A stretch of DNA of 64,000 nt from Chitinophaga pinensis (GTDB lineage: Bacteria > Bacteroidota > Bacteroidia > Chitinophagales > Chitinophagaceae). Position numbers and translations under genes: made by a program. Shown one piece after another: positions 1-64,000 of the stretch. The notes under the pieces were generated by a model that did not search any database, was not told where the DNA came from, and saw nothing but the letters and a program-made list of their open reading frames with translations. The stretch spans positions 1-64,000 of the forward strand of contig CAMAXV010000010.1 in assembly GCA_945862385.1 (NCBI GenBank). Direction: 5' to 3'. The stretch's first letter is position 1. The number at the start of each line of letters is the position of its first letter.

Positions 1-83
1 CAGATTTCCTTGACAGTCCTGCCTGTCTCCTGAGTTCTCAAAATCGACACAATCTGTGCCTCTGAAAAATTCTTCTTTTTCAT
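1..83 (-). CDS. IS3-family transposase OrfA, N-terminal fragment
   Basis: The minus strand from position 83 reads MKKKNFSEAQIVSILRTQET followed by GRTVKEI, and runs off the left edge. This matches the start of IS3-family OrfA proteins (HTH_Tnp_1 type), which open with a basic stretch and a helix of the form F-[ST]-E-x-Q-I-V before the helix-turn-helix. OrfA together with OrfB, made by programmed frameshifting, would form the DDE transposase; only 27 codons are visible, so the family assignment rests on this short stretch and on the adjacent TG-type terminus. Confidence 0.7.
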   Translation of the reverse strand, partial: MKKKNFSEAQIVSILRTQETGRTVKEI

Positions 84-149
84 GTTTAAACCATTTAAGT
101 TAGAAAATATTCTCTAAATCCGAATGGTCTAATTTTGGGGAACCTTACA
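1..149 (-). mobile_element. Left end of an IS3-family insertion sequence (partial)
   Basis: Read on the minus strand, the segment begins TGTAAGGTTCCCCAAAATT, an IS3-like terminus starting with TG, followed about 65 bases later by a transposase OrfA start. The rest of the element lies beyond the left edge. The boundary at about position 149 is inferred from the terminal TG and from the point where PorP/SprF coding similarity resumes. The target-site duplication cannot be checked because the other end is missing. Confidence 0.75.
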
Positions 150-727
150 TTAGCTTTGCCGATCAATTCACAAGCAATGGTTTCGATTTAAATCTGCCAT
201 CGAATCAAACTTTTGGCTTGGGAACTTTGACTTATGGAGATATCAATACAGGTTTGATGTATAATTACAATGGAGAGGCTGGTAGTTTTTATCTGGGTGC
301 TTCAGCTTATCATTTAACAAGACCTAAAGAAAGCTTTTTGAACAATAGTATGAACCGAATTCCTGTAAGGTATACGGTACATGCTGGTGGTGGCTTCAAT
401 GTTGGTCTTGATGGATCAATTTATGGATCTGGTTTATTCATGTCTCAAGGCAATATTTCACAGGCAGTTGTTGGTATGGCATATGGAAAACAACTTTCAA
501 GTTCTTTAGATGACATTCGGGTTTTTGCCGGAGCCTGGTATAGAAATAAAGATGCAGTAATTCCCTACGTGGGCTATATTTATAACAATTTTCAGTTTGG
601 CTTAACATATGATGTTAATATCTCACAGTTAAGTACTTCAGTATCTCGTTACAGAAGTTTTGAGGTTTCAATGATTTATATTTTCCTTGATAAGTCTGAG
701 TATAGAAGATTTGTACCTTGGTATTGA
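150..727 (+). pseudogene. PorP/SprF family membrane protein, 5' end removed by IS insertion
   Basis: In frame from about position 152 the sequence reads SFADQFTSNGFDLNLPSNQT and then continues as a beta-rich protein to the stop at 727. SFxDQF-type openings followed by repeated short strands, and the late motif YDVNIS followed by a strand with FEVSMIY, are typical of the C-terminal two thirds of PorP/SprF proteins, outer-membrane partners of type IX secretion. The intact paralogue at 12669-13664 shares GFHYDINIS and a FELVVSR end. The signal peptide and N-terminal strands are absent: the frame runs back into the insertion sequence and meets a stop at 101-103. A TTG at 218 could still initiate a 169-residue fragment, but it would lack an export signal. 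Treated as a disrupted gene. Confidence 0.75.
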
Positions 728-752
728 TTTAATATTATTAATTTTAGTTTGA

Positions 753-1034
753 ATGAAATTTCTCAAAACCTTCAAAAACAAATACCTAATAGCAACCATT
801 CTTTTTATTGTATGGATGCTTTTCTTCGATCACAACAACATATTCCTGCACCTGCAATACCGGAAAGAGCTGAATGAACTTAAAGCAGATAAGAAATACT
901 ACCAGGAACAGATTGATCTGACCAGGAAGGAGGTAGATCTTATCAAGAGCAATCCGCAGGCCATGGAAAAAGTTGCCAGAGAGCAATACCTGATGAAAAA
1001 AGATGATGAAGATGTTTTTGTTGTGAAGGAGTGA
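753..1034 (+). CDS. FtsB/DivIC family cell-division protein
   Basis: A 93-residue protein with a short cytoplasmic N-terminus, one membrane helix (about residues 11-28, rich in I, L, F and W) and a coiled coil (about 36-68, ELNELKADKKYYQEQI) ending in the motif NPQAMEKVAREQYLMKK. This layout, and the A-R-E-x-Y/L signature after the coil, define the septum formation initiator (DivIC/FtsB) family, which joins FtsL and FtsQ/DivIB at the division site. Length agrees with the family (about 90-110). In Bacteroidota this gene often sits near eno, but its upstream neighbour here has been altered by the insertion sequence. It is followed directly by a GGCACRAGG repeat array. Confidence 0.85.
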   Translation: MKFLKTFKNKYLIATILFIVWMLFFDHNNIFLHLQYRKELNELKADKKYYQEQIDLTRKEVDLIKSNPQAMEKVAREQYLMKKDDEDVFVVKE

Positions 1035-1042
1035 GGGGGAAA

Positions 1043-1092
1043 GAGGCACGAGGCACAAGGCACGAGGAAGACAGCCAGGCACGAGGGATAAG
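1043..1092 (+). repeat. Stop-adjacent GGCACRAGG repeat array (copy a)
   Basis: Starting 9 bases after the DivIC stop codon are four units of GGCACRAGG (GGCACGAGG, GGCACAAGG and variants) with the block ACAGCCAGGCACGAGG and the tail GATAAG. The same blocks follow the stop codons of the genes ending at 3480, 15038 and (minus strand) 5211. The remainder of the gap up to 1321 shows nothing else recognisable. Confidence 0.8.
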
Positions 1093-1320
1093 AAGCAGCC
1101 GGGAGGCTGTTATTAACATGTTGTCAACATTATGCGCTGATTGATAGGTGATGCTACTAATAATTTTAAATTTACAGCAATAAAAGCCATTGAGTGGCGT
1201 TTTTAAAGTCAGGATTCAGCCTCAAAACCTGCTTCCGACCACCATTCCAACAGATACCCGTTGATTTTTTAACCCTATTCCGTATCCTTTTACAATCTAA
1301 AAATTGATAAAAGGTTGATT

Positions 1321-1551
1321 ATGAGCCCTTTAATAAGTGAGAAAATGTTGCGTTACCTGTACAACGAGATGTCTGCTGAAGAAAGCATGGTGTTCCTGAA
1401 ATTCATAAACAGCAGTCCGGCTGTTCGTGAACAATTCAACCAAATGAAAGAAGGTTTTGAGACCCTTAACAGTATAAGCTTAAATCCATCCAGAAACACG
1501 GTAGACAGGATCCTGTCTTACGGATCCATCGATGGTTTCTCCATGCAATAA
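1321..1551 (+). CDS. Small conserved hypothetical protein
   Basis: A 76-residue, mostly helical protein from the ATG (a TTG two codons upstream at 1315 is also possible). It reads like short Chitinophagaceae proteins with an anti-sigma-factor-like N-terminal helix bundle (ISEKMLRYLYNEMSAEE, similar to the start of zinc-finger-less FecR/anti-sigma proteins, in which a helix is followed by ExxxF), but has no membrane segment and no cysteine. No function can be assigned. It converges on nth with only 8 bases between the stop codons. Codon use and the ordered helical pattern make it likely to be a real gene. Confidence 0.6.
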   Translation: MSPLISEKMLRYLYNEMSAEESMVFLKFINSSPAVREQFNQMKEGFETLNSISLNPSRNTVDRILSYGSIDGFSMQ

Positions 1552-1559
1552 TTTTACTT

Positions 1560-2216
1560 TTATTTCCGCTTCTTAAACTCCAGGCATATGGAGGTTAGTC
1601 CGCATGTCTCACATTTGGGATTCCTGGCCAAACAGGTATACCTCCCGTGTAATATCAGCCAGTGATGTGCCTTGTGTACCAGTTCCTCGGGGATATGCTG
1701 AATCAATTGTTTTTCCGCCGCCAAAGGGGTAGTTGCCCCCTTAGTTAGTCCCAGCCGGGCTGAAACCCTGAATACATGGGTGTCTACAGCCATATTCGGC
1801 TGTTGGTCAATGACTGAAGTAATCACATTCGCCGTTTTCCTTCCCACTCCTGGCAGCTTGATCAGCTCTTCCACGGTCATCGGTACCTCTCCCCCAAAAT
1901 CATTCATCAGCATCTGCGCCATGCCAATGAGGTGTTTCGTTTTGTTATTGGGATAGGATATGCTTTTAATGATGGGAAAAAGTGTGTCAAAATCGGTAGC
2001 AGCCATTGAAGCCGGATCAGGGAACTCCATGAAAATAGCCGGTGTTGTGAGGTTGACGCGCTTGTCTGTGCACTGGGCCGACAAGATCACTGCCACCAAC
2101 AGCTGGAAGGGATTGTCGTATAACAACTCAGTCTCTGCCTCGGGAATCTGCTGCTGGAAATGGTCAATGACGATGGCGTAACGCTCTTTCCTTTTCATAC
2201 CCTGCAATTTCCTCAT
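1560..2216 (-). CDS. nth: Endonuclease III (DNA glycosylase/AP lyase)
   Basis: A base-excision-repair enzyme that removes oxidised pyrimidines and cuts the abasic strand. The helix-hairpin-helix is LPGVGRKTAN (residues 121-130) with the catalytic lysine at K127, and the catalytic aspartate is D145 in AVDTHVFR. The C-terminus carries the [4Fe-4S] ligand pattern C-x6-C-x2-C-x5-C (C195, C202, C205, C211). Length 218 matches the family (about 210-220). MKRKERY at residue 7 is an alternative start that fits the family N-terminus better. It is divergent from the permease gene, with 46 bases between the starts. Confidence 0.95.
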   Translation of the reverse strand: MRKLQGMKRKERYAIVIDHFQQQIPEAETELLYDNPFQLLVAVILSAQCTDKRVNLTTPAIFMEFPDPASMAATDFDTLFPIIKSISYPNNKTKHLIGMAQMLMNDFGGEVPMTVEELIKLPGVGRKTANVITSVIDQQPNMAVDTHVFRVSARLGLTKGATTPLAAEKQLIQHIPEELVHKAHHWLILHGRYTCLARNPKCETCGLTSICLEFKKRK

Positions 2217-2262
2217 TATTCATCGATTTTCCTTAAATTCAAACCTCAAAACTGATTGCCAC

Positions 2263-3480
2263 ATGAAACCAATGCTTCGATTCCAGCTTTCTCTCATGAT
2301 GTTCATGCAATTCTTTGTATGGGGCGCATGGTACGGACAAATGAGTAAATACATGACAGACCAGCTGGGGGCCAGCGGAGACCAGGTAGGCAGTGCCTAT
2401 GCCGCTTTCTCCATTGCCATGATCATTGCACCATTTTTTGTGGGGATGCTGGCAGACCGGTATTTTCAGGCTCAGAAAGTGCTGGGTGTGCTCAATATTC
2501 TCGGCGCAGCAATACTTTATGTGCTCACGACCATCACCAATGCGGATACCTTCTACTGGGTTATGCTGCTCTATTGCCTGACCTTCGCGCCAACCATCGC
2601 ACTCACAGCTTCTATCTCCATGAGAAATATGTCCAATCCGGAAAAGGAGTTTCCAGCTATCCGTGTATTTGGTACCATTGCGTGGATTGCCGTAGTGAAC
2701 CTGGTTGGGTTCATGGGAGTGGGTGATAAGGTAACCATCTTTCAGATATCTATGATCTCAGCCGCTGTGCTGGGCGTTCTGTCTTTTATGCTGCCAGCAA
2801 CACCGCCAACAGCAACGGGACCATCTTCATTTGCGCAAATCATCGGAAAGGATGCATTTGTCCTTTTCAAAGACCGTTCCTTCCTTATTTTCTTTTTCTC
2901 CTCGGTACTGATCTGTATCCCTCTTTCTTTCTATTATACCTGGGCGAATCCGTCGCTTACTGATGGATTCAAAGCAGCGTTCCCATCGGCTGATCCCAGT
3001 ACTTTCCGGATTGAGAACATGATGTCGCTCGGACAGGTTTCTGAGGTGTTGTTCATGCTCTTACTGCCACTGGCCTATTCAAAGCTGGGGGTGAAAAATA
3101 TTCTCATAATCGGACTGGTTGCCTGGATTATCCGCTTTGCTTTCTTCGGCTATGGTGATGCTGCACTTTCTCAATGGATGTTGTATGCTGCGATCCTCTT
3201 GCATGGTGTCTGCTACGACTTCTTCTTCGTCAGCGGTATGATCTATACGGATGCCAAAGCTGGAGATAAAATCAAATCACAGGCACAAGGATTAATTTCA
3301 TTGGCCACTTACGGATTGGGAATGTTCATTGGGTCAATTGTAGCAGGTAAGGTGAAAGATACTTATACCACAGATAATGTGACCAACTGGCTCAATGTAT
3401 GGCTGGTTCCTGCTGGGATTGCTGCAGTGATTCTGGTGTTGTTTTTGTTGTTCTTTAAGGATAATAAGGTGAAGGCGTGA
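2263..3480 (+). CDS. Nucleoside:H+ symporter family MFS permease
   Basis: A 405-residue inner-membrane protein with about 12 hydrophobic helices. The N-terminus (LSLMMFMQFFVWGAWYG) and the following YAAFSIAMIIAPFFVGMLAD are characteristic of the NupG/XapB nucleoside-proton symporter branch of the major facilitator superfamily, in which W-G-A-W/S-x-x-x-x-G follows the first helix. Family members import nucleosides with protons; the substrate of this protein is inferred only. The stop is followed one base later by repeat copy b. Divergent from nth. Confidence 0.85.
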   Translation: MKPMLRFQLSLMMFMQFFVWGAWYGQMSKYMTDQLGASGDQVGSAYAAFSIAMIIAPFFVGMLADRYFQAQKVLGVLNILGAAILYVLTTITNADTFYWVMLLYCLTFAPTIALTASISMRNMSNPEKEFPAIRVFGTIAWIAVVNLVGFMGVGDKVTIFQISMISAAVLGVLSFMLPATPPTATGPSSFAQIIGKDAFVLFKDRSFLIFFFSSVLICIPLSFYYTWANPSLTDGFKAAFPSADPSTFRIENMMSLGQVSEVLFMLLLPLAYSKLGVKNILIIGLVAWIIRFAFFGYGDAALSQWMLYAAILLHGVCYDFFFVSGMIYTDAKAGDKIKSQAQGLISLATYGLGMFIGSIVAGKVKDTYTTDNVTNWLNVWLVPAGIAAVILVLFLLFFKDNKVKA

Positions 3481-3481
3481 T

Positions 3482-3558
3482 ACAGCCAGGCACAAGGCAC
3501 AAGGGATAAGGCACGAGGCACAAGGCACGAGGGATGAGTTTACCTACCTCTGGTAGGG
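3482..3558 (+). repeat. Stop-adjacent GGCACRAGG repeat array (copy b)
   Basis: It begins one base after the permease stop with ACAGCCAGGCACAAGG, continues through several GGCACRAGG units and GGGATAAGG, and ends GGGATGAGTTTACCTACC then TCTGGTAGG. The whole block recurs inverted at 5121-5210, so the two copies flank the dehydrogenase gene. Read relative to its own upstream gene, each copy has the same orientation. Confidence 0.8.
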
Positions 3559-3588
3559 CACAAATCTAAATCAATCAAACTTTAATAT

Positions 3589-4782
3589 ATGGTGAAGTTA
3601 GCAATGTTAGGTTCCGGATTTATCGGAAGGTTTTATGCAGACTCCATTCAGGGTTTGCGCAGCAAAGACAGGATAGTATCGATCTATTCCAGAAGGGAAG
3701 AGCAGGCAAAGAAATTTGCTGAGGATTATGGTTGTGATCATTATACAACTGATATGGAAGAATCGATTGCCCATCCTGATGTGGACATGGTCTGTATCTC
3801 CCTTCCCAATAACCTGCATGAGGCGGCTGTAATGTTGTGTATCAAACACAAGAAAGCCGTTATTACAACAAAACCCCTGGGCCGCAATGCTGCTGAAGCC
3901 AAGCGGATGCTTGAAGCTGTTGAGCAGGCTGGAATTTTCAATGGCTACCTGGAAGATCTTGTGTATACTCCCAAATTCCTCAAGGCTTATGAAAGTGTAA
4001 AGAATGGTGCACTCGGCAGGATCCTTTGGGCGAAGTCCAGGGAAACACATCCTGGTCCGCACAGCGACTGGTTCTGGGACATCGAACAGGCCGGAGGAGG
4101 TTGTATCCTTGACCTTGGATGCCATTGTGTGGAGATTACTCGCAGTTATATCGGGAAAGATATTCGTCCGGTTGAAGTAATGTGCTGGGCAGATACCCAG
4201 GTGAAACCTATTGATGCGGAAGACAATGCAATCGGACTGGTAAAATATGAAAATGGAGCAATCGGACAGTTTGAAGTGAGCTGGACATTCCGCGGTGGAT
4301 TAGACCTGCGTGATGAAGTCATGGGTTCAGAAGGAACCATCTGGGTCAATGGCTTTTTGCGAACCGGTTTTGATATGTTCACAACAGGCAAGGGTGCGGA
4401 TTACGTGGCAGAAAAAGCGGAAACCAATTCAGGCTGGCTGTTTCCGGTAGGTGATGAACTCAACGAACTGGGATATAATCACATGTTCACGGAGATGTTT
4501 AATTGCTATGAGCGCGGTACCAAACCCAGGGAAACCTTCTATGATGGATACCTTGTGAATGCTGTGCTGGATGCAGCTTACAAGAGTGTGAAGTCAAAAA
4601 TCTGGGAGCCCGTCATCCTCGACGACTGGCGCGGTAAAACCGGTGTCACAAAAGATAGCCACCTCATAGAATTTGATGCAGACCATTATCTTGTAAAAGA
4701 AGAGATGACCCATTATGGCACGAAGAAACTGATCCTGAAGGAGAAGGCGACGGGGAAGATTGTTGAGAGGATAGTGGAATAG
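3589..4782 (+). CDS. Gfo/Idh/MocA family NAD(P)-dependent oxidoreductase
   Basis: A 397-residue cytoplasmic dehydrogenase. The N-terminal Rossmann fold begins KLAMLGSGFIGRFYAD (nucleotide-binding GxGxxG) and reaches the TTKPLGRNAAEAKRML motif, equivalent to the conserved E/T-K-P of the family. The C-terminal half holds the alpha/beta substrate domain, with GGGCILDLGCHCVE as the usual D-x-G-x-H region. Family members oxidise sugars, inositols or related alcohols, or act as trans-dihydrodiol dehydrogenases; the substrate here is unknown. The last three codons lie in an 8-bp tandem repeat (4773-4820). Confidence 0.85.
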   Translation: MVKLAMLGSGFIGRFYADSIQGLRSKDRIVSIYSRREEQAKKFAEDYGCDHYTTDMEESIAHPDVDMVCISLPNNLHEAAVMLCIKHKKAVITTKPLGRNAAEAKRMLEAVEQAGIFNGYLEDLVYTPKFLKAYESVKNGALGRILWAKSRETHPGPHSDWFWDIEQAGGGCILDLGCHCVEITRSYIGKDIRPVEVMCWADTQVKPIDAEDNAIGLVKYENGAIGQFEVSWTFRGGLDLRDEVMGSEGTIWVNGFLRTGFDMFTTGKGADYVAEKAETNSGWLFPVGDELNELGYNHMFTEMFNCYERGTKPRETFYDGYLVNAVLDAAYKSVKSKIWEPVILDDWRGKTGVTKDSHLIEFDADHYLVKEEMTHYGTKKLILKEKATGKIVERIVE

Positions 4783-4820
4783 TGGAATAGTGGAATAGTG
4801 GAATAGTGGAATAGTGGAAT
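4773..4820 (+). repeat. Six tandem copies of AGTGGAAT across a stop codon
   Basis: Six exact 8-bp units run without interruption. The last residues of the dehydrogenase (I-V-E) and its TAG stop at 4780-4782 are written by the first units; the rest lie downstream. Because 8 is not a multiple of three, gain or loss of units leaves the first stop in place but varies the 3' untranslated length. Confidence 0.9.
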
Positions 4821-4828
4821 AACTTTTT

Positions 4829-4876
4829 AAACGGGTAAAAATCGGAAATAATTCGTTTTTTTACCCGTTTTTTTTT
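4829..4876 (+). terminator. Rho-independent terminator of the Gfo/Idh/MocA gene
   Basis: A 13-bp perfect stem, AAACGGGTAAAAA (4829-4841) with TTTTTACCCGTTT (4858-4870), has a 16-base loop and is followed by a run of T on the plus strand. It would end plus-strand transcription just after the tandem 8-mer array. Confidence 0.75.
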
Positions 4877-4917
4877 GTCAGCTATTTAGGATTTGTCCAC
4901 TTAGAAGTGTCATTCAG

Positions 4918-5075
4918 AATTCCCCTCCTGGCCAGGAGGGGTGGCAAGAATTAGGCTGAGCCATAGGCGAAGACAAATTCTTGACGGGGTGGTGGGAATA
5001 TAAATAAAATCCACCACCCCGTCTTTCGATTCGCTTCGCTCTCGAAATCCACCCCTCCTGGCCAGGAGGGGAATT
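4918..5075. repeat. Modular nested-palindrome element, copy A (complete)
   Basis: A non-coding element of about 158 bp. Its ends are inverted repeats of about 27 bp, each built round the 20-bp perfect palindrome CCCCTCCTGGCCAGGAGGGG. Inside, in order: a hairpin CAAGAATT...AATTCTTG, a 13-bp pair GACGGGGTGGTGG ... CCACCACCCCGTC (4983-4995, 5011-5023), and a hairpin TTTCGA...TCGAAA. Related elements occur at 7951, 24517, 41321 and 60392. The gap 4783-5210 holds no gene; it consists of the tandem array, the terminator, this element and repeat copy c. Confidence 0.85.
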
Positions 5076-5120
5076 TGTGAAGAAGGTTAATCTGAACTTA
5101 TACCCAAACTGCGGTTTTCA

Positions 5121-5210
5121 AGCCTACCAGAGGTAGGTAAACTTATCCCTCATCCCTCGTCCCTCGTGCCCAGCCTACGGCTGGCAGGCTTGTGCCTCGT
5201 GCCTGGCTGT
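5121..5210 (-). repeat. Stop-adjacent GGCACRAGG repeat array (copy c)
   Basis: Read on the minus strand it starts immediately after the korA stop codon with ACAGCCAGGCACGAGG, followed by GGCACAAG, a small hairpin (CAGCC-GTA-GGCTG), GGCACGAGG units, GGGATAAG, and ends with TTTACCTACCTCTGGTAGG. It is the inverted counterpart of copy b. Confidence 0.8.
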
Positions 5211-7058
5211 TTATAAATATTTTCTCACTTCCCCAACCAACTCTCCTTTTGTAATCGGTGTTCCTTTGATTTTGTTATAAGGTTTGGCGTCTACGAGGTA
5301 GACGTCACGGATGATTTTGATGAGTTGTCCGTTGTTGATCTCAGGTACCAGCACGGTTTCAAAGTTGCTGATGAGTTCACCGAGATTTTTCGGGAATGGT
5401 CTCAGGTAGCGCAGGTGTGCATGAGATACTGCATGGCCTTCGCTGATGAGTTCCTGCACGGCACTTTTGATAGAGCCGAACGTAGAACCCCATCCAAGAA
5501 CCAGCACTTTACCTTTTGTGTCTCCACTGTCTACCTGCTGATCAGGGATGTAGTTGGCAATCAGATCCACTTTGGCCTGACGTGTTTTCACCATGTGCTC
5601 ATGGTTATCGGGGTCATAGCTTACATTACCGGTGATATCCTGTTTTTCAAGTCCGCCAATGCGGTGTTCCAGACCTTTGGTGCCCGGAACAGCCCAGGGC
5701 CTCACGAGTTTTTCATCACGTTTGTATGGGTGGAATTTTGTTTCATCTTCAGACAGTCCCTCTTTGAATTTCACTTCAATCGGAGCGAGGTCCGCTTCCT
5801 GTGGGAACCTCCAGGGTTCTGCACCATTGGCGATATAGCCATCGCTGAGGAACATGACAGGTGTCATGTGTTGCAGTGATATGCGGGCTGCTTCGTAAAC
5901 GGCACTGAAGCAATCGCTTGGGGTAGAAGCTGAGATGACAGGCATCGGACATTCGCCATTGCGACCATAATACGCCTGTAGGAGGTCACTTTGTTCTGTT
6001 TTGGTAGGAAGACCAGTTGATGGTCCGCCACGTTGCACGTCAATTATCAGCAAGGGTATTTCCAGCATAACAGCCAGTCCCATCGCCTCACCTTTCAGCG
6101 CAATACCAGGGCCTGATGTAGTGGTGACGGCCATGGCGCCGCCGTAGGCGGCGCCAATAGCTGCTGAAATACCGGCTATCTCGTCTTCCGCCTGGAAGGT
6201 CTTGACACCAAAATTTTTCATCCTGCTGAGCTCATGTAAAATATCGGAAGCAGGTGTAATGGGGTACGTTCCCAGAAACAGGGTGAGTCCGCTTTTCTGA
6301 GAAGCTGCAACCAGTCCCATCGCCAGCGCCTGGTTACCCATGATGGAACGGTATGTACCTGGAACCATTTTGGCTTTTTCCACTTTGTAGCGGGTGGTAA
6401 AAGTTTCAGTTGTGTCCCCATAATTATAACCTGCCTGGAGTGCTTTGATATTGGCATTGAGGATCTCATCCTTTTTGCCGAACTTTTCCTTGAGGAAGTT
6501 AAGGGTGCTTTCCATATCCCTACTGTACATCCAGTAGAGGAAACCCAGCACAAACATGTTCTTGGCACGGTCCTTTTCCTTCGTCCCCATCGTGATTTCC
6601 TTCAATGCCTCACGCGTCATCTTGGTCACATCCATTTTAATCAGCTCGAATCCTTCGAGTGAATTGTCTTCGAGGGGATTAACACCGTCAGGATAATTGG
6701 CAAGTCTCAGGTTTTTGGCATCAAATCCATCCACATTGGCGATGATCCGGCCTCCTTTCTTGATGGCTTTGAGGTTCGATTTCAGTGCTGCTGCGTTCAT
6801 GGCTACCAGCACATCACATAAATCACCTGGGGTATATATGGCATCACTGGAGAAACGGAGCTGGTAACCGCTCACGCCTGGAAGTGTACCCTGCGGTGCA
6901 CGTATCTCTGCAGGGAAATCAGGGAAAGTGGCTAAATCGATTCCAAGGAGAGCTGTATTATTGGTAAACTGACTTCCTGTCAACTGCATTCCGTCTCCGG
7001 AATCACCTGCAAACTTGATGACAATATCACTGAGCAGTTCTTCTTTACGCTGTGGCAT
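5211..7058 (-). CDS. korA: 2-oxoacid:acceptor (2-oxoglutarate:ferredoxin-type) oxidoreductase, fused gamma-alpha subunit
   Basis: A 615-residue protein with two fused parts. Residues 1 to about 190 are the gamma-type domain (FAGDSGDGMQLTGSQF and PAEIRAPQGTLPGVSGYQ). Residues about 235 to 615 are the pyrimidine-binding alpha subunit, with GNQALAMGLVAASQKSGL, TYPITPASDILHELS and FQAEDEIAGISAAIGAAYGG. The alpha chain pairs with a thiamine-diphosphate beta subunit to convert a 2-oxoacid and CoA to acyl-CoA, passing electrons to ferredoxin. In many genomes korB follows at once; here the gene ends in repeats and a convergent dehydrogenase, and no beta subunit is visible in the window. A -7-like box TAATTTTG lies about 70 bases upstream. 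Confidence 0.9.
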   Translation of the reverse strand: MPQRKEELLSDIVIKFAGDSGDGMQLTGSQFTNNTALLGIDLATFPDFPAEIRAPQGTLPGVSGYQLRFSSDAIYTPGDLCDVLVAMNAAALKSNLKAIKKGGRIIANVDGFDAKNLRLANYPDGVNPLEDNSLEGFELIKMDVTKMTREALKEITMGTKEKDRAKNMFVLGFLYWMYSRDMESTLNFLKEKFGKKDEILNANIKALQAGYNYGDTTETFTTRYKVEKAKMVPGTYRSIMGNQALAMGLVAASQKSGLTLFLGTYPITPASDILHELSRMKNFGVKTFQAEDEIAGISAAIGAAYGGAMAVTTTSGPGIALKGEAMGLAVMLEIPLLIIDVQRGGPSTGLPTKTEQSDLLQAYYGRNGECPMPVISASTPSDCFSAVYEAARISLQHMTPVMFLSDGYIANGAEPWRFPQEADLAPIEVKFKEGLSEDETKFHPYKRDEKLVRPWAVPGTKGLEHRIGGLEKQDITGNVSYDPDNHEHMVKTRQAKVDLIANYIPDQQVDSGDTKGKVLVLGWGSTFGSIKSAVQELISEGHAVSHAHLRYLRPFPKNLGELISNFETVLVPEINNGQLIKIIRDVYLVDAKPYNKIKGTPITKGELVGEVRKYL

Positions 7059-7128
7059 GGTTTTTGATTATTTGGGTCATGACTGAGCAAAATGTTGCCG
7101 TGTCAATGAAATTAATTAAATTAGATTA

Positions 7129-7136
7129 CAAAATTA
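7129..7136 (-). promoter_or_regulatory. Candidate -7 box (TAATTTTG) for korA
   Basis: The minus strand carries TAATTTTG, fitting the Bacteroidota sigma-ABfA -7 consensus TAnnTTTG, about 70 bases before the korA start. No clear -33 TTG is seen at the usual distance, so this is a motif match only. Confidence 0.35.
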
Positions 7137-7142
7137 CCCTTT

Positions 7143-7901
7143 ATGGCGCTTTTCAACTCAAGTAATCCCACACTTTCTGAAAAATCCTTCAACAGGTCGG
7201 CTGCAGTGCCTGGCTCAGGAGTGATGACATTCCGTGGAACCCTCAATAAATTCGGTTTCCTCTTCATCATGGTGATGGCAACTGCTTTCTACGTCTGGAA
7301 CGAAGCCAGCGTTGGTAACAATGTGTCTGGTTATATCATGGGTGGAGCTATAGGCGGACTGGTTCTTGCCCTGGTGCTTATGTTCAAACCTACCCTTGCA
7401 CAATACCTGGCTCCGGCTTATGCGTTGCTCGAAGGTCTTGTAGTAGGTGGTATCTCTGCCATCTACAATGATGCTTTTGCCAAAGTGGCACCGGGCATTG
7501 TCATGCAGGCTGTAGTCCTCACTTTCGGAACTGCTATTGCCATGTACCTGCTTTTTACTTTCCGCATCATCCGCGTTACTGAACGGTTCCGCTCCATCAT
7601 GTTTGCAGCTATAGGTGGCATCGCCCTCTTTTACCTCATCACTTTCGTTCTTTCCCTTTTTGGTGTCAATATTTCCGGACTGCAACAAGGTAGCCTGCTG
7701 AGCATCGGTATATCCATCGCGATTACTGCCATTGCTGCTTTGAGTTTACTGCTTGACTTTGACAGGATAGAACAGGGTTCTGCCATGGGTGCTCCCAAAC
7801 ACATGGAATGGTATTGTGCCTTCGGATTGCTGGTAACCCTTGTTTGGTTGTATGTGGAAATCCTGCGTTTGCTGGGTAACCTGTACGGTCGTCGTGATTA
7901 A
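7143..7901 (+). CDS. Bax inhibitor-1/YccA family membrane protein
   Basis: A 252-residue inner-membrane protein. After a soluble N-terminus of about 25 residues with NPTLSEKSF, which is typical of the bacterial YccA-like branch, seven hydrophobic helices follow. The final segment DRIEQGSAMGAPKHMEWYCA followed by FGLLVTLVWLYVEILRLL matches the family C-terminus, with D-x-x-x-I-E-x-G and M-E-W-Y. Relatives act as pH-sensitive calcium leak channels or modulate FtsH; the role in this organism is unknown. It is divergent from korA with 84 bases between starts. Element copy B follows about 50 bases after the stop. Confidence 0.9.
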   Translation: MALFNSSNPTLSEKSFNRSAAVPGSGVMTFRGTLNKFGFLFIMVMATAFYVWNEASVGNNVSGYIMGGAIGGLVLALVLMFKPTLAQYLAPAYALLEGLVVGGISAIYNDAFAKVAPGIVMQAVVLTFGTAIAMYLLFTFRIIRVTERFRSIMFAAIGGIALFYLITFVLSLFGVNISGLQQGSLLSIGISIAITAIAALSLLLDFDRIEQGSAMGAPKHMEWYCAFGLLVTLVWLYVEILRLLGNLYGRRD

Positions 7902-7950
7902 GATTTGCTAAAATTGAAATGCAACCTGTTTGTCTTTTTATAATACAATA

Positions 7951-8130
7951 AACTCCCCTTTCGCCCTGGCGGATAGGTTTAGATAGGGGTGGTGGAATTA
8001 AACTCAAACTATGACTATCCTATAACCTGAGAAGTCTGTTAGTTATCTTATCCCACCACCCCGTCATTCATTCAACTTCGCCTTTGGCTCAGTTTCATTC
8101 ATGCCACCCCTCCTGGCCAGGAGGGGATTA
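7951..8130. repeat. Modular nested-palindrome element, copy B (degenerate left arm)
   Basis: The right half is intact: CCACCACCCCGTC, a variable hairpin (AACTTCGCC/GGCTCAGTT region), then GCCACCCCTCCTGGCCAGG continuing AGGGGA. The left arm begins ACTCCCCT but then departs to CGCCCTGGCGGATAGG before GGGGTGGTGG. The inner loop is replaced by about 60 bases of other sequence. It fills most of the 428-base gap between the BI-1-like gene and the adhesin; the rest is AT-rich leader without recognisable sites. Confidence 0.75.
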
Positions 8131-8328
8131 TTCCAAGATTTTCATATTACCTCCGGATTAGGAGAATTTTGATAAATAAGTTGCAAAAACTACCATAATT
8201 GGACTTTTTTGCGCAGTTTTACAGTCGTACTTCTGCTGTTTTGTGAAAAACCGGCTTTTTTTTGTGGAAACCTGTTTCCCCCAAAGTCTTTCCCAATCCT
8301 TACCAATTTTAAAATTTTAATCCGGCGT

Positions 8329-11300
8329 ATGCTGAAATCTAATCATCCTTTCAGGTTGATGGTTGTTACATTTTTTGTAATCTTAACAGGACTCCTGCAG
8401 GCTGTTTATGCCCAGGGTGGTCGGAATGGGAATGGTGAAGGTGGTGTGGTAGATCTGGTACTTACCAAGCAGGCAGACAGAACAGCAGCAAGGGTTGGCA
8501 GCAGGATTATATTTACCATAAAACTGAAAAATACGGGTCTATCCAAAACTGATGATGTAACTGTTTCGGACCTGCTTCCTTCAGGGTTTAGCTTCATTTC
8601 TTCTTCAAGTCCGCAGGCATATAACCCCGTTACAGGAGAATGGGATGCTGATGATCTCCGCGCGGGTGATTCTATCTCACTTCTAGTTGTCGCTTTGGTG
8701 AACCCTATAACCCCTGCATCAAACTATACAAACGTTGCATTCATTGCCGATAAAAAAAATAACGACCCGCAACCCCTCAATGATACCGCCAGGGTTAAAA
8801 TAGCGGTATATGATTTTACAGTTTCCTCATCCATCATTTGCGCTCAGTCAGCCGCAGCACTTACTGCCAGTTCCATCAATCTTGTCAATCCCGTTTTCAG
8901 GTGGTATGCTGATCAGGGGTTGTCTCAATTGGTGTTTACAGGCGCAAACTTCACAACTTCCAAACTGGAAACTGATCAAATTTATTACGTAACCGTTAGT
9001 GGAGATAATATTCCGGCAGACGCTGATCCGCTGGTTTCAACAGTGCGCGTTTTACCTTCACCAGTTGCTCCTCTGGTTAGTGTGCTTCAACCCACCTGTT
9101 TAACAGTGTCCGGATCCATAACCGTAGCAGCTCCTTTACTGGCAGGTTTCCTGTATAGTGTTGATGGTATTTCATTCACAAATACATCAGGTGTTTTCAG
9201 CGGGTTATCTGCCGGCACTTACAATGTTTATATAAAGTCACCGAATGGCTGTGTGGGTGCCCCCACCCAGGTAGTACTGAATGCACAGCCCTTGCCTCCT
9301 GCATCACCGTCCTTGTCTGTTGTTCAACCTACCTGCAGCAATGGTGCTGGGAAAATAACGGTTAGTTCTCCCCGAAACGCGGGTTACCGTTTCAGTATTG
9401 ATGGTGTTGATTTCAGTGATTCGACTGGTGTATTCACGAACTTATTACCGGGTACATATACCGTTTCTGTAAAGGGAATGGGTGGATGTATCAGCGGTAC
9501 TACAACTGCTGTAATTGAGCAGAATCCGCTGGTTCCTGCTGCACCTGTTGTTGCAGTTACTCAACCTGCTTGTCCGTCTCAAACAGGAACCATTACCATC
9601 ACGTCACCTCTTGGTACAGGATATACGTATAGTTTGGATGGAAATACGTTTATCAACCAGACTGGTGTATTTACTTCACTTGTTCCGGCAACTTATTCTA
9701 TCTATGTAAAGAATGCAGATGGCTGTGTAAGTGCTGCCACTGCAGCAACTATAAACTTGCCTGTGGCGAATGAACCAAAGCTGACGATTACACCAGCGGG
9801 CTCTACGCAGATATGTTCCGGTGGCAGTGTTGTTCTAACAGCTGGTGAAGCGGAAAGCTACCAGTGGTATAAATATGGCATTGCCCTTACCGGTGAGCAG
9901 TCGAAAAGCTATACCGCAATTTCTGAAGGCGTATTTACAGTTAGTCGCCGCAGCAGCACAGGTTGTTTGTCACAGCCAAGCGAAGGCATCCTGGTTACGG
10001 TTGCACCGCAACCTGCACAGCCTGTGCTATATGCTGATAAACTAACCGTATGTGCTGATGACAGTATCCGCCTGCAAGCGGTATCAAATCAACCTGTGCA
10101 ATGGTTGAAAGACGGGAATACCATTGCGAACATAAGCGGTTATACGCTGGTGGTAAAAGAGGGTGGTAGTTATACCGTGCAAACAACCGGTTTGGGTGCT
10201 TGTTTAGGTGCAACAAGCAATGCTGTTTTTATTCAGGTTTTACCGAAACCAGAACTGCCATCATTGGAGATTGCACAACCAGATTGTTTCAGACCAGGTA
10301 TCATCAATGTAACAGCGCCGCTGTCTCCTGGTAATTTATACAGTATAGCCGGAACAGGCACTTTTAATACATCAGGTGTTTTCAGCGGGTTATCTGCCGG
10401 CACCTACAATGTTTATATCAAATCACCGAATGGCTGTGTGGGACCCTCCACTCAGGTAGTACTGAATGCGCAGCCTTTGCCTCCTTCAGCACCATCCTTG
10501 TCTGTTGTTCAACCTACGTGTAGCAATGGTGCTGGGAAAATAACGGTTAGTTCTCCCCGGAATGCGGGTTACCGTTTCAGTATTGATGGTGTTGACTTCA
10601 GTGATTCGACTGGTGTATTCACGAACTTATTACCGGGTACCTATACTGTTTCAGTAAAGGGATTGGGGGGATGTATCAGCGGTATTACAACTGCTGTAAT
10701 TGAGCAGAACCCGCTGGTGCCTGCTGCGCCAATTGTTGCCGTTACACAGCCTGCTTGTCCGTCTCAAAGCGGAACCATCACCATCACGTCACCAGTGGGT
10801 GCCGGATATACGTACAGTCTGGATGGAAATACGTTTATCAACCAGACGGGTGTATTTACTTCACTTGTTCCGGGAACTTATTCAATCTACGTAAAGAATG
10901 CAGATGGCTGTGTAAGTGCCTCCACTGCAGCCACGATCAACCTGCCGGTGGTAAATGAACCAAAACTGACTATTACCCCAGCAGGCTCCACGCAGATCTG
11001 TTCCGGAGGCAGTGTTATACTTACAGCTGGTGAAGCGGACAGCTACCAGTGGTATAAATACGGCATTGCGCTTGCCGGTGCACAGTCGCAAACCTATACC
11101 GCAATTTCTGAAGGCGTATTTACAGTGAGTCGCCGCAGCAGCACAGGTTGTTTGTCGCAGCCAAGCGAAGGCATCCTGATTACCGTTGCACCTCAGCTCG
11201 CGCAACCAGTGCTGTATGCAGAAAGGCGTTCTATTTGCGCAGGAGACAGTGCCGTTTTGGTTTCCGGTGCTCCGGCGCCATTGCAGTGGTTCAGAGATGG

Positions 11301-12669
11301 TGTGCTGATCGATGGGCAAACTGATTATACGCTTGTGGTTAAGCAGACTGGTGTTTATACAGTAAAATCAGTTTCAACGCTTGGATGTACTTCACTGCAA
11401 TCCAATCCTGTGCTGTTGCAGGTGCTTGATAGTCCGGATCAGCCTTCTGTAGAGCTCACACAGCCTGATTGTTTTAACAGGGGAATCATCAAGATTAAAT
11501 CACCACTTGCTTCGGGATATCTTTATAGCATTGATGGTGTGACTTATACCAATACCTCCGGATCATTTACCGGAATGGCAGACGGTACCTATCATGTGGC
11601 TGTAAAAGCTGCCAATGGTTGTGTCAGTGCGCATACTCAAGTAACCATTGAATCAACACCTATCAATGATACCTTGCTCACCATAACAGCCGGCAGCTCA
11701 ACGCAGTTATGTCCAGGTGGTTCAGTTTTGCTTACTGCCAGTTCAGCAGCAAGCTACCAGTGGTACCAGAATGGCATTGCTGTTGCCGGTGCCAATATGC
11801 AAACTTATACCGTGTCTGGTGATGGTGTATTCACTGTTTCAAGGAGAAATGAAGGGAGCTGTATTTACCCCCAAAGTATGGGTGTTTCGGTGCGTATTGT
11901 GCAACCTCCTGCTGCACCTGTAATCTCATCCCCCAAACAACTGATATGTGCTGGTGAAACAATAGTCATACAGTCGAGCCAGGCTTTTGCTTTGCAATGG
12001 TTCAGAAACGGACAACCCATTGCCGGTGCCAATGCTGTTCAGCTTCAGGTTCAGGCTTCCGGAACCTATGTTGCCCAGGCCGCAAATAGTGCAGGTTGCA
12101 TCAGCACTTTCAGCAATCCGGTTGTAGTCACAGTTATCGATCTGCCGGCAACACCTGTGCTGGAGATTGACGGAACCACGCAGTTTTGTAAGGATGAAAC
12201 AAGGTTGCTGAAGGTGAAACAAATCCCGCCTGCACACACAATACAATGGTTCCGTAACAATACATTGATACCGGGTGTCTTTTCAGATACCCTGCGGATA
12301 AACGACGGTGCTGCTTATCGGGTGACTTTAACAAACAGCAATGGATGTCCTTCAACACCTTCCAATACTGTGCTTACAGCGGTTGTTTGTGTTACGGGTA
12401 TTTATGTGCCTGATGTGTTTACGCCCAATGGTGATGGCATCAACGATATTATAAAGCCCATTACACCTGGAATCAGGAAGTTTAAGTGGTTCAGAATCTA
12501 CAACAGGTGGGGTAACCTCGTTTTTGAGTCTGCCGATGCGCAGAAAGGATGGGATGGTAAATTCCGTGGCAAAGAGCAACCGGCTGAAACCTATATATGG
12601 GTTGTGGAAGGGGCAGATAGCAGGGGTATAAGTATAAAAAAGACTGGTATGTTAAATCTGGTACGATAG
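8329..12669 (+). CDS. Giant T9SS-secreted adhesin-like protein (DUF11, SprB-like and Ig-like repeats, type B sorting domain)
   Basis: 1446 residues from the ATG at 8329, chosen because it is followed by a clean signal peptide (LMVVTFFVILTGLLQAVYAQ); an upstream TTG at 8209 would bury that peptide. Order: signal peptide; DUF11-type domain (about 35-155); a first Ig-like domain; then alternating SprB-like modules (QPTC...GTYNVYIKSPNGC) and Ig-like modules (QWYKYGIAL...YTAISEGVFTVSRR). The last 95 residues are the gliding-motility-associated type B sorting domain (VPDVFTPNGDGIND, FKWFRIYNRWGNLVFE, WDGKF, Y-x-W). The C-terminal domain predicts export by the type IX system and anchoring or release at the cell surface. 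A 1185-bp period is duplicated inside the gene. The stop TAG overlaps the GTG start of the PorP/SprF gene, so the two are translationally coupled. Confidence 0.9.
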   Translation: MLKSNHPFRLMVVTFFVILTGLLQAVYAQGGRNGNGEGGVVDLVLTKQADRTAARVGSRIIFTIKLKNTGLSKTDDVTVSDLLPSGFSFISSSSPQAYNPVTGEWDADDLRAGDSISLLVVALVNPITPASNYTNVAFIADKKNNDPQPLNDTARVKIAVYDFTVSSSIICAQSAAALTASSINLVNPVFRWYADQGLSQLVFTGANFTTSKLETDQIYYVTVSGDNIPADADPLVSTVRVLPSPVAPLVSVLQPTCLTVSGSITVAAPLLAGFLYSVDGISFTNTSGVFSGLSAGTYNVYIKSPNGCVGAPTQVVLNAQPLPPASPSLSVVQPTCSNGAGKITVSSPRNAGYRFSIDGVDFSDSTGVFTNLLPGTYTVSVKGMGGCISGTTTAVIEQNPLVPAAPVVAVTQPACPSQTGTITITSPLGTGYTYSLDGNTFINQTGVFTSLVPATYSIYVKNADGCVSAATAATINLPVANEPKLTITPAGSTQICSGGSVVLTAGEAESYQWYKYGIALTGEQSKSYTAISEGVFTVSRRSSTGCLSQPSEGILVTVAPQPAQPVLYADKLTVCADDSIRLQAVSNQPVQWLKDGNTIANISGYTLVVKEGGSYTVQTTGLGACLGATSNAVFIQVLPKPELPSLEIAQPDCFRPGIINVTAPLSPGNLYSIAGTGTFNTSGVFSGLSAGTYNVYIKSPNGCVGPSTQVVLNAQPLPPSAPSLSVVQPTCSNGAGKITVSSPRNAGYRFSIDGVDFSDSTGVFTNLLPGTYTVSVKGLGGCISGITTAVIEQNPLVPAAPIVAVTQPACPSQSGTITITSPVGAGYTYSLDGNTFINQTGVFTSLVPGTYSIYVKNADGCVSASTAATINLPVVNEPKLTITPAGSTQICSGGSVILTAGEADSYQWYKYGIALAGAQSQTYTAISEGVFTVSRRSSTGCLSQPSEGILITVAPQLAQPVLYAERRSICAGDSAVLVSGAPAPLQWFRDGVLIDGQTDYTLVVKQTGVYTVKSVSTLGCTSLQSNPVLLQVLDSPDQPSVELTQPDCFNRGIIKIKSPLASGYLYSIDGVTYTNTSGSFTGMADGTYHVAVKAANGCVSAHTQVTIESTPINDTLLTITAGSSTQLCPGGSVLLTASSAASYQWYQNGIAVAGANMQTYTVSGDGVFTVSRRNEGSCIYPQSMGVSVRIVQPPAAPVISSPKQLICAGETIVIQSSQAFALQWFRNGQPIAGANAVQLQVQASGTYVAQAANSAGCISTFSNPVVVTVIDLPATPVLEIDGTTQFCKDETRLLKVKQIPPAHTIQWFRNNTLIPGVFSDTLRINDGAAYRVTLTNSNGCPSTPSNTVLTAVVCVTGIYVPDVFTPNGDGINDIIKPITPGIRKFKWFRIYNRWGNLVFESADAQKGWDGKFRGKEQPAETYIWVVEGADSRGISIKKTGMLNLVR
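9184..11222 (+). repeat. 1185-bp tandem duplication inside the adhesin gene
   Basis: The stretch 9184 to about 10037 recurs at 10369 to about 11222 with high nucleotide identity and a constant offset of 1185 bases (395 codons). Each copy contains the end of one SprB-like module, two further SprB-like modules and an Ig-like module. Differences are scattered and mostly synonymous or conservative. Confidence 0.9.
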
Positions 12670-13664
12670 TGAAAAGGATAAACAAAACGATAAAAATAGG
12701 TTTGTTCACAGTTTGTCTGCTTGTGCAGGGGATGATCCTTGCCGCACAAGATTTTCTTTATGCTGATGTGCAGACCATGAACCTCTGGTATAACCCATCA
12801 CTCAAAACCAGTAAAGAAGGAGATATCCGGTTCAATTATAAAGATATCAAATACCGTTCCATCTCAGCCTTCAGCAATGGCAATGCCATATTATCACTGC
12901 CTTTTGTTAAGCAGGATAAGGATGCCCAGGCAGGCCGCAAAGGTTTTTTCTCAGCCACAGCTGCTGGTGCATTCGACCGCTCCAATAGGGGTGCTTTCCG
13001 GCACTCAACCGGGATGCTTGGTATTGCCTATGCACAACAACTCACTGCTGACCAGGTATATCTGGCACTGGGATTTCAGGGTACCACTACCACTGCCTCT
13101 TTTGGAGGTATTACAGGTATGTTTCCGGATCAGTTTGATGCATACGGACCGCTTTCTGTTGTCTCGCAGGATCCTTTGCAGGCGCAAAGGTCTTTAAACT
13201 GGGTTTCATTTCACAGCGGGCTGTCTTTCTTTCAGCAATCTGAGCAGCGAGACTGGTACCTGGGTGCGAGTGCCAGACACCTGAATAATCCCTATACCAA
13301 TGAACAGAAGACTGCAGACTACAGACTGGCCACTCAGTTCAGTGTGCAGGGCGGACTAACCGTGAAGAATGAGCTACACCAGTTTGGGGTGTACAGCATT
13401 ATCAACTGGAAGTCAGAAGCCTCAGAATACCTGCTTGGCGCGCGTTTCGGGAGAACCATCGATCCGCCGGCAGACGGGCATGAGGGCACTGCACTTTATT
13501 TCGGACTGGGTTTCAGGTTACGGGATGCCATCATCCCGAATCTCCAGATGAAATTCAATAAAACAATTGTCGGTTTTCACTATGATATCAACATTTCCGG
13601 ACTCCGTGCAGCGGGATATACCCGTCAGGGTTTTGAACTGGTGGTATCTAGAAAACTCTATTGA
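12669..13664 (+). CDS. PorP/SprF family type IX secretion outer-membrane protein
   Basis: A 331-residue protein starting at GTG inside TAGTG, overlapping the adhesin stop by one base. A signal peptide (IGLFTVCLLVQGMILAAQDF) precedes the PorP/SprF pattern: QTMNLWYNPSLKTS near the start, repeated outer-membrane strands, GMLGIAYAQQL, FHSGLSFF, YLGASARHLNNPY, the late GFHYDINISGL, and a C-terminal strand ending in FELVVSRKLY. SprF is needed for secretion or attachment of the SprB adhesin; genes of this type commonly lie directly after type B sorting-domain proteins, as here. It probably serves as the dedicated surface anchor or export partner of the adhesin. Confidence 0.9.
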   Translation: MKRINKTIKIGLFTVCLLVQGMILAAQDFLYADVQTMNLWYNPSLKTSKEGDIRFNYKDIKYRSISAFSNGNAILSLPFVKQDKDAQAGRKGFFSATAAGAFDRSNRGAFRHSTGMLGIAYAQQLTADQVYLALGFQGTTTTASFGGITGMFPDQFDAYGPLSVVSQDPLQAQRSLNWVSFHSGLSFFQQSEQRDWYLGASARHLNNPYTNEQKTADYRLATQFSVQGGLTVKNELHQFGVYSIINWKSEASEYLLGARFGRTIDPPADGHEGTALYFGLGFRLRDAIIPNLQMKFNKTIVGFHYDINISGLRAAGYTRQGFELVVSRKLY

Positions 13665-13670
13665 TCAAGC

Positions 13671-15038
13671 ATGTTTAAATACCCCTATATGAAATCATTC
13701 AGGATAAAATGGCCACTGCTGACGCTGATGCTGGTCATGGCTTCCGTTTCCTATGCGCAACAGCTTCCTGTTCAGCCTAAACTAACAGTTGTTAATCCGA
13801 ATAAATGGACACAGTTCGGATTGAATAAACTGCATGTGCAGGATTTTGGAATCGGAGAACAATATGCAGATACCTGTACCACCTGCCTGGAGAATGGTTC
13901 TTTTTTGGGTAGGGCCAACACTACTACGGGAATAAGTTTCTACATGAATCGTTCTGAAAAATTTTCTTTCAGCACAGATTTCGGTATTGGCTATGGTTAC
14001 ATCTCCCGTAATAATCCCGAAGCCACTGATAAGCAACGCGGATGGTCTTCAAGCCTGCGTACTGATTTCTATTATCATTTTTACGACAGCCGGCTCCAGG
14101 TTCAGCCTTTCCTCTTTGGTGCCCTGCAGGGATCACTAAAACGTGGTACTGCTTTTGTTTCTGCTCCTGTAGGACTTGGTGCCAGGTATATGGTGTTCAA
14201 CAACCAGGGCATGATTACGGCGCAAGTGGGGTATGGACTCGGCATCACCCAGCGGATGCGGAATCATGTCTCCTATTCCTGGGGACTCTATATCGGTATA
14301 GGTAAAAGGAAGAAAGATGCTGATAAGAAAGAAATATTGCCGCCCCCGGATGCTGATTCAGACGGTGTTACAGACAGCCTCGATGCCTGTCCATTTGAAC
14401 GCGGACCGCGCACCAACAAAGGTTGTCCGGTTCTGGACCGTGATGGTGATGGCATGGCTGATAAGTTTGATAAATGTCCTGAAATAAAGGGACCTATCAG
14501 CAATGATGGTTGTCCAATTAACGACCGCGATAAAGATGGCATTGATGATGCGAACGACAGGTGTCCGGATATTGCCGGAACGCCAGGCGGCAGTGGATGC
14601 CCGGGAGATACGCTGAAAGTGGAAGTACCACGCAGGGAGGAAAAACCTTTTTCTACCTGGCGGCAAGACGGCAATCGGTTTATTAGTGTCACAGGAGACA
14701 GCATCAAATACATCATTCATTTTGATTTTGACAAATACAACCTCATTCAAAACAGTTTTGACATGCTCAATGAGGTTGTTACTTTCATCAAAACAAACTC
14801 GAATTTTGAATGTGTGTTAGAAGGCCATACTGATCTGGAAGGTGATACCGATTACAACCTGAAACTCTCTGAACGCAGGGTGCGTAATACAAAAAACTAC
14901 CTGATGAGTTATGGAGTCAAACCCGGCAGGCTCTCTACAAATTACTATGGTAAGTCAAGACCTGTTGTTTCCAGTTTTGATGAGAATATCTCCTGGATGA
15001 ACCGCAGGGTGGAGGTGATGTTGGTGAGGAAGAGGTGA
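13671..15038 (+). CDS. OmpA-family peptidoglycan-associated outer-membrane protein with TSP3 repeats
   Basis: 455 residues; ATG 13671 gives MFKYPYMKSF, while an internal ATG at 13689 leaves a tidier signal peptide (ends SVSYAQ). The N-terminal half looks like a small beta barrel (FSFSTDFGIGYGYISRNN onward). Then come three calcium-binding thrombospondin type 3 repeats (DSDGVTDSLDACPFERG, DRDGDGMADKFDKCPE, DRDKDGIDDANDRCPD). The C-terminal OmpA domain holds IHFDFDKYN, LEGHTDLEGDTDYNLKLSER and MNRRVEVMLV, with the peptidoglycan-contacting D and R positions kept. It probably ties the adhesin/PorP complex to the cell wall. It lies 6 bases after the PorP/SprF gene. Repeat copy d follows the stop. 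Confidence 0.9.
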   Translation: MFKYPYMKSFRIKWPLLTLMLVMASVSYAQQLPVQPKLTVVNPNKWTQFGLNKLHVQDFGIGEQYADTCTTCLENGSFLGRANTTTGISFYMNRSEKFSFSTDFGIGYGYISRNNPEATDKQRGWSSSLRTDFYYHFYDSRLQVQPFLFGALQGSLKRGTAFVSAPVGLGARYMVFNNQGMITAQVGYGLGITQRMRNHVSYSWGLYIGIGKRKKDADKKEILPPPDADSDGVTDSLDACPFERGPRTNKGCPVLDRDGDGMADKFDKCPEIKGPISNDGCPINDRDKDGIDDANDRCPDIAGTPGGSGCPGDTLKVEVPRREEKPFSTWRQDGNRFISVTGDSIKYIIHFDFDKYNLIQNSFDMLNEVVTFIKTNSNFECVLEGHTDLEGDTDYNLKLSERRVRNTKNYLMSYGVKPGRLSTNYYGKSRPVVSSFDENISWMNRRVEVMLVRKR

Positions 15039-15040
15039 TT

Positions 15041-15080
15041 AAACAGCCGGATACAAGGCACAAGGCACGAGGCACGAGGT
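15041..15080 (+). repeat. Stop-adjacent GGCACRAGG repeat array (copy d)
   Basis: Two bases after the OmpA-like gene's stop comes ACAGCCGGATACAAGG, followed by GCACAAGG, GCACGAGG and GCACGAGG. It lies between the stop codons of convergent genes. Confidence 0.8.
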
Positions 15081-15091
15081 TGATGGGGTGT

Positions 15092-15499
15092 TTACTTTTC
15101 CAGAAACTCCCCTGCAGTCATGACAGGAATAAACGAATTTTTGAAATCCTTTTTGTTTCGGGTAATAATTACATCAGCACCATAGTTGATGGCGGTGAAA
15201 TATTGAAGTCCGTCTTCAAAATCGTTAAAATCGGCCGCCAGGGCCAACTCAATCGATTTATCTTCAAGTGGCAATACCGTTACCAGAACTTTAAAAATCG
15301 ACATGTATTTTTTTACTTCCACATCCCGGTGATGCCTTGATATTGAATAATAGGCATTGGCAAAAGTGAGAGCCGAAATACATAATTCAACTTCTTTTCT
15401 GTCGCCACGGGAAAATAATTCTTGTGCATCCGTGTAAAAAGGAATCCTTTTTGCCAGCAGATCGATGACAATGTTGGTATCCAGGAAAACTTTTTCCAT
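15092..15499 (-). CDS. PIN-domain toxin (VapC-like)
   Basis: 135 residues with a PIN-domain ribonuclease fold. The first acidic residue sits in KVFLDTNIVIDLLAKR, and the later ones in DFNDFEDGLQYFTAINYGAD and VIITRNKKDF. These are the metal-binding aspartates of VapC-type Mg2+-dependent RNases. Its ATG overlaps the TGA of the upstream 79-residue gene (TGATG), the usual toxin-antitoxin coupling. It converges on the OmpA-like gene. RNA target unknown. Confidence 0.88.
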   Translation of the reverse strand: MEKVFLDTNIVIDLLAKRIPFYTDAQELFSRGDRKEVELCISALTFANAYYSISRHHRDVEVKKYMSIFKVLVTVLPLEDKSIELALAADFNDFEDGLQYFTAINYGADVIITRNKKDFKNSFIPVMTAGEFLEK

Positions 15500-15738
15500 C
15501 AGGAATATTTTTTATCAATAAAATTCCTGTAATCCTGTCTTTCATCAAATTGATCGGGAATGATGCCGGTCAGACTTTCTACCAATGGCGTTACGTTAGA
15601 TTTTTTTTGCGATATACGTGTAACTGAATCCAGGTAGGTCTCAATCAATTTGGAGAGGCTAACACCATGCTCACGCGCATAGTGTTTAGCCTCTTCAATG
15701 ATTTGTTTATCGATATTGAGGGTAAGTTTGGTATTCAT
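15499..15738 (-). CDS. DUF6364-type antitoxin
   Basis: A 79-residue protein with an N-terminal ribbon-helix-helix-like segment (TKLTLNIDKQIIEEAKHYAR, then EHGVSLSKLIETYLDS) and a variable C-terminal tail. This is the pattern of DUF6364 proteins paired with PIN toxins in Bacteroidota. The N-terminus would bind DNA as a dimer and the tail would neutralise the toxin. It is placed first in the operon and overlaps the toxin by one base. Regulation is probably by autorepression at the sites described at 15744-15777. Confidence 0.85.
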   Translation of the reverse strand: MNTKLTLNIDKQIIEEAKHYAREHGVSLSKLIETYLDSVTRISQKKSNVTPLVESLTGIIPDQFDERQDYRNFIDKKYS

Positions 15739-15743
15739 AGATT

Positions 15744-15777
15744 CAAAATTACGTAAATAAAGTTTGAAACATTACGT
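15744..15777 (-). promoter_or_regulatory. Candidate promoter and operator of the PIN toxin-antitoxin operon
   Basis: On the minus strand TAATTTTG (15751-15744) fits the -7 consensus TAnnTTTG and lies so close to the antitoxin ATG that the transcript would be nearly leaderless. Two direct plus-strand copies of ATTACGT (15748-15754 and 15771-15777), 23 bases apart, about two helical turns, are candidate half-sites for the antitoxin. Confidence 0.4.
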
Positions 15778-15807
15778 GTAACATTTTTCCCTCGTGCCTT
15801 TCACTCA

Positions 15808-16614
15808 TCAAAATCCATCTCCATCGAGCATATTGCCGAGCCCGCCGAGGATACTGCCTTCTTCTCTTCTTGAAGTTGTTCCGTAAGAAATAATGCGGCT
15901 GGCCAATCGGCTGATGGGGAGTGTCTGAATCCATACCTTACCTGGTCCGCGGAGGGTTGCAAAGAATAATCCTTCACCACCAAAAATGGAGTTTTTGATG
16001 CCACCAACAAACTGGATATCATAATCTACTGTCTGGGTAAAAGCAACAACACAACCCGTATCAATTTTCAGTACTTCACCGGGTGTGAGGTAGCGTTCGA
16101 ATACGTGACCGCCTGCATGGACGAAAGCCATGCCATCACCTTCAAGTTTCTGCATGATAAAACCTTCTCCACCAAAGAGTCCGGTTCCAAGTTTACGCTG
16201 AAAGGCGATTCCTACGTTCACTCCTTTGGCGGCGCACAGGAAAGAGTCTTTCTGACAGATGATGCGTCCATCGAGTTGCTGGAGGTCGAGCGGAATAATT
16301 TTTCCAGGATAGGGTGAAGCAAAGGATACTTTTTTCTTTCCGGGCACCATATTGGTGAAGGCGGTCATAAACAGACTTTCTCCGGTGAGTAACCTTTTGC
16401 CTGCAGAGAAAAGCTTGCCAAGAACACCCTGTTGCTGACCGGAGCCGTCTCCGAAAATGGTTTGCATCTGTATCCCGTCATCCATCATCATGAAGCTACC
16501 CGCTTCTGCGATGGCTGTTTCGTTGGGATCCAATTCGATTTCCACATACTGCATTTCCTCTCCCACAATCCTGTAGTCGATTTCATGGTTTGAACGTGTG
16601 CTGAAGTTTGACAT
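15808..16614 (-). CDS. AIM24/TIGR00266 family protein
   Basis: A 268-residue soluble beta-rich protein. The motif [20 protein letters not shown], several glycine-rich turns ([20 protein letters not shown]) and the ending [11 protein letters not shown] are typical of the TIGR00266/AIM24 family, related to tryptophan RNA-binding attenuator-like folds. The molecular function of bacterial members is not established. The gene stands alone. After its stop the minus strand reads TGAGTGAAAGGCACGAGGG, a single unit of the GGCACRAGG repeat. Confidence 0.85.
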
Positions 16615-16639
16615 GGTCTATTTTATTTTAAGTGTATTT

Positions 16640-16684
16640 GAATAAAAAATGGGAACAGCTGAAGGGTATCATGCTGTTCCCATT
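16640..16684 (-). terminator. Rho-independent terminator of the RND efflux operon
   Basis: A perfect 12-bp stem, AATGGGAACAGC with GCTGTTCCCATT (16648-16659 and 16673-16684), has a 13-base loop. On the minus strand it is followed by TTTTTATTC. It lies 17 bases beyond the stop of the RND permease. Confidence 0.85.
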
Positions 16685-16700
16685 CATAACACTAAACTAA

Positions 16701-19700
16701 TTATTGTTTTCCATTCCACACAGGTTTACCCATGATCCTGCGCACAAGATACATGAAGCCTGCAAGGAGGAAGAAGAGCGGTCCGAGTAATCCAAGAATG
16801 GAAATCCATCCACCCTTGAAGAACTTCTTCATGGGTCTTTTCAGTCGCTCTGCAATCAGGTACATGGCTGGTACAATGAGCAGGGTCATGAAGAAGGCGA
16901 ACATCAATCCCCAGATGATTGTCAGTGCCAGCGGCTTCCAGAATACAGCGTTATCGCCGCCAAAGAAGATGTGCGGATTGAGTTCAGAGAAAAGAGTTAC
17001 GAAGTTGATGTTGAAACCAACAGCGAGTGGGATTAGCGCCAGGATGGCTGCCAGGGCGGTAAGGAGTACGGGTACAATCCTTGTTTTTCCGGCTTCGATA
17101 ACAGCATCCCTAACTTTCATACCCCTGCTCCGGAGTTCATCAGCAAACTCAATCACAAGGATACCATTTTTAACAACGATACCAGAGAGACCGATAATGC
17201 CAATACCTGTAGTTACTGCGGCAAAAGTAGAACGGGTGATGGCATAGCCCAGCAGCACACCGATGAGGCTGAAGAATATTTCAGACAAAACGATCATGGT
17301 GCGGCTGTAAGAGCCAAACTGGAGGATGAGGATAAGCAGGATAAATCCTACCGCAATGAAAAGGGCATTACCCAGGAACGCGGCAGTTTCCTTCAGCTGC
17401 TCTTCTTCACCCGTTTGTGCAACGGTAACACCTTCTGGTTTCTGTTTGAATGCATCAATCTGCTTTTTGATTTCGGCATTCACGGCCTGCGGTGTATAGC
17501 CTTGTGATACCAGTACATTGGAGTAAATGGTGATCACACGTTTTTGATTCTTACGTTTGATACTGCCGTAAGTGTTGCTGAGGTCTGCTTTCACTACAGA
17601 ACTGATAGGCACCTGTTTGATCAAGCCGGAGGTAAAATCTCTGTAAGTGATGCGCATATTCAACAGTTCAGACAAGGTCTTTCTCTGATTGGCATCATTG
17701 CGGATAACGATGTTGTATTCCTCTTCACCGATTTTCAGCTTCGAAATTTCTTTACCGAAAAGCGCAGTTCTGATTTCGATTCCCACCTGTGCCGTTGAGA
17801 TGCCCTGCATCAGTGCGCGTTCACGGTCTATCGAGAGGCTGATTTCGGGGTTAGTGAAATCGACGTCTATTTTGAGTTCTTCTACACCAGGGATATTTTT
17901 ATCACCGAGGTAGTTTCTGAGTGCAATGGCAGTACTGGTGAGGTCTTCAAAGTTATCACCTGAAACTTCGATGTTGATGGGAGAGGCTGTGGGCGGACCA
18001 TTACTTTCCTGAGCAATGGTTATCTCAGCAGACGGGATGTTTTTTACAACACCTCTTATTGAGTCGAGGTAAGGCATGGTTGATAATCCATCACGTTCCT
18101 CAAAGGGCACGAAGTTTACCTGGATCCTGCCCAGTTCCGGGCGTGTACTGCGGTCGCCACTGTTGGGGTCGCTCGCACCTACAGCAACGTTGGCGATAAC
18201 ACTTTCTACTAGTGGGTTCTTTTTACCACCATCCACGCCAAGTACTTTGTTGATGCGCCCTTCCAGCATTTGTGTTACAGAGTCTGTGTATTCCACGTTG
18301 GTACCTGACGGCAGTTTGAGGTATACGTAGAGTGTATTGGGGTCGCCTGTGGGGAACAATACTACAGGTACGTTACGCATGCCAAAGAAGACGAATGAGA
18401 AGATCAGGAGGGCAAAGGTTGCCAGCAACATCTTAACCGGTCTCCAGCCTTCGGTAGTCCACCTGAGGAGCTTTTCATAACTGTTCATCATAGCTGGCAG
18501 GAGTCTTTCCTGGAAGCCTTTGATGGCTGCGGTCAACACATAAGTGTTGAGCACCATCAGCAGTCCGAAGAATATCAGCAGGTTTCCGATGAAACGCAAG
18601 GATGCTGTATCACCGCCATATCCTGCCAGGTCAAACAATGCACCGATGATGATGAAGAGGAGGAATAAAGGACTTTTGAAGATGGCTGATTTTTTCTTTT
18701 TTTCTTCATGTTCGTGTGTCATGAAGTCCACTGCAAATACGGGGTTCATGATATACGCCACGATCAGTGAAGCCGTTAGCGTGAAGATCAGCATGGTAGG
18801 CAGGTAAATCATGAACTTACCAATGATACCCGGCCAGAAGAGCAATGGTATAAATGGCGCAAGCGTGGTAAGTGTTCCTGAGAGAACCGGAATAAAGACT
18901 TCGCCGGCAGCATAACGTGCTGCATCTCGGGAACTGATTTTGCCTTTGCCCATTGCAAAAATCCTGTGCGTATTTTCAATCACCACAATGGCATCATCCA
19001 CTACTATACCCAATCCGAATAAAAGCGCAAAGAGTACGATGAAGTTAAGGGTTACATTAGATCCCACGATAAAGTCGGCCGTAGGCAGGAAAATGAAGGC
19101 CAGGAACATGCTGAGTGGAACAGAGAGTGCCACAAAGAATGAGTTTGTTACACCCATGAAGAACATCAGGATGATCATCACAAGTATAAAGCCGATGACG
19201 ATGGAGTTAACCAGTTCTTCAAATGCCGCTGCAGCTGTAATGCTTAGGTCTCCGGTTATGTTTATCTGCAGGTCTTTAGGAAAAACATCACGCTGCATTT
19301 CCTTCACGAGTGCATTGATTTTTTCTGATGCATTGATCAGGTTTTCACCTGACCTTTTAATAACACTCAGGGTAACCACATTCTTGTTGTTGAGCCTGGC
19401 AAAACTTTCCCTTTGTTTTACTGTATCTGTTATCTGTGCCAGATCTCTGAGGTAAAAGGGTGCACCGTAAATGTTTTTTACGATGATATTGTTCAACTCA
19501 AGTGCGGAACGGAACTGACCGTTTAACCGGAGTGTCCTTTTCTGGTCACCCACTTCAAGGAGACCGCCTGAAATGTCTGCATTCTCCCTTTGGAGGGCAG
19601 CTTCCACATCACTGAAACCAACTTTGGCAACTTCCATTTTATACCTGTCCACATTGATCTGAATCTCTCTTTCCGGCGCACCAACTACGTCAATCCTGCT

Positions 19701-20273
19701 GATTTCTGAGAGTTCTTCAATCCTGTCTTTTAACTGCTCTGCAAACTCTGCCAGCTTCATGCCGTCATAGTCACCGCTCACATTAACAGCCATGATTGGT
19801 AATTCAGACAGACTGATTTCCTGCACCACAGGTTCTTGTGTGAGGTCATTCGGAAGGTCTTTCTTTGCCTTATCTACGGCATCACGCATCTTCTGAAGTG
19901 CAACATCTGTTTTGACAGATGTGCTGAATTCAACGATGATGGCGGAGAAATCCTGCAATGAAGTAGATGTGATCTTGTTGATCTTTACACCTGTGATACC
20001 CTTCAGTTGTTTTTCGATGGGTCTGGTTACAAGACTTTCAATTTCCTTGGGAGAGTTGCCCACATAAACGGTTTGAACGTAAATGTTGGGGATCACCACA
20101 TCCGGGAACTGCTCCTTGGGGAAGGATATAAATAATCCGATTCCCCAGAGTGAAATGATCAAGGTGATGAGGTAAACGGCTGTTTTGTTTTTGATTGCCC
20201 AATCGGTTGGTCCGAATGTCTTGGGATTTTTCAGCAGTTTAAAAATGGGGTTGCTGTTTGAAGCGTTATCCAT
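16701..20273 (-). CDS. RND family efflux permease (AcrB/MexB superfamily)
   Basis: A 1190-residue inner-membrane transporter, slightly longer than the usual 1020-1060 because of extra hydrophobic segments after about residue 530 and at the C-terminus. Visible family features: an N-terminal helix followed by FPKEQFPDVVIPNIYVQTVY (porter domain), FGLGIVVDDAIVVIENTHRI (helix 4 with the paired aspartates of the proton relay), FIPLLFWPGIIGKFMIYLP, and the second half with GIIGLSGIVVKNGILVIEF. It works with the adaptor and TolC-type genes upstream, each 25 bases apart in one operon. Substrates unknown. A terminator follows. Confidence 0.92.
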   Translation of the reverse strand: MDNASNSNPIFKLLKNPKTFGPTDWAIKNKTAVYLITLIISLWGIGLFISFPKEQFPDVVIPNIYVQTVYVGNSPKEIESLVTRPIEKQLKGITGVKINKITSTSLQDFSAIIVEFSTSVKTDVALQKMRDAVDKAKKDLPNDLTQEPVVQEISLSELPIMAVNVSGDYDGMKLAEFAEQLKDRIEELSEISRIDVVGAPEREIQINVDRYKMEVAKVGFSDVEAALQRENADISGGLLEVGDQKRTLRLNGQFRSALELNNIIVKNIYGAPFYLRDLAQITDTVKQRESFARLNNKNVVTLSVIKRSGENLINASEKINALVKEMQRDVFPKDLQINITGDLSITAAAAFEELVNSIVIGFILVMIILMFFMGVTNSFFVALSVPLSMFLAFIFLPTADFIVGSNVTLNFIVLFALLFGLGIVVDDAIVVIENTHRIFAMGKGKISSRDAARYAAGEVFIPVLSGTLTTLAPFIPLLFWPGIIGKFMIYLPTMLIFTLTASLIVAYIMNPVFAVDFMTHEHEEKKKKSAIFKSPLFLLFIIIGALFDLAGYGGDTASLRFIGNLLIFFGLLMVLNTYVLTAAIKGFQERLLPAMMNSYEKLLRWTTEGWRPVKMLLATFALLIFSFVFFGMRNVPVVLFPTGDPNTLYVYLKLPSGTNVEYTDSVTQMLEGRINKVLGVDGGKKNPLVESVIANVAVGASDPNSGDRSTRPELGRIQVNFVPFEERDGLSTMPYLDSIRGVVKNIPSAEITIAQESNGPPTASPINIEVSGDNFEDLTSTAIALRNYLGDKNIPGVEELKIDVDFTNPEISLSIDRERALMQGISTAQVGIEIRTALFGKEISKLKIGEEEYNIVIRNDANQRKTLSELLNMRITYRDFTSGLIKQVPISSVVKADLSNTYGSIKRKNQKRVITIYSNVLVSQGYTPQAVNAEIKKQIDAFKQKPEGVTVAQTGEEEQLKETAAFLGNALFIAVGFILLILILQFGSYSRTMIVLSEIFFSLIGVLLGYAITRSTFAAVTTGIGIIGLSGIVVKNGILVIEFADELRSRGMKVRDAVIEAGKTRIVPVLLTALAAILALIPLAVGFNINFVTLFSELNPHIFFGGDNAVFWKPLALTIIWGLMFAFFMTLLIVPAMYLIAERLKRPMKKFFKGGWISILGLLGPLFFLLAGFMYLVRRIMGKPVWNGKQ

Positions 20274-20298
20274 AAAAAATATTTATGTATTGGTACAA

Positions 20299-21444
20299 TT
20301 AGTTTGTGGCGGTGGAGATCAGCTGACCTTCATAAAGACCCTGAAAACCTTTGGTGATCAGCTGGTCGCCTGTTGCCAGTCCGGATTTCACTTCGATTAG
20401 TGCATCATAGAATTCGCCTATTTCCACTGCTCTCTTACGGGCAACGCTCTTTCCTTTTTCCTGTGCAAGCACGTAAACAAACTTGCCTTTTTCATCTGTT
20501 TGAATTGTTTCAACAGGAACCACGAGCGCATTTTTTGCTTCGTGGTCGAGTATTTTCACCACAGCGATTTGATTCGGCTTGATGGTTGATTTGCTCGGTA
20601 CCTTGCTTTCAGCAATGAATGACCTGGATGTGATGTTGATGGTTTCACTGATGAGGTTGATGGATGAATTGAAAGACTCGTTGATGTCTGGTACATTGAT
20701 CACAACCGGCATTCCTTTGCGCACTTTGCTGATGTAGTTTTCAGGTACATCAACAACGGCTTTCATTGCACTGGGATTGATGATGGTGATGGTTGCCATT
20801 GGAGATCCCATGAAGGTTTCACCAACTTTGATGGTAACAGCATCTACAATACCGGATACTTCAGCGTAAACCTGTGTGGTGCTGAGTTGTTCCTTAACAA
20901 GGTCGAGTTGCTTTTCCAGGCTTTCCACATTATTTTTGGATGAAAGGTACTGTACTTCAGTACCAATGCCTTCTTTCCAAAGATTTTCCTGCCTGCTGAA
21001 AATGTTTTTAGCAAAAGCCAGCTGGCTTTCTACCTGTTTGATGTTTTGCTGTACGATACCGTCTTCCAGTTTCATCACCAGTTGTCCCTTCTTTACCTGG
21101 TCGCCCTGCTTTACCAGCACTTGTTTAACCTGTCCACCCATGCCTCTTGGGGTTACATAATAGATCTGTTCAGTGGTGATTTTACCCTGTAGTTCAATGT
21201 AGTGCGCAAAATCCTGTGTTGCGAGGGCAGTTACTTCAACCAGCTTAACTTTCTCCGGTGCTGAAGAGCCACCCAGTTTCAGTATTTCTGCTTCAAGTGC
21301 TGTGATTTTTTCGGAAAGGGCATCCCTGTCTTTGGTAAGTTTTTCCAGTTCAGCTTTTTTAGCGGTAACGTCTTTGTTTTCGTTTTGGGTGCCTGAGCAG
21401 GCTGCCAGAACGAAGAGCATGCTGATGATTAATGACTTTTTCAT
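20299..21444 (-). CDS. RND efflux periplasmic adaptor (HlyD/AcrA-type lipoprotein)
   Basis: 381 residues. A lipoprotein signal (LIISMLFVLAAC) is followed by a coiled coil (about 28-58), a lipoyl/barrel-sandwich half (GQVKQVLVKQGDQVKKGQLV), an alpha hairpin (about 120-180), the second lipoyl half (TQVYAEVSGIVDAVTIKVGE) and a beta-barrel domain. This is the membrane-fusion protein that links the RND pump to the outer-membrane channel. The coiled coil placed before the first lipoyl half is unusual in position and could extend the hairpin. Confidence 0.92.
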   Translation of the reverse strand: MKKSLIISMLFVLAACSGTQNENKDVTAKKAELEKLTKDRDALSEKITALEAEILKLGGSSAPEKVKLVEVTALATQDFAHYIELQGKITTEQIYYVTPRGMGGQVKQVLVKQGDQVKKGQLVMKLEDGIVQQNIKQVESQLAFAKNIFSRQENLWKEGIGTEVQYLSSKNNVESLEKQLDLVKEQLSTTQVYAEVSGIVDAVTIKVGETFMGSPMATITIINPSAMKAVVDVPENYISKVRKGMPVVINVPDINESFNSSINLISETINITSRSFIAESKVPSKSTIKPNQIAVVKILDHEAKNALVVPVETIQTDEKGKFVYVLAQEKGKSVARKRAVEIGEFYDALIEVKSGLATGDQLITKGFQGLYEGQLISTATN

Positions 21445-21469
21445 ATTGGTGGTTTATACTTTTTAGTGA

Positions 21470-22891
21470 TTAGATTTTGCCCAAGGCTTTCAGGTAAGAG
21501 ATGCGGGCATTGATGGCATCGTAAAGCGACTGGAAATAATTGCTTTCAGCTGTTTCCAGTTCTGTTTCTGTTTGCAGCAGTTCGAAGCTTGAACCCAGAC
21601 CCTGTTCGTATTTCTTTTTAGTGGTATTGTATACCTTTTCAGCCAGCTCCACATTGCGTTCCTGCATATCTAAAGTAGACAAGGCATTGTTGAAGATGAT
21701 GGTTGCAGCCTGCACCTGGAGGTCTATCGCACGTTTGACGTTGTCTATTGTATTGGTTGTTTTTTCCAGGTTAAGTTTGGCCTGTTTGATACGCTGACCT
21801 TTCTGGCCTGCATCAAAAATCGGAACAGTCATATTTATTCCCCACACTGAAGTTTTGAACCATTTCTGATTGAAGTTGAAAAGGTTTGACTCTTGTCCCA
21901 GTGCATTTCTGCTGTAACTCCAGTAAGTTGCAAGGGTTGGCGCATAGGCCAGTTTCTGACGTTTGATATCCAGCCCCTGCAGGTCTTTTACGATGTTCAG
22001 AACCTGAATTTCCTTGCGGTCTTCGTAAGTGAAGCCAGACATGTCCATCAGGTTTTTTTTGATCCTGTCGTTCGACAGTTTCTCGGTCATTTCCAGGGTG
22101 TCTTTCTGGTCCAGGGCCATGGCAAATTTGAGTGAGGCCACACCTATTTCAATAAGTTTTTCAATCTGATTAGCAGTAGTCATCAGGTTGTTGAGGGTCA
22201 CCTGCGTTTTATCTATATCCAGTCTTTCAGCAAAACCATTTTTAAAAAGTTTTTCCTGGTCTGATTTGAGCTTTTGCAAACGAGTGATACTGGAGTCCAG
22301 ATAACCTTTTCTTTTTTCAGCAATCAGTACACTGTAGTATGCCCTGTAAACATTGCTTTTGACTGAATCTTCCATCGCTTTGATGTTTGCTTCGGTCAGG
22401 TCTATAGATTTTTTTCTGGCCAGAACAGCGATGAAGAGGTCTGGCTGAAAGAGCAGTTGCTGGAACTGGAAACCTGCTGATGATTGCCAGGGTACGCCAA
22501 ATTGCGCAGGAAAGAACTGGGGCGGGTCATTGGGTTTGGTAATCGGACTGCCTGCACCGTTTTTAACGCCATTGTCAACCAGAACCTGATATACTGAAGG
22601 CGATATGAAATCCGGAAGCAGTGTTACAGGAATGCTGAAGAAGTGTTGCGTAGAAATGGTTCCATTCACCTGAGGAAGTGCCTGTGCAATCAATTCCTTG
22701 TTTTTAGCCAGTTGCAGTTCCCGGTCGATTTGCAGGTTTTTGATGTCTGTAACCTGTTTCAAAGCCAGCTCCACGGCCTGTTCAGCCGAGAGACTGTACT
22801 TTTTTTGTGCTTCGCCGGCAAAGGGCTGCAAAGCCATTGCCGCGATGATGATAATGCCCCAACGTGTCATATTGCGTGTTTTATTTTGCAT
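21470..22891 (-). CDS. TolC family outer-membrane efflux channel
   Basis: 473 residues from the ATG at 22891, whose ATGCAAAATAA overlaps the TetR stop; an earlier ATG at 22924 adds 11 residues. A signal peptide (GIIIIAAMALQPFAGEAQKK) is followed by two long OEP repeats. Typical phrases are LSAEQAVELALKQVTDIKNL, a proline-rich insertion with PVTLLPDFISPSVYQVLVD, and a C-terminal YEQGLGSSFELLQTETELET, where the family has a conserved G and E-L-x-x-A/T-E. It makes the exit duct of the RND pump. Confidence 0.92.
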   Translation of the reverse strand: MQNKTRNMTRWGIIIIAAMALQPFAGEAQKKYSLSAEQAVELALKQVTDIKNLQIDRELQLAKNKELIAQALPQVNGTISTQHFFSIPVTLLPDFISPSVYQVLVDNGVKNGAGSPITKPNDPPQFFPAQFGVPWQSSAGFQFQQLLFQPDLFIAVLARKKSIDLTEANIKAMEDSVKSNVYRAYYSVLIAEKRKGYLDSSITRLQKLKSDQEKLFKNGFAERLDIDKTQVTLNNLMTTANQIEKLIEIGVASLKFAMALDQKDTLEMTEKLSNDRIKKNLMDMSGFTYEDRKEIQVLNIVKDLQGLDIKRQKLAYAPTLATYWSYSRNALGQESNLFNFNQKWFKTSVWGINMTVPIFDAGQKGQRIKQAKLNLEKTTNTIDNVKRAIDLQVQAATIIFNNALSTLDMQERNVELAEKVYNTTKKKYEQGLGSSFELLQTETELETAESNYFQSLYDAINARISYLKALGKI

Positions 22892-23504
22892 GATTTGAGA
22901 TGCTGTTTTGTTTATATGCTTCAATCAGTTTAAACCCTTTTTCAGTTGCCAGTCCGTACAGAAAATTTTCAATGATCGCGATACTTACTTCAGCCAGGTT
23001 GTATCTGGAAGTGGGAAAGATATCCATATTGAATGCCAGCATCATCGACTCCAGTCGGTATTTCGCCAGTATCTCCACCTGCAGGTCCTCTCTGTAATAT
23101 CCTTCCACAATACCCCTTCGCAGATTTTGGGAAATGATTTCCATGAGAAAGGTGTTTTTGTGTTGCATGAATTGCTGGAAAGACGTGAAATGGTATTTGT
23201 GCAGGTCCACCAATATAACAGGGTTCATGTTACCCAGTTGTTTGGTGATCAGCTGCATGGTGTTGAAGATTTCGTCTATTGCATCTTTTGATGGCAGGCA
23301 GCAACCGATGGCTTCTTTTTGCATGACCGCTATCTCTGCCTGGAGTACGAGGTCTACCAGTTCATCCTTGTCTTTGAAATGCTGGTAAATGGTTTTTTTG
23401 GAGATGCCCAGCTGGCTGCAGATATCATCCATCGAAACAGATCTAATGCCCAGCCTCATAAAAAGACTTTTGGCCTGGTCAATTATCCGTTCTCTTATGT
23501 CCAT
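22881..23504 (-). CDS. TetR/AcrR family transcriptional regulator
   Basis: 207 residues. The N-terminal helix-turn-helix is VSMDDICSQLGISKKTIYQH (about residues 23-42), followed by FKDKDELV, the classic TetR_N domain. The C-terminal half is helical and variable and would hold the ligand pocket. It is first in the efflux operon, and its last codons overlap the TolC-type gene, so it most likely represses its own operon. A palindrome placed between the promoter elements upstream supports this. Confidence 0.92.
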   Translation of the reverse strand: MDIRERIIDQAKSLFMRLGIRSVSMDDICSQLGISKKTIYQHFKDKDELVDLVLQAEIAVMQKEAIGCCLPSKDAIDEIFNTMQLITKQLGNMNPVILVDLHKYHFTSFQQFMQHKNTFLMEIISQNLRRGIVEGYYREDLQVEILAKYRLESMMLAFNMDIFPTSRYNLAEVSIAIIENFLYGLATEKGFKLIEAYKQNSISNHAK

Positions 23505-23521
23505 AAATTGTATTTGGCCCG

Positions 23522-23557
23522 CAAAACTACGGAAACTTTAAACGGGTAAAAAGTTTC
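23522..23557 (-). promoter_or_regulatory. Promoter and candidate TetR operator of the RND operon
   Basis: The minus strand has a -7 box TAGTTTTG (23529-23522). Directly upstream is the inverted repeat GAAACTTT-N10-AAAGTTTC (23532-23539 and 23550-23557), which fills the space where RNA polymerase would sit between -33 and -7. The location 28 bases or more before the TetR start is what an autoregulatory operator would show. Confidence 0.6.
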
Positions 23558-23672
23558 TGTTCAAAATAATTTGTGAAAATGTTGAACGGCATTTTTTGAT
23601 TACAAGCTGTTTTGACCGTGTTTTTCCGGTAAAAAGTCGTCTTTTTCCCGGATGCTGTTTTTAAAAGGGGTG

Positions 23673-23680
23673 TATCTTTG
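23673..23680 (+). promoter_or_regulatory. -7 box TATCTTTG of the DUF502 gene
   Basis: An exact match to TAnnTTTG ends 14 bases before the ATG at 23695. The GTG at 23680 overlaps the box and therefore cannot be the translation start. Confidence 0.5.
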
Positions 23681-23694
23681 TGTCAAATACAGGT

Positions 23695-24321
23695 ATGAAA
23701 CCATTCAGTCCGACCAGGATTTTGTATTTCTTTTTCCAGGGATTGGTTGTGCTGGCTCCGATTGTCATCACGGCCTGGACGGTTGTATCCCTGTTTAATT
23801 TTATAGACGATATCCTCCCTAATCTGTTGCATGTCTTATTTCCTGATTTTGTAGTACTGGATGCCAGGGGTTATCCCAAGAAGGTACCCGGGCTCGGTTT
23901 TCTTGTTGTAGTGATGCTGGTTTTGATGGTTGGATATGTATCTTCTACTTTCATCGTAGGTAAACTCTTGCAATGGTTTGACAACATTCTGGAGCGCACA
24001 CCTGGTATCAAGATTATTTATTCCACAGTCAAGGATTTCCTGGAGGCCTTTGCAGGTAATAAAAGGAAATTCAACCAGCCGGTATTGGTTTCTATTGAGG
24101 CGGCAGATGTTTGGCGAATCGGATTCATCACACAGCAGTCTATGGTCAATTTTGGACTGAAAGACCATGTAGCTGTTTATGTACCACACTCCTATGCTTT
24201 TTCAGGTGTAACTTTTCTGGTAACAGCAGACCGGATCAAAAAGATTGATGGCATCAATTCAGCAGAGGCACTAAAGTTTATCATATCGGGAGGTGTAACT
24301 GAGGTGGAGGGGCATGAGTGA
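23695..24321 (+). CDS. DUF502 domain membrane protein
   Basis: 208 residues from the ATG at 23695, chosen because the upstream GTG lies inside the -7 box. There are two membrane helices (about 10-33 and 67-90) separated by a periplasmic loop, then a soluble domain with RTPGIKIIYSTVKDFLEAFA, VLVSIEAADVWRIGFITQQS and VYVPHSYAFSGVTFLVTADR. These are the conserved blocks of DUF502, a family without a proven function. The stop codon is followed at once by a GTTGAGAG repeat array. Confidence 0.85.
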   Translation: MKPFSPTRILYFFFQGLVVLAPIVITAWTVVSLFNFIDDILPNLLHVLFPDFVVLDARGYPKKVPGLGFLVVVMLVLMVGYVSSTFIVGKLLQWFDNILERTPGIKIIYSTVKDFLEAFAGNKRKFNQPVLVSIEAADVWRIGFITQQSMVNFGLKDHVAVYVPHSYAFSGVTFLVTADRIKKIDGINSAEALKFIISGGVTEVEGHE

Positions 24322-24420
24322 ATGAGTTGAGAGAATTAAGTTGAGAGAGGTTAGTTGAGAGAATTAAGTTGAGAGAATTAAGTTGAGTTTCTCTCAACTC
24401 TAAACTTTCAACTTCAAACT
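24322..24420. repeat. GTTGAGAG array with opposite arm (copy 1)
   Basis: Directly after the DUF502 stop, four GTTGAGAG units joined by AATTAA-type spacers (to about 24385) are followed by the reverse complement (TCTCTCAACTC, then TTTCAACTTCAAACT) to 24420. The two arms can form a long imperfect hairpin. Related arrays lie at 31676-31899 and 34105-34192. Confidence 0.8.
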
Positions 24421-24424
24421 AAAA

Positions 24425-24432
24425 TAAATTTG
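24425..24432 (+). promoter_or_regulatory. Candidate -7 box TAAATTTG upstream of the phospholipase-like gene
   Basis: The octamer matches TAnnTTTG. It lies about 180 bases before the most likely start of the phospholipase-like gene, with a palindromic element in between, so the leader would be unusually long. Motif match only. Confidence 0.35.
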
Positions 24433-24516
24433 TGCAGATGGGAAATGGGGTGGTATTGGCCGAATTGAATATGACTCTTAGGCATAGTGCTTGTGAGTCG
24501 CACAAAAAGTTTAGAT

Positions 24517-24564
24517 CCACCCCATCCGCCGCGGCGGACAGGCTCTGGCCAGGATGGGAATTAT
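24517..24564. repeat. Modular nested-palindrome element, copy C (single variant arm)
   Basis: The sequence CCACCCCATCCGCCGCGGCG, then GACAGGCTCTGGCCAGG and ATGGGAATTATT, corresponds to one outer arm of the element family. The CCCCTCC/GGAGGGG core has changed to CCCCATCC/GGATGGG, and a GC-rich hairpin (CCGCCGCGGCGG) has been inserted. It sits in the leader of the phospholipase-like gene. Confidence 0.65.
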
Positions 24565-24611
24565 TAATATTAATAATAAAAAGGCAAGCGAAGTTCTTAG
24601 ATTTCAAGTGT

Positions 24612-25634
24612 TTGAGGGTGGCGTCATTTTTGTGGGTTTTAACTTTATTTATTAATCAGCAAGCAATTTGCGGGGATGACAATCGTCAGTGTTTGTGTGA
24701 TAAAATGAATGGAGAGAATCTCATTTTGTCAAATACGGTCAGCTGGGGGTTTTTCGGGCACCGGCATATTAACTACCACGCTGTTTTTCTCTTGCCACCC
24801 CAGATGATTCCTTTTTTCAAGAAACAAATTCGTTTCCTGGCAGACCATGCTACTGATCCGGATAAGCGGCGCTATGCGGTGAAAGAGGAGGCCCCACGGC
24901 ATTATATTGATATGGACCGTTACGGAGCAGCAGCAGATAGCCTTCCGGTAAGTTGGGAAAAAGCCAAAGTTGAATATGGCGAAGACAGCCTGAATGCCCA
25001 TGGCATTGCACCCTGGTGGATCATGGTCATGAAGGGCAGGTTGGTTAAGGCATTTCAAGGGGGCGATAAAGATGCGATCCTTAAAATATCAGCAGACATT
25101 GGTCACTATATCGGGGATGTGCATGTGCCGCTACATGCGAGCAGCAACCACAACGGACAAAAAACGGATCAGCATGGCATCCATGGATTCTGGGAAAGCA
25201 GGCTGCCGGAACTCTTTGCCGAAAAAGAATATGATCTCATCATCGGGAAAGCTGTTTATTTAAAAGATCCAGCCACATTTATCTGGCAGCGCGTTAGAGA
25301 AAGTGCAGCCGCTGCAGATACTGTTTTGCGCCTGGAAAAGGCATTGAGCCTTGCTTTCCCACCTGGGTCAAGGTTTGCGTATGAAACCCGGAATGGTGTT
25401 GTAACGCGCCAGTATGCCTCATCTTATGCAGCAGCATACCACAACAGTTTGTCTGGCATGGTAGAGCGCCGGATGAGACAGGCTATTTTTGCAGTGGCAT
25501 CCTTCTGGTACACTGCCTGGGTGGATGCTGGTCAGCCCAATTTAAGTATCTTTGCGGCGCTGCCTGCCATTCCACCTTTTAACCCATCTGCCGATGATAC
25601 ACAATTTCAATGCGGGTCCGAGCATTCTCCCTAA
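24612..25634 (+). CDS. Zinc-dependent phospholipase C / S1-P1 nuclease-like secreted protein
   Basis: The protein contains WGFFGHRHINYHAVFLLPPQ, where W and H are the usual zinc ligands at the mature N-terminus. Later come HYIDMDRY, a central HYIGDVHVPLHASSNHNGQK and HGIHGFWESRLPEL, with the H-x3-D-x-H-x-P-x-H metal site of the S1/P1 nuclease-phospholipase C fold. Members cleave phosphodiester bonds with three zinc ions. The start is uncertain: no ATG precedes the signal peptide (VASFLWVLTLFINQQAICG), so TTG 24612 or GTG 24618 is preferred; an ATG at 24705 would give a protein without an export signal. The reading frame is open further upstream through element C. The end overlaps serC by 41 bases. 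Confidence 0.75.
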   Translation: MRVASFLWVLTLFINQQAICGDDNRQCLCDKMNGENLILSNTVSWGFFGHRHINYHAVFLLPPQMIPFFKKQIRFLADHATDPDKRRYAVKEEAPRHYIDMDRYGAAADSLPVSWEKAKVEYGEDSLNAHGIAPWWIMVMKGRLVKAFQGGDKDAILKISADIGHYIGDVHVPLHASSNHNGQKTDQHGIHGFWESRLPELFAEKEYDLIIGKAVYLKDPATFIWQRVRESAAAADTVLRLEKALSLAFPPGSRFAYETRNGVVTRQYASSYAAAYHNSLSGMVERRMRQAIFAVASFWYTAWVDAGQPNLSIFAALPAIPPFNPSADDTQFQCGSEHSP

Positions 25635-26661
25635 ACCGGTTTTTGAAGAAGCCAGCAGGGCGATACAGGATTTCAACGGAACAGGATTATCCATTTTAGA
25701 GATCGGGCACCGTACGCCCTTGTTTGAAGCCGTGCTCGATGAAGCGGTTTCGCTTGTTAAAGAGCTTATGTTCCTCAACGAAAATAAGGAAGTGCTCTTC
25801 CTGCATGGAGGCGCATCAACCCAGTTTTTTCAGGTGCCCATGAACTTCCTTTCCCCGGATAAAAAGGCAGCTTACCTTGATGGAGGCGTATGGGGTTCGA
25901 AGGCTGTCAAAGAAGCGAAGTTATTCGGACCGGTAGATGTGGTGGCATCCTCAAAAGACAGGAACTACAGTTACATACCCAGCGGCTTCACTATCCCAAC
26001 TGATGTTGCCTATTTTCATTATACAACCAACAATACCATCGAAGGCACTCAGATGCATGCCATCCCTGAAACCAGCGTACCGCTGATTGCAGACATGAGC
26101 AGTGATATCCTGAGCCGGGAGATGGATTTCAACCGATTTTGTTTCATTTATGCCGGTGCGCAGAAAAATATAGGTGCAGCAGGTGTTAACCTGGTTGTTG
26201 CGGATAAGTCGTTTTTGGAAACGGCCAATTCGAAACTGCCATCTATGCTCGATTACCGCCAGCATGTGGCCAATGGTTCCATGCTCAATACGCCACCGGT
26301 GTTTGCCATCTATGTGTGCCTCCTCACCCTTCGCTGGCTCAAAAGCATAGGTGGGGTTAAGGCTATTGAGGAAATAAACCTGCGTAAATCAGCCCTTTTA
26401 TACAATACATTGTCATCCCTCCCCATTTTTAACCTGCCTGTGGCAGAAGCTGACAGGAGTCACATGAATGCCGTTTTCACCATGGGTGATCCGGAGCTGG
26501 AAAAGATGTTCCTTGCACGCTGTAAGTCAGAAGACATGGTAGGCATTAAAGGCCACCGCAGTGTAGGTGGCTTCAGGGTTTCCATGTACAATGCACTTCC
26601 ACTGGAAAGTGTGGAATCAATTACTGCATTGATGAAAGACTTCGCAAACAAACACGCATAA
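25594..26661 (+). CDS. serC: Phosphoserine aminotransferase
   Basis: 355 residues from ATG 25594 (MIHNFNAGPSILPKPVFEEA). A pyridoxal-phosphate enzyme that makes 3-phosphoserine in serine synthesis and acts in pyridoxine synthesis. The PLP lysine is K191 in IYAGAQKNIGAAG. Conserved HGGASTQFFQVPMNF and the C-terminal GHRSVGGFRVSMYNALPLES are visible. It overlaps the end of the phospholipase-like gene by 41 bases and is followed 11 bases later by the DUF1015 gene; serA is not present in the window. Confidence 0.95.
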   Translation: MIHNFNAGPSILPKPVFEEASRAIQDFNGTGLSILEIGHRTPLFEAVLDEAVSLVKELMFLNENKEVLFLHGGASTQFFQVPMNFLSPDKKAAYLDGGVWGSKAVKEAKLFGPVDVVASSKDRNYSYIPSGFTIPTDVAYFHYTTNNTIEGTQMHAIPETSVPLIADMSSDILSREMDFNRFCFIYAGAQKNIGAAGVNLVVADKSFLETANSKLPSMLDYRQHVANGSMLNTPPVFAIYVCLLTLRWLKSIGGVKAIEEINLRKSALLYNTLSSLPIFNLPVAEADRSHMNAVFTMGDPELEKMFLARCKSEDMVGIKGHRSVGGFRVSMYNALPLESVESITALMKDFANKHA

Positions 26662-26672
26662 CAACATAGCAA

Positions 26673-27899
26673 ATGGCAAAAATATTCCCTTTTCGTGCGC
26701 TAAGACCTCAGCCAGATCAGGCATCAGCAGTAGCAGCGCCACCTTATGATGTCCTCTCCAGCGATGAGGCCAGGCAGGCAGTGACAGGTTCACCCAATTC
26801 TTTCCTGCATGTTACGAAGTCTGAAGTAGACATGCCCGCTGACCTGAGTATTTATGATGAATCAGTCTATGCGAAAGCAAGATTGAATCTCTCTGACATG
26901 ATTAGCCGCGGTTTGTTGTTTCAGGATGAAAATCCCTGTTACTACATTTACGAGCTGGTCATGGATGGCAGGAGTCAGACCGGACTGGTTTGCTGTTCAT
27001 CAGTAGATGATTATGAAAATGATATCATCAAGAAGCATGAGTTCACCCGTCCTGAGAAAGAGCAGGACCGCATCAACCACATCCGCATCACCGGTGCCCA
27101 GACTGGTAATGTATTTCTGGCTTACCGCAATGTGGCCGCTATGGATACATTGATCAGTCAGTGGAAGTTGAACCATTCACCCGTATATGATTTTACTGCA
27201 GCTGATGGGATTAGTCACCGCATCTGGGTGGTGAATGAAGCTGACATAGTTGAAGCCATCAGTGCTATTTTTGAGCAGGATGTTCCCCATACCTATATAG
27301 CAGACGGACATCACCGGGCTGCCAGTGCAGCTAAGGTGAGAAAAGCGTTGGGTGAAGCAGCGGGGCCAGAAGCAGATAGTTTTTTGACCACACTTTTTCC
27401 AGCCAACGAGTTGAAAATCATGCCCTATAACAGGGTGGTAAAGGATTTAAACGGACTTGAAGCAGGAGAGTTAATCAGTGCTTTACAGGATGATTTCATG
27501 GTATCCAGTTCAGATAAAGCAGTTGATCCGCCTGCCTTGCATGAGTTTGGTATGTACCTGGAAGGACAGTGGTATCACCTCACAGCCTTGGAAGGCACTT
27601 ATACGGATGATCCGATTGGCGTGCTCGATGTGAGTATTTTATCTAATTTGGTTCTGGAAAAGCTTTTGGATATAGCAGATCAGCGAACAGACAAGAGAAT
27701 AGATTTTGTAGGTGGCATCAGAGGTTTGCAGGAACTGGAGCGCAGGGTTGACAGTGGCGAGATGAAGGTGGCATTCAGTTTTTATCCCGTTAGTATTGAG
27801 CAGTTGTTTGATATAGCAGACAGTGGAAATGTCATGCCTCCGAAGAGTACCTGGTTTGAACCAAAGCTCAGGGATGGATTGTTGACACACCTGATCTGA
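26673..27899 (+). CDS. DUF1015 family protein
   Basis: 408 residues. It starts AKIFPFRALRPQPDQASAVA with APPYDVLSSDEAR shortly after, and contains KKHEFTRPEKEQDRINHIR, YIADGHHRAASAAKVR and EELKIMPYNRVV-like FPANELKIMPYNRVVKDL. All are hallmark blocks of DUF1015 (COG4198), whose biochemical role is not established although it is often beside serine-synthesis genes in Bacteroidota. It probably forms an operon with serC; the gap is 11 bases. Confidence 0.9.
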   Translation: MAKIFPFRALRPQPDQASAVAAPPYDVLSSDEARQAVTGSPNSFLHVTKSEVDMPADLSIYDESVYAKARLNLSDMISRGLLFQDENPCYYIYELVMDGRSQTGLVCCSSVDDYENDIIKKHEFTRPEKEQDRINHIRITGAQTGNVFLAYRNVAAMDTLISQWKLNHSPVYDFTAADGISHRIWVVNEADIVEAISAIFEQDVPHTYIADGHHRAASAAKVRKALGEAAGPEADSFLTTLFPANELKIMPYNRVVKDLNGLEAGELISALQDDFMVSSSDKAVDPPALHEFGMYLEGQWYHLTALEGTYTDDPIGVLDVSILSNLVLEKLLDIADQRTDKRIDFVGGIRGLQELERRVDSGEMKVAFSFYPVSIEQLFDIADSGNVMPPKSTWFEPKLRDGLLTHLI

Positions 27900-27922
27900 G
27901 GATTAAGTTGTAAATTCATCCT

Positions 27923-27930
27923 TAACTTTG
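27923..27930 (+). promoter_or_regulatory. Candidate -7 box TAACTTTG of the TPR gene
   Basis: The octamer matches TAnnTTTG and ends 15 bases before the ATG at 27946. A TTG at 27928 is inside the box and is therefore not taken as the start. Confidence 0.45.
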
Positions 27931-27945
27931 TTCCAATATATTCCT

Positions 27946-28956
27946 ATGCGTCACCTGATAGCCATTATTTTGCTCTTTAGTGTGCAGCAGCTTGCTGCCC
28001 AGCAGCCCTCTGTGAAGCAGCTGCGTGAGACAGCACTCAATTTTCAGCGTCAGGAAGATTTTGGCAATGCACTCATGATTTTGTCTCGTGCCCTGGAAAT
28101 GGAGCCTTTGAATCTTTCCCTGCTAAAGGATATTGCCAATACCCTTTACCTGGCCGGTGACTACAAGCAGGCTGCTAGCCGGGTTTTGCCGTTGACAGAC
28201 AGGACTGATGCAGACGAGCAGGTGTTTCAGATTGCCGGAGATATTTTTACCATTCAGGAAGATTGGAAGCAGGCTGACAAGGTTTACAAAAAAGGGTTGA
28301 AGAAATTTCCATTGAGTGGTCCGCTTTACAGCAAATATGGCGAGATGTTTTGGCTGCAGGAGAAACCTGCTGATGCCATTGCACAATGGGAAAACGGGTT
28401 GAAGGCAGATCCTGCTTATCCCCTGAATTATTACCATGCTGCCAAGTTTTATTTCACCACTGCAGACAAGGCCAGGAGCATCGTTTACGGTGAAATCTTT
28501 ATAAACCAGGAAAGCTTTACGGCCAGAACAGCAGAGGTCAAAGTGTTATTACTCGAATCGTACAAGCGGGTGTATATGAGTGGTGACAATAAGAAATTTT
28601 ATGTAAAGGAAGCAACACCCTTTGAAACCAAGGTGCTGGCTATACTCAATAAACAGACAGAGTGGGCTTTGCGTGGCATCACACCAGACAACCTGCTGGC
28701 CATCAGAACCCGGTTCATTACCGACTGGTTTGAGGATGAAGCATCAGCACGCTTTCCGTTTCAGTTGTTTGAGCTCCATCGCAACCTCCTTCGGGAAGGG
28801 TTATTTGAAGCATACAACCAATGGATTTTCGGCATAGCTGCCGACCCCAATGGATATCAGTTTTGGGCCAGGACCCATGAAGAGGAGCAGGCCCGCTACT
28901 CGCTCTACCAGCGCAATAAACTCTTCAAAATGCCTCCCGGGCAGTATTATTTTTGA
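27946..28956 (+). CDS. Secreted tetratricopeptide-repeat protein
   Basis: 336 residues with a signal peptide (MRHLIAIILLFSVQQLAAQQ). Helical pairs from about residue 20 to 190 follow the TPR pattern (NFQRQEDFGNALMILSRALE; DIANTLYLAGDYKQAASRVL; YSKYGEMFWLQEKPADAIAQ). The C-terminal half is also helical but not recognised. A periplasmic scaffold role is likely; no partner is indicated. The last 41 bases recur downstream at 29821-29861, so the HigBA module lies between two copies of this gene's 3' end. Confidence 0.75.
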   Translation: MRHLIAIILLFSVQQLAAQQPSVKQLRETALNFQRQEDFGNALMILSRALEMEPLNLSLLKDIANTLYLAGDYKQAASRVLPLTDRTDADEQVFQIAGDIFTIQEDWKQADKVYKKGLKKFPLSGPLYSKYGEMFWLQEKPADAIAQWENGLKADPAYPLNYYHAAKFYFTTADKARSIVYGEIFINQESFTARTAEVKVLLLESYKRVYMSGDNKKFYVKEATPFETKVLAILNKQTEWALRGITPDNLLAIRTRFITDWFEDEASARFPFQLFELHRNLLREGLFEAYNQWIFGIAADPNGYQFWARTHEEEQARYSLYQRNKLFKMPPGQYYF

Positions 28957-29076
28957 GGAGATTGAACTCTTTGTTTAGCCAGTTTACAAAAGGTTTTTTC
29001 TACTTAACAGTGTAAGAATCCAAATGTCTTGACCCATTAGTAAGATTATTTAAAAGTTAGATTTAAAACAAATACT

Positions 29077-29096
29077 TACTTTTGGCGTTAGTAACG
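29077..29096 (+). promoter_or_regulatory. higBA promoter -7 box and palindromic operator candidate
   Basis: TACTTTTG (29077-29084) matches TAnnTTTG. It is followed at once by the perfect inverted repeat CGTTA-G-TAACG (29086-29096), placed at the expected transcription start. Such sites are bound by HigA in known systems; here that is inferred from position. Confidence 0.5.
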
Positions 29097-29109
29097 TTAA
29101 TCAGCATTA

Positions 29110-29391
29110 ATGATCAAAAATTTTGCCGATAAAGAATCCGAAAAAATTTGGAAAGGTATTCGGTCGAAAAAATTGCCAAATGAGATTCAAGATGTTGCGC
29201 GCAGAAAATTAAGAATGATCAATAATGCTTCAGATGTAAATGATCTTCGTATCCCTCCTGCTAACAGACTTGAGAAACTCAAAGGTAATCTTCAAGACTA
29301 CTTTAGTATTCGGATTAACAATCAATGGAGGATCATTTTTAAATGGATTAATAATGATGCGTACGATATTACAATAGTAGATTATCATTAA
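29110..29391 (+). CDS. higB: HigB toxin (RelE/ParE superfamily)
   Basis: A 93-residue protein matching HigB of the toxin-first type: IKNFADKESEKIWKGIRSKK at the start, RKLRMINNASDVNDLRIPPA with the fixed P-P-x-N-R-L-E-x-L-K-G-x-L/N phrase, and IRINNQWRIIFKW near the end. Family toxins are ribosome-dependent mRNA endonucleases. Length and gene order (toxin before antitoxin, 10-base gap) agree with higBA. The base composition is more AT-rich than that of the flanking genes, which fits acquisition. Confidence 0.93.
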   Translation: MIKNFADKESEKIWKGIRSKKLPNEIQDVARRKLRMINNASDVNDLRIPPANRLEKLKGNLQDYFSIRINNQWRIIFKWINNDAYDITIVDYH

Positions 29392-29401
29392 TTGAACAGA
29401 T

Positions 29402-29701
29402 ATGGAAAAGCTTAAAAATATTCACCCGGGTGAAATTCTAATTGAAGAATTTTTAATTCCGATGGAGATTTCCGCATATCGTTTAGCAAAGGAAACCTTT
29501 CTTCCCCAAACCCGCATTTCTGAAATTATCAAGGGTAATCGAAGAGTTACTGCGGATACGGCGATTCGATTTGCTAAATTTTTCGGAACAAGCGCCAAGT
29601 TTTGGTTAGGTCTTCAGGATGATTATGATTTAGAGGAAGAGCAAAATCAAAAAAAGCAAGTGTTTAATAATATCAAACCAATAGAAGGGAATGCTGCATA
29701 A
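29402..29701 (+). CDS. higA: HigA antitoxin (XRE/HTH family)
   Basis: 99 residues. It opens LKNIHPGEILIEEFLIPMEI, the HigA signature (H-P-G-E-x-L), and its helix-turn-helix is AYRLAKETFLPQTRISEIIK followed by GNRRVTADTAIRFAKFFGTS. It should neutralise HigB and repress the operon, probably at the palindrome 29086-29096. The 120 bases that follow contain several small inverted repeats (GCGTTG/CAACGC at 29754-29769, GCTCT/AGAGC, TTGTCC/GGACAA) before the right direct repeat. Confidence 0.93.
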   Translation: MEKLKNIHPGEILIEEFLIPMEISAYRLAKETFLPQTRISEIIKGNRRVTADTAIRFAKFFGTSAKFWLGLQDDYDLEEEQNQKKQVFNNIKPIEGNAA

Positions 29702-29875
29702 AAGCATTTAAACAATATTGTCCTACCATGCCAGATGTTCTGGACAACACAGCGCGTTGAGCACAACGCTCTGCTAAAAAGAGCTTAATAGCATGGGACC
29801 TGTGCTTACCATTACTAGCCCAATAAGTTGTTCAAAATGCCTCCCGGGCAGTATTATTTTTAATAATAATGCAGG

Positions 29876-31663
29876 CTATGCATAAATCCCCTCAATCACA
29901 TCTTCATACTTGCTCATGATGACCTTTCTTTTCAGCTTTAGTGTTGGAGTGAGTTCTCCACCGTTGATAGTCCATTCCGCATTGAGCAGCTCGAATTTCT
30001 TCACCTGTTCAACGGGGTTGAACTGGAGGTTAAATCTTTCCACAATGGTTTTATAATGCTCAAGTACCTTGGGATTGTTGAGTATTTTATCTGCTGAAGA
30101 GGTATCTACATCATTCTTTTCGCACCAGCTCCTGAGGCTTTCCATGGATGGAACAATGAGGGCTGCTGTGAACTTGCGTTCTGCTCCTACCACCATCATC
30201 TGTTCGATATAGGGTGATTCCTTCATCTTGTTCTCTATGGGCTGCGGTGCCACATATTTGCCACCACTGGTCTTAAAGATTTCTTTCTTCCTGTCGGTTA
30301 TCTTCAGGAAATCGCCTTCAGTCCAAACTCCGATATCTCCCGTATGGAACCATCCTTCACTGTCTATACATTCTGCGGTGAGGTCAGGCCTTTTGTAGTA
30401 TCCCAGCATCACATTGGAACCTTGGCAGCAGATTTCTCCGTCTTCAGCGAGTTTGACGGTAACATTACGGATGACTTTACCCACTGTGCCAAAGCGTCTG
30501 CCGCCGGCATCGAATCGGTTTACGCTGATAACAGGAGATGTTTCGGTGAGACCATAACCTTCCATCACCACAATTTTGGCAGCAGTGAAAACACGGAGTA
30601 AACGAACCTGACATGCTGCTGCGCCTGTTACAATCGCCCTGACTTGACCCCCAAGGCCTTCCCGCCATTTGGAAAAAATGAGTTTATTGGCAATGGCGAG
30701 TTGAATATTGTAGAATAATCCAAGGTTCTTGTCCACCTCATACCTGTTACCCACAGATACCGCCCAGAAGAAAAGGGTTTTCTTGATTCCGGTAAGCTCT
30801 CTTCCCTTGTTGATAATCCTTTCATATACTTTTTCAAGAAGCCGGGGTACAGTAGAAAACAGGCTGGGTTTGACTTCTCTAAGGTTGTCTCCGATTGTAT
30901 CCAGGCTTTCTGCATAGTATATGGAAACACCTCTGTACAAGTAGATATAGCTGACAACCCTTTCAAAGATATGGTTCAGTGGCAGAAAGCTGAGGGAGCG
31001 GTCTTTGGGTCCACATACTGGTTCCAGGATCTCCTCCACATTCATAATGTTATCAAGGATGTTGTGGTGACTTAGCATGACCCCTTTAGGAAATCCGGTA
31101 GTTCCTGAAGTGTAGAGTATTGTTGCCAGTTCTTCAGCTTTGACTTTGTCTTTTGTAGCCTGTAAATGTTGTATTTCTTCTTCAGTGCCGGTATGCAGGA
31201 GGTCTTTCCAGTGCAGCGCCTGCTGGATTTCATTGAATGTGTATACGGCCTGCACTGTGGGGGTAGCGTGGCGGATCGACTGCACCTTTTCGTAAAGTTC
31301 CTTATCACTCACAAACACCAGTTTAACTGACGCATCGTTCAGGATGAACTCCAGCTCATTGACATTGATGGTTGGGTAGATAGGCGTAAGGACAGCACCG
31401 GATTGCTGAACGGCCATATCCAGAATCAGCCACTCCGGACGATTGTTGCTGAGTACAGCTATTTTGTCGCGGCCTTCGATGGTGCCATCCTGAAAACCAA
31501 TTCCAGCTTTCATCAACCCCATACTCAGGCTGTCGACCAAGCGTTTGACATCCTTGGTTCTGTATTTCTTCCACACGCCATCTTCCTTGGCGGCGAGCAT
31601 GTCTTCCTGAGGAAACTGGGCCATTTGCCAGTCAATGCAGTCGAATAGTCTTTTTGGAGTCAT
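29876..31663 (-). CDS. Long-chain fatty-acid-CoA ligase (AMP-forming)
   Basis: 595 residues, FadD15-like branch. The adenylate-forming motifs are present: TILYTSGTTGFPKGVMLSHH (A3, phosphate-binding loop), MEGYGLTETSPVIS (A5), GWFHTGDIGVW (A7) and ITDRKKEIFKTSGGKYVAPQ (A8-A10 hinge region). It activates fatty acids to acyl-CoA through acyl-AMP, at or near the inner membrane. Monocistronic, on the minus strand. The right direct repeat of the HigBA unit lies 14 bases past its stop, and GTTGAGAG repeats begin 12 bases upstream of its ATG. Confidence 0.93.
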   Translation of the reverse strand: MTPKRLFDCIDWQMAQFPQEDMLAAKEDGVWKKYRTKDVKRLVDSLSMGLMKAGIGFQDGTIEGRDKIAVLSNNRPEWLILDMAVQQSGAVLTPIYPTINVNELEFILNDASVKLVFVSDKELYEKVQSIRHATPTVQAVYTFNEIQQALHWKDLLHTGTEEEIQHLQATKDKVKAEELATILYTSGTTGFPKGVMLSHHNILDNIMNVEEILEPVCGPKDRSLSFLPLNHIFERVVSYIYLYRGVSIYYAESLDTIGDNLREVKPSLFSTVPRLLEKVYERIINKGRELTGIKKTLFFWAVSVGNRYEVDKNLGLFYNIQLAIANKLIFSKWREGLGGQVRAIVTGAAACQVRLLRVFTAAKIVVMEGYGLTETSPVISVNRFDAGGRRFGTVGKVIRNVTVKLAEDGEICCQGSNVMLGYYKRPDLTAECIDSEGWFHTGDIGVWTEGDFLKITDRKKEIFKTSGGKYVAPQPIENKMKESPYIEQMMVVGAERKFTAALIVPSMESLRSWCEKNDVDTSSADKILNNPKVLEHYKTIVERFNLQFNPVEQVKKFELLNAEWTINGGELTPTLKLKRKVIMSKYEDVIEGIYA

Positions 31664-31675
31664 ATGGGCAAGTGT

Positions 31676-31899
31676 AGTTGAGGGTGAGTAGTTGAGAGTG
31701 AGTAGTTGAGAGTTGAGAGTTGAAAGTTGAGAGTTGAGAGTTGAGAGTTGAGAAAAATGGTTTGAAATGAAGATAATTAGAAATTACAAAATATTCAACT
31801 TTCAACTAAACTCTCTCAACTCCCTCTATTTACTCTCATCTCTCAACTTTCAACTAAACTCTCCTGCCTTTGGCAGGCAAGCTCAACTAAATTCTCTCA
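31676..31899. repeat. GTTGAGAG array with opposite arm (copy 2)
   Basis: Plus-strand GTTGAGAG-type units fill 31676-31755. After about 40 AT-rich bases, the reverse-complement units (CTCTCAACT, TTTCAACT) run from 31797 to 31899, ending at the stop of the dipeptidyl peptidase gene. A small hairpin CCTGCC-TTT-GGCAGG (31863-31877) is embedded. On the minus strand the array starts directly after the stop codon, as in the other copies. Confidence 0.85.
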
Positions 31900-34047
31900 T
31901 TACCTCACCATTGCTGCGGGTATTTCCTTTTGCAGGAGGTGTGTATAAATGAAACTGTTGTTTTCGTTAGTGGAATGGGATTGCTGGTTACCGCCCCAGC
32001 CGTGTCTGCCTCCGGGGTAAAGCATGAATTCAAAATGCTTTTTACTGTCCTGGAGTTTTTTGACCAGCTGCAGGCTGTTTTGCATGTGCACATTGTCATC
32101 CATGGTGCCATGGTATATCCTGAGTAGTCCCTTGTAGTTATTGGCGTAAGTCATCACGTTACCTGCTGTGTAACCATCTGGATTTTCTGCAGGGGTATCC
32201 ATGAAGCGTTCGGTATAATGCGTGTCGTATAGTTTCCAGTCTGTCACGCTACCACCGGCAAGTCCGTGTGTAAAATAACCTGCACCAGCAGTGAGTGCCA
32301 TACAAGTCATGTAACCGCCGTAGCTGAATCCTGCGATACCAATCCTGGTTGAGTCTGCTCCATGTTCACGCAGCCATTTGACGATGGTGATCCAGTCTTT
32401 CAGCTCCCATTGTCCGAGGTTGCGGTGCATGTAGTTGATGCCGTTTTTCCCGAAATGTCCGCTTGCGCGGTGGTCCATCGCAACCTGTATCAATCCTTCC
32501 TTCGCCCACCATTGTGTTTGTCCGCTAAACTGCCATCCATCCCTTACTGTGCCTGCATTCGGACCGCCATAGATATTAATCATCACCGGGTATTTTTTTG
32601 CCGGGTCATAATTCAAGGGCCAGGTAATTCGGATGGGTAGTTGGAAGAGTCCGTCTTCGGAAGGAATCCTGATGATTTCTGTTTTAGCCAATTCAAGGTT
32701 GCTGAAGTCAGCACCTTTGGCATCGCCGAGTTCGATGACCAGTTTACCCTTGTTGTTGATCAGTGCCATTTTATCCGGGGTGCCCGCATTGGAATAGGTA
32801 CTGATGAAATAGCTGCCCCTCGTGGATAATGAAACATTGTGGGTGAACTCCCCGAAAGTGAGTCGCTGCTGGTTTTTCCCATCTATGTCAACCCTGTAGA
32901 GGTCTGTCCGTGCAGAATTTTCCTGCCTGGAGGTGAAATAAACCACATTTTTCAGGGTGTCTATGTATTTAACTGAAGTACTCCAGTTGTTTCCGCTGGT
33001 GATTTTATTTTTCAGGGAGCCATCCATGCCATGCCAGTACAATTGTTCCCAGCCATCTTTGTCGCTTTGCAGGATAAATCCTTTTTTACCTGGCAGGAAA
33101 GTGATGCGGCCGCCCTGATCATCGAGGTCTATCCATGTTTTTTGTTCTTCCTTGTAAAGTTCTTTTTTTGTGCCACTAGCCGGGTCAACAGCATAGATTA
33201 TCAACTGGTCCTGACCACGGTTCATCCATTGCACCAGTGCAGTGTTGCCGTCTGGTGTCCAGTAGGGTAATCCAAAGTACTGGTCATCCTTTTCGTTGAA
33301 GTCTGCCCAAACAAGCTTTCCACCTTCAGGTGCTGTAAAGCCAATTTTGACAGTTGGATTGGGGTCACCTGCTTTAGGATAGCGCGTGTTTTCGGAAAAG
33401 CCATGCTGGCCGGATTCGCTGTAAATGGGGAACAGCGGTACTTTGGTGTCATCCATCTGCATGAACACGATTTTTTTACTGTCAGGGCTCCACCAGAAGG
33501 AGCGATAGCGGGTAGGTCTGCCCAAGATTTCTTCGAAGTATACCCAGCTCGCATAGCCGTTCAGGATGAGGTCAGTGCCGTCATTGGTTATCCGGTATTC
33601 TTTTCCCGTTGGGATATGGATGCTGTACAAATCATTTTTTCTGGTAAAGGCCACCCATTGCTGATCTGGAGAGAGGGTAGGATTGATTTCAGTTTCTTCC
33701 GTTTGCGTCAGCCGTTTGGGGTCCTGACCAGCTACATTGAGGTAAATATCGTTACCCCTGATGGCTACTGATGTGGTAGGTGCAGCCTCCTTTTTAAGCA
33801 GATCAGCTGATGATGGTGTCATCTTGCCAGTTTTGCCATCTACGAGGTATACTTTTGCCGTGGAGTCTGGGTGTATTTTTTTATTAATCAACAGTTGGTT
33901 ATCGTCCACCCAGCCAAGTACCTGCGGTAGGGAAGAGGTGACAGCGGTTCTGGCGCCCCGTAACATTTGTGCTTCTGTCAGTTGTTTTTGCTGACCATTT
34001 ACCTGCATGCTTCCCATTATGGAAAGAGCTATTACTAACTTTTTCAT
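31900..34047 (-). CDS. Dipeptidyl peptidase IV-type serine peptidase (S9B)
   Basis: 715 residues with a signal peptide (MKKLVIALSIMGSMQVNGQQ). The N-terminal beta-propeller holds YASWVYFEEILGRPTRYRSF, including the glutamate pair (E172-E173) that binds the substrate N-terminus. The C-terminal alpha/beta hydrolase has the nucleophile S575 in GFSYGGYM, the aspartate in HGTMDDNVHMQ (D650 or D651) and the histidine H682 in YPGGRHGW. It releases X-Pro dipeptides from peptides in the periplasm or at the surface and probably serves peptide use. Confidence 0.95.
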   Translation of the reverse strand: MKKLVIALSIMGSMQVNGQQKQLTEAQMLRGARTAVTSSLPQVLGWVDDNQLLINKKIHPDSTAKVYLVDGKTGKMTPSSADLLKKEAAPTTSVAIRGNDIYLNVAGQDPKRLTQTEETEINPTLSPDQQWVAFTRKNDLYSIHIPTGKEYRITNDGTDLILNGYASWVYFEEILGRPTRYRSFWWSPDSKKIVFMQMDDTKVPLFPIYSESGQHGFSENTRYPKAGDPNPTVKIGFTAPEGGKLVWADFNEKDDQYFGLPYWTPDGNTALVQWMNRGQDQLIIYAVDPASGTKKELYKEEQKTWIDLDDQGGRITFLPGKKGFILQSDKDGWEQLYWHGMDGSLKNKITSGNNWSTSVKYIDTLKNVVYFTSRQENSARTDLYRVDIDGKNQQRLTFGEFTHNVSLSTRGSYFISTYSNAGTPDKMALINNKGKLVIELGDAKGADFSNLELAKTEIIRIPSEDGLFQLPIRITWPLNYDPAKKYPVMINIYGGPNAGTVRDGWQFSGQTQWWAKEGLIQVAMDHRASGHFGKNGINYMHRNLGQWELKDWITIVKWLREHGADSTRIGIAGFSYGGYMTCMALTAGAGYFTHGLAGGSVTDWKLYDTHYTERFMDTPAENPDGYTAGNVMTYANNYKGLLRIYHGTMDDNVHMQNSLQLVKKLQDSKKHFEFMLYPGGRHGWGGNQQSHSTNENNSFIYTHLLQKEIPAAMVR

Positions 34048-34104
34048 TATTGCTATTTTGATTTACTCAACTGCGGTTATTGATTTAATACAGTACGTTT
34101 ATTT

Positions 34105-34192
34105 AGAATTAAGTTGAGCGTTGAGAGAAACCAGTTGCACTTCTCTCAACTATAAACTCTCAACTCTCAACTATAAATTCTCAACTCTTTCA
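34105..34192. repeat. GTTGAGAG array with opposite arm (copy 3)
   Basis: A short plus arm (AAGTTGAGCGTTGAGAGAAA) is followed by opposite-strand units (TTCTCTCAACTATAAACTC, TCAACTCTCAACT and so on) that run up to the stop codon of the amidohydrolase gene. On that gene's strand the array again begins directly after the stop. Confidence 0.8.
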
Positions 34193-35650
34193 TCAATCCC
34201 TATAGTTCAATGCCGGCTTCCTGTTTCCGAGCAGGGCTTCATATTTGTAGTCGCCTTTCATTTTCTGGAACTCCACCTTGGATTGCTCAATCAGGGCGGG
34301 TTTGGTGAACAGGTCAATGGCAGTCAGGGCCATGGTTTTGGCTGCCACCAGCATGCCTTTGGTACCTATTTCAGTGCCGCCACAGGCAACTGCCTGCCAG
34401 CTGTGAGCCGGTGTTCCGGGAGCCCAGGTTGCAGCGCGCATACCCACTGTAGGGAGGGCATAGCTTACATCACCTACATCGGTTGAACCACCGCCTGCAT
34501 CCATGTCAATTTTCAGTGGCTTAATGCTGTCTGCCGACGAGATAGCGGGTGCTGTGTAGGTGAAGGAAGATTGTATTTTTTTGGCGAATTCAACCTCTTC
34601 AGGCGTATATTTTACACCACCCACTTTTTCCAGGTTGGCCTGCATGGCTTCACCCAGTGTTCTGTTCAGCAAGAGGTCATGTGTTCCACCTATGATTTCG
34701 TATTCCATTTTTGTTTCAGTGCCCAGGGCCGCAGCTTTGGCAGCTGTCACAACCCGCTCAAAAATTTGCTTGACCTGATCACGTTTGGGGTGGCGCACAT
34801 AATAATAAACTTCTGCATAGTCTGGAACCACATTGGGGGCCTTGCCTCCGGAAGTGATTACGTAGTGAATCCTGGTTTCCTGGGGTACGTGCTCACGCAT
34901 CAGGTTAACCATATAGTTCATGGATTCCACGGCATCAAGAGAAGACCTTCCCCTTTCCGGAGCTCCTGCTGCATGTGCGGAGAGTCCGTAGAACCTGAAC
35001 TTGGCTGAGCTATTGGCCAGTGCACTGGTCATGGTTACCCCATTGCCATCACCCGGATGCCAGTGGATAGCAACATCTACATTATTAAATAAGCCTGCAC
35101 GCACCATGTATACTTTACCGGAGCCACCTTCTTCAGCCGGACAACCATATACTTTGATGGTTCCGGTCAGTTTTTTTTCTTCAATGAGTTTTTTGATCGA
35201 GACACCTGCTGCAACGGAAGCTGCACCAAAGAGGTGGTGACCGCAGCCATGGCCTCCAGCCTGACCGGCAATGCCTTTTTTCTCAGGAACGGCCTGTTGA
35301 GCCAGTCCGGGTAATGCATCAAATTCTGCCAGGATGCCAATCACAGGCTGACCGCTTCCGTAGGTAGCCACAAAAGCGGTGGGGATATCTGCCACACCGG
35401 CTTCCATTGTGAAGCCTTCCTTGCGTAAAGTTTCCTGCAACAGGGCAGAGCTCTTCACTTCCTTGTAACCCAACTCTGCATTGTTCCATATCTGGAGGGC
35501 AATATCTTTATACTGACCGTAACTATCTTGCAAACCCTGCAATGCTGCAGTTTTCAACGGTTCATTAGAAGGAGCGGCAACAGGTTTCTTCTTTTGCGCA
35601 AAGGCAAAATTCAACGTAAGCAGGGCAAGGCCCACCAATATTCTTTTCAT
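34193..35650 (-). CDS. M20 family amidohydrolase (AbgB-like), exported
   Basis: 485 residues with a signal peptide (MKRILVGLALLTLNFAFAQK). Metal-binding features of M20D are seen in GGHGCGHHLFGAASVAAG, CPAEEGGSGKVYM and later VDVAIHWHPGD; the small dimerisation domain follows (SAHAAGAPERGRSSLDAVE). Closest in layout to aminobenzoyl-glutamate utilisation protein B and other N-acyl amino-acid hydrolases; the substrate is unknown. It follows the haloperoxidase-like gene on the same strand and precedes the dipeptidyl peptidase. Confidence 0.88.
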   Translation of the reverse strand: MKRILVGLALLTLNFAFAQKKKPVAAPSNEPLKTAALQGLQDSYGQYKDIALQIWNNAELGYKEVKSSALLQETLRKEGFTMEAGVADIPTAFVATYGSGQPVIGILAEFDALPGLAQQAVPEKKGIAGQAGGHGCGHHLFGAASVAAGVSIKKLIEEKKLTGTIKVYGCPAEEGGSGKVYMVRAGLFNNVDVAIHWHPGDGNGVTMTSALANSSAKFRFYGLSAHAAGAPERGRSSLDAVESMNYMVNLMREHVPQETRIHYVITSGGKAPNVVPDYAEVYYYVRHPKRDQVKQIFERVVTAAKAAALGTETKMEYEIIGGTHDLLLNRTLGEAMQANLEKVGGVKYTPEEVEFAKKIQSSFTYTAPAISSADSIKPLKIDMDAGGGSTDVGDVSYALPTVGMRAATWAPGTPAHSWQAVACGGTEIGTKGMLVAAKTMALTAIDLFTKPALIEQSKVEFQKMKGDYKYEALLGNRKPALNYRD

Positions 35651-35701
35651 GTACGATCAGATTTTTTTTCAAGTTACTGACTTGTTGCTGAATTTCCATG
35701 C

Positions 35702-37246
35702 TCATTGACCTGCACCATCAGACATAGCCCGCTGAATGGCAAATCCCGCCACCTTTTTTCCTACTGTGAGGCCTACTGTACAGTCGCTTTTATAGTGAAT
35801 GGCACCATATAGCCTGGACAATGATGCTTCATCGGCCATATCCCGGAACTGTTGTTGTTTGGTGGGTACCAGATAAGCTAATATCTCTGCTGCGGCTCCG
35901 CTGAAGGTACTATGTCCGGATACATAGGCTGGGAAGTTGGGTATACCTGTTAAAGACTTGATCTCTGGGTCCACTTGTGATGGACGGGGATTGTAATAAA
36001 AATATTTGGCATCCCAGCAGGCGATGGCGGCATCCATGAGCGACATGTTCAGCAGTACCATGGCCCTGGCCCAGCGTAATTCACTCCATCCCAGTGTTAC
36101 AAATGCTTCAGCTGCAATGGCGTTCCAGTGGCCCGGTGGGGTGTAGGTGCCTACGCCATCAGCCCAGAAATGCACAATGGCAATACGTTCCCGGGTTGGA
36201 TTTTTGCTGTAGTATTTTACTTCTTCCAGCTCCTTTTTGAATGCTTCAGAACTGGTGGAAGGAGGTGGACCCGGACGAACCTGAGTAACCATGGTGGCAG
36301 AGTCAAATAAAAATGGTTGGACACGCCCAAAAAAAGGTAACATTGGAGGCCTCTTGGGCGACTCTAGGCTGATCCAGGGAACTTCGTTTCTTGAAATTGC
36401 CCCTTGCTCGAATTCCTTCCATAGGTCTACACCATTGCTGATGCCTATGGCAGCACCTGCCCTGTCTGTTCTTGCTCTTGCAATGGATAGTTGTGCTACT
36501 TGTTGCCCTAGTTTTTCACCTGCATCCAGATCAGCAGCAGTTTCGATACCTGATTGCAGTCTTGCTTTCTTGTGTAATGCCACTTGCTGGTCGATAAAAC
36601 TGATTTCGCCGGGGAAAAGCAGTTTCAATAACGCTGCTGAAGCCCCACATACCACTGCATCTGATGAAGGATAGGACTTGACCGCATTATCCGGCAGCAG
36701 GGCCTTGATGCGGGTATCTCGCTGATAAGCTGGATTGACATTATATTGTGTCTTCCAGTGTTGTGCTGCAACCAATGCGTCGTATTGGGCCACACTCAGG
36801 TAAGCATAGGCCCTGGCAGCATAGGGTGGATTGGCAAAGGGGAAAAAGGGATAAGCGAGGGGATTACCTGCACTGGGAATTGGGTAGGTTCCATCCGGAT
36901 TATTAACTGGGGGCAGATTGTATTTTGCTACCAGCTGCCGGATGATTTCGTTCCAACGCAGTACTGCTCCGGATCCCCAATAGTTGAGGTTTTCCTTGTC
37001 TTCAGCACTCATGTTTTGCTGTAATGCAGCAACTTCATCTAGTTGTTTCTGATAAGCAGGGTCTGTTGCAGAGAGTGGTGATGCCGGCTGGAAATCATTT
37101 TTATTGAAAGTCAGCACTGTTTTCCAGTTACCACCCTGTAGGTCTTTGTTGCTGGCTTGCAAAAGCGGGAACTCTTTGTTGGTTTCCACTACTGATTTAC
37201 TGCACCCTGCCAAGAGCAGGATGAGAATCCATGTATATTTTTTCAT
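35702..37246 (-). CDS. Vanadium-dependent haloperoxidase / PAP2-superfamily lipoprotein
   Basis: 514 residues from ATG 37246, which gives a lipoprotein signal (KKYTWILILLLAGC); the open frame upstream of it is not signal-like. The vanadate/phosphate-binding signature is complete: K-x6-RP in KYFYYNPRP, SGH in FPAYVSGHSTFSG, and SR-x5-H-x3-D in LSRLYGAIHYKSD. Members are either haloperoxidases or acid phosphatases, and sequence alone does not decide between them. A second family member lies at 49276-50598. It starts 4 bases after the frameshifted beta-barrel gene. Confidence 0.85.
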   Translation of the reverse strand: MKKYTWILILLLAGCSKSVVETNKEFPLLQASNKDLQGGNWKTVLTFNKNDFQPASPLSATDPAYQKQLDEVAALQQNMSAEDKENLNYWGSGAVLRWNEIIRQLVAKYNLPPVNNPDGTYPIPSAGNPLAYPFFPFANPPYAARAYAYLSVAQYDALVAAQHWKTQYNVNPAYQRDTRIKALLPDNAVKSYPSSDAVVCGASAALLKLLFPGEISFIDQQVALHKKARLQSGIETAADLDAGEKLGQQVAQLSIARARTDRAGAAIGISNGVDLWKEFEQGAISRNEVPWISLESPKRPPMLPFFGRVQPFLFDSATMVTQVRPGPPPSTSSEAFKKELEEVKYYSKNPTRERIAIVHFWADGVGTYTPPGHWNAIAAEAFVTLGWSELRWARAMVLLNMSLMDAAIACWDAKYFYYNPRPSQVDPEIKSLTGIPNFPAYVSGHSTFSGAAAEILAYLVPTKQQQFRDMADEASLSRLYGAIHYKSDCTVGLTVGKKVAGFAIQRAMSDGAGQ

Positions 37247-37250
37247 GTTG

Positions 37251-38172
37251 TTATTTTTTTTGGCTGTCTTTCGACAGGTTAAGGATGTAGAAGAAGCCAG
37301 CCTGAAGAGCAAAAGACTGACCAACATTTCTTCCGGCAATGGTCTGGAAAGCTGCACCAGTGAGGGAAATACCCTTCCATTTTTCGGGTTCGTATTTGCC
37401 ATTGATGCCAAACCTTGTTTGGACCATCTTATTGGAAGGGAAGGGCATGTTGTTTTTGCTGATATCGAAACCACCGAAGGTATTCCATTTGTCCAAGACT
37501 ATTTCAGCCACGATATCCTTGTTTCTGAAACCAGCTCTCAGGTTGTATTGCAGCACATCGGGCATCGTTACCCTGTTGCTGTAAACCATCCGGTCTGTGA
37601 AGTAAGCTGTTCTGTCGATGGATATATTTGACCTCGAAATGTAACTGGCACTTGCTGTGGCAAACCAGTCTTTGAATTGAAGGTCAGCCATCGGTCTGAT
37701 GGTCAGGTTCCTTGAACCCAGTCCGATCGACAAAGGCAGGTAGTCTTTCACGTAGTCCTGTACAGGTGTGCTGATACCGCCAATGGCAAAAAGTGTAATT
37801 ACCGGATTTTTTCCGGAGGAAACGGTATTTGCCCCAGAGGCTGAGGTCTTGGAAACCATTGAAGCCCTTGAGTTGTCCGGCTGATGCCCTGGTCTGGATG
37901 TAAGGGAGGCTGAAAAGGACATTGAAATTTTTAAGGACGCCGAGGCTTCCCATGGGTCCGACCATGTATTGACTGACCGTTCCCAGGTTTTCATTGTTTC
38001 TTTTCAAGGTACCTTCCCAGTAATTTTTCCAGGAACCTTGTCCGTACATGATTCCAGTGCAGTGAAGGCCCTTCCCCATCATGATGCCGTCGGCATCGGT
38101 CTGGGCTTTTATTTGCATTGCTGTCAGCAGCAGGCCGATGCACAGGCATTTGCGCAGTATGAATGATTGCAT
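37251..38172 (-). pseudogene. Outer-membrane beta-barrel (MetA-pathway/transporter-like) gene with a frameshift
   Basis: The first part starts at 38172 with a signal peptide (CIGLLLTAMQIKAQ) and reads YWEGTLKRNNENLGTVS, FNVLFSLPYIQTRASAGQ and GFQDLSLWGKYRF. The same protein continues in the +1 frame as NPVITLFAIGGISTPVQDYV to a stop at 37251. The switch falls in a run of six T on the plus strand (37807-37812; A6 on the coding strand). One A fewer would restore a single frame of about 306 residues. It may be a real inactivating mutation, phase variation in a homopolymer, or a sequencing error. The function is unknown; the fold resembles putative transporters of the phenol-degradation MetA family. 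Confidence 0.7.
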
Positions 38173-38278
38173 GAAATAATGCTTGAAGATGACTGAATGC
38201 GAATGAAGCCGTCACATCTTCAGCCCATTTTGGGGGTTGGAATGATCAGCTTATTCAGAAATGATTATTGAAATTCAT

Positions 38279-38830
38279 TCAGGCATTTGGAGGCTGATCG
38301 GGGATGTTTCCAAAGCCGTCGCATTGCTTTCGGATATGAAAAGCTTGAAGTATCATCGCGTCTTTGGCCGACAGGGCAGTCCATTGAAGCAATTCGTGCA
38401 GGGTAGTTTCTATTTGAAGTTTCCTGACGGCAGGTGAAGCAGGAACTGGTTTCTTGCTTTCCTGTTTTTCAAGGTTGTACACAAGTGTATGGAAGTAATC
38501 CCGCGCATTCTGAATGCTGGTGCTTTTGTAGTTCGGCAGACAGTGGTAAACCATGAAGCCGTTCTCGAGCTTTCTTTCCACAAAATTATAAATGACGCCT
38601 TCCACACTGATTGAGCCTGTTGCTTTTTCAAAACTTTTCCAGTCGGTAGAGTAGGGAAGGTCAAGGTTTACTTTGATTTCCAGGAGTTCTTCCTGCTTGT
38701 ATTGGCCCTTTTCAAAATCAGCTGCCAGTGATTTGTTAGACTGATTACTCAGGATATGCAACATCAAATCATACCCGTACCAGTTGATGGCCAGGAGCAT
38801 GATGAGGCAAAGGGCGATGATGCTGCGCAT
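38279..38830 (-). CDS. Conserved hypothetical membrane-anchored protein
   Basis: 183 residues. An N-terminal hydrophobic helix (MRSIIALCLIMLLAINWYGY) serves as anchor or uncleaved signal. The rest is soluble, with the phrase KVNLDLPYSTDWKSFEKATG and EGVIYNFVERKLENGFMVYH; the C-terminal third may be helical. It is not a family I recognise. It leads a run of minus-strand genes (beta-barrel, haloperoxidase-like), so it may belong to the same unit; the gap to the beta-barrel gene is 106 bases. Confidence 0.7.
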   Translation of the reverse strand: MRSIIALCLIMLLAINWYGYDLMLHILSNQSNKSLAADFEKGQYKQEELLEIKVNLDLPYSTDWKSFEKATGSISVEGVIYNFVERKLENGFMVYHCLPNYKSTSIQNARDYFHTLVYNLEKQESKKPVPASPAVRKLQIETTLHELLQWTALSAKDAMILQAFHIRKQCDGFGNIPDQPPNA

Positions 38831-38941
38831 GGCGGAAAGATAAATAAAATTTATATGTTCATCGTTTTTTGCTTAATTTTTTGCAGGGAAATTGGTATAT
38901 TACGACATAAACCATGTATTGATCAGCAAATATCCACTACA

Positions 38942-41314
38942 ATGATTTTTTCCCGTTTTCGTTTTTCAGGTGCCGTCCTCACAGGATTATTCCTTTTAAT
39001 TTCAGCTCATTCCGTCTTAGCCCAGGTACAATCCAAAGATGGTGTTGGACAAAAACGGGTTGCGTCTTTTGCAGCCCATGAGCAATTGCGCAAGACCTCC
39101 CCGTACCGCCAGACCTGGCGCAATGTTGGTCCGGATCTGATAAGTGGTCGTGTGACAGAGGTAGCGGGCATTCCCGGGAATAAAAACGTAATTTATGCCT
39201 CTTTTGCAACAGGGGGATTCTGGAAAACTACCGATGCCGGTGAAACCTGGATGCCATTGACCGATAAACTGGGCACGCTGTCTATCGGTGCCTTCGCACT
39301 GGCGCCATCCAACCCAGACATCATTTACCTGGGTACTGGTGAGGCCAATATTTTCAGGGCATCTTTGCCCGGCATGGGAGCCTTTAAATCAGTTGATGGG
39401 GGAAAGAGCTGGACGTCAATCGGACTTACCAATACCGGAACGATTGCCAGAATACTGGTTCATCCCAAAAATCCTGATGTAGCTTTTGTGGCTGCAGGTG
39501 GCAATGAATGGAGCTACAACAAAGACAGGGGATTGTATAAAACAATCGATGGCGGCAAAACCTGGAGCAGGATACTGGGCACTGATGAAAAAACAGGTGC
39601 TATTGATATGGTGATGGATCCCACAAATCCCGACTTGATTATCGTATCCACCTGGAACCGTATCCGCAGAAGGTGGAGTGATCCAGTGCCGGAAGACGGG
39701 GATTACCTGTACAAGACGACTGACGGTGGTAAAACATGGAAGAAGCTGACCAATGGCTTACCGGAAACGAAGTTCACAGGAAGGATAGGCTTGTCATTTT
39801 CCAAAAGCAATCCCAATGCTGTTTATGCCTACGTAGACAACCATACACCCAAGCGCGATCCCAAAGCTGGGGAGCTTGACCCTTACGGCAGACCAATACA
39901 AGTTATTCCTTACGGTGTGCAGGTTTACCGGAGTGACGATAAAGGAGAGAACTGGAAAAAGGTGAGTACGGAAGATGATAAATTGGAGCGTTTTGCGGGT
40001 ACTTATGGATGGGTTTTCGGACAGATCCGGGTAGATCCGAACAATGAAAATGTGGTGTACATCATGGGTGTGCCCCTCGCTAAATCTGTTGATGGTGGCA
40101 AAACCTTCAACGTGATGCGGGCAACGGATAAATCGAGCGACCCTACCCATGGCGATAATCACGCACTCTGGATTGATCCCACCAACAGCGATTATATTAT
40201 CAATGGTAACGATGGTGGCATGGTGTTGTCTTACAACGGTGGAGCAAAGTGGAAGAATTTCTTCAGGAGCATTCCCACCACGCAGTTTTACAATATTACT
40301 TACGATATGAAGACGCCCTACAACATAGTTGGTTCCGTGCAGGACGAGGGCAGTTTCATGGGCAGTATTAAGAATACATTCGGACAAAAACCAGCCGGTT
40401 TCATGGCATGGGATGATGCGCCGGGAGGTGAGGGTACGATCATTGCGATGGATCCCAAAGATTCGGATATCATGTATGCAAGCACCTTTTATGGCAGGCT
40501 TACAAGGAGTGACTTGCGTATGCCAAAAGTAGGATGGGGACAAAAAGCACATCCTGATTCCATCCGTACCAAAGATATTTATCCCAGCAAGGCTGCTGAT
40601 GAAGATATTCATCGTGGTGAATGGCTTGCGTATACTATGTTGTCTCCGCACGATAATAAGACCGTCTACCATGGCTTTCAGTATCTTTTTGAGTCAAAAG
40701 ACGCGGGAAATACCTGGAAGCGCATCAGTGGTGACCTCACCTATAACGATAAAACCAGGATGGGTAAAACCCCTTATGCCATCAACCACCAGGCTATAAC
40801 GGCTATGGATGAGTCTCCTCTGCGTAAAGGATTGTTATATGTGGGCTCGGATGACGGTCGTGTTTGGATGCGTTCCGGGGATGGAGCTGAGTTCAAATCT
40901 GTCATGAAAGGCATTCCACAAAATGCACATGTATCCAGACTGGTGGCTTCAGCCTACAATGAGAAGCGTGTTTACCTGACACTCAGTAATAGGCGTGAAG
41001 ACGATGACAAGCCATATATTTATGTTTCGGAAGATATGGGTACCACCTGGAAGGGTATTGCTTCCAACCTGCCTGCTTCACCAGTAAATGTAGTGCGTGA
41101 AGACACAAAAAATCCAAATATCCTTTATTGCGGAACAGATATGGGGATTTACGTGAGTGTGGACAGGGGTGCCAGCTGGAAGTCACTGCAGCTGAATCTG
41201 CCTGCTACTGTATCGGTTCAGGACCTCTTTATTCATCCACGAGACAGGAACCTGGTTATAGCTACCTATGGCAGGGGAGTGTATGTGATGGATGATATTA
41301 GTGGAGTAAAATAA
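38942..41314 (+). CDS. Secreted sortilin-like (VPS10/BNR-repeat) beta-propeller protein
   Basis: 790 residues from ATG 38942, the first start that exposes a signal peptide (FSGAVLTGLFLLISAHSVLA). The mature part opens RNVGPDLISGRVTEVAGIPG and is filled with BNR/Asp-box motifs (TTDAGETWMPL, SVDGGKSWTSI, TIDGGKTWSRI, TTDGGKTWKKL, SKDAGNTWKRI, SEDMGTTWKGI, SVDRGASWKSL), giving one or two multi-bladed propellers. Such proteins are often annotated as glycosyl hydrolases, but catalytic residues are not evident. No type IX C-terminal domain is seen, so export may stop at the periplasm. Element copy D follows within 10 bases. Confidence 0.85.
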   Translation: MIFSRFRFSGAVLTGLFLLISAHSVLAQVQSKDGVGQKRVASFAAHEQLRKTSPYRQTWRNVGPDLISGRVTEVAGIPGNKNVIYASFATGGFWKTTDAGETWMPLTDKLGTLSIGAFALAPSNPDIIYLGTGEANIFRASLPGMGAFKSVDGGKSWTSIGLTNTGTIARILVHPKNPDVAFVAAGGNEWSYNKDRGLYKTIDGGKTWSRILGTDEKTGAIDMVMDPTNPDLIIVSTWNRIRRRWSDPVPEDGDYLYKTTDGGKTWKKLTNGLPETKFTGRIGLSFSKSNPNAVYAYVDNHTPKRDPKAGELDPYGRPIQVIPYGVQVYRSDDKGENWKKVSTEDDKLERFAGTYGWVFGQIRVDPNNENVVYIMGVPLAKSVDGGKTFNVMRATDKSSDPTHGDNHALWIDPTNSDYIINGNDGGMVLSYNGGAKWKNFFRSIPTTQFYNITYDMKTPYNIVGSVQDEGSFMGSIKNTFGQKPAGFMAWDDAPGGEGTIIAMDPKDSDIMYASTFYGRLTRSDLRMPKVGWGQKAHPDSIRTKDIYPSKAADEDIHRGEWLAYTMLSPHDNKTVYHGFQYLFESKDAGNTWKRISGDLTYNDKTRMGKTPYAINHQAITAMDESPLRKGLLYVGSDDGRVWMRSGDGAEFKSVMKGIPQNAHVSRLVASAYNEKRVYLTLSNRREDDDKPYIYVSEDMGTTWKGIASNLPASPVNVVREDTKNPNILYCGTDMGIYVSVDRGASWKSLQLNLPATVSVQDLFIHPRDRNLVIATYGRGVYVMDDISGVK

Positions 41315-41320
41315 TAATAT

Positions 41321-41380
41321 CCACCACCCCGGCACCTGCCTACGGCAGGTTTGCCACCCCTCCTGTCCAGGAGGGGAATT
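41321..41380. repeat. Modular nested-palindrome element, copy D (right half)
   Basis: Six bases after the stop of the sortilin-like gene the sequence reads CCACCACCCCGG, then the hairpin CCTGCC-TAC-GGCAGG (41335-41349), then GCCACCCCTCCTGTCCAGG and AGGGGAATT. This is exactly the right half of copies A and E, with a different hairpin module in the variable position. Confidence 0.75.
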
Positions 41381-41436
41381 GTCAGATTTTAATTACATTA
41401 CATGCCAGATAATTAATATTAGCCGTTGCTAACCTT

Positions 41437-41976
41437 TTACTCTTTCACCCGCAGCACGCTGTTGGTGATCTTATACATGTCGAATGTCTTGAAATCCTGC
41501 GGGGCAGAAAGCCCTTCGCCGAACATAATCATATCTACTGTGTGTATGCGAACTGGTTTATCAGTAGAAAACCTGCCAAGGGCCTGGTCCCAGTTCAGTT
41601 CATTGCAGAAAAGGGTATCTCCTTTGATGTTATAAACCCTGATGCTGTCTTTTAAGTTGATGATATTCCTGTTTTCAAAATAGGAAGCGTAAAAGGCATC
41701 CAGTCTGCTTTCAATATTGAGCGTAGAGTCGTAGAAGTCAACATGCAGTGTCTTGGGCAGCACAATCCTTGAGCCCGTATCCTGGTAACGGAGCATAAGT
41801 GGAGCGGTAAGTTTAGCCTTCATGTGTCCACCCTGGCTCATGAAACTCTCAATGTTAACGGCCTCGTCAACACCCAGTTTTTTGGTGAAGAGTGCATTGA
41901 TTTTTGCCTCATCGTTCTCGCAGGAGACGATTACCAGTGAAGCAATCGAGACGATGGCGATAATCCTGGTAAGCAT
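41437..41976 (-). CDS. lptC: LPS export ABC transporter periplasmic protein LptC
   Basis: 179 residues with a lipoprotein signal (IAIVSIASLVIVSC). The rest matches the LptC/OstA-like jellyroll: GGHMKAKLTAPLMLRYQDTG, YFENRNIINLKDSIRVYNIK and GDTLFCNELNWDQALGRFST. LptC passes lipopolysaccharide from LptBFG to LptA across the periplasm. In Bacteroidota it often follows a porin-like gene and coaX on the same strand, as here. Confidence 0.85.
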   Translation of the reverse strand: MLTRIIAIVSIASLVIVSCENDEAKINALFTKKLGVDEAVNIESFMSQGGHMKAKLTAPLMLRYQDTGSRIVLPKTLHVDFYDSTLNIESRLDAFYASYFENRNIINLKDSIRVYNIKGDTLFCNELNWDQALGRFSTDKPVRIHTVDMIMFGEGLSAPQDFKTFDMYKITNSVLRVKE

Positions 41977-41988
41977 TTTGCTTTTGCT

Positions 41989-43287
41989 TTATTGGTACTT
42001 CGGCTTGTTAAACCAGATATCACTCAGGTTCAGTCCAAGTGAAAGCCTGAATAGGCTCTCTCTGATATCATTTTCTTTGTTACCCCTGAAACCAATTTCA
42101 AATGAAGTGTTGATCATCGTATATTGGTTGGTATAAACATTCCTGCGTACAGGTAGTCCGGCTCCGAAGGAGAAAGTATATTGCGGAATAGGTTTTGTAA
42201 GTTGAACATTAGAAGGACCAAAAGAAGCGCCGAGTCTGTAAGCTACCCTTGACCAGTAGTTTTCACCCTTGAAATTAGGAAGCCATTGTCCACCAAGCCT
42301 GGCAGTCCAGCTATTGACCATATTATCTGCAGTACCATAGTACCTGTATGCTGCCCAGTTTGCAATTCCTATTTCCCCGCCAAACATCCATTGGTTTTCT
42401 CTTTCAAGCATGAAGCCTGCAGACCAGGCTGAGGGATAGATTATGTCACCTTTGATGTCTGAACCGGTGTATACGCTGTCTACAACTATAAAGCCAGTGT
42501 TATCACTGTATTCAACTGTAGCACGGGTAAGGTTTCTTGTGGCATTCAGTTTGGCGGCGAGGTTACCATGTGCTCCCAGGCGAAGGCTGGTTTTTTCGTT
42601 CAGTTTGATTTTGTACTGGATGCCTGCATTGAGGAACAGACCACCGAACCTGGTTGTATCAGCTGCATTTGCAGTTTTGTAAGTAAGTGTATCGTTGATA
42701 AAAGATAGTCTTGAAGCATATTCCTTGTTGCCAAACATGTAACCTGCATTGAAGCCAATGCTGAGGGATTTTGTGCCATAGGCCATACCCCATGAAGCCT
42801 GGTAGGTGCCACCATTACCTACGAAGTTGTAGGCAGCGCTGTCAATGCCAGTGAGTCTTGTACGGGTGGTGATATCGTAGTTGATTCGCGTCAATGGGCG
42901 AAGGCCAAAAGCCATTCCCCAGTTTTTCTTTTTGGAGAGCGGCACACCAATTTGCAGGTAAGATGGTATCAGGTAGGATGAACCAAATTTTCTGGGTGGA
43001 TTAAGGTCCCTCAATGTTCTTGAGTTGTAATCCAGTCCTATATCCAGTGTAGTTATTTTCAGGCTCGAGTAGGAAGCCGGATTAGCGAAATTAACAGTGG
43101 AGTAGTCTGCGTAAGCGCTTGACAATCCACCTATTGCCCTGTTCAGGATGTTTTGTCCAGGTGTCAGATCCCCCAAACCGTACCTTGAATAAGGAGAGTT
43201 TTCCTGTGCGCTGCTCTGCAGCGAAGCAAGGGTAAAAAGCAGAAATAACGCTGAAAAATAACTATTTGTTTGTCTCACTGATCGCAT
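41989..43287 (-). CDS. Outer-membrane beta-barrel protein of unknown function
   Basis: 432 residues from ATG 43287 (an ATG 33 bases earlier is also open). A signal peptide (FSALFLLFTLASLQSSAQE) is followed by SPYSRYGLGDLTPGQ and ANPASYSSL, a phrase seen in FadL/porin-like proteins of Bacteroidota, then many alternating strands ending FRLSLGLNLSDIWFNK. The first codons overlap coaX by 26 bases, which implies translational coupling. It is placed between coaX and lptC, so a role in the envelope is likely. The substrate is unknown. Confidence 0.8.
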   Translation of the reverse strand: MRSVRQTNSYFSALFLLFTLASLQSSAQENSPYSRYGLGDLTPGQNILNRAIGGLSSAYADYSTVNFANPASYSSLKITTLDIGLDYNSRTLRDLNPPRKFGSSYLIPSYLQIGVPLSKKKNWGMAFGLRPLTRINYDITTRTRLTGIDSAAYNFVGNGGTYQASWGMAYGTKSLSIGFNAGYMFGNKEYASRLSFINDTLTYKTANAADTTRFGGLFLNAGIQYKIKLNEKTSLRLGAHGNLAAKLNATRNLTRATVEYSDNTGFIVVDSVYTGSDIKGDIIYPSAWSAGFMLERENQWMFGGEIGIANWAAYRYYGTADNMVNSWTARLGGQWLPNFKGENYWSRVAYRLGASFGPSNVQLTKPIPQYTFSFGAGLPVRRNVYTNQYTMINTSFEIGFRGNKENDIRESLFRLSLGLNLSDIWFNKPKYQ

Positions 43288-43984
43288 ACAATCCTTTATA
43301 AAGTAAGTCGGGGTCTGCAAATATCCTGTTTTTTAACAGCCTCGCAAAATAGGTACAATCCCCTCCGGTTAAAACGACGTTAAAGTTGGTGTATTTTTTC
43401 GTATATTCCTCAACAATTCCTTCAATTTCCTTCGCCATGCCCATAACTACCCCGCTTAGGATGTTTGTCTTGGTATCATAACCCACCAGCGGGAACTCCC
43501 ATTCTTTTTTTATTACAGGCAGTAGGGCGGTGTAGTCGTGGAGTGCATTGAAACGCATTTCCATCCCCGGTGAGATACTTCCACCCAGAAACTGGTTGAA
43601 TTTATTAATGAAGTTAAAAGTGATACAAGTCCCCAACCCGATTACCAGGTTATTCTTTCCCGGAAAGAAATGCACCATGGCAGCAGACAGTGCCAGCCTG
43701 TCTGCCCCCACTGTTTCCGGCTTGCCAACCGGAACGGTGAAATTCAGTTTCGACAGGTGATTGAGTTTGTGAAATGATGTGTTTTTTTCCAGCAGGGTTT
43801 CCAGTTCCGGGGCGTGGTGTATAACGGAGGAAAGGATGGACCTCTCTGGTTTGAACAGGTTGATGATTTCCCGGGTTTGTGCTATGCCTTCATTTTCGAG
43901 CACAAAGCTTTCTATGATGCTGCCATCTTCAAAGAGGGCCGCCTTCAGGCGGGTATTGCCAAAGTCAAGACAAATGGTACGCAT
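43262..43984 (-). CDS. coaX: Type III pantothenate kinase
   Basis: 240 residues from ATG 43984 (MRTICLDFGNTRLKAALFED). The DFGNT phosphate loop, PETVGADRLALSAAM and VIGLGTCITFNFINKFNQFL are diagnostic of CoaX, the first enzyme of coenzyme A synthesis, which is unaffected by CoA feedback. The start of MeaB lies 63 bases away, divergently. Confidence 0.92.
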   Translation of the reverse strand: MRTICLDFGNTRLKAALFEDGSIIESFVLENEGIAQTREIINLFKPERSILSSVIHHAPELETLLEKNTSFHKLNHLSKLNFTVPVGKPETVGADRLALSAAMVHFFPGKNNLVIGLGTCITFNFINKFNQFLGGSISPGMEMRFNALHDYTALLPVIKKEWEFPLVGYDTKTNILSGVVMGMAKEIEGIVEEYTKKYTNFNVVLTGGDCTYFARLLKNRIFADPDLLYKGLYAISETNK

Positions 43985-44047
43985 CTTACGATCTGTTTGT
44001 GCAAAGGTGTGGTAAATCAGCATAATGCGGTAATTTTACATGATAAA

Positions 44048-44794
44048 ATGGATACTACCCTCATACATCAGGCGGAATGTGGCGATTTCAGGAGTATTGC
44101 CCGGTGTATTTCACTCATCGAACATCATCCGGATGAGGCTCAGGCTATCCTTTCAGGTATCAACATAAATTCCTCAGTACCTGTAATCGGCATAACCGGT
44201 CCACCAGGATCAGGCAAAAGCACCCTCGTTGATGCACTTATCGGCGCATATATTGGTGATGGTAAACAAATTGCAGTATTATGTGTAGATCCATCATCTC
44301 CTTTTCATTCCGGAGCGCTTTTAGGCGACAGGATCAGGATGAACAGGTGGTATGAACATCCACAGGTGTTTATACGTTCTTTATCCAGCCGGGGCTCATT
44401 GGGTGGATTGCATCCAGGAACAGGCACAATCACTGACTTCCTCAAGGGGTGTGGATTTGACCTTGTTTTGGTGGAGACAGTGGGTGTGGGACAATCTGAG
44501 GTGGAAATAGTGCGGCAGGCAACAGTTACCTTGCTGGTACTGGTACCTGAGTCGGGGGATGAAGTGCAGTTTATGAAATCCGGGTTGATGGAGGCTGCAG
44601 ACATTTTTGTAGTTAACAAATCAGACCGGCCCGGTGCGGAGCGGTTTGCATCTCGACTGCGCACAGTGCTGCATGCAGGAACACGCACATTTGCTGTGCC
44701 AGATCCGGTCATCAGTGTGATTGCCACAGAAGGAAATGGAGTAGCATCACTCAAAGAAATGATAACCACATTTGTAACAAATAAAAAACAATAA
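44048..44794 (+). CDS. meaB: MeaB/ArgK family methylmalonyl-CoA mutase-associated GTPase, short form
   Basis: 248 residues from ATG 44048. GTPase motifs are all present: GITGPPGSGKSTLVDAL (P-loop), VDPSSPFHSGALLGDRIRMN (switch I region), VLVETVGVGQSEVE (switch II) and FVVNKSDRPG (G4). MeaB protects and gates the B12-dependent methylmalonyl-CoA mutase. Typical members have about 310-330 residues; this one stops just after the G domain and lacks the C-terminal dimerisation arm. The next gene starts one base after its stop, so the short end is not caused by the window. No mutase gene is visible here. Confidence 0.85.
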   Translation: MDTTLIHQAECGDFRSIARCISLIEHHPDEAQAILSGININSSVPVIGITGPPGSGKSTLVDALIGAYIGDGKQIAVLCVDPSSPFHSGALLGDRIRMNRWYEHPQVFIRSLSSRGSLGGLHPGTGTITDFLKGCGFDLVLVETVGVGQSEVEIVRQATVTLLVLVPESGDEVQFMKSGLMEAADIFVVNKSDRPGAERFASRLRTVLHAGTRTFAVPDPVISVIATEGNGVASLKEMITTFVTNKKQ

Positions 44795-44795
44795 T

Positions 44796-45065
44796 ATGGA
44801 AGAGATGATCCCGAACGAAGGCTTTCCGATAGCCGCCAAAAAAGAACCATGCTGTGTGCAGACAGAAGCCGGTAAGACGTATGCCTGGTGTACCTGCGGA
44901 CTCAGCGAGAAGCAGCCTTTTTGTGATGGCAAGCACAAACAGATTGAAGGCAAGCCCTATGCGAGTTTGAAAGTGACATTTGAGGAAGCCAAAGAAGTAT
45001 GGCTTTGTCAGTGTAAACAATCTAAAAATCCACCATACTGCGACGGCAGCCACAATCAGCTGTGA
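44796..45065 (+). CDS. CDGSH iron-sulfur domain protein (tandem)
   Basis: 89 residues with two CDGSH zinc-finger-like motifs, CTCGLSEKQPFCDGKH and CQCKQSKNPPYCDGSH. Each supplies three Cys and one His for a redox-active [2Fe-2S] cluster, as in mitoNEET. Bacterial tandem-CDGSH proteins may take part in cluster transfer or redox sensing; the partner is unknown. It is in a probable operon with meaB (one base apart). Confidence 0.9.
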   Translation: MEEMIPNEGFPIAAKKEPCCVQTEAGKTYAWCTCGLSEKQPFCDGKHKQIEGKPYASLKVTFEEAKEVWLCQCKQSKNPPYCDGSHNQL

Positions 45066-45095
45066 GATAAGCTTTAGCGTTACTGCCAGGCAGCA

Positions 45096-46727
45096 TTGTT
45101 TACTGAACATCCAACGAAATTGAAGACTGATTTCCTTGTCATTGGTTCCGGTATAGCCGGACTTACATACGCCATCAAGATGGCAGAAAGATTTCCCGAT
45201 CAGGAGGTTTTGGTAGTTACCAAAACCATTGCTGATGAAACCAATACCAAGTATGCCCAAGGAGGGATTGCGGCAGTATGGGATGAGCTTGAAGATAACT
45301 TCAACAAGCATATTGATGACACCCTTGTTGCAGGAGATGGTCTGTGCGACCAGCATGTTGTTGATATTGTGGTCAGGGAAGGTCCGGACCGCGTTAGGGA
45401 GATAATTGAATGGGGTGCACGTTTCGACAGGGATGCTGACGGTGATTATGCATTGGGGATGGAAGGCGGACACAGTGCCTCCAGGATTCTGCATTACAAA
45501 GACCTTACCGGAAGCGAGATGGAGCGGGCCCTGATCAGTATGATCCGGACCAAATCAAACATCCGTGTTATCAGTCATTGCTTTGTGGTAGACCTCATCA
45601 CACAACACCATGCAGGATTTCTGGTGACCAAATCTACACCAGACATCACCTGTTATGGTGTTTATGTCTTGAACCTGCATACTGGCAAGATGGAGCAAAT
45701 CCGAGCCCGGGCCGTGATGCTGGCAACGGGAGGGAACGGTCAGGTGTACAGAACAACAACGAATCCGCCCATCGCCACCGGCGATGGGGTGGCCATGGTT
45801 TACCGCGCCAAGGGCCGGATTGAAAACATGGAGTTTATCCAGTTTCACCCCACTGCGTTGTATCAACCCGGACACAAAGGACATGCTTTTCTCATAACTG
45901 AAGCTGTACGCGGAGATGGAGGCATTCTCAGAAACAACCTTGGAGAGGCTTTTATGGAGAAGTATGATCCCAGGAAAGACCTCGCACCCAGGGATATTGT
46001 TGCCAGAGCAATAGATAATGAAATGAAACGCAATGGTACGGAGTATGTGTGGTTGGATTGTACCCATATGGACAGGGAGAAGTTCCTGCATCATTTTCCT
46101 TCTATCCATGAAAAATGTTTATCGATTGGCATCGACCCACTCCAGGATTTGATTCCTGTTGCACCAGCAGCACATTACAGTTGTGGCGGAATTAAGACAG
46201 ATGAATCCGGACAAAGTTCCATACACAGGTTGTTTGCCGCAGGGGAATGCGCGTCTACGGGCTTGCATGGCGCAAATAGGCTGGCCAGCAATTCTTTGCT
46301 GGAGGCTATGGTTTTCGCACACAGGTGTTTTCTGGTGGTAAGTGAAAAATTCGCAAGCGAACCATCTCCAAATGGCAAGCTGGTTTTCCCTGATTGGGAC
46401 GCTGCCGGAACCACTGCACCGAAAGAGATGATTCTGATTACACAAAGTTTGAAAGAGCTTCAGGCACTGATGACAGATTATGTGGGTATTGTTCGCAGTG
46501 ATACCAGGCTTGAGCGCGCAAGCAGAAGGCTCGACCTGTTGCATGAAGAAACGGAGCGGCTGTATGAACAAACCATTGTATCACCTCAGTTGTGTGAATT
46601 GCGCAATATGATTACGGTTTCTTACCTGGTTGTAAAAAGTGCACAGTTCAGAAAAGAGAGCAGGGGGTTGCATTTCAATACTGACCACCCCCAAAAGGCA
46701 GACCTCATTCAAAATATTGTGTTATGA
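45096..46727 (+). CDS. nadB: L-aspartate oxidase
   Basis: 543 residues. The N-terminal FAD-binding fold begins TDFLVIGSGIAGLTYAIKMA. Further marks are NTKYAQGGIAAV, GGHSASRILHYKDLTGSEM, EAVRGDGGILRNNLGE and the C-terminal succinate-dehydrogenase-like helical domain. It makes iminoaspartate for NAD synthesis. No ATG lies between the in-frame stop at 45075 and the first FAD motif; TTG at 45096 or 45120 must start translation. The stop overlaps the next gene (ATGA). Confidence 0.93.
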   Translation: MFTEHPTKLKTDFLVIGSGIAGLTYAIKMAERFPDQEVLVVTKTIADETNTKYAQGGIAAVWDELEDNFNKHIDDTLVAGDGLCDQHVVDIVVREGPDRVREIIEWGARFDRDADGDYALGMEGGHSASRILHYKDLTGSEMERALISMIRTKSNIRVISHCFVVDLITQHHAGFLVTKSTPDITCYGVYVLNLHTGKMEQIRARAVMLATGGNGQVYRTTTNPPIATGDGVAMVYRAKGRIENMEFIQFHPTALYQPGHKGHAFLITEAVRGDGGILRNNLGEAFMEKYDPRKDLAPRDIVARAIDNEMKRNGTEYVWLDCTHMDREKFLHHFPSIHEKCLSIGIDPLQDLIPVAPAAHYSCGGIKTDESGQSSIHRLFAAGECASTGLHGANRLASNSLLEAMVFAHRCFLVVSEKFASEPSPNGKLVFPDWDAAGTTAPKEMILITQSLKELQALMTDYVGIVRSDTRLERASRRLDLLHEETERLYEQTIVSPQLCELRNMITVSYLVVKSAQFRKESRGLHFNTDHPQKADLIQNIVL

Positions 46728-47629
46728 GTAGGCTGAAAGATGCATTCGTGTATGCATTACTTTACCTGTTCTCATTGATTCCGTTAAAGGTGATGTACTT
46801 TATCAGCGACTTGCTATCTGGGTTCGTTTATCACCTTATCGGGTACCGAAGAAAGGTCGTTCAAGACAACCTCGCCATAGCATTCCCGGAAAAGTCAGCG
46901 CAAGAGCGCAGGAGAATTGCCAAACGGTTTTACAGAAATTTTACGGATACCATTCTGGAATCCATCAAACTGATCAGTTCAGGCCAGGAGTTGATTGACC
47001 GGATGTTTGTAGCCGATCCGGAAGTATTTAAAGTTTTTGAAGGCACTGAAAAAAATATACAGATCCACGCCATGCACAACTTCAACTGGGAGATCATCAA
47101 CCTTGGTGTTTCCAAGCAGATGAAGCTACCCTTTCTGGGTGTTTATCAGCCCATCATCAATCCATTTTTCGAAGCATTGTTCAAGAAGATAAGGACCAGA
47201 AACGGAACAGTGTTGATCCCGGCTAATGACTTTAAAAATAATTTTGTATCCCATCAGGATCAGCAATATGTGATAGCGCTGGTGGCTGATCAGAACCCCG
47301 GCAATCCGGCGAGGGCCTGGTGGGTGAATTTCTTTGGTAAACCAGCTCCCTTTGTTACTGGTCCGGAGAAAGCTGCCCGCTCGCGTGATACAGTGGTGGT
47401 TTTTGCCCATTTTTTCAGGCTCAAACGTGGACTGTATACTTTTACTACCGAAAAAATTACTGATAGTCCTTCAACAATGAAGGAAGGTGAGCTTACAATC
47501 AGGTACCTCGATTACATTGAGCAGAAAATAAGGGAGCAACCAGACAACTATCTCTGGAGTCACAGGAGGTGGAAACATCCCTTCAAGCCCGAGTATCAGG
47601 AGCTTGTATTAGAGCGGCCATTGAAATAG
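46724..47629 (+). CDS. LpxL/HtrB-family lipid A lauroyl (lysophospholipid) acyltransferase
   Basis: 301 residues. An N-terminal hydrophobic segment (VYALLYLFSLIPLKVMYFIS) precedes GYRRKVVQDNLAIAFPEKSA, which is typical of LpxL/LpxM. The catalytic H-x4-E appears in MHNFNWEIINLG, and LVADQNPGNPARAWWVNFFG matches the second conserved block. The end carries WSHRRWKHPF, the family C-terminus. It adds a secondary acyl chain to lipid A at the inner membrane. Overlaps nadB by 4 bases; co-translation is likely. Confidence 0.9.
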   Translation: MSRLKDAFVYALLYLFSLIPLKVMYFISDLLSGFVYHLIGYRRKVVQDNLAIAFPEKSAQERRRIAKRFYRNFTDTILESIKLISSGQELIDRMFVADPEVFKVFEGTEKNIQIHAMHNFNWEIINLGVSKQMKLPFLGVYQPIINPFFEALFKKIRTRNGTVLIPANDFKNNFVSHQDQQYVIALVADQNPGNPARAWWVNFFGKPAPFVTGPEKAARSRDTVVVFAHFFRLKRGLYTFTTEKITDSPSTMKEGELTIRYLDYIEQKIREQPDNYLWSHRRWKHPFKPEYQELVLERPLK

Positions 47630-47637
47630 AAAAGAGC

Positions 47638-48003
47638 TTATTTCAGGAGGTCGTTAATCATCTGGTTGATGATTTGAAGCCTTTCAATGTTCAGCTTATA
47701 GTGCATGAATTTGCCATCTCTTTCAGGAAGTACAATACCCGCCCTGCGTAAAATGGCCAGGTGCTGACTGGCAACAGATTGTTCCAGCCTCATTTCAACG
47801 AATATTTCTGTGACGGAAACAGTCCCCTTTGTATCGATGAACCTGATCATTTCCTGCCGCAGCTTGTGGTTGATGGCCCTGAAAACTAGGGAAGCTTTTT
47901 TGATGGGCAGGTACTGAAGTGATGGTGCTTTAGCTTGCAATTGGTTCGTTTTGGGGGTGGTTTTAGTAAAATCACGTGATCCCTCACTTTTGTGTTTAGG
48001 CAT
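47638..48003 (-). CDS. ArsR family winged-helix regulator
   Basis: 121 residues. After a basic, low-complexity N-terminus of about 30 residues, the winged helix reads LRQEMIRFIDTKGTVSVTEI and MRLEQSVASQHLAILRRAGI followed by VLPERDGKFMHYKLN. The recognition helix fits ArsR/SmtB, but no Cys or His metal-site residues are present, so it is probably not a metal sensor. It faces LpxL convergently and has no clear partner operon; the target is unknown. Confidence 0.85.
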   Translation of the reverse strand: MPKHKSEGSRDFTKTTPKTNQLQAKAPSLQYLPIKKASLVFRAINHKLRQEMIRFIDTKGTVSVTEIFVEMRLEQSVASQHLAILRRAGIVLPERDGKFMHYKLNIERLQIINQMINDLLK

Positions 48004-48107
48004 AGGTGGTTGGCTTTGGTGTTATTCGGTTACGAATATAAAGGTAAATGCAATTTTTTAAAAAAATGACTGCATTTAATGCATTTTAGTGCGGTAAAAT
48101 TCAGGGA

Positions 48108-48800
48108 TTAATCTTTTTTTGCAGTGGGTTGGGTGCTGTGAAAACCTTTGAGGTAGAAAGGTTCAGCGGTAGTCAGGTTGGCAAAGTTTCCTGTTTCAAA
48201 TGCTTTAAATGCAAGGGTATTAAAATGGCGGACATCCTGACTGGCTTCCGGGAAAAGCACATTGGGGTGCACACAAAGGTCAGCCCATTTGGCAGCACCG
48301 TCTCCCATGAAAGCAATCCTGTTTGATTCCAACAAGGCTAAAAAACTGCTTTCCTCCAGAATCAGGGGTGCCGGCTTAGTGATATACGCCAGGTTTTTAT
48401 CATAAACAGCGGTGAAAACTTCCATTCTCCGGGCATCAATCATTGGACAAACCAGGTCAGCTTCAGCATCTCTGTTGCCGTAAGCTATCCAATCCAGGGT
48501 GTTGATACAAATCAGCGGAATATTCAATGCAAAACAAATTCCCTTGGCTGCAGCCAGCGATACCCTTAATCCGGTATACGAACCTGGTCCGTTCATCACT
48601 GCTACAGCGCTTAATTCTGATAGCGCCATGTTCATTTTACCACACAGGGCTTCAATTGCGGGATGAAGGAATGCCGCATGTTCGAACTGTGAACTGTTGG
48701 TCTGCAGTTCCATGAGCTCTCCGTTTACGCCAATGCCTGCTGTTGCTTCCCGGAGTGCGGTATTGATTTGCAGGATCACTGTTTTGGGAGTTGTGGACAT
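48108..48800 (-). CDS. tsaB: tRNA threonylcarbamoyladenosine biosynthesis protein TsaB
   Basis: 230 residues. LQINTALREATAGIGVNGEL opens the ASKHA-type fold, and VMNGPGSYTGLRVSLAAAKG is the characteristic glycine-rich block, followed by MIDARRMEVFTAVYD. TsaB is the non-catalytic partner of TsaD in making t6A37 on tRNAs that read ANN codons. Divergent from ridA, with back-to-back promoter boxes in between. Confidence 0.92.
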   Translation of the reverse strand: MSTTPKTVILQINTALREATAGIGVNGELMELQTNSSQFEHAAFLHPAIEALCGKMNMALSELSAVAVMNGPGSYTGLRVSLAAAKGICFALNIPLICINTLDWIAYGNRDAEADLVCPMIDARRMEVFTAVYDKNLAYITKPAPLILEESSFLALLESNRIAFMGDGAAKWADLCVHPNVLFPEASQDVRHFNTLAFKAFETGNFANLTTAEPFYLKGFHSTQPTAKKD

Positions 48801-48810
48801 GCTTGTGAAT

Positions 48811-48826
48811 TAGTTTTGCAAAAATA
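48811..48826. promoter_or_regulatory. Back-to-back -7 boxes between tsaB and ridA
   Basis: TAGTTTTG (48811-48818, plus, toward ridA) is followed without a gap by CAAAAATA, whose reverse complement is TATTTTTG (minus, toward tsaB). Both match TAnnTTTG. The two promoters would overlap face to face and their transcripts would start inside each other's box, so they should compete. Confidence 0.45.
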
Positions 48827-48870
48827 GGTTGTCAGAAACCAATTATCTTCGCTTTATTAAATTCTTCATC

Positions 48871-49251
48871 ATGTCTAAACAGATTATCAATACAACAAAT
48901 GCACCTGCTCCGATCGGACCATATAACCAGTCTGTGAAAGCCGGTGGGTTACTTTTTATATCCGGACAGATAGCCATGGATCCTGCAACGGGAAATATTA
49001 CAGCCGTGGATGTTGAGACAGAGACACATCAGGTGATGAAGAATCTGCATGCCATTTTGCAGGCTACCGGTCTGGGGTTTTCTGCAGTTGTGAAGACGAC
49101 TATTTTTTTGACGGATATGTCTCTCTTTGCAACAGTCAATGAAATTTATGCAGGTTATTTTGAAGGAGATCATCCTGCTCGTGAAACCGTTGCCGTAAAA
49201 GGGTTACCAAGGGGTGTAAATGTTGAAATCAGTATGATAGCATCGGCCTAA
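48871..49251 (+). CDS. ridA: RidA/YjgF family enamine/imine deaminase
   Basis: 126 residues from ATG 48871. Conserved APAPIGPYNQSVKAGGLLFI, SGQIAMDPATG, and the C-terminal PARETVAVKGLPRGVNVEIS with the substrate-binding arginine. RidA hydrolyses reactive 2-aminoacrylate and other enamines from PLP enzymes. Single gene, start chosen because it is the first ATG in the family register. Confidence 0.93.
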   Translation: MSKQIINTTNAPAPIGPYNQSVKAGGLLFISGQIAMDPATGNITAVDVETETHQVMKNLHAILQATGLGFSAVVKTTIFLTDMSLFATVNEIYAGYFEGDHPARETVAVKGLPRGVNVEISMIASA

Positions 49252-49275
49252 TTCAAAAACATTTAAAATTTTCCT

Positions 49276-50598
49276 ATGCCTTCGAAATATTGGGTTTTTA
49301 TAGTGGTGCTTGCGCTTTCCTGCAAGCAGGATTATACAGGTTATACTACCCAATTTGGTGATCCGTTGTTGTATAACAAAACGGTAAAAACTCTCAATAA
49401 TATAGTGCTGGAAAATAATTTTCCGCCCATGATTGCAGCACGCAACTATGCCTATGCCAACATAGCTGCTTATGAATGTTTGTCGGCCGGCGATTCAGCT
49501 TTGCCCAGTTTGGCAGGCAGAATCAGGGATTTGCCTAAACTTGCTGTCCCTACTGAAGGGAAGGTGATAGATTTTCATTTGGCAGCCCTGCTGGCTTTTG
49601 TAAAAGTGGGTAATGCTGTAACTTTTCCGGAAGGAAGCCTGATGGCATACCATGCTGGTTTACTCAGGATGGCAGACAGTCTTGATGTGCCTTCGGCTGT
49701 GGTAAAATCAAGTCTTGTTTTTTCTGATTCTGTTGCTGCGGCCATCTTGAGATGGAGTAAAGGGGATCGTTATGCAGCCACGAGGGGAGCGTCCCGGTAT
49801 TCAATTAACGATTCAGTTGGCCGTTGGGTTCCTACTCCACCAACCTATGAGTCGGGTTTAGAGCCACACTGGCGGGAGATACGCCCTTTTGTACTCGATT
49901 CTGCCGCACAGTTCAGTCCTGGCCAGCCTCCTGTTTTTGACATGCGTCCGGGTACAGTGTATTACAAATCTCTGATGGAGGTAAAAAATACGGTTGATCA
50001 GCTTACAGATGAGCAAAGGCATATTGCCGATTTCTGGGATGATAATCCCTTTAAAATGCATGTAAGCGGGCATGTGATGTTTGCAACGAAGAAGTTTTCT
50101 CCGGCAGGGCACTGGATGAATATTGTGGGTATAGCTGCGCACAAGGCCAATGCCGATTTTACAACTACTGTGGCTGCCTATGCCCATACTGCTATTGCGC
50201 TTTTTGATGGTTTTATCAGTTGCTGGGATGAGAAATACAGGAGTAATTATGTACGTCCGGAGACTGTAATCAATGAAATGATTTCCGGTGAATGGCATCC
50301 TTATATCCAAACACCCCCATTTCCATCTTATACAAGCGGACATTCCACCATTTCTGCGGCAGCTGCGGAAGTGATGACCAGTTTTTTTGGAGACCAGTTG
50401 TCATTTACTGACACCTCATTGCTTGAGTTCGGGATCGCCAATAGAGAGATCAAATCGTTTCGACAGGCAGCCCAGGAGGCCAGTATTTCCAGGTTATATG
50501 GCGGCATTCATTACCGTTTCGACCTTGATTCAGGTAATGCAGCAGGAAGCAGGCTGGGGAGGTATATTGTAGATAAACTGATTTCAAAAAAGGAGTAA
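49276..50598 (+). CDS. Vanadium-dependent haloperoxidase / PAP2-superfamily lipoprotein (second copy)
   Basis: 440 residues with a lipoprotein signal (KYWVFIVVLALSC). The complete signature is KYRSNYVRP (K-x6-RP), FPSYTSGHSTISA (SGH) and ISRLYGGIHYRFDLD (SR-x5-H-x3-D). Compared with the member at 35702-37246 it is shorter before the motif region. The oxidant or phosphatase role cannot be read from the sequence. Starts 24 bases after ridA; may be co-transcribed. Confidence 0.85.
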   Translation: MPSKYWVFIVVLALSCKQDYTGYTTQFGDPLLYNKTVKTLNNIVLENNFPPMIAARNYAYANIAAYECLSAGDSALPSLAGRIRDLPKLAVPTEGKVIDFHLAALLAFVKVGNAVTFPEGSLMAYHAGLLRMADSLDVPSAVVKSSLVFSDSVAAAILRWSKGDRYAATRGASRYSINDSVGRWVPTPPTYESGLEPHWREIRPFVLDSAAQFSPGQPPVFDMRPGTVYYKSLMEVKNTVDQLTDEQRHIADFWDDNPFKMHVSGHVMFATKKFSPAGHWMNIVGIAAHKANADFTTTVAAYAHTAIALFDGFISCWDEKYRSNYVRPETVINEMISGEWHPYIQTPPFPSYTSGHSTISAAAAEVMTSFFGDQLSFTDTSLLEFGIANREIKSFRQAAQEASISRLYGGIHYRFDLDSGNAAGSRLGRYIVDKLISKKE

Positions 50599-50664
50599 AG
50601 TCCACTCTGGCCAGTTTAAATTGAACTATATTACCTGTTTATTGTTTTACAGAATAGATAAGTT

Positions 50665-52041
50665 ATGTATTCAACAATTTTTTCCAAGCAACAGGAATTT
50701 TTCAATTCAGGAGTAACCAGACCAGAGTCATTCCGCATAACACAGCTTAAAAAGCTCAGGGCTGCAGTTGTATCCCATGATGCGGATGTTGTAAAGGCAT
50801 TACATCAGGATCTGCGCAAGTCTGAGTATGAGTCTTTTGGTTCTGAGATAGGGCAGGTCATCAAAGAGATTGATTTTACCATCAGGCACCTCCATAGCTG
50901 GTCCAAACCCAGAAAAGTACCTACACCCCTGATGTTTTTCCCTTCAACAAGCAGGGTGCACCGGGATCCGTTGGGCAATGTGCTGATTATTGCCCCCTGG
51001 AACTACCCGTTTATGCTTGCGGTGAGTCCGCTCATCAGTGCCATTGCAGGCGGTAATACAGCTATCATCAAGCCTTCCGAAGAGGCACCCGCTACGGCTA
51101 AAGTGATTGAAAGCATCCTCCAATCTGCTTTTTCAGAAGAATACGTTGCTGTTATACAGGGAGTTGGCGGACTAGTTATACCCGAGTTGATGCAGGCTTT
51201 TCGCTTTGACCATGTGTTTTTTACAGGCAGTACGGCTGTAGGACAAAAAATCATGGAGCTGGCAGCTGCTAAACTTGTCCCGGTTACCCTTGAGCTTGGC
51301 GGTAAGAGTCCCTGTATCGTAGATGCTTCTGCAAACATTGGTTTTGCTGCCAAAAAGATTATCTGGAGTAAGCTCATGAATGCCGGACAAACCTGCGTAG
51401 CTCCTGATTACCTGATGGTTCATCAGTTGGTTAAGGATGCTTTGATTAAGGAGATTAAGGAACAGCTCAGCAAGATGCTGGGTGAAGATCCACAACGCAG
51501 TGACGACTTTGGCAGGATTATCAACAAGAAGCGGTACAGCAGGTTAGTTAGCTACCTTGGGCAGGGAACTGTGGTTGCAGGCGGACAGGCTGATGAGCAG
51601 GATTTATACATTGCACCAACTTTATTAGCTGATGTGCAGGATGATGCAACTGTTATGCAGGAAGAAATATTTGGTCCCATTCTCCCTGTAATAACCTATC
51701 AGACAAAGGAGGAAGTAGTTGCGAGGATAGCGAAGAATCCTTTTCCCCTATCACTGTATATTTATGCTGAAGACAAAGCTATTCAGGATTTTTACATCAA
51801 CAACCTGAGATTTGGCGGTGCCTGCATCAACAACGGGTTGATTCACCTCGGTAATCCACACCTTCCCTTTGGGGGCGTAGGGCCGAGTGGAACTGGTCAA
51901 TACCATGGTAGGTTTGGTTTCGAAACTTTTACCAGGCCCAAGGCCGTGATGCATTCCCCCAGCTGGTTTGATGTGCCCGTGTGGTATGCGCCCTTTAAAG
52001 GAAAGGCTGCCTTGTTGAGAAAGATTTTTAAAATAGGATGA
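50665..52041 (+). CDS. Aldehyde dehydrogenase family protein (NAD(P)-dependent)
   Basis: 458 residues, the short class-3 type. LGNVLIIAPWNYPFMLAVSP, FFTGSTAVGQKIMELAAAKL, the general base in LELGGKSPCIVD and the nucleophile in NAGQTCVAPDYLM are all present, ending with HLPFGGVGPSGTGQYHGRFG. The C-terminal tail (KGKAALLRKIF) resembles the membrane-associated fatty-aldehyde group. It oxidises fatty or aromatic aldehydes; the exact substrate is inferred. Overlaps the glutathione peroxidase gene by 4 bases. Confidence 0.93.
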   Translation: MYSTIFSKQQEFFNSGVTRPESFRITQLKKLRAAVVSHDADVVKALHQDLRKSEYESFGSEIGQVIKEIDFTIRHLHSWSKPRKVPTPLMFFPSTSRVHRDPLGNVLIIAPWNYPFMLAVSPLISAIAGGNTAIIKPSEEAPATAKVIESILQSAFSEEYVAVIQGVGGLVIPELMQAFRFDHVFFTGSTAVGQKIMELAAAKLVPVTLELGGKSPCIVDASANIGFAAKKIIWSKLMNAGQTCVAPDYLMVHQLVKDALIKEIKEQLSKMLGEDPQRSDDFGRIINKKRYSRLVSYLGQGTVVAGGQADEQDLYIAPTLLADVQDDATVMQEEIFGPILPVITYQTKEEVVARIAKNPFPLSLYIYAEDKAIQDFYINNLRFGGACINNGLIHLGNPHLPFGGVGPSGTGQYHGRFGFETFTRPKAVMHSPSWFDVPVWYAPFKGKAALLRKIFKIG

Positions 52042-52739
52042 TTATGAAAAGCGTATTGAAGATAAAATGGGTGCTGGTTCTGCTGGCAGTAACTACGATA
52101 GCATGGGCATGTGCATCCTCCAAAACACAAGGTATGAGTACAAGACAACAGATTTTGAAAAGTGTATATCCTGTTCTTACCGGAGTCACCCGTTTTTTTG
52201 GAGTCAACAGCAGGTCAATTCCTGCTCAGCAGGCAGTATCGCCTGTTGTTCCTGTTTATAATATTCCTTTTGAACTGATCGACGGAACACCAGCCAGTTT
52301 ATCTGCCTATAAAGGCAAGAAAATTGTGGTGGTAAATACAGCAAGTGACTGCGGATATACCGGACAATATGAAGAACTCCAAAAGCTTTATACAGACAGG
52401 AAAGGAGAGGTTGTTATTGTTGGTTTTCCTGCCAATGATTTCAAGCAGCAGGAAAAAGGCAGTAACGAAGAGATAGCAGGGTTTTGTAAGAAAAATTATG
52501 GGGTTGAGTTTCCGCTTGCTACCAAAGCCGTTGTAGTAAAGGGTAAGGAGCAGCATCCCATATTCAAGTGGTTATCAGATCCGGATCAAAACGGATGGAA
52601 TAAGGAAGCACCCGCATGGAATTTCTCCAAATATATCATTGACGAGCATGGTAAGCTCATTGGTTATTTCGATCCCGGAGTGAGTCCACTTGGAGCAGAG
52701 TTTCAAAAAAACCTCGACACCAAACCCGATCAACAGTAA
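52038..52739 (+). CDS. Glutathione peroxidase-family lipoprotein
   Basis: 233 residues; ATG 52038 or 52044. It has an N-terminal lipoprotein signal (VLVLLAVTTIAWAC), which is unusual in this mostly cytoplasmic family, a 45-residue linker, then the GPx fold: VVNTASDCGYTGQYEELQKL with the peroxidatic cysteine C105 (no selenocysteine), VGFPANDFKQQEKGSNEEIA and APAWNFSKYIID (tryptophan and asparagine of the tetrad). It reduces peroxides in the periplasm, probably using thioredoxin-like donors. First base overlap with the aldehyde dehydrogenase. Confidence 0.9.
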   Translation: MIMKSVLKIKWVLVLLAVTTIAWACASSKTQGMSTRQQILKSVYPVLTGVTRFFGVNSRSIPAQQAVSPVVPVYNIPFELIDGTPASLSAYKGKKIVVVNTASDCGYTGQYEELQKLYTDRKGEVVIVGFPANDFKQQEKGSNEEIAGFCKKNYGVEFPLATKAVVVKGKEQHPIFKWLSDPDQNGWNKEAPAWNFSKYIIDEHGKLIGYFDPGVSPLGAEFQKNLDTKPDQQ

Positions 52740-52741
52740 TT

Positions 52742-53287
52742 ATGGCTGAACAAATGCTTGTGCTGGTTGATGAACAGGACAATCCAACCGGATACATGGA
52801 GAAGATGGAGGTACACCGTAAAGCCTTGTTGCACAGGGCATTCAGTGTTTTTCTTTTCAATTCAAACGGGGAGATGCTCCTGCAGCGCAGGGCGATGAAG
52901 AAATACCACAGTGGGGGCTTATGGACAAATACCTGCTGCAGTCATCCTTATCCCGGTGAAACGCCAGCTGAGGCAGGCAGGCGCAGGATGAAAGAGGAAC
53001 TTGGTTTTGAAACAGCTGTGGAGCCTGTATTCAGCTTTATTTACAAGGCAGCGCTTGACAATGAGCTCACAGAATATGAATTTGATCATGTGCTCATTGG
53101 TGAATATGACGGTTCGGTGCATCCCAATGAAGATGAAGTGGGGGATTATTGTTACAAATCCATGGATGATTTGAGGAGCAGCCTCAGTAGCCATCCCCAA
53201 CTCTATACAGCCTGGTTTCAGATTGCTTTTCCCATGTTGGATGAGTATCTTGAAAAGAACAAACTGATGGCATATGCCACAACGTAA
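52742..53287 (+). CDS. idi: Isopentenyl-diphosphate delta-isomerase, type I
   Basis: 181 residues with the Nudix-like IDI fold. The catalytic cysteine is C66 in LWTNTCCSHPYPGE, the glutamate E113 is in TEYEFDHVLIGEY, and the Nudix-type GRRRMKEELGFE is present. It converts IPP to DMAPP for isoprenoids. It lies 2 bases after the peroxidase gene and overlaps the carotenoid desaturase by 14 bases. Confidence 0.95.
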   Translation: MAEQMLVLVDEQDNPTGYMEKMEVHRKALLHRAFSVFLFNSNGEMLLQRRAMKKYHSGGLWTNTCCSHPYPGETPAEAGRRRMKEELGFETAVEPVFSFIYKAALDNELTEYEFDHVLIGEYDGSVHPNEDEVGDYCYKSMDDLRSSLSSHPQLYTAWFQIAFPMLDEYLEKNKLMAYATT

Positions 53288-54749
53288 AGCCATAATCATA
53301 GGTGCAGGTATTGCCGGTTTGGCAACAGCTGTGCGACTCGCCGTACAGGGCTTTGATGTGGAAGTACACGAAAAAAATGATCGGGCAGGAGGTAAGATGT
53401 ACCTCATTGAACGAGATGGATATGTTTTTGATGCCGGTCCCTCCTTATTCACCCAGCCTGAAAATATCGAGGAGTTATTCGCCTATGCAGGTGAGGATAT
53501 CCGGGATTATTTCAGCTATCGTTCGCTTCCGCTTGCATGCCGTTATTTTTTTGAAGATGGCAAAGTGGTTAATGCCTATACAGATCAGCAAGCTTTTGCC
53601 GATGAGATGGAGCAGGTTCTTGGAGAGCCTGGTGGAAACATATTGCGTTATCTGCGGGATTCAGCAAAAGTTTATGAAAAGGTAGGCAGTATTTTCCTCA
53701 ACTATTCACTCCATAAGCTATCTACCTGGCTGCATCCGCGGGTTATTGGTGCCTTCCTGACTGTCAGACTTCCCTACCTTACAAAAACCCTCCATCAGTT
53801 TAATAAATCCAGGTTAAAAACCCCCGAGGCCGTACAGATTTTCAACCGTTTTGCCACGTACAATGGCAGCAATCCTTTTCAGGCACCGGGTATGCTCAGT
53901 CTAATCCCTCACCTTGAGCAGAATCAGGGCACCTATTACCCTGAGGGAGGTATGATCAGCATACCTGATACATTGCGGCGGCTAGCTGAGAAAAAAGGTG
54001 TGAAGTTTGTTTTCAACAGCAGGGTAAACAATATCGTAACAGAGTCGGGGCGTATAAGTGGTATTGTAGCGGATGGCGTTTTTATCCCGGCAGCAACGGT
54101 AGTAAGTAATGTGGATGCCTATTTCACCTACAAGAATCTCTTGGAGCGGGAGGATGGCGTCAGGAAGGTTCTGCGCAATGAACGGAGCAGCAGTGCGTTG
54201 ATCTTTTACTGGGGGATAAACAGGGAGTTCAGTAACCTGCATTTGCATAATATTTTTTTCAGTAAGCAATACAGGGAGGAGTTTGAGCACATCTTCAGGC
54301 ACAAGCGCTTTTTTGATGATCCAACCATCTACATCAACATCACGTCGAAAATGGAGGCAGGTATGGCGCCTGAGGGGACTGAGAACTGGTTTGTGATGAT
54401 AAATGCCCCTGCTAAAGCCGGGGCAGACTGGAACCAGGAAGTAGCAGCAGTGCGCAGGAACGTTCTGGAGAAGCTCAACCGCATCCTTGGAGTTGATCTT
54501 AGGGAGCATATAGCAGTAGAAGAGGTATTGACTCCTGAAGGTATACAACAGCGAACGGACTCTTACCTGGGCTCTTTGTATGGAACCAGTTCGAATTCCA
54601 AGTGGGCCGCTTTTCTCAGACATGCCAATTTCAGTTCAGATATCAGGGGATTATATTTTACAGGAGGCAGTGTTCACCCCGGCGGAGGAATTCCATTGTG
54701 TTTGAAAAGTGCTGCAATAGTTGGAGAGCTGGCTGCTACTGAACTGTGA
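53274..54749 (+). CDS. Phytoene desaturase-family protein, probable CrtD-like hydroxycarotenoid 3,4-desaturase
   Basis: 491 residues. KAIIIGAGIAGLATAVRLAV (FAD-binding dinucleotide motif), EKNDRAGGKMYLIERDGYVF and FDAGPSLFTQPENIEELFAY place it in the CrtI superfamily. The C-terminus has GLYFTGGSVHPGGGIPLCLK (the usual flavin-contacting end). The AGPSLFT phrase and the gene next door (CruF-type hydratase) favour CrtD over a true phytoene desaturase, but this is an inference. No phytoene synthase is visible. Overlaps idi by 14 bases. Confidence 0.85.
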   Translation: MPQRKAIIIGAGIAGLATAVRLAVQGFDVEVHEKNDRAGGKMYLIERDGYVFDAGPSLFTQPENIEELFAYAGEDIRDYFSYRSLPLACRYFFEDGKVVNAYTDQQAFADEMEQVLGEPGGNILRYLRDSAKVYEKVGSIFLNYSLHKLSTWLHPRVIGAFLTVRLPYLTKTLHQFNKSRLKTPEAVQIFNRFATYNGSNPFQAPGMLSLIPHLEQNQGTYYPEGGMISIPDTLRRLAEKKGVKFVFNSRVNNIVTESGRISGIVADGVFIPAATVVSNVDAYFTYKNLLEREDGVRKVLRNERSSSALIFYWGINREFSNLHLHNIFFSKQYREEFEHIFRHKRFFDDPTIYINITSKMEAGMAPEGTENWFVMINAPAKAGADWNQEVAAVRRNVLEKLNRILGVDLREHIAVEEVLTPEGIQQRTDSYLGSLYGTSSNSKWAAFLRHANFSSDIRGLYFTGGSVHPGGGIPLCLKSAAIVGELAATEL

Positions 54750-54788
54750 TTAATCTGAACATTTGAAGCCTCTGATTGTTTAAAGCTT

Positions 54789-55469
54789 GTGTCACTCAGG
54801 TTAAATATACGCATACCTTCAACATATTTACACTCCATACCCCTTTATGTGTCAGTGTTCCTGGCTTTATTGGTGCATGTTGCAGGTGCGATAGGGATGT
54901 CCTTTTTCAACAAGGAGCTGTTTGTAGCTTTCACGCCCGTTAATCTTCTGCTGATGTTATTGCTGCTGCTGTGGAATGAAGCAGGTATCAGTAAGAACTT
55001 TATCATTGCCTTTGTTGTGGCTAGTTTAATAGGATTGATATCAGAGCTGATAGGGGTGCATACAGGACTGCTTTTTGGCAATTATGTTTATGGTACCGTC
55101 CTTGGTGGTAAAATCTGGGGCGTTCCTGTGTTGATGAGTCTGAACTGGTTTTGTATCGTTTATTGTTCCCACGTTGTTACGTTGAGGTTTTTTAAACGTA
55201 TTGTCAATAATGCATTTTATACAGCCATAGTTGCTGGTTTGCTGGCAACCCTGTTTGATTGGGTCATGGAGCCTGTGGCGGTAAAGCTTGGTTTCTGGCA
55301 ATGGGAGGATGGCATTATACCCGTTTATAATTTCTTTTGCTGGTGGGCTATTGCAACTTTTGTGAGTTATATATTTTTTTTGTTGCGGATAAAGCAGGAT
55401 AATGTTTTTTCATACATATTGTTTTTCGTACAATTTATTTTCTTCCTGTTACTTCGCATGCTCCTCTGA
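54789..55469 (+). CDS. Carotenoid biosynthesis (CruF/DUF422-type) membrane protein
   Basis: 226 residues starting at GTG, the only start that keeps the first membrane helix. Seven or so hydrophobic helices. IGLISELIGVHTGLLFGNYV, GKIWGVPVLMSLNWFCIVYC and FDWVMEPVAVKLGFWQWEDG are the conserved blocks of the CruF (gamma-carotene 1',2'-hydratase) family. Together with the CrtD-like gene it would make 1'-hydroxy-3',4'-didehydro carotenoids of the saproxanthin/flexixanthin type. Cyclase and synthase are not in the window. Confidence 0.88.
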   Translation: MSLRLNIRIPSTYLHSIPLYVSVFLALLVHVAGAIGMSFFNKELFVAFTPVNLLLMLLLLLWNEAGISKNFIIAFVVASLIGLISELIGVHTGLLFGNYVYGTVLGGKIWGVPVLMSLNWFCIVYCSHVVTLRFFKRIVNNAFYTAIVAGLLATLFDWVMEPVAVKLGFWQWEDGIIPVYNFFCWWAIATFVSYIFFLLRIKQDNVFSYILFFVQFIFFLLLRMLL

Positions 55470-55562
55470 GGCCTACTTAAAATACTTAAGGGTAATTTTT
55501 TGGTTAACTTGTGGCAGATAATTTTCCTGTGTGAAAACAGTGCCCTAATTTAACCTCTGTTT

Positions 55563-57149
55563 ATGCATAACCAGAATACTGATAATAATTTTCAGGCTTC
55601 CATGTTTAAAGCATGGTCTGCCTTTTCAGATGAATTTGTTGCTGTTTGGGAGACAGATGGTACATCTCTGAAGTATTTCAATGATGCCTACAAACATTTT
55701 TTTGGTTATGAAGAAGAGGAATCATTTAAACATGATTTCACAATCTTTGGTATGCGTAAGAACAACCTTGACCAGGAAATTGCGGATCTTGTATTGAATA
55801 CACTCAATAAAAATGGTCACTGGACGGAGGAAGTCCTTTTTATACGCAAAAATAACCAAGTCTTTCTCGGAAGACTCGATATGACTCACTTTGGATGTGA
55901 TGGTCATCAATGTATTTTACAACGCATCATCAACATAGATACCCAGCGGATATTTTCTGAAAACCTTTTTAAGGAGATTAAGAAGTTCGAAGCATTATTT
56001 CAACATGCAACCATCCCCATTTTACTTGTTAACAGGAATGGTAGAATCATCCTGGCCAATGAACAGGCAACAGCTATGTTTGGCTATACGATGCCTGTTA
56101 TGACCAGTTTGAAAGTAGAAGACCTTATTCCGGAGCAGTTCAGGCACAGACATGTAGAACACCGGAACAGGTATGAATCAAAACCTGAAAATCGTCCGAT
56201 GGGGCGAGGTATGCAGCTGAGTGCAAAGTTAAGTAGTGGGGAAGAGTTGCCCGTTGAGATCAGTCTCGGTCATTATTCGATTGAAGATGAGCCCTATGTC
56301 ATTGCATTCATCATTGATATTTCCAAGCGGATTGAAATTGAAAATAACCTGAGGCGACAAAAAGAAGAAGTTGAAAAAGCCAAGCAGGAAATCGAAAAGC
56401 TGAATGAGGAGCTGGAGCATAAAGTGGTGATGCGCACACAGGAATTGTCTGATGCATTGAGTAAGGAAAGGGAACTCAGTGATTTGAAATCACGTTTCGT
56501 TTCTATGGCTTCACATGAGTTCAGAACACCACTCAGTACTATCCTCTCATCCATTTCACTGATTGCAAAATATACCGGTTCTGATGAACAGGATAAGCGG
56601 GATAAACATATTCACCGCATAAAATCAGCTGTTTCAAATCTCACAGATATCCTCAATGAATTTCTTTCACTTGGAAAGATTGAAGAAGGAAAAATACAGT
56701 TGCATTTTTCTGAATGTAACTTGAAGGAACAACTGCAACTCATCATCAGTGAGATTCATCCGATATTGAAAAACGGACAAAAAATAGATTATGAACACAA
56801 TGGAGATGTTAAAGCAAATGTTGACTTGTCGTTACTCCGGAATATTATGATCAACCTGGTTTCCAATGCCATCAAATTTTCACCGGAACATGCTCCAATC
56901 AAGGTTAGCAGTAATCATAACGGGCATTCTGTTGATATCGAAGTTAAGGATCAGGGATTGGGTATACCTGATGATGATAAAAAGCATTTGTTCGAACGTT
57001 TCTTCAGGGGAAAAAACGTAGACAATATACAGGGAACGGGATTGGGCCTTCACATTGTTTCACGATATGTGGAATTGATGGGCGGACAAATTGCGGTAGA
57101 CAGTGAACTGGAAAAGGGAACAACTTTTAAATTGAAATTCAATATATGA
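55563..57149 (+). CDS. PAS-domain sensor histidine kinase
   Basis: 528 residues and no membrane helix, so probably cytoplasmic. Two PAS domains (about 20-128 and 135-258, the second with LLVNRNGRIILANEQATAMF and a PAC segment VIAFIIDISKR), a coiled coil (about 258-300), then the HisKA domain with H318 in SMASHEFRTPLSTI, N-box NIMINLVSNAIKFS, and G boxes DQGLGIPDDD and GTGLGLHIVSRY. It overlaps the receiver-CRP gene by 4 bases, so the two form a phosphorelay pair. The ligand is unknown; there are no obvious haem or flavin motifs. Confidence 0.93.
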   Translation: MHNQNTDNNFQASMFKAWSAFSDEFVAVWETDGTSLKYFNDAYKHFFGYEEEESFKHDFTIFGMRKNNLDQEIADLVLNTLNKNGHWTEEVLFIRKNNQVFLGRLDMTHFGCDGHQCILQRIINIDTQRIFSENLFKEIKKFEALFQHATIPILLVNRNGRIILANEQATAMFGYTMPVMTSLKVEDLIPEQFRHRHVEHRNRYESKPENRPMGRGMQLSAKLSSGEELPVEISLGHYSIEDEPYVIAFIIDISKRIEIENNLRRQKEEVEKAKQEIEKLNEELEHKVVMRTQELSDALSKERELSDLKSRFVSMASHEFRTPLSTILSSISLIAKYTGSDEQDKRDKHIHRIKSAVSNLTDILNEFLSLGKIEEGKIQLHFSECNLKEQLQLIISEIHPILKNGQKIDYEHNGDVKANVDLSLLRNIMINLVSNAIKFSPEHAPIKVSSNHNGHSVDIEVKDQGLGIPDDDKKHLFERFFRGKNVDNIQGTGLGLHIVSRYVELMGGQIAVDSELEKGTTFKLKFNI

Positions 57150-58201
57150 ACACCATTTTACTGATTGAAGACAACAACGAAATCCGTGAAAACACGGCTG
57201 AGATACTTGAGCTTGCCAACTACAACGTAATTACTGCTGAGAACGGAAAAGACGGGATTGAGAAGGCGCAGCAGGCGAAGCCGGATATCATCATTTGTGA
57301 TATCATGATGCCCGTTCTTGACGGGTATGGGGTATTGCATATGCTCAATAAAAATGAAGAACTTAAAGATACACCCTTCATTTTCCTGACTGCCAAAACA
57401 GAAAGGCAGGATTTCAGGAAAGGTATGGAGATGGGTGCAGACGATTATATCACAAAACCATTTACAGAAATAGAGCTGCTTAACGCTATAGAACAGCGTT
57501 TGAGGAAGTTGAGTCTACTCAGGAAGAAATATGCATCCAGTCAGGATGGTGTCCGTGAACTGCTTCAGGATATCGGCAGACAGGATGCCTGGGAAAACCT
57601 TTCTACCGGTAGAAATACCAACTATTATAAAAAGCGTCATGTAATATACAGTGAGGGTAATCATCCCAATAGGCTTTTTTATGTGCAGAAAGGTAAAGTC
57701 AAGCTCTATAAAACCAACGACGATGGTAAAGACCTGACCATTGGTTTATATGGGGAAGGTGATTATTTTGGTTATATGGCGCTACTGGAAAATTCGGTAT
57801 ACCGGGAAAATGCCGAAGCGCTTGAAGATGCTGAAATAGCCATGATACCCAGAGAGGAATTTGATGCGCTTATCAAAGAGAATCATGTTGTGATGAAAAA
57901 GTTTTTACAGATTCTTGCGGGTAATATTATTGAAAAGGAGGATCAGTTACTCGGACTGGCATATAATTCTTTGCGGAAGCGGGTAGCAGATGCACTCATT
58001 ATGCTGAGGGATAAATTCAGTAATGGCGAGGCGTCTTTCTCAATTCATATATCTCGTGAAGACCTCGCCAATATAGCAGGTACAGCAACAGAATCACTCA
58101 TAAGAACGTTGAGTGATTTTAAAGCTGAGAAAATGATTGACATCCGGGATGGTAGCATTATACTGCTCAATGAAAAGAAGCTGGCTAATCTGTTCAATTA
58201 A
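57146..58201 (+). CDS. Response regulator with CRP/FNR-type effector (receiver + cyclic-nucleotide-like domain + HTH)
   Basis: 351 residues with three parts. Receiver 1-120, with phospho-aspartate D52 in IIICDIMMPVLDG and the later lysine in DDYITKPF. A cNMP-binding-like domain about 155-270 (RLFYVQKGKVKLYKTNDDGK; YGEGDYFGYMALLEN) that lacks a clear R-x-A/S phosphate-binding arginine, so it may not bind cAMP. HTH about 292-350 (ISREDLANIAGTATESLIRT). A CRP-like effector in place of OmpR or NarL types is the notable point. The partner kinase is immediately upstream. Confidence 0.92.
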   Translation: MNTILLIEDNNEIRENTAEILELANYNVITAENGKDGIEKAQQAKPDIIICDIMMPVLDGYGVLHMLNKNEELKDTPFIFLTAKTERQDFRKGMEMGADDYITKPFTEIELLNAIEQRLRKLSLLRKKYASSQDGVRELLQDIGRQDAWENLSTGRNTNYYKKRHVIYSEGNHPNRLFYVQKGKVKLYKTNDDGKDLTIGLYGEGDYFGYMALLENSVYRENAEALEDAEIAMIPREEFDALIKENHVVMKKFLQILAGNIIEKEDQLLGLAYNSLRKRVADALIMLRDKFSNGEASFSIHISREDLANIAGTATESLIRTLSDFKAEKMIDIRDGSIILLNEKKLANLFN

Positions 58202-58219
58202 ACTGAAGAACAGAATATT

Positions 58220-58609
58220 TTAACACAGCGAAGACAGGTAGGTATTGAAGTCTTTGCGAATGACGGCCTGTTCTTTTTCTAAGGATTCAATTTGGTGGCA
58301 GAGGTTGATATGACTTTTTTTTAATTCCTTTAAAAGGGCTGGGCAGACAGTATTTTGCTGCCATTTTGCTGCCTGTTTATTTAGGTCATGCAGCATGTGG
58401 TCATACACATCATCTTTAACAATGAATTGATTCTGGAAATGTTCAGCCATCGCAACATGTTCCCTGTTATAAATACCTTCAATGACAACAGATAACCTGT
58501 TTTTCATGTGTGTATTTTCCTGATTGAGGAATTCGATGAGTCTGATCCATGCAGTAATCTCATAGAGATACTGGCTGGAGTTGTTATGGAGTGTAGGTTT
58601 TGTAATCAT
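58220..58609 (-). CDS. Hypothetical all-helical protein
   Basis: 129 residues from ATG 58609. It appears as a four-helix bundle (SSQYLYEITAWIRLIEFLNQ; IKDDVYDHMLHDLNKQAAKW-like middle; LLKELKKSHINLCHQIESLE). Not recognised as a named family; several His and Glu residues could suggest metal or stress-related binding, but no motif is complete. It stands after hsp20 on the same strand with a hairpin in between, and may be co-expressed with it. It converges on the response regulator gene with 18 bases between. Confidence 0.65.
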   Translation of the reverse strand: MITKPTLHNNSSQYLYEITAWIRLIEFLNQENTHMKNRLSVVIEGIYNREHVAMAEHFQNQFIVKDDVYDHMLHDLNKQAAKWQQNTVCPALLKELKKSHINLCHQIESLEKEQAVIRKDFNTYLSSLC

Positions 58610-58628
58610 GAGCCTTATTTTAAGAAAT

Positions 58629-58657
58629 CCCCCCGCATGCACCTGCATTGCGGGGGG
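58629..58657 (-). terminator. Hairpin between hsp20 and the helical hypothetical gene
   Basis: The stem CCCCCCGCA (58629-58637) pairs with TGCGGGGGG (58649-58657), loop 11 bases. On the minus strand ATTTCTTA follows, a weak T tract, so it may be a partial terminator or mRNA-stabilising end for hsp20. Confidence 0.5.
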
Positions 58658-58672
58658 ACCAATGCGATGGGA

Positions 58673-59116
58673 TCAATGCACACTGATTTTTTGATGGGGC
58701 ATTGTTTTTGCTTCCTCCTTTTTTGGAAGTGTTAATCTGAGTTCACCATTCATGTAGTTGGCATCAATTTTGTCTTTGAAAATGTCTTCAGGCAAACTGA
58801 ATGACCTGGAGAAAGATCTGTAGCTGTACTCTCTCCTTGAATAAGTCTCATCTTTTTCTTCTTTTTTTTCATCCTTTTCTGCACTGATAGTCAGCAGTGA
58901 GCCATTGACATCTATTTTGAAGTCATTCTTTTCCAGGCCTGGTGCAGCCATGGTTATTTCATAGGTGTCATCGGTTTCTTTCACATTTACTGCAGGCATA
59001 TGTGTGGAGAAAGGCCATTTCTCATCCAGCCACTCATTCCATGGTCTGATAATGTCTTCCAGCACAGAAGGTCTCAGTAGTGATGACCGTAGCAAAGATT
59101 TACCGTTTCCTGGCAT
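58673..59116 (-). CDS. Hsp20/alpha-crystallin family small heat-shock protein
   Basis: 147 residues. The alpha-crystallin domain covers about 42-147: MPAVNVKETDDTYEITMAAP, GLEKNDFKIDVNGSLLTISA, SYRSFSRSFSLPEDIFKDKI and NGELRLTLPKKEE (the A-x-x-x-N-G-x-L/L-R-L-T-L-P-K signature). An ATP-independent holdase. A -7-like box (TAGTTTTG) lies about 38 bases before its ATG. Confidence 0.93.
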   Translation of the reverse strand: MPGNGKSLLRSSLLRPSVLEDIIRPWNEWLDEKWPFSTHMPAVNVKETDDTYEITMAAPGLEKNDFKIDVNGSLLTISAEKDEKKEEKDETYSRREYSYRSFSRSFSLPEDIFKDKIDANYMNGELRLTLPKKEEAKTMPHQKISVH

Positions 59117-59153
59117 AACTAAAGTTTTTAAGTTTATGATTTGATTTTCATTA

Positions 59154-59161
59154 CAAAACTA
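59154..59161 (-). promoter_or_regulatory. Candidate -7 box (TAGTTTTG) of hsp20
   Basis: The minus-strand octamer matches TAnnTTTG and lies 38 bases upstream of the ATG at 59116. No heat-shock (CIRCE-type) inverted repeat is seen nearby. Confidence 0.4.
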
Positions 59162-59215
59162 TTTCCACTGTATCTCCTGATTTGTAATGGTCATCACAAC
59201 TGAAAATGACTTTTA

Positions 59216-59926
59216 TCATTCTGTTGCACAATGCACAATACCAGTTTTGTCTGGCGCAAGCGCAGGACTAAATACGGATCCCAGATTCAATCCTCTGATT
59301 ATCAGGAGTACAGCCATAGATGCCAGGATGTATGGGTATGCAACTGACACATATTTCCTGATATTGGGTTGCAGGCTTTTACCGGCAAATAAAACTGCAA
59401 GCAGCAAGGGAAGTGTGCCAAGGCCGAAAGCAACCATAAATACGGCTCCTTTAACCGGATGCTGCATCACAGCGGCACCCGCTATGGCCATATATACCAA
59501 ACCACATGGCAGCATACCATTCAATACACCACTGAAAAAAGAGGAGCTGTTGTTTCTTACCATGATCAATGGCGAAAGTTTTCGAGTTATGATGCTATAG
59601 ATCCTGTTCGAGGCTATTGTTGACTCAATAGTGGGGAAAAACTTGAGCATAAAGAGCACCATTAGTATGCTTACGCCAAGTGCAAGTGATATGTTTTGCT
59701 GCCAGCCGAACCATTTCAATGAAAAACCGATATAACCAAAAAGCATACCCCACAGTGCGTACGTTATGATTCTGCCTGATTGATAAAGCAGCCATCGCGA
59801 AATAGGAAATGAATTACTACCGGGCTGCAGGATGGCTGAAAGCATGAGTGGTCCGCACATGCCAATGCAGTGCAGACTTCCACCCAGCCCTATCAGCAAT
59901 GCAGGTATCGTAAACGACAAGTTCAT
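59216..59926 (-). CDS. Sulfite exporter TauE/SafE family (CcoS-linked copper/urease-accessory-like) membrane protein
   Basis: 236 residues from ATG 59926. The opening SFTIPALLIGLGGSLHCIGM followed by CGPLMLSA is the mark of the SafE/UreH-like branch, with C-I-G-M-C-G-P. About six helices; the block GVLNGMLPCGLVYMAIAGAA recurs as the second half of the internal duplication. In Bacteroidota it is regularly placed after fixH in cbb3 oxidase clusters, where it may help copper or metal handling for oxidase assembly; the role is inferred. One base separates it from fixH. Confidence 0.85.
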   Translation of the reverse strand: MNLSFTIPALLIGLGGSLHCIGMCGPLMLSAILQPGSNSFPISRWLLYQSGRIITYALWGMLFGYIGFSLKWFGWQQNISLALGVSILMVLFMLKFFPTIESTIASNRIYSIITRKLSPLIMVRNNSSSFFSGVLNGMLPCGLVYMAIAGAAVMQHPVKGAVFMVAFGLGTLPLLLAVLFAGKSLQPNIRKYVSVAYPYILASMAVLLIIRGLNLGSVFSPALAPDKTGIVHCATE

Positions 59927-59927
59927 G

Positions 59928-60365
59928 TCAGAGAAAAATGTTTTGTTCAAAGTAATAGGGCTTCCCGGCTGTTTTCCACTGCAAGATGAGGGTGTATAAA
60001 CCATGTGCATTACCCGGAATTAAAATCAATGAACTACCTGAGTCTGTTTCAAATTTTCCGTTGACATCTTTTTTCCGGTCTGCTGCAAAATAAAGCGTCC
60101 ATGTTCCGGAAGACTTTATACCAATCAATTCCTGTGGCAGTTTGATTTTAAGTTGATCGGTCATTTTTTCAACTGCTACTGCCGCTGACAGGGCTGCTGT
60201 GTTGGCACTTTCATCAATGATTTTTTGAAAAGCCAATTCATCAGCATAATAATTATCTGAAACCAGGTCACGGTTCTGTTGTGTTGTCAAATATACCATG
60301 CCCATCATACCTGCAACAAAGGCGAGGTAAGTGAAAAGTATTTTATGTCCCCAGCTTATTTTCAT
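59928..60365 (-). CDS. fixH: FixH family cbb3-oxidase assembly protein
   Basis: 145 residues from ATG 60365. One membrane helix (ILFTYLAFVAGMMGMVYLTT) precedes a periplasmic beta-sandwich with NYYADELAFQKIIDESANTA, the FixH pattern (D-N-Y-Y-x-x-E/x-x-x-Q), and a C-terminal LILQWKTAGKPYYFEQNIFL. FixH aids copper delivery or assembly of cbb3 oxidase. The frame is open upstream through the repeat element, but family similarity begins at this ATG. Confidence 0.88.
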   Translation of the reverse strand: MKISWGHKILFTYLAFVAGMMGMVYLTTQQNRDLVSDNYYADELAFQKIIDESANTAALSAAVAVEKMTDQLKIKLPQELIGIKSSGTWTLYFAADRKKDVNGKFETDSGSSLILIPGNAHGLYTLILQWKTAGKPYYFEQNIFL

Positions 60366-60391
60366 AACGATTTGTTTTATGTAATAGTTAT

Positions 60392-60574
60392 AACTCCCCT
60401 CCTGGACAGGAGGGGTGGCACGAATGAGTCTGCACCGAAGGTGCAGGCGAATGAGCTTGCCTGCCGAAGGCAGGTGACGGGGTGGTGGACCATTTCTCTT
60501 GATTCCACCACCCCGCCTCAACAAATTCACTTCGTTCATTTGTCTCGGCACCCCTCCTGACCAGGAGGGGAATT
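60392..60574. repeat. Modular nested-palindrome element, copy E (complete)
   Basis: 183 bp between ccoG and fixH. Outer arms ACTCCCCTCCTGGACAGGAG and, at the other end, CTCCTGACCAGGAGGGGAATT-type sequence (one-base variants of the copy A arm). Inside: hairpins CTGCACC-GAA-GGTGCAG and CCTGCC-GAA-GGCAGG, the pair GACGGGGTGGTGG ... CCACCACCCCGCC, and ACAAAT...ATTTGT. Same order of parts as copy A, but the variable hairpins differ. The 255-base gap contains nothing else. Confidence 0.85.
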
Positions 60575-60620
60575 ATTATTGTTTTAATAGCACCAGACTT
60601 TATTTTCATAATCATTTTAT

Positions 60621-62033
60621 TTAGGAATGAATGGGTCCGATGAAGGTGGTTTTTTGTGTAGCGATTTTTTTTCCTTCAGCTCTTATTTCAATCATTACGT
60701 TTGATTTTCTTTTGCTGATAGTTTCGTTCTTTCTTTTAATCAGAAAAGTAATTACGGAATAATTTTCTTTTTCAATCAGGGGTTGTTTTCCGATGATTTC
60801 AATGCTCCCTTCTGATTCTGGTATAGACAACTCAACAAGAATATCCCGGTGTGTTTTATTGAACATTCTCGCTGAATAAAGATTGCTGGTATATCCTCCG
60901 GGGAGTTGCTGATAGATCATGCCCTGGGTGCGCAGAATGGTAATGTCTACACTGTCTCTAGTGCCCAGCATCACTACCAGTACAGATAAAATAATCAGCA
61001 GAACTGCCGAATAGGCTTTTATTCTGCCCGTCACTTTCAATTTTTCCTGTTTGACTATGTTGTTTTCGCTGGCATAGCGAATCAGTTGTTTAGGTCTGTC
61101 GAGGCTTTCCATGATTTCGTCGCAGGCATCAATACAGGCAGTGCAGTTTACACATTCCAGCTGGGTGCCGTTGCGGATGTCAATGCCGGTTGGACAAACA
61201 CGAACACATGCTTTGCAGTCGATACAGTCACCTTTCGGCTCGGGGTCATTGCTTTTTACTTTTCCTCTTGGTTCACCGCGCACATAGTCGTATGCAACTA
61301 CAATGGAATTTTTATCCAGCAAAACACCCTGTAATCTGCCATACGGACAAACAACAATACACACCTGTTCACGGAACCAGTAAAAAACAAAAAAGAAAAC
61401 ACTGGTGAAAAGAAGGAGCGCCGCAAAAGTGCTTGCATGCGCCCCTATACCATCATGCACGTACCTAAGAACTTCATCCATGCTGATGAGATAAGCCATG
61501 AAATAATTAGCTATGATAAAGGAAACAATATAAAAAACTGAAATCTTGATGATGCGTTTTCTGATCTTGAAACCATTCCAGGGCATGGCTTTCAGCTGCT
61601 GTTGTTTGTGGAAGTCACCATCAATCCAGTACTCAATTTTTCTGAAAACCATTTCCATGAAAATGGTTTGCGGACAAGCCCAGCCACAGAATATCCTGCC
61701 AAAAACAGCCGTAAAAAGAATGATGAAAACCACAAATGTGATCATGGCCAGTGCGAAGATGAAAAAGTCCTGCGGACCAAAAATTTGTCCGAACAGGATG
61801 AATTTCCGCTTCAGCACGTTGAGCATGATCATGGGCTCTCCGTTTATTTTGATCCATGGTAAGCTGAAAAATACAATCAGGTATATAATTGATGCAAGGG
61901 TCCTTTTGTTGTAGAGTGGACCTTTTGGCTGTTTCGGGAACAGGAAGTTACGTTTGCCCTTCTGGCTGATGGTTGCAAATGAATCCCTGAACGCCTGATC
62001 TATCACCTTTTCTTTTTCATTTGCACTGATCAT
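60621..62033 (-). CDS. ccoG: Cytochrome c oxidase accessory protein CcoG (FixG)
   Basis: 470 residues with about five membrane helices. Cysteines for two [4Fe-4S] clusters: CIDCKACVRVCP and CVNCTACIDACD, plus FCGWACPQTIFMEMVF and CIVVCPYGRLQGVLLDKNS upstream. The C-terminal IgG-like FixG domain ends the protein. It takes part in Cu2+ reduction and assembly of the cbb3 oxidase. It is 2 bases after ccoP. Confidence 0.95.
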   Translation of the reverse strand: MISANEKEKVIDQAFRDSFATISQKGKRNFLFPKQPKGPLYNKRTLASIIYLIVFFSLPWIKINGEPMIMLNVLKRKFILFGQIFGPQDFFIFALAMITFVVFIILFTAVFGRIFCGWACPQTIFMEMVFRKIEYWIDGDFHKQQQLKAMPWNGFKIRKRIIKISVFYIVSFIIANYFMAYLISMDEVLRYVHDGIGAHASTFAALLLFTSVFFFVFYWFREQVCIVVCPYGRLQGVLLDKNSIVVAYDYVRGEPRGKVKSNDPEPKGDCIDCKACVRVCPTGIDIRNGTQLECVNCTACIDACDEIMESLDRPKQLIRYASENNIVKQEKLKVTGRIKAYSAVLLIILSVLVVMLGTRDSVDITILRTQGMIYQQLPGGYTSNLYSARMFNKTHRDILVELSIPESEGSIEIIGKQPLIEKENYSVITFLIKRKNETISKRKSNVMIEIRAEGKKIATQKTTFIGPIHS

Positions 62034-62035
62034 AG

Positions 62036-63106
62036 CTACTGTTGAGCAGGTTTTGCGGAAGATGAACTATTGGCTCCCGGAGATGCAATAACCTCTGTCC
62101 AGGGTTCACCCTGTGGGTCCTTGGGGCTTGCAGGAGTAGTACCCTGAAGTGATTTGACAAAGCTGGTGAGGTTTTTCATTTGCACAGGGCTGTACATAGA
62201 TTGCCATGACTGCATGCCTTTCTCGGGATATCCGTTTTTGATGGTTTTGTAGATGTCGTTTAAGCCGCCACCATGAATCCAGTTGATATCTGTCAGGTTT
62301 GGTCCAATGCCACCTCCGCCATCTGCAGCGTGACAGGCCACACAGGATTGGGTGTAAAGTGCTTTGCCTGCAGCAATTCCTGTTGCATCAGACAGGGTGA
62401 TGTTGCTTTCATCCACGAGGTCTTTGGTTTTGGCCATGTAGGCTTCTTCCATTTTTTTTCCTTCAGCCATCTCTGCTGCATATTCCTGCTCTGGATTCTT
62501 TCCTGTGCCGGAAACATGGAAGCTGAACATATAAATGAATCCGATTACGATGGTGATGTAAAAGCCGTATTTCCACCAGGGAGGAAGGGCATTGTCTAGT
62601 TCTTTGATGCCATCATAATCATGATCGAGGAGAATATCGGCTTCCTTTTCAATAGGTACTGCACGCGTCATCCATTTTTTATCCAGCTGGTTCCACCATA
62701 GTTTCAAACCTGATGGCTGTCCTGCTTTTTCCAATGCTGCATCTGCTTCACCGGAGAGATCACGGAATGCCCTGCGAATCATAAAAGAGAGATATAGTAT
62801 AACCAACAGTTCTATGCCTATTACTGCGCTGAGGGCAAAAAAATCGAGCGCAGCCATGCCTCCATAATTGGTGTCTTTACCCAGGCCGGTTACAATATAG
62901 TTGTCCTGTGCATTAGCAACAGAAGATAGTGCGGATGTGTAGAGTATGATCATCATACTTTTTAATCCCATTGATTCTTTCCTTTTTTTCAGTATAGATC
63001 TGGAAAGTGTAATCAGTACCTGTGCAAGCAGCCAGATAACGGCCACGAGCACAATACCTACAATGATGAGCGCGTATTCCAGATAGGATGTAGTGTTGGC
63101 TGTCAT
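62036..63106 (-). CDS. ccoP: cbb3-type cytochrome c oxidase subunit III (CcoP)
   Basis: 356 residues. Three N-terminal hydrophobic helices (two more than in proteobacterial CcoP), then the FixP_N segment YDGIKELDNALPPWWKYGFY, a further helix, a charged linker and a single haem-c motif CVACH (YTQSCVACHAADGGGGIGPN), with the axial methionine in YPEKGMQSW. Proteobacterial CcoP carries two CxxCH; here only one is visible, which is the common state in Bacteroidota. Transfers electrons toward the CcoNO core. Confidence 0.92.
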   Translation of the reverse strand: MTANTTSYLEYALIIVGIVLVAVIWLLAQVLITLSRSILKKRKESMGLKSMMIILYTSALSSVANAQDNYIVTGLGKDTNYGGMAALDFFALSAVIGIELLVILYLSFMIRRAFRDLSGEADAALEKAGQPSGLKLWWNQLDKKWMTRAVPIEKEADILLDHDYDGIKELDNALPPWWKYGFYITIVIGFIYMFSFHVSGTGKNPEQEYAAEMAEGKKMEEAYMAKTKDLVDESNITLSDATGIAAGKALYTQSCVACHAADGGGGIGPNLTDINWIHGGGLNDIYKTIKNGYPEKGMQSWQSMYSPVQMKNLTSFVKSLQGTTPASPKDPQGEPWTEVIASPGANSSSSAKPAQQ

Positions 63107-63124
63107 GGTTTTGGTTTTGAGTGG

Positions 63125-63292
63125 TTATTGTTCGAGTGGCAGTTTTTTCATTTCGTCGATACCGGCTTTTTTCATGCGGAAAACATATATGAGCATCAGG
63201 ATGAAAAAGGTGATGAAAATAAACTGGGCCACTACCGGATAGATGGCTATACCATCTATCTTTTCAGCGTATTGTTTGATGAATTTGAACAT
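63125..63292 (-). CDS. ccoQ: CcoQ-like small subunit of cbb3 oxidase
   Basis: A 55-residue protein: MFKFIKQYAEKIDGIAIYPV, then a membrane helix VAQFIFITFFILMLIYVF and a basic tail RMKKAGIDEMKKL. Its position between the CcoO part (2 bases) and ccoP (18 bases), its size and its single helix match CcoQ/FixQ, which stabilises the oxidase complex. Confidence 0.85.
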   Translation of the reverse strand: MFKFIKQYAEKIDGIAIYPVVAQFIFITFFILMLIYVFRMKKAGIDEMKKLPLEQ

Positions 63293-63294
63293 GG

Positions 63295-64000
63295 TTAGTT
63301 TTTAGCAGTTTTGAATTTCTCAATATCTGTTCCGAGTCTCTGCATGTAGGCAATCAAAGCGATTATTTCCTTGTTTGGCGGCGTTTGTATGCCGTCTTTT
63401 TTCAGGTCGTCTGCAATGAATTGTGCCTGCTGCAAGAGGTCTGTATTTGCCTGCTTATCGTAATCTTTTTCATAAGGTACCCCAAGTGTTTGCATGGCCC
63501 TGATTTTGACTGCTGTAGTGCTCGTATCAAGTTCCTTATCCAGCATGAAACTATAGGCAGGCATGATAGATCCTGTAGAGATGGCCTGCGGGTCGTCCAG
63601 GTGGTTGTAGTGCCAGCTGTTGGATTTTTTATTGTTTCCTACGCCTTCACGGGCAAGATCCGGGCCACTTCTTTTCGAACCCCATTGAAACGGATGATCA
63701 TACACAAATTCACCCGCTTTTGAATAGTCGCCATAGCGTGCCGTTTCTGAACGGAACGGTCTGATCATCTGCGAGTGGCAGGTGTAACAGCCTTCCCGCA
63801 CATAGATATCACGCCCCTGCAGCTCCAGTGGGGTATAGGGTTTCACACTGGCGATGGTGGGAACATTTGATTTTACGAGGAAGGTTGGAATCATTTCAAT
63901 GACACCCCCGATGAGGATGACAATGAGGGTAAGTACGAGGAATGGGACAGGTTTGCGTTCTATGGGTCTGTGCCAGTGTTCGCTGCCATGAGATTGATAG
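63295..64000 (-). CDS. ccoO: cbb3-type cytochrome c oxidase, fused CcoN-CcoO subunit (C-terminal part)
   Basis: The reading frame is open to the right edge. The visible part starts YQSHGSEHWHRPIERKPVPF, a helix (LVLTLIVILIGGVIEMIPTF), then the CcoO region with LQGRDIYVREGCYTCHSQMI (haem-c CxxCH) and GSKRSGPDLAREGVG. Absence of a stop or start before CcoO, together with the H-R-P-I-E-R-K linker, indicates that CcoO is joined to CcoN, as is usual in Bacteroidota; the CcoN part lies outside the window. Confidence 0.85.
   Translation of the reverse strand, partial: YQSHGSEHWHRPIERKPVPFLVLTLIVILIGGVIEMIPTFLVKSNVPTIASVKPYTPLELQGRDIYVREGCYTCHSQMIRPFRSETARYGDYSKAGEFVYDHPFQWGSKRSGPDLAREGVGNNKKSNSWHYNHLDDPQAISTGSIMPAYSFMLDKELDTSTTAVKIRAMQTLGVPYEKDYDKQANTDLLQQAQFIADDLKKDGIQTPPNKEIIALIAYMQRLGTDIEKFKTAKN

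Follow-up and report, generated by a model that had tools for sequence, protein, structure and literature searches.

A REP-like family of modular palindromic elements in Chitinophaga pinensis and its association with genes for DUF559, a putative Vsr-like endonuclease

Which enzyme, if any, spreads a family of short structured repeats that codes for nothing itself? The question is raised by a 64,000-nucleotide stretch of Chitinophaga pinensis DNA (contig CAMAXV010000010.1 of assembly GCA_945862385.1, hereafter the window), where paired palindromes enclose hairpins that differ from copy to copy. REP-like palindromes are common bacterial repeats, and to our knowledge RAYT is the sole motor that has been widely proposed for them. 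The available text of PMC3733652 treats REP families without a dedicated transposase as an open point. The initial annotation described five copies of a putatively mobile, REP/MITE-like family that exchanges hairpin modules, and suggested a linked Y1 transposase as its partner. We propose that these elements are a REP/REPIN-like mobile family whose nuclease is a DUF559 protein and not RAYT, and that the copies of the window are non-autonomous members. We put the probability of this reading at about 60%.

The window lies in contig C10 of a genome of 80 contigs (3.07 Mb, 99.5% complete). A scan of the window for CCCCTCCT-N4-AGGAGGGG, with up to three mismatches allowed, returned six sites, all of them exact, against 0.19 expected from shuffling, and none of 100 shuffles reached six. 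The inner repeat CCACCACCCCG, with at most one mismatch, was found at seven sites (six exact) against 0.95 expected; 0 of 100 shuffles reached seven. With counts so far above those of shuffled sequences, the five copies are real.

Two of them are full length. Copy A (4918-5075, no strand assigned) consists of two inward-facing units with different hairpin modules; its palindromes occupy 4922-4941 and 5052-5071 and its inner repeats 4985-4995 and 5011-5021. Copy E (60392-60574, no strand assigned) carries the commonest module pair of the genome, a double hairpin plus type B. The plan that had been ascribed to all five copies is complete in these two. In copy B (7951-8127, no strand assigned) the right palindrome (8107-8126) is intact, the inner repeats lie at 7985-7995 (one mismatch) and 8053-8063, and the left arm is decayed. 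Copy C (about 24515-24562, no strand assigned) is a decayed half-element, CCCATCC...GGATGGG plus AATT, and copy D (41321-41380, minus strand) is a single half made of an inner repeat, a hairpin module and a palindrome (41357-41376). Halves thus do occur alone, as had been proposed. The outer palindrome had been described as a perfect one of 20 bp; this is correct only for copy A and for the right palindrome of copy B, which have GGCC at the centre, and has to be amended for copies D and E, in which 8-bp arms surround a 4-nt loop. As single strands, copies A and E fold far better than shuffled sequences (z -13.2 and -11.3, respectively); the decayed left arm of copy B folds no better than its shuffles, and copy C gives a z of -1.2.

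The family extends well beyond the window. Genome-wide there are 65 exact outer palindromes of the form CCCCTCCT-N(0-8)-AGGAGGGG, and the reversed-pattern control gave zero. The window and 38 fetched stretches, whose sites came from 40 scored candidates out of 55 and from the genome palindrome list, contain at least 22 full-length copies (palindrome, inner repeat, inner repeat, palindrome), all copy counts being lower bounds. The other copies in these stretches are halves, single palindromes and decayed copies. About 14 element sites fall within about 55 kb of small contigs (C27, C35, C40, C59, C75 and C78), far more densely than elsewhere; the density may reflect a region rich in elements or the assembly itself.

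The anatomy of the family was read from 61 extracted half-units. Each half is one polar unit composed of the tag AAYT, the 20-nt palindrome CCCCTCCTnnnnAGGAGGGG, an exchangeable hairpin module and GGGGTGGTGG. A full element is two such units facing each other in inverted orientation, as in a REPIN. The four bases before the palindrome are A in 50 of the 61 half-units, A in 59, Y (C or T) in 55 and T in 59. Outside the palindrome, sequence conservation in the 61 half-units ends sharply, and beyond the tag mainly A-richness is left. On the other side of the palindrome, TGGC or a similar sequence precedes the hairpin module, which is followed by CGGGGTGGTGG or a near variant.

The modules fall into a 62-nt double hairpin (22 half-units), a GAACGAAGTGA-centred type (26), a CCAGACCGAG type (7) and others (6); the counts are approximate because automatic sorting placed a few related modules in the GAACGAAGTGA-centred class. 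With at least three module types in the 61 half-units, each used on either side, the hairpins are interchangeable across the genome. On our reading of the units, the two modules within a copy differ in all 22 full copies. Among 21 double-hairpin units, both-sided changes occur in four of the nine pairs of the first module hairpin, and the outer palindrome and the second hairpin are nearly invariant. For the whole structure, which was derived from one of these 21 related sequences, none of 500 shuffles reached the observed number of both-sided changes. Full copies may be identical at up to 179 of 183 positions and have unrelated flanks; therefore whole units disperse. These data support the initial view of the repeats as a structured, REP/MITE-like family whose members exchange hairpin modules.

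One candidate motor for elements of this kind is a Y1 (RAYT/TnpA-REP) transposase, which would make them classical REPs or REPINs. The general anatomy resembles a REPIN pair, and the genome has two genes that match Pfam Y1_Tnp. However, no element was found within 1.5 kb on each side of either gene. Among the 12 palindrome-bearing genomes of a set of 60 relatives, 17 Y1 hits were collected (10 strong and 7 weak, the latter at 22-34 bits), and none has pyrimidine-armed palindromes anywhere in its fetched stretch. Moreover, six of these 12 genomes gave no Y1_Tnp match; their completeness is 79% for G013 and 92-100% for the other five. The tag is AAYT, not GTAG. We consider a Y1 motor very improbable and reject Y1/RAYT as the partner, since no such palindromes lie in the stretches fetched around the Y1 hits and half of the palindrome-bearing genomes have no Y1 hit. 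The partner found instead is a DUF559 gene.

In contig C35, an ORF between two half-elements that face it encodes a DUF559 protein of 120 aa, the only DUF559 match in the 3.07-Mb genome. The gene-bearing, putatively autonomous copy (L057, 963-1561) has the same terminal inverted units as the gene-free copies. Its single protein matches DUF559 and, below the cut-off, MTES_1575, both of which are nuclease-type families; no transposase of a known class was found in this copy. An array of gene cassettes or an integron between the elements of the dense contigs C27, C35, C40 and C59 was also considered and dropped: by eye, only DUF559 lies between facing halves.

An AlphaFold2 model of the protein, based on 86 sequences, has a mean pLDDT of 91. 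The closest solved fold is that of N. gonorrhoeae NGO0050 (3hrl; Z 15.7, rmsd 1.0, 92 residues aligned). Further matches are the catalytic domain of the homing endonuclease I-Bth0305I (3r3p; Z 11.2, rmsd 2.9, 94 aligned) and E. coli Vsr (1cw0; Z 9.5, rmsd 2.4, 99 aligned). E25, H71 and D80 are invariant in the 86 DUF559 sequences and D54 is conserved in at least 90% of them; going by the name of the motif, we take these four to be the EDxHD active-site residues, which are likely catalytic. Judged from model and sequence, the DUF559 protein of the element is a putative endonuclease of the YcjD/Vsr-like, EDxHD type. In the available text of earlier reports, EDxHD enzymes are described (PMC3943268), a Caulobacter DUF559 protein is called Vsr-like (PMC12907096), one DUF559 gene is placed in the EDxHD family (PMC9403480) and YcjD is listed as a PD-(D/E)XK member (PMC1189080).

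In four pairs of gene-bearing copies dN/dS was 0.39, 0.13, 0.13 and 0.07, the value of 0.39 resting on 8 changes only, and two further pairs were saturated; these ratios indicate that the gene-bearing copies are under purifying selection. A translated flank search of 12 gene-bearing loci of the same genus found only two orthologous pairs that share flanks (four downstream flanks were too short). Gene-bearing copies within the genus occupy different neighbourhoods.

After 3hrl, the nearest solved relative is a homing endonuclease, and the likeness to I-Bth0305I and Vsr includes both the fold and the conserved E, D, H, D residues. DUF559 genes might be homing endonuclease genes that inserted into the loop of REP-like elements already in place. 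The enzyme would then recognise the element without spreading it, and something else would have made the repeats. A weak match to the PADLOC homing-endonuclease profile fits this explanation, as does the presence of one to three DUF559 genes per DUF559-bearing genus genome against up to 65 palindromes. However, homing would be expected to fill many copies per genome and few are filled. The tendency of the palindrome type to track the flanks of DUF559 (see below) argues weakly in the same direction, the search for mobility genes having covered Y1_Tnp. Unlike in the EDxHD homing endonucleases, the gene belongs to a REP-like element and, as a free-standing 120-aa ORF between element halves, is therefore not in an intein; its product, with predicted activity, corresponds to about the catalytic domain only. 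On balance we regard homing as unlikely.

To see how general the association is, named genomes were scanned with an alignment of 12 DUF559 proteins. The best 80 of at least 579 confirmed stretches were used, which biases the sample towards one DUF559 subfamily and towards Bacteroidota. A palindrome was defined by a 7-bp pyrimidine arm containing four or more C and by a loop of up to 8. This definition was set after the first loci had been viewed and was applied identically to genes and control ORFs. Of the 75 scorable loci among these best 80 of at least 579, 57 have a palindrome within 350 bp upstream and 54 within 350 bp downstream; 43 are flanked on both sides and 68 on at least one. The corresponding numbers for 430 control ORFs of the same stretches are 14, 22, 2 and 34. 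For both sides, 43 of 75 loci from the best 80 of at least 579 against 2 of 430 neighbouring ORFs give a Fisher p of 3e-39, the loci being non-independent. Seven of the 75 loci in this selection of 80 from at least 579 have no palindrome on either side.

The signal peaks close to the gene. In the best 80 of at least 579 stretches, the first 250 bp from DUF559 contain a palindrome at 53 of 73 loci on the upstream side and at 52 of 77 on the downstream side; the second 250 bp do so at 6 of 72 and 8 of 77, and bins beyond 1 kb hold 0-2 loci each. An inverted-pair score of at least 20 between the flanks was reached by 29 of 78 DUF559 loci (again from the best 80 of at least 579), 19 of 769 cross-locus pairs and 4 of 337 control ORFs. 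The link between DUF559 and palindromes is thus specific, both here and in several phyla. Outside Bacteroidota, palindromes on both sides were seen in records of Thermodesulfovibrio (Nitrospirota), two Acidobacteria, Phycisphaerae, Desulfuromonadales and Doudnabacteria, and on one side in records of Rickettsiales, Pseudomonadales, Wenzhouxiangellaceae and Akkermansiaceae; a Calditrichota record has no palindrome at its DUF559. The tag is one-ended: ARYT adjoins exactly one side of 72 of 162 palindromes from the best 80 of at least 579, neither side of 90 and never both sides, with a background of 2% per position.

Many DUF559 genes have strong hairpins before and after them, and these might simply serve the gene, by ending transcription or damping the expression of a risky nuclease; the scattered copies would then have arisen through gene conversion or chance. 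A role of REPs in transcription termination or mRNA stability has been proposed (in the available text of PMC3733652). Against this explanation, palindromes are scarce at the control ORFs, and tens of copies lie away from the one DUF559 gene of the C. pinensis genome. Orientation also speaks against it: it was readable on both sides at 20 of 45 two-sided loci, with 12 in-in, 6 out-out and 2 mixed. We find a purely gene-serving role improbable.

DUF559 matches are present in 21 of the 60 relatives, our genome included, and element halves flanking the gene are visible by eye at many loci. Under the strict rule, palindromes lie on both sides in only 8 of 22 scorable loci, a set that remained after 4 weak hits were dropped and 4 loci proved too short among 30. 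DUF559 was found in 9 of 12 genomes with the palindrome and in 12 of 48 without it. As the palindromes of G024 are only the two copies beside its gene, we reassigned this genome; the comparison then becomes 8 of 11 against 13 of 49 (p 0.006, uncorrected for relatedness). The three palindrome-bearing genomes of the 12 without a DUF559 match are G009 (79% complete), G017 (92%) and G026 (98%).

Viral contigs contributed 38 DUF559 loci; 27 could be scored, and 8 of these 27 carry palindromes on both flanks. The plasmid collection yielded 33 records with a DUF559 match, of which 8 loci were viewed. All eight, from E. coli, N. gonorrhoeae, Sinorhizobium, Azospirillum, Deinococcus, Photobacterium and two cyanobacteria, show by eye C-rich palindromes of the CCCTCTCC, CCTCCCCC or CCCC types, some of them imperfect, on at least one side. 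On a plasmid of Synechocystis sp. B12 (L267), a CCCTCTCC palindrome precedes the DUF559 gene and an imperfect one follows it, and the adjoining gene carries the annotation BREX PglX. The DUF559 family is broad, and we count this member beside a BREX gene against our preferred reading.

If DUF559 acts on the palindromes, the sequence of the repeats might be matched to that of the enzyme's own flanks. Thirty genomes were searched for two palindromes, CCCCTCCT and CCTTCCC (reversed-pattern controls 0-1). The fetched DUF559 locus of each genome was excluded from the counts because copies beside the gene are present by construction. Elsewhere in the genome, CCCCTCCT occurs in 18 of 20 genomes whose DUF559 is flanked by CCCCTCCT, at 0-81 copies per genome, as against 3 of the 9 in the CCTTCCC-flank group (p 0.004). 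Of these three, G082 also carries CCCCTCCT arms next to its DUF559 gene. Conversely, CCTTCCC occurs elsewhere in 5 of the 9 genomes of its own flank group and in 2 of the 20 of the CCCCTCCT group (p 0.016). No further exact copy away from the gene was found in 2 of the 20 CCCCTCCT-flank and 4 of the 9 CCTTCCC-flank genomes, and neither palindrome occurs in the thirtieth genome, whose flanks are of a third type. The palindrome type thus tends to follow the flanks of DUF559 outside the DUF559 locus as well.

On a tree of 86 DUF559 proteins, 78 of which could be typed, the palindrome type changes 18 times against a mean of 34.2 for shuffled labels, with 0 of 200 shuffles as low; the minimum possible is 3, and the resolution of the tree is weak. 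Such clustering could arise from the shared descent of gene and genome alone.

Mobility, which the initial annotation had only inferred, is supported by the dispersed near-identical copies described above and by a comparison of filled and empty sites. A search with the flank of G013's gene-bearing copy gave matches in 28 of 37 genus genomes; among 20 fetched loci, 3 have the palindrome. G013 and G030 carry the full gene-bearing element, and G008 has a single half at the same place. In G017, G004 and G006, close relatives with 88-92% identity in the flank, this site has no element. Homology between the G013 locus and G004 breaks at 1276 and 2030, and 15 bp stand in place of about 750 bp. The element has thus been gained or lost at this site among close relatives. 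The comparison gave no clean target-site duplication and no exact insertion joint, because the difference between the two loci reaches about 44 bp and 150 bp past the palindromes. At the other gene-bearing locus compared for an empty site, homology stops before the element. A second conserved stretch, resembling TGTAAACTTTTTTAGGACGNGTC, borders the element on its outer side at the gene-bearing copies of G013 and G030 (L244 and L245), at the half-copy of G008 and at six copies of the C. pinensis genome (L028 at 1006, L042 at 981, L063 at 935, L061 at 1500, L057 at 1571 and L054 at 2580); it may be part of the element, its target or another repeat.

We infer the following course of events for a DUF559-driven family. 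The autonomous member would consist of two inward-facing units with the endonuclease gene in the central loop, and such a gene-bearing copy may move itself. DUF559 would recognise the folded or cruciform palindrome and nick or cut it near the tag, and repair or replication would then copy the unit into new intergenic sites. Gene-free pairs, such as those of the window, would be passengers of DUF559. For AAYT repeats the enzyme would thereby play a role like that proposed for the unrelated HUH nuclease RAYT/TnpA-REP at GTAG REPs.

The family resembles the REP/REPIN and RAYT system (the REPtron) in that short tagged palindromic units form inverted pairs in many copies and flank one or few nuclease genes. 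It differs in the tag (AAYT, or ARYT in part of the other genomes, instead of GTAG), in the added hairpin modules and the GGGGTGGTGG tail, and in the nuclease, a Vsr-like DUF559 protein unrelated to HUH/Y1, the link to Y1 being absent on testing. Like the CGTC-tagged REPs, according to the available text of PMC3733652, our elements are tagged palindromes that often stand in facing pairs away from Y1 genes; the sequence is different, and the tag of the 61 units is not CGTC (or TGTC/CCTC). That text assigns no dedicated transposase to CGTC-tagged REPs, regards their links to other transposase genes as merely fortuitous and, in the part available, does not name DUF559. Gene-free copies end in the same inverted units as a gene-bearing copy, which recalls MITEs and their autonomous DNA transposons; unlike MITEs, the element has no known transposase and its units are themselves palindromes. 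No clean target-site duplication was seen at the filled and empty sites compared. No report of a link between DUF559 and repeats was found in the mainly open-access literature searched.

A broader interpretation, which we advance tentatively and at close to even odds, is that DUF559 (E. coli YcjD and its kin) is a second, independent class of REP-mobilising nucleases, in which the enzyme of each lineage recognises, and has seeded, its own C-rich palindrome. Its scope would include Bacteroidota, Proteobacteria, cyanobacteria and candidate phyla. If true, it would explain many intergenic repeats of the CCCTCTCC or CCCCTCC kind that have had no known motor, and orphan REP families and the widespread nuclease family DUF559 would gain each other as partners. 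DUF559 would also acquire a role, and ycjD of E. coli would become a testable enzyme-substrate system.

The E. coli gene lies between sapF and fabI. At L275 (2458-3045), from a laboratory-developed E. coli strain, a long inverted repeat is found at the start of ycjD and two CCCTC-type palindromes at and after its end. A 41-bp piece downstream of ycjD was matched alone in one E. coli record, and the median number of matching places per genome is 4; therefore this piece appears to recur. A place covering at least 80% of the ycjD region was found in 3362 of 5426 E. coli genomes. We considered the presence or absence of ycjD as a sign of mobility and dropped it, since the three exceptions that were read carry an efflux-pump cluster upstream of fabI. 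A 2026 paper on the EefABC pump (PMC12817139) reportedly mentions ycjD.

The window of C. pinensis contains further short repeat families, of the ATAGTGGA, AGTTGAGAGA and GGCACGAGG types, some of them inverted at distant sites. Such short repeats lie at 1031-1092, 3482-3538, 4771-4826, 15043-15079, 24325-24411, 31662-31863 and 34138-34188.
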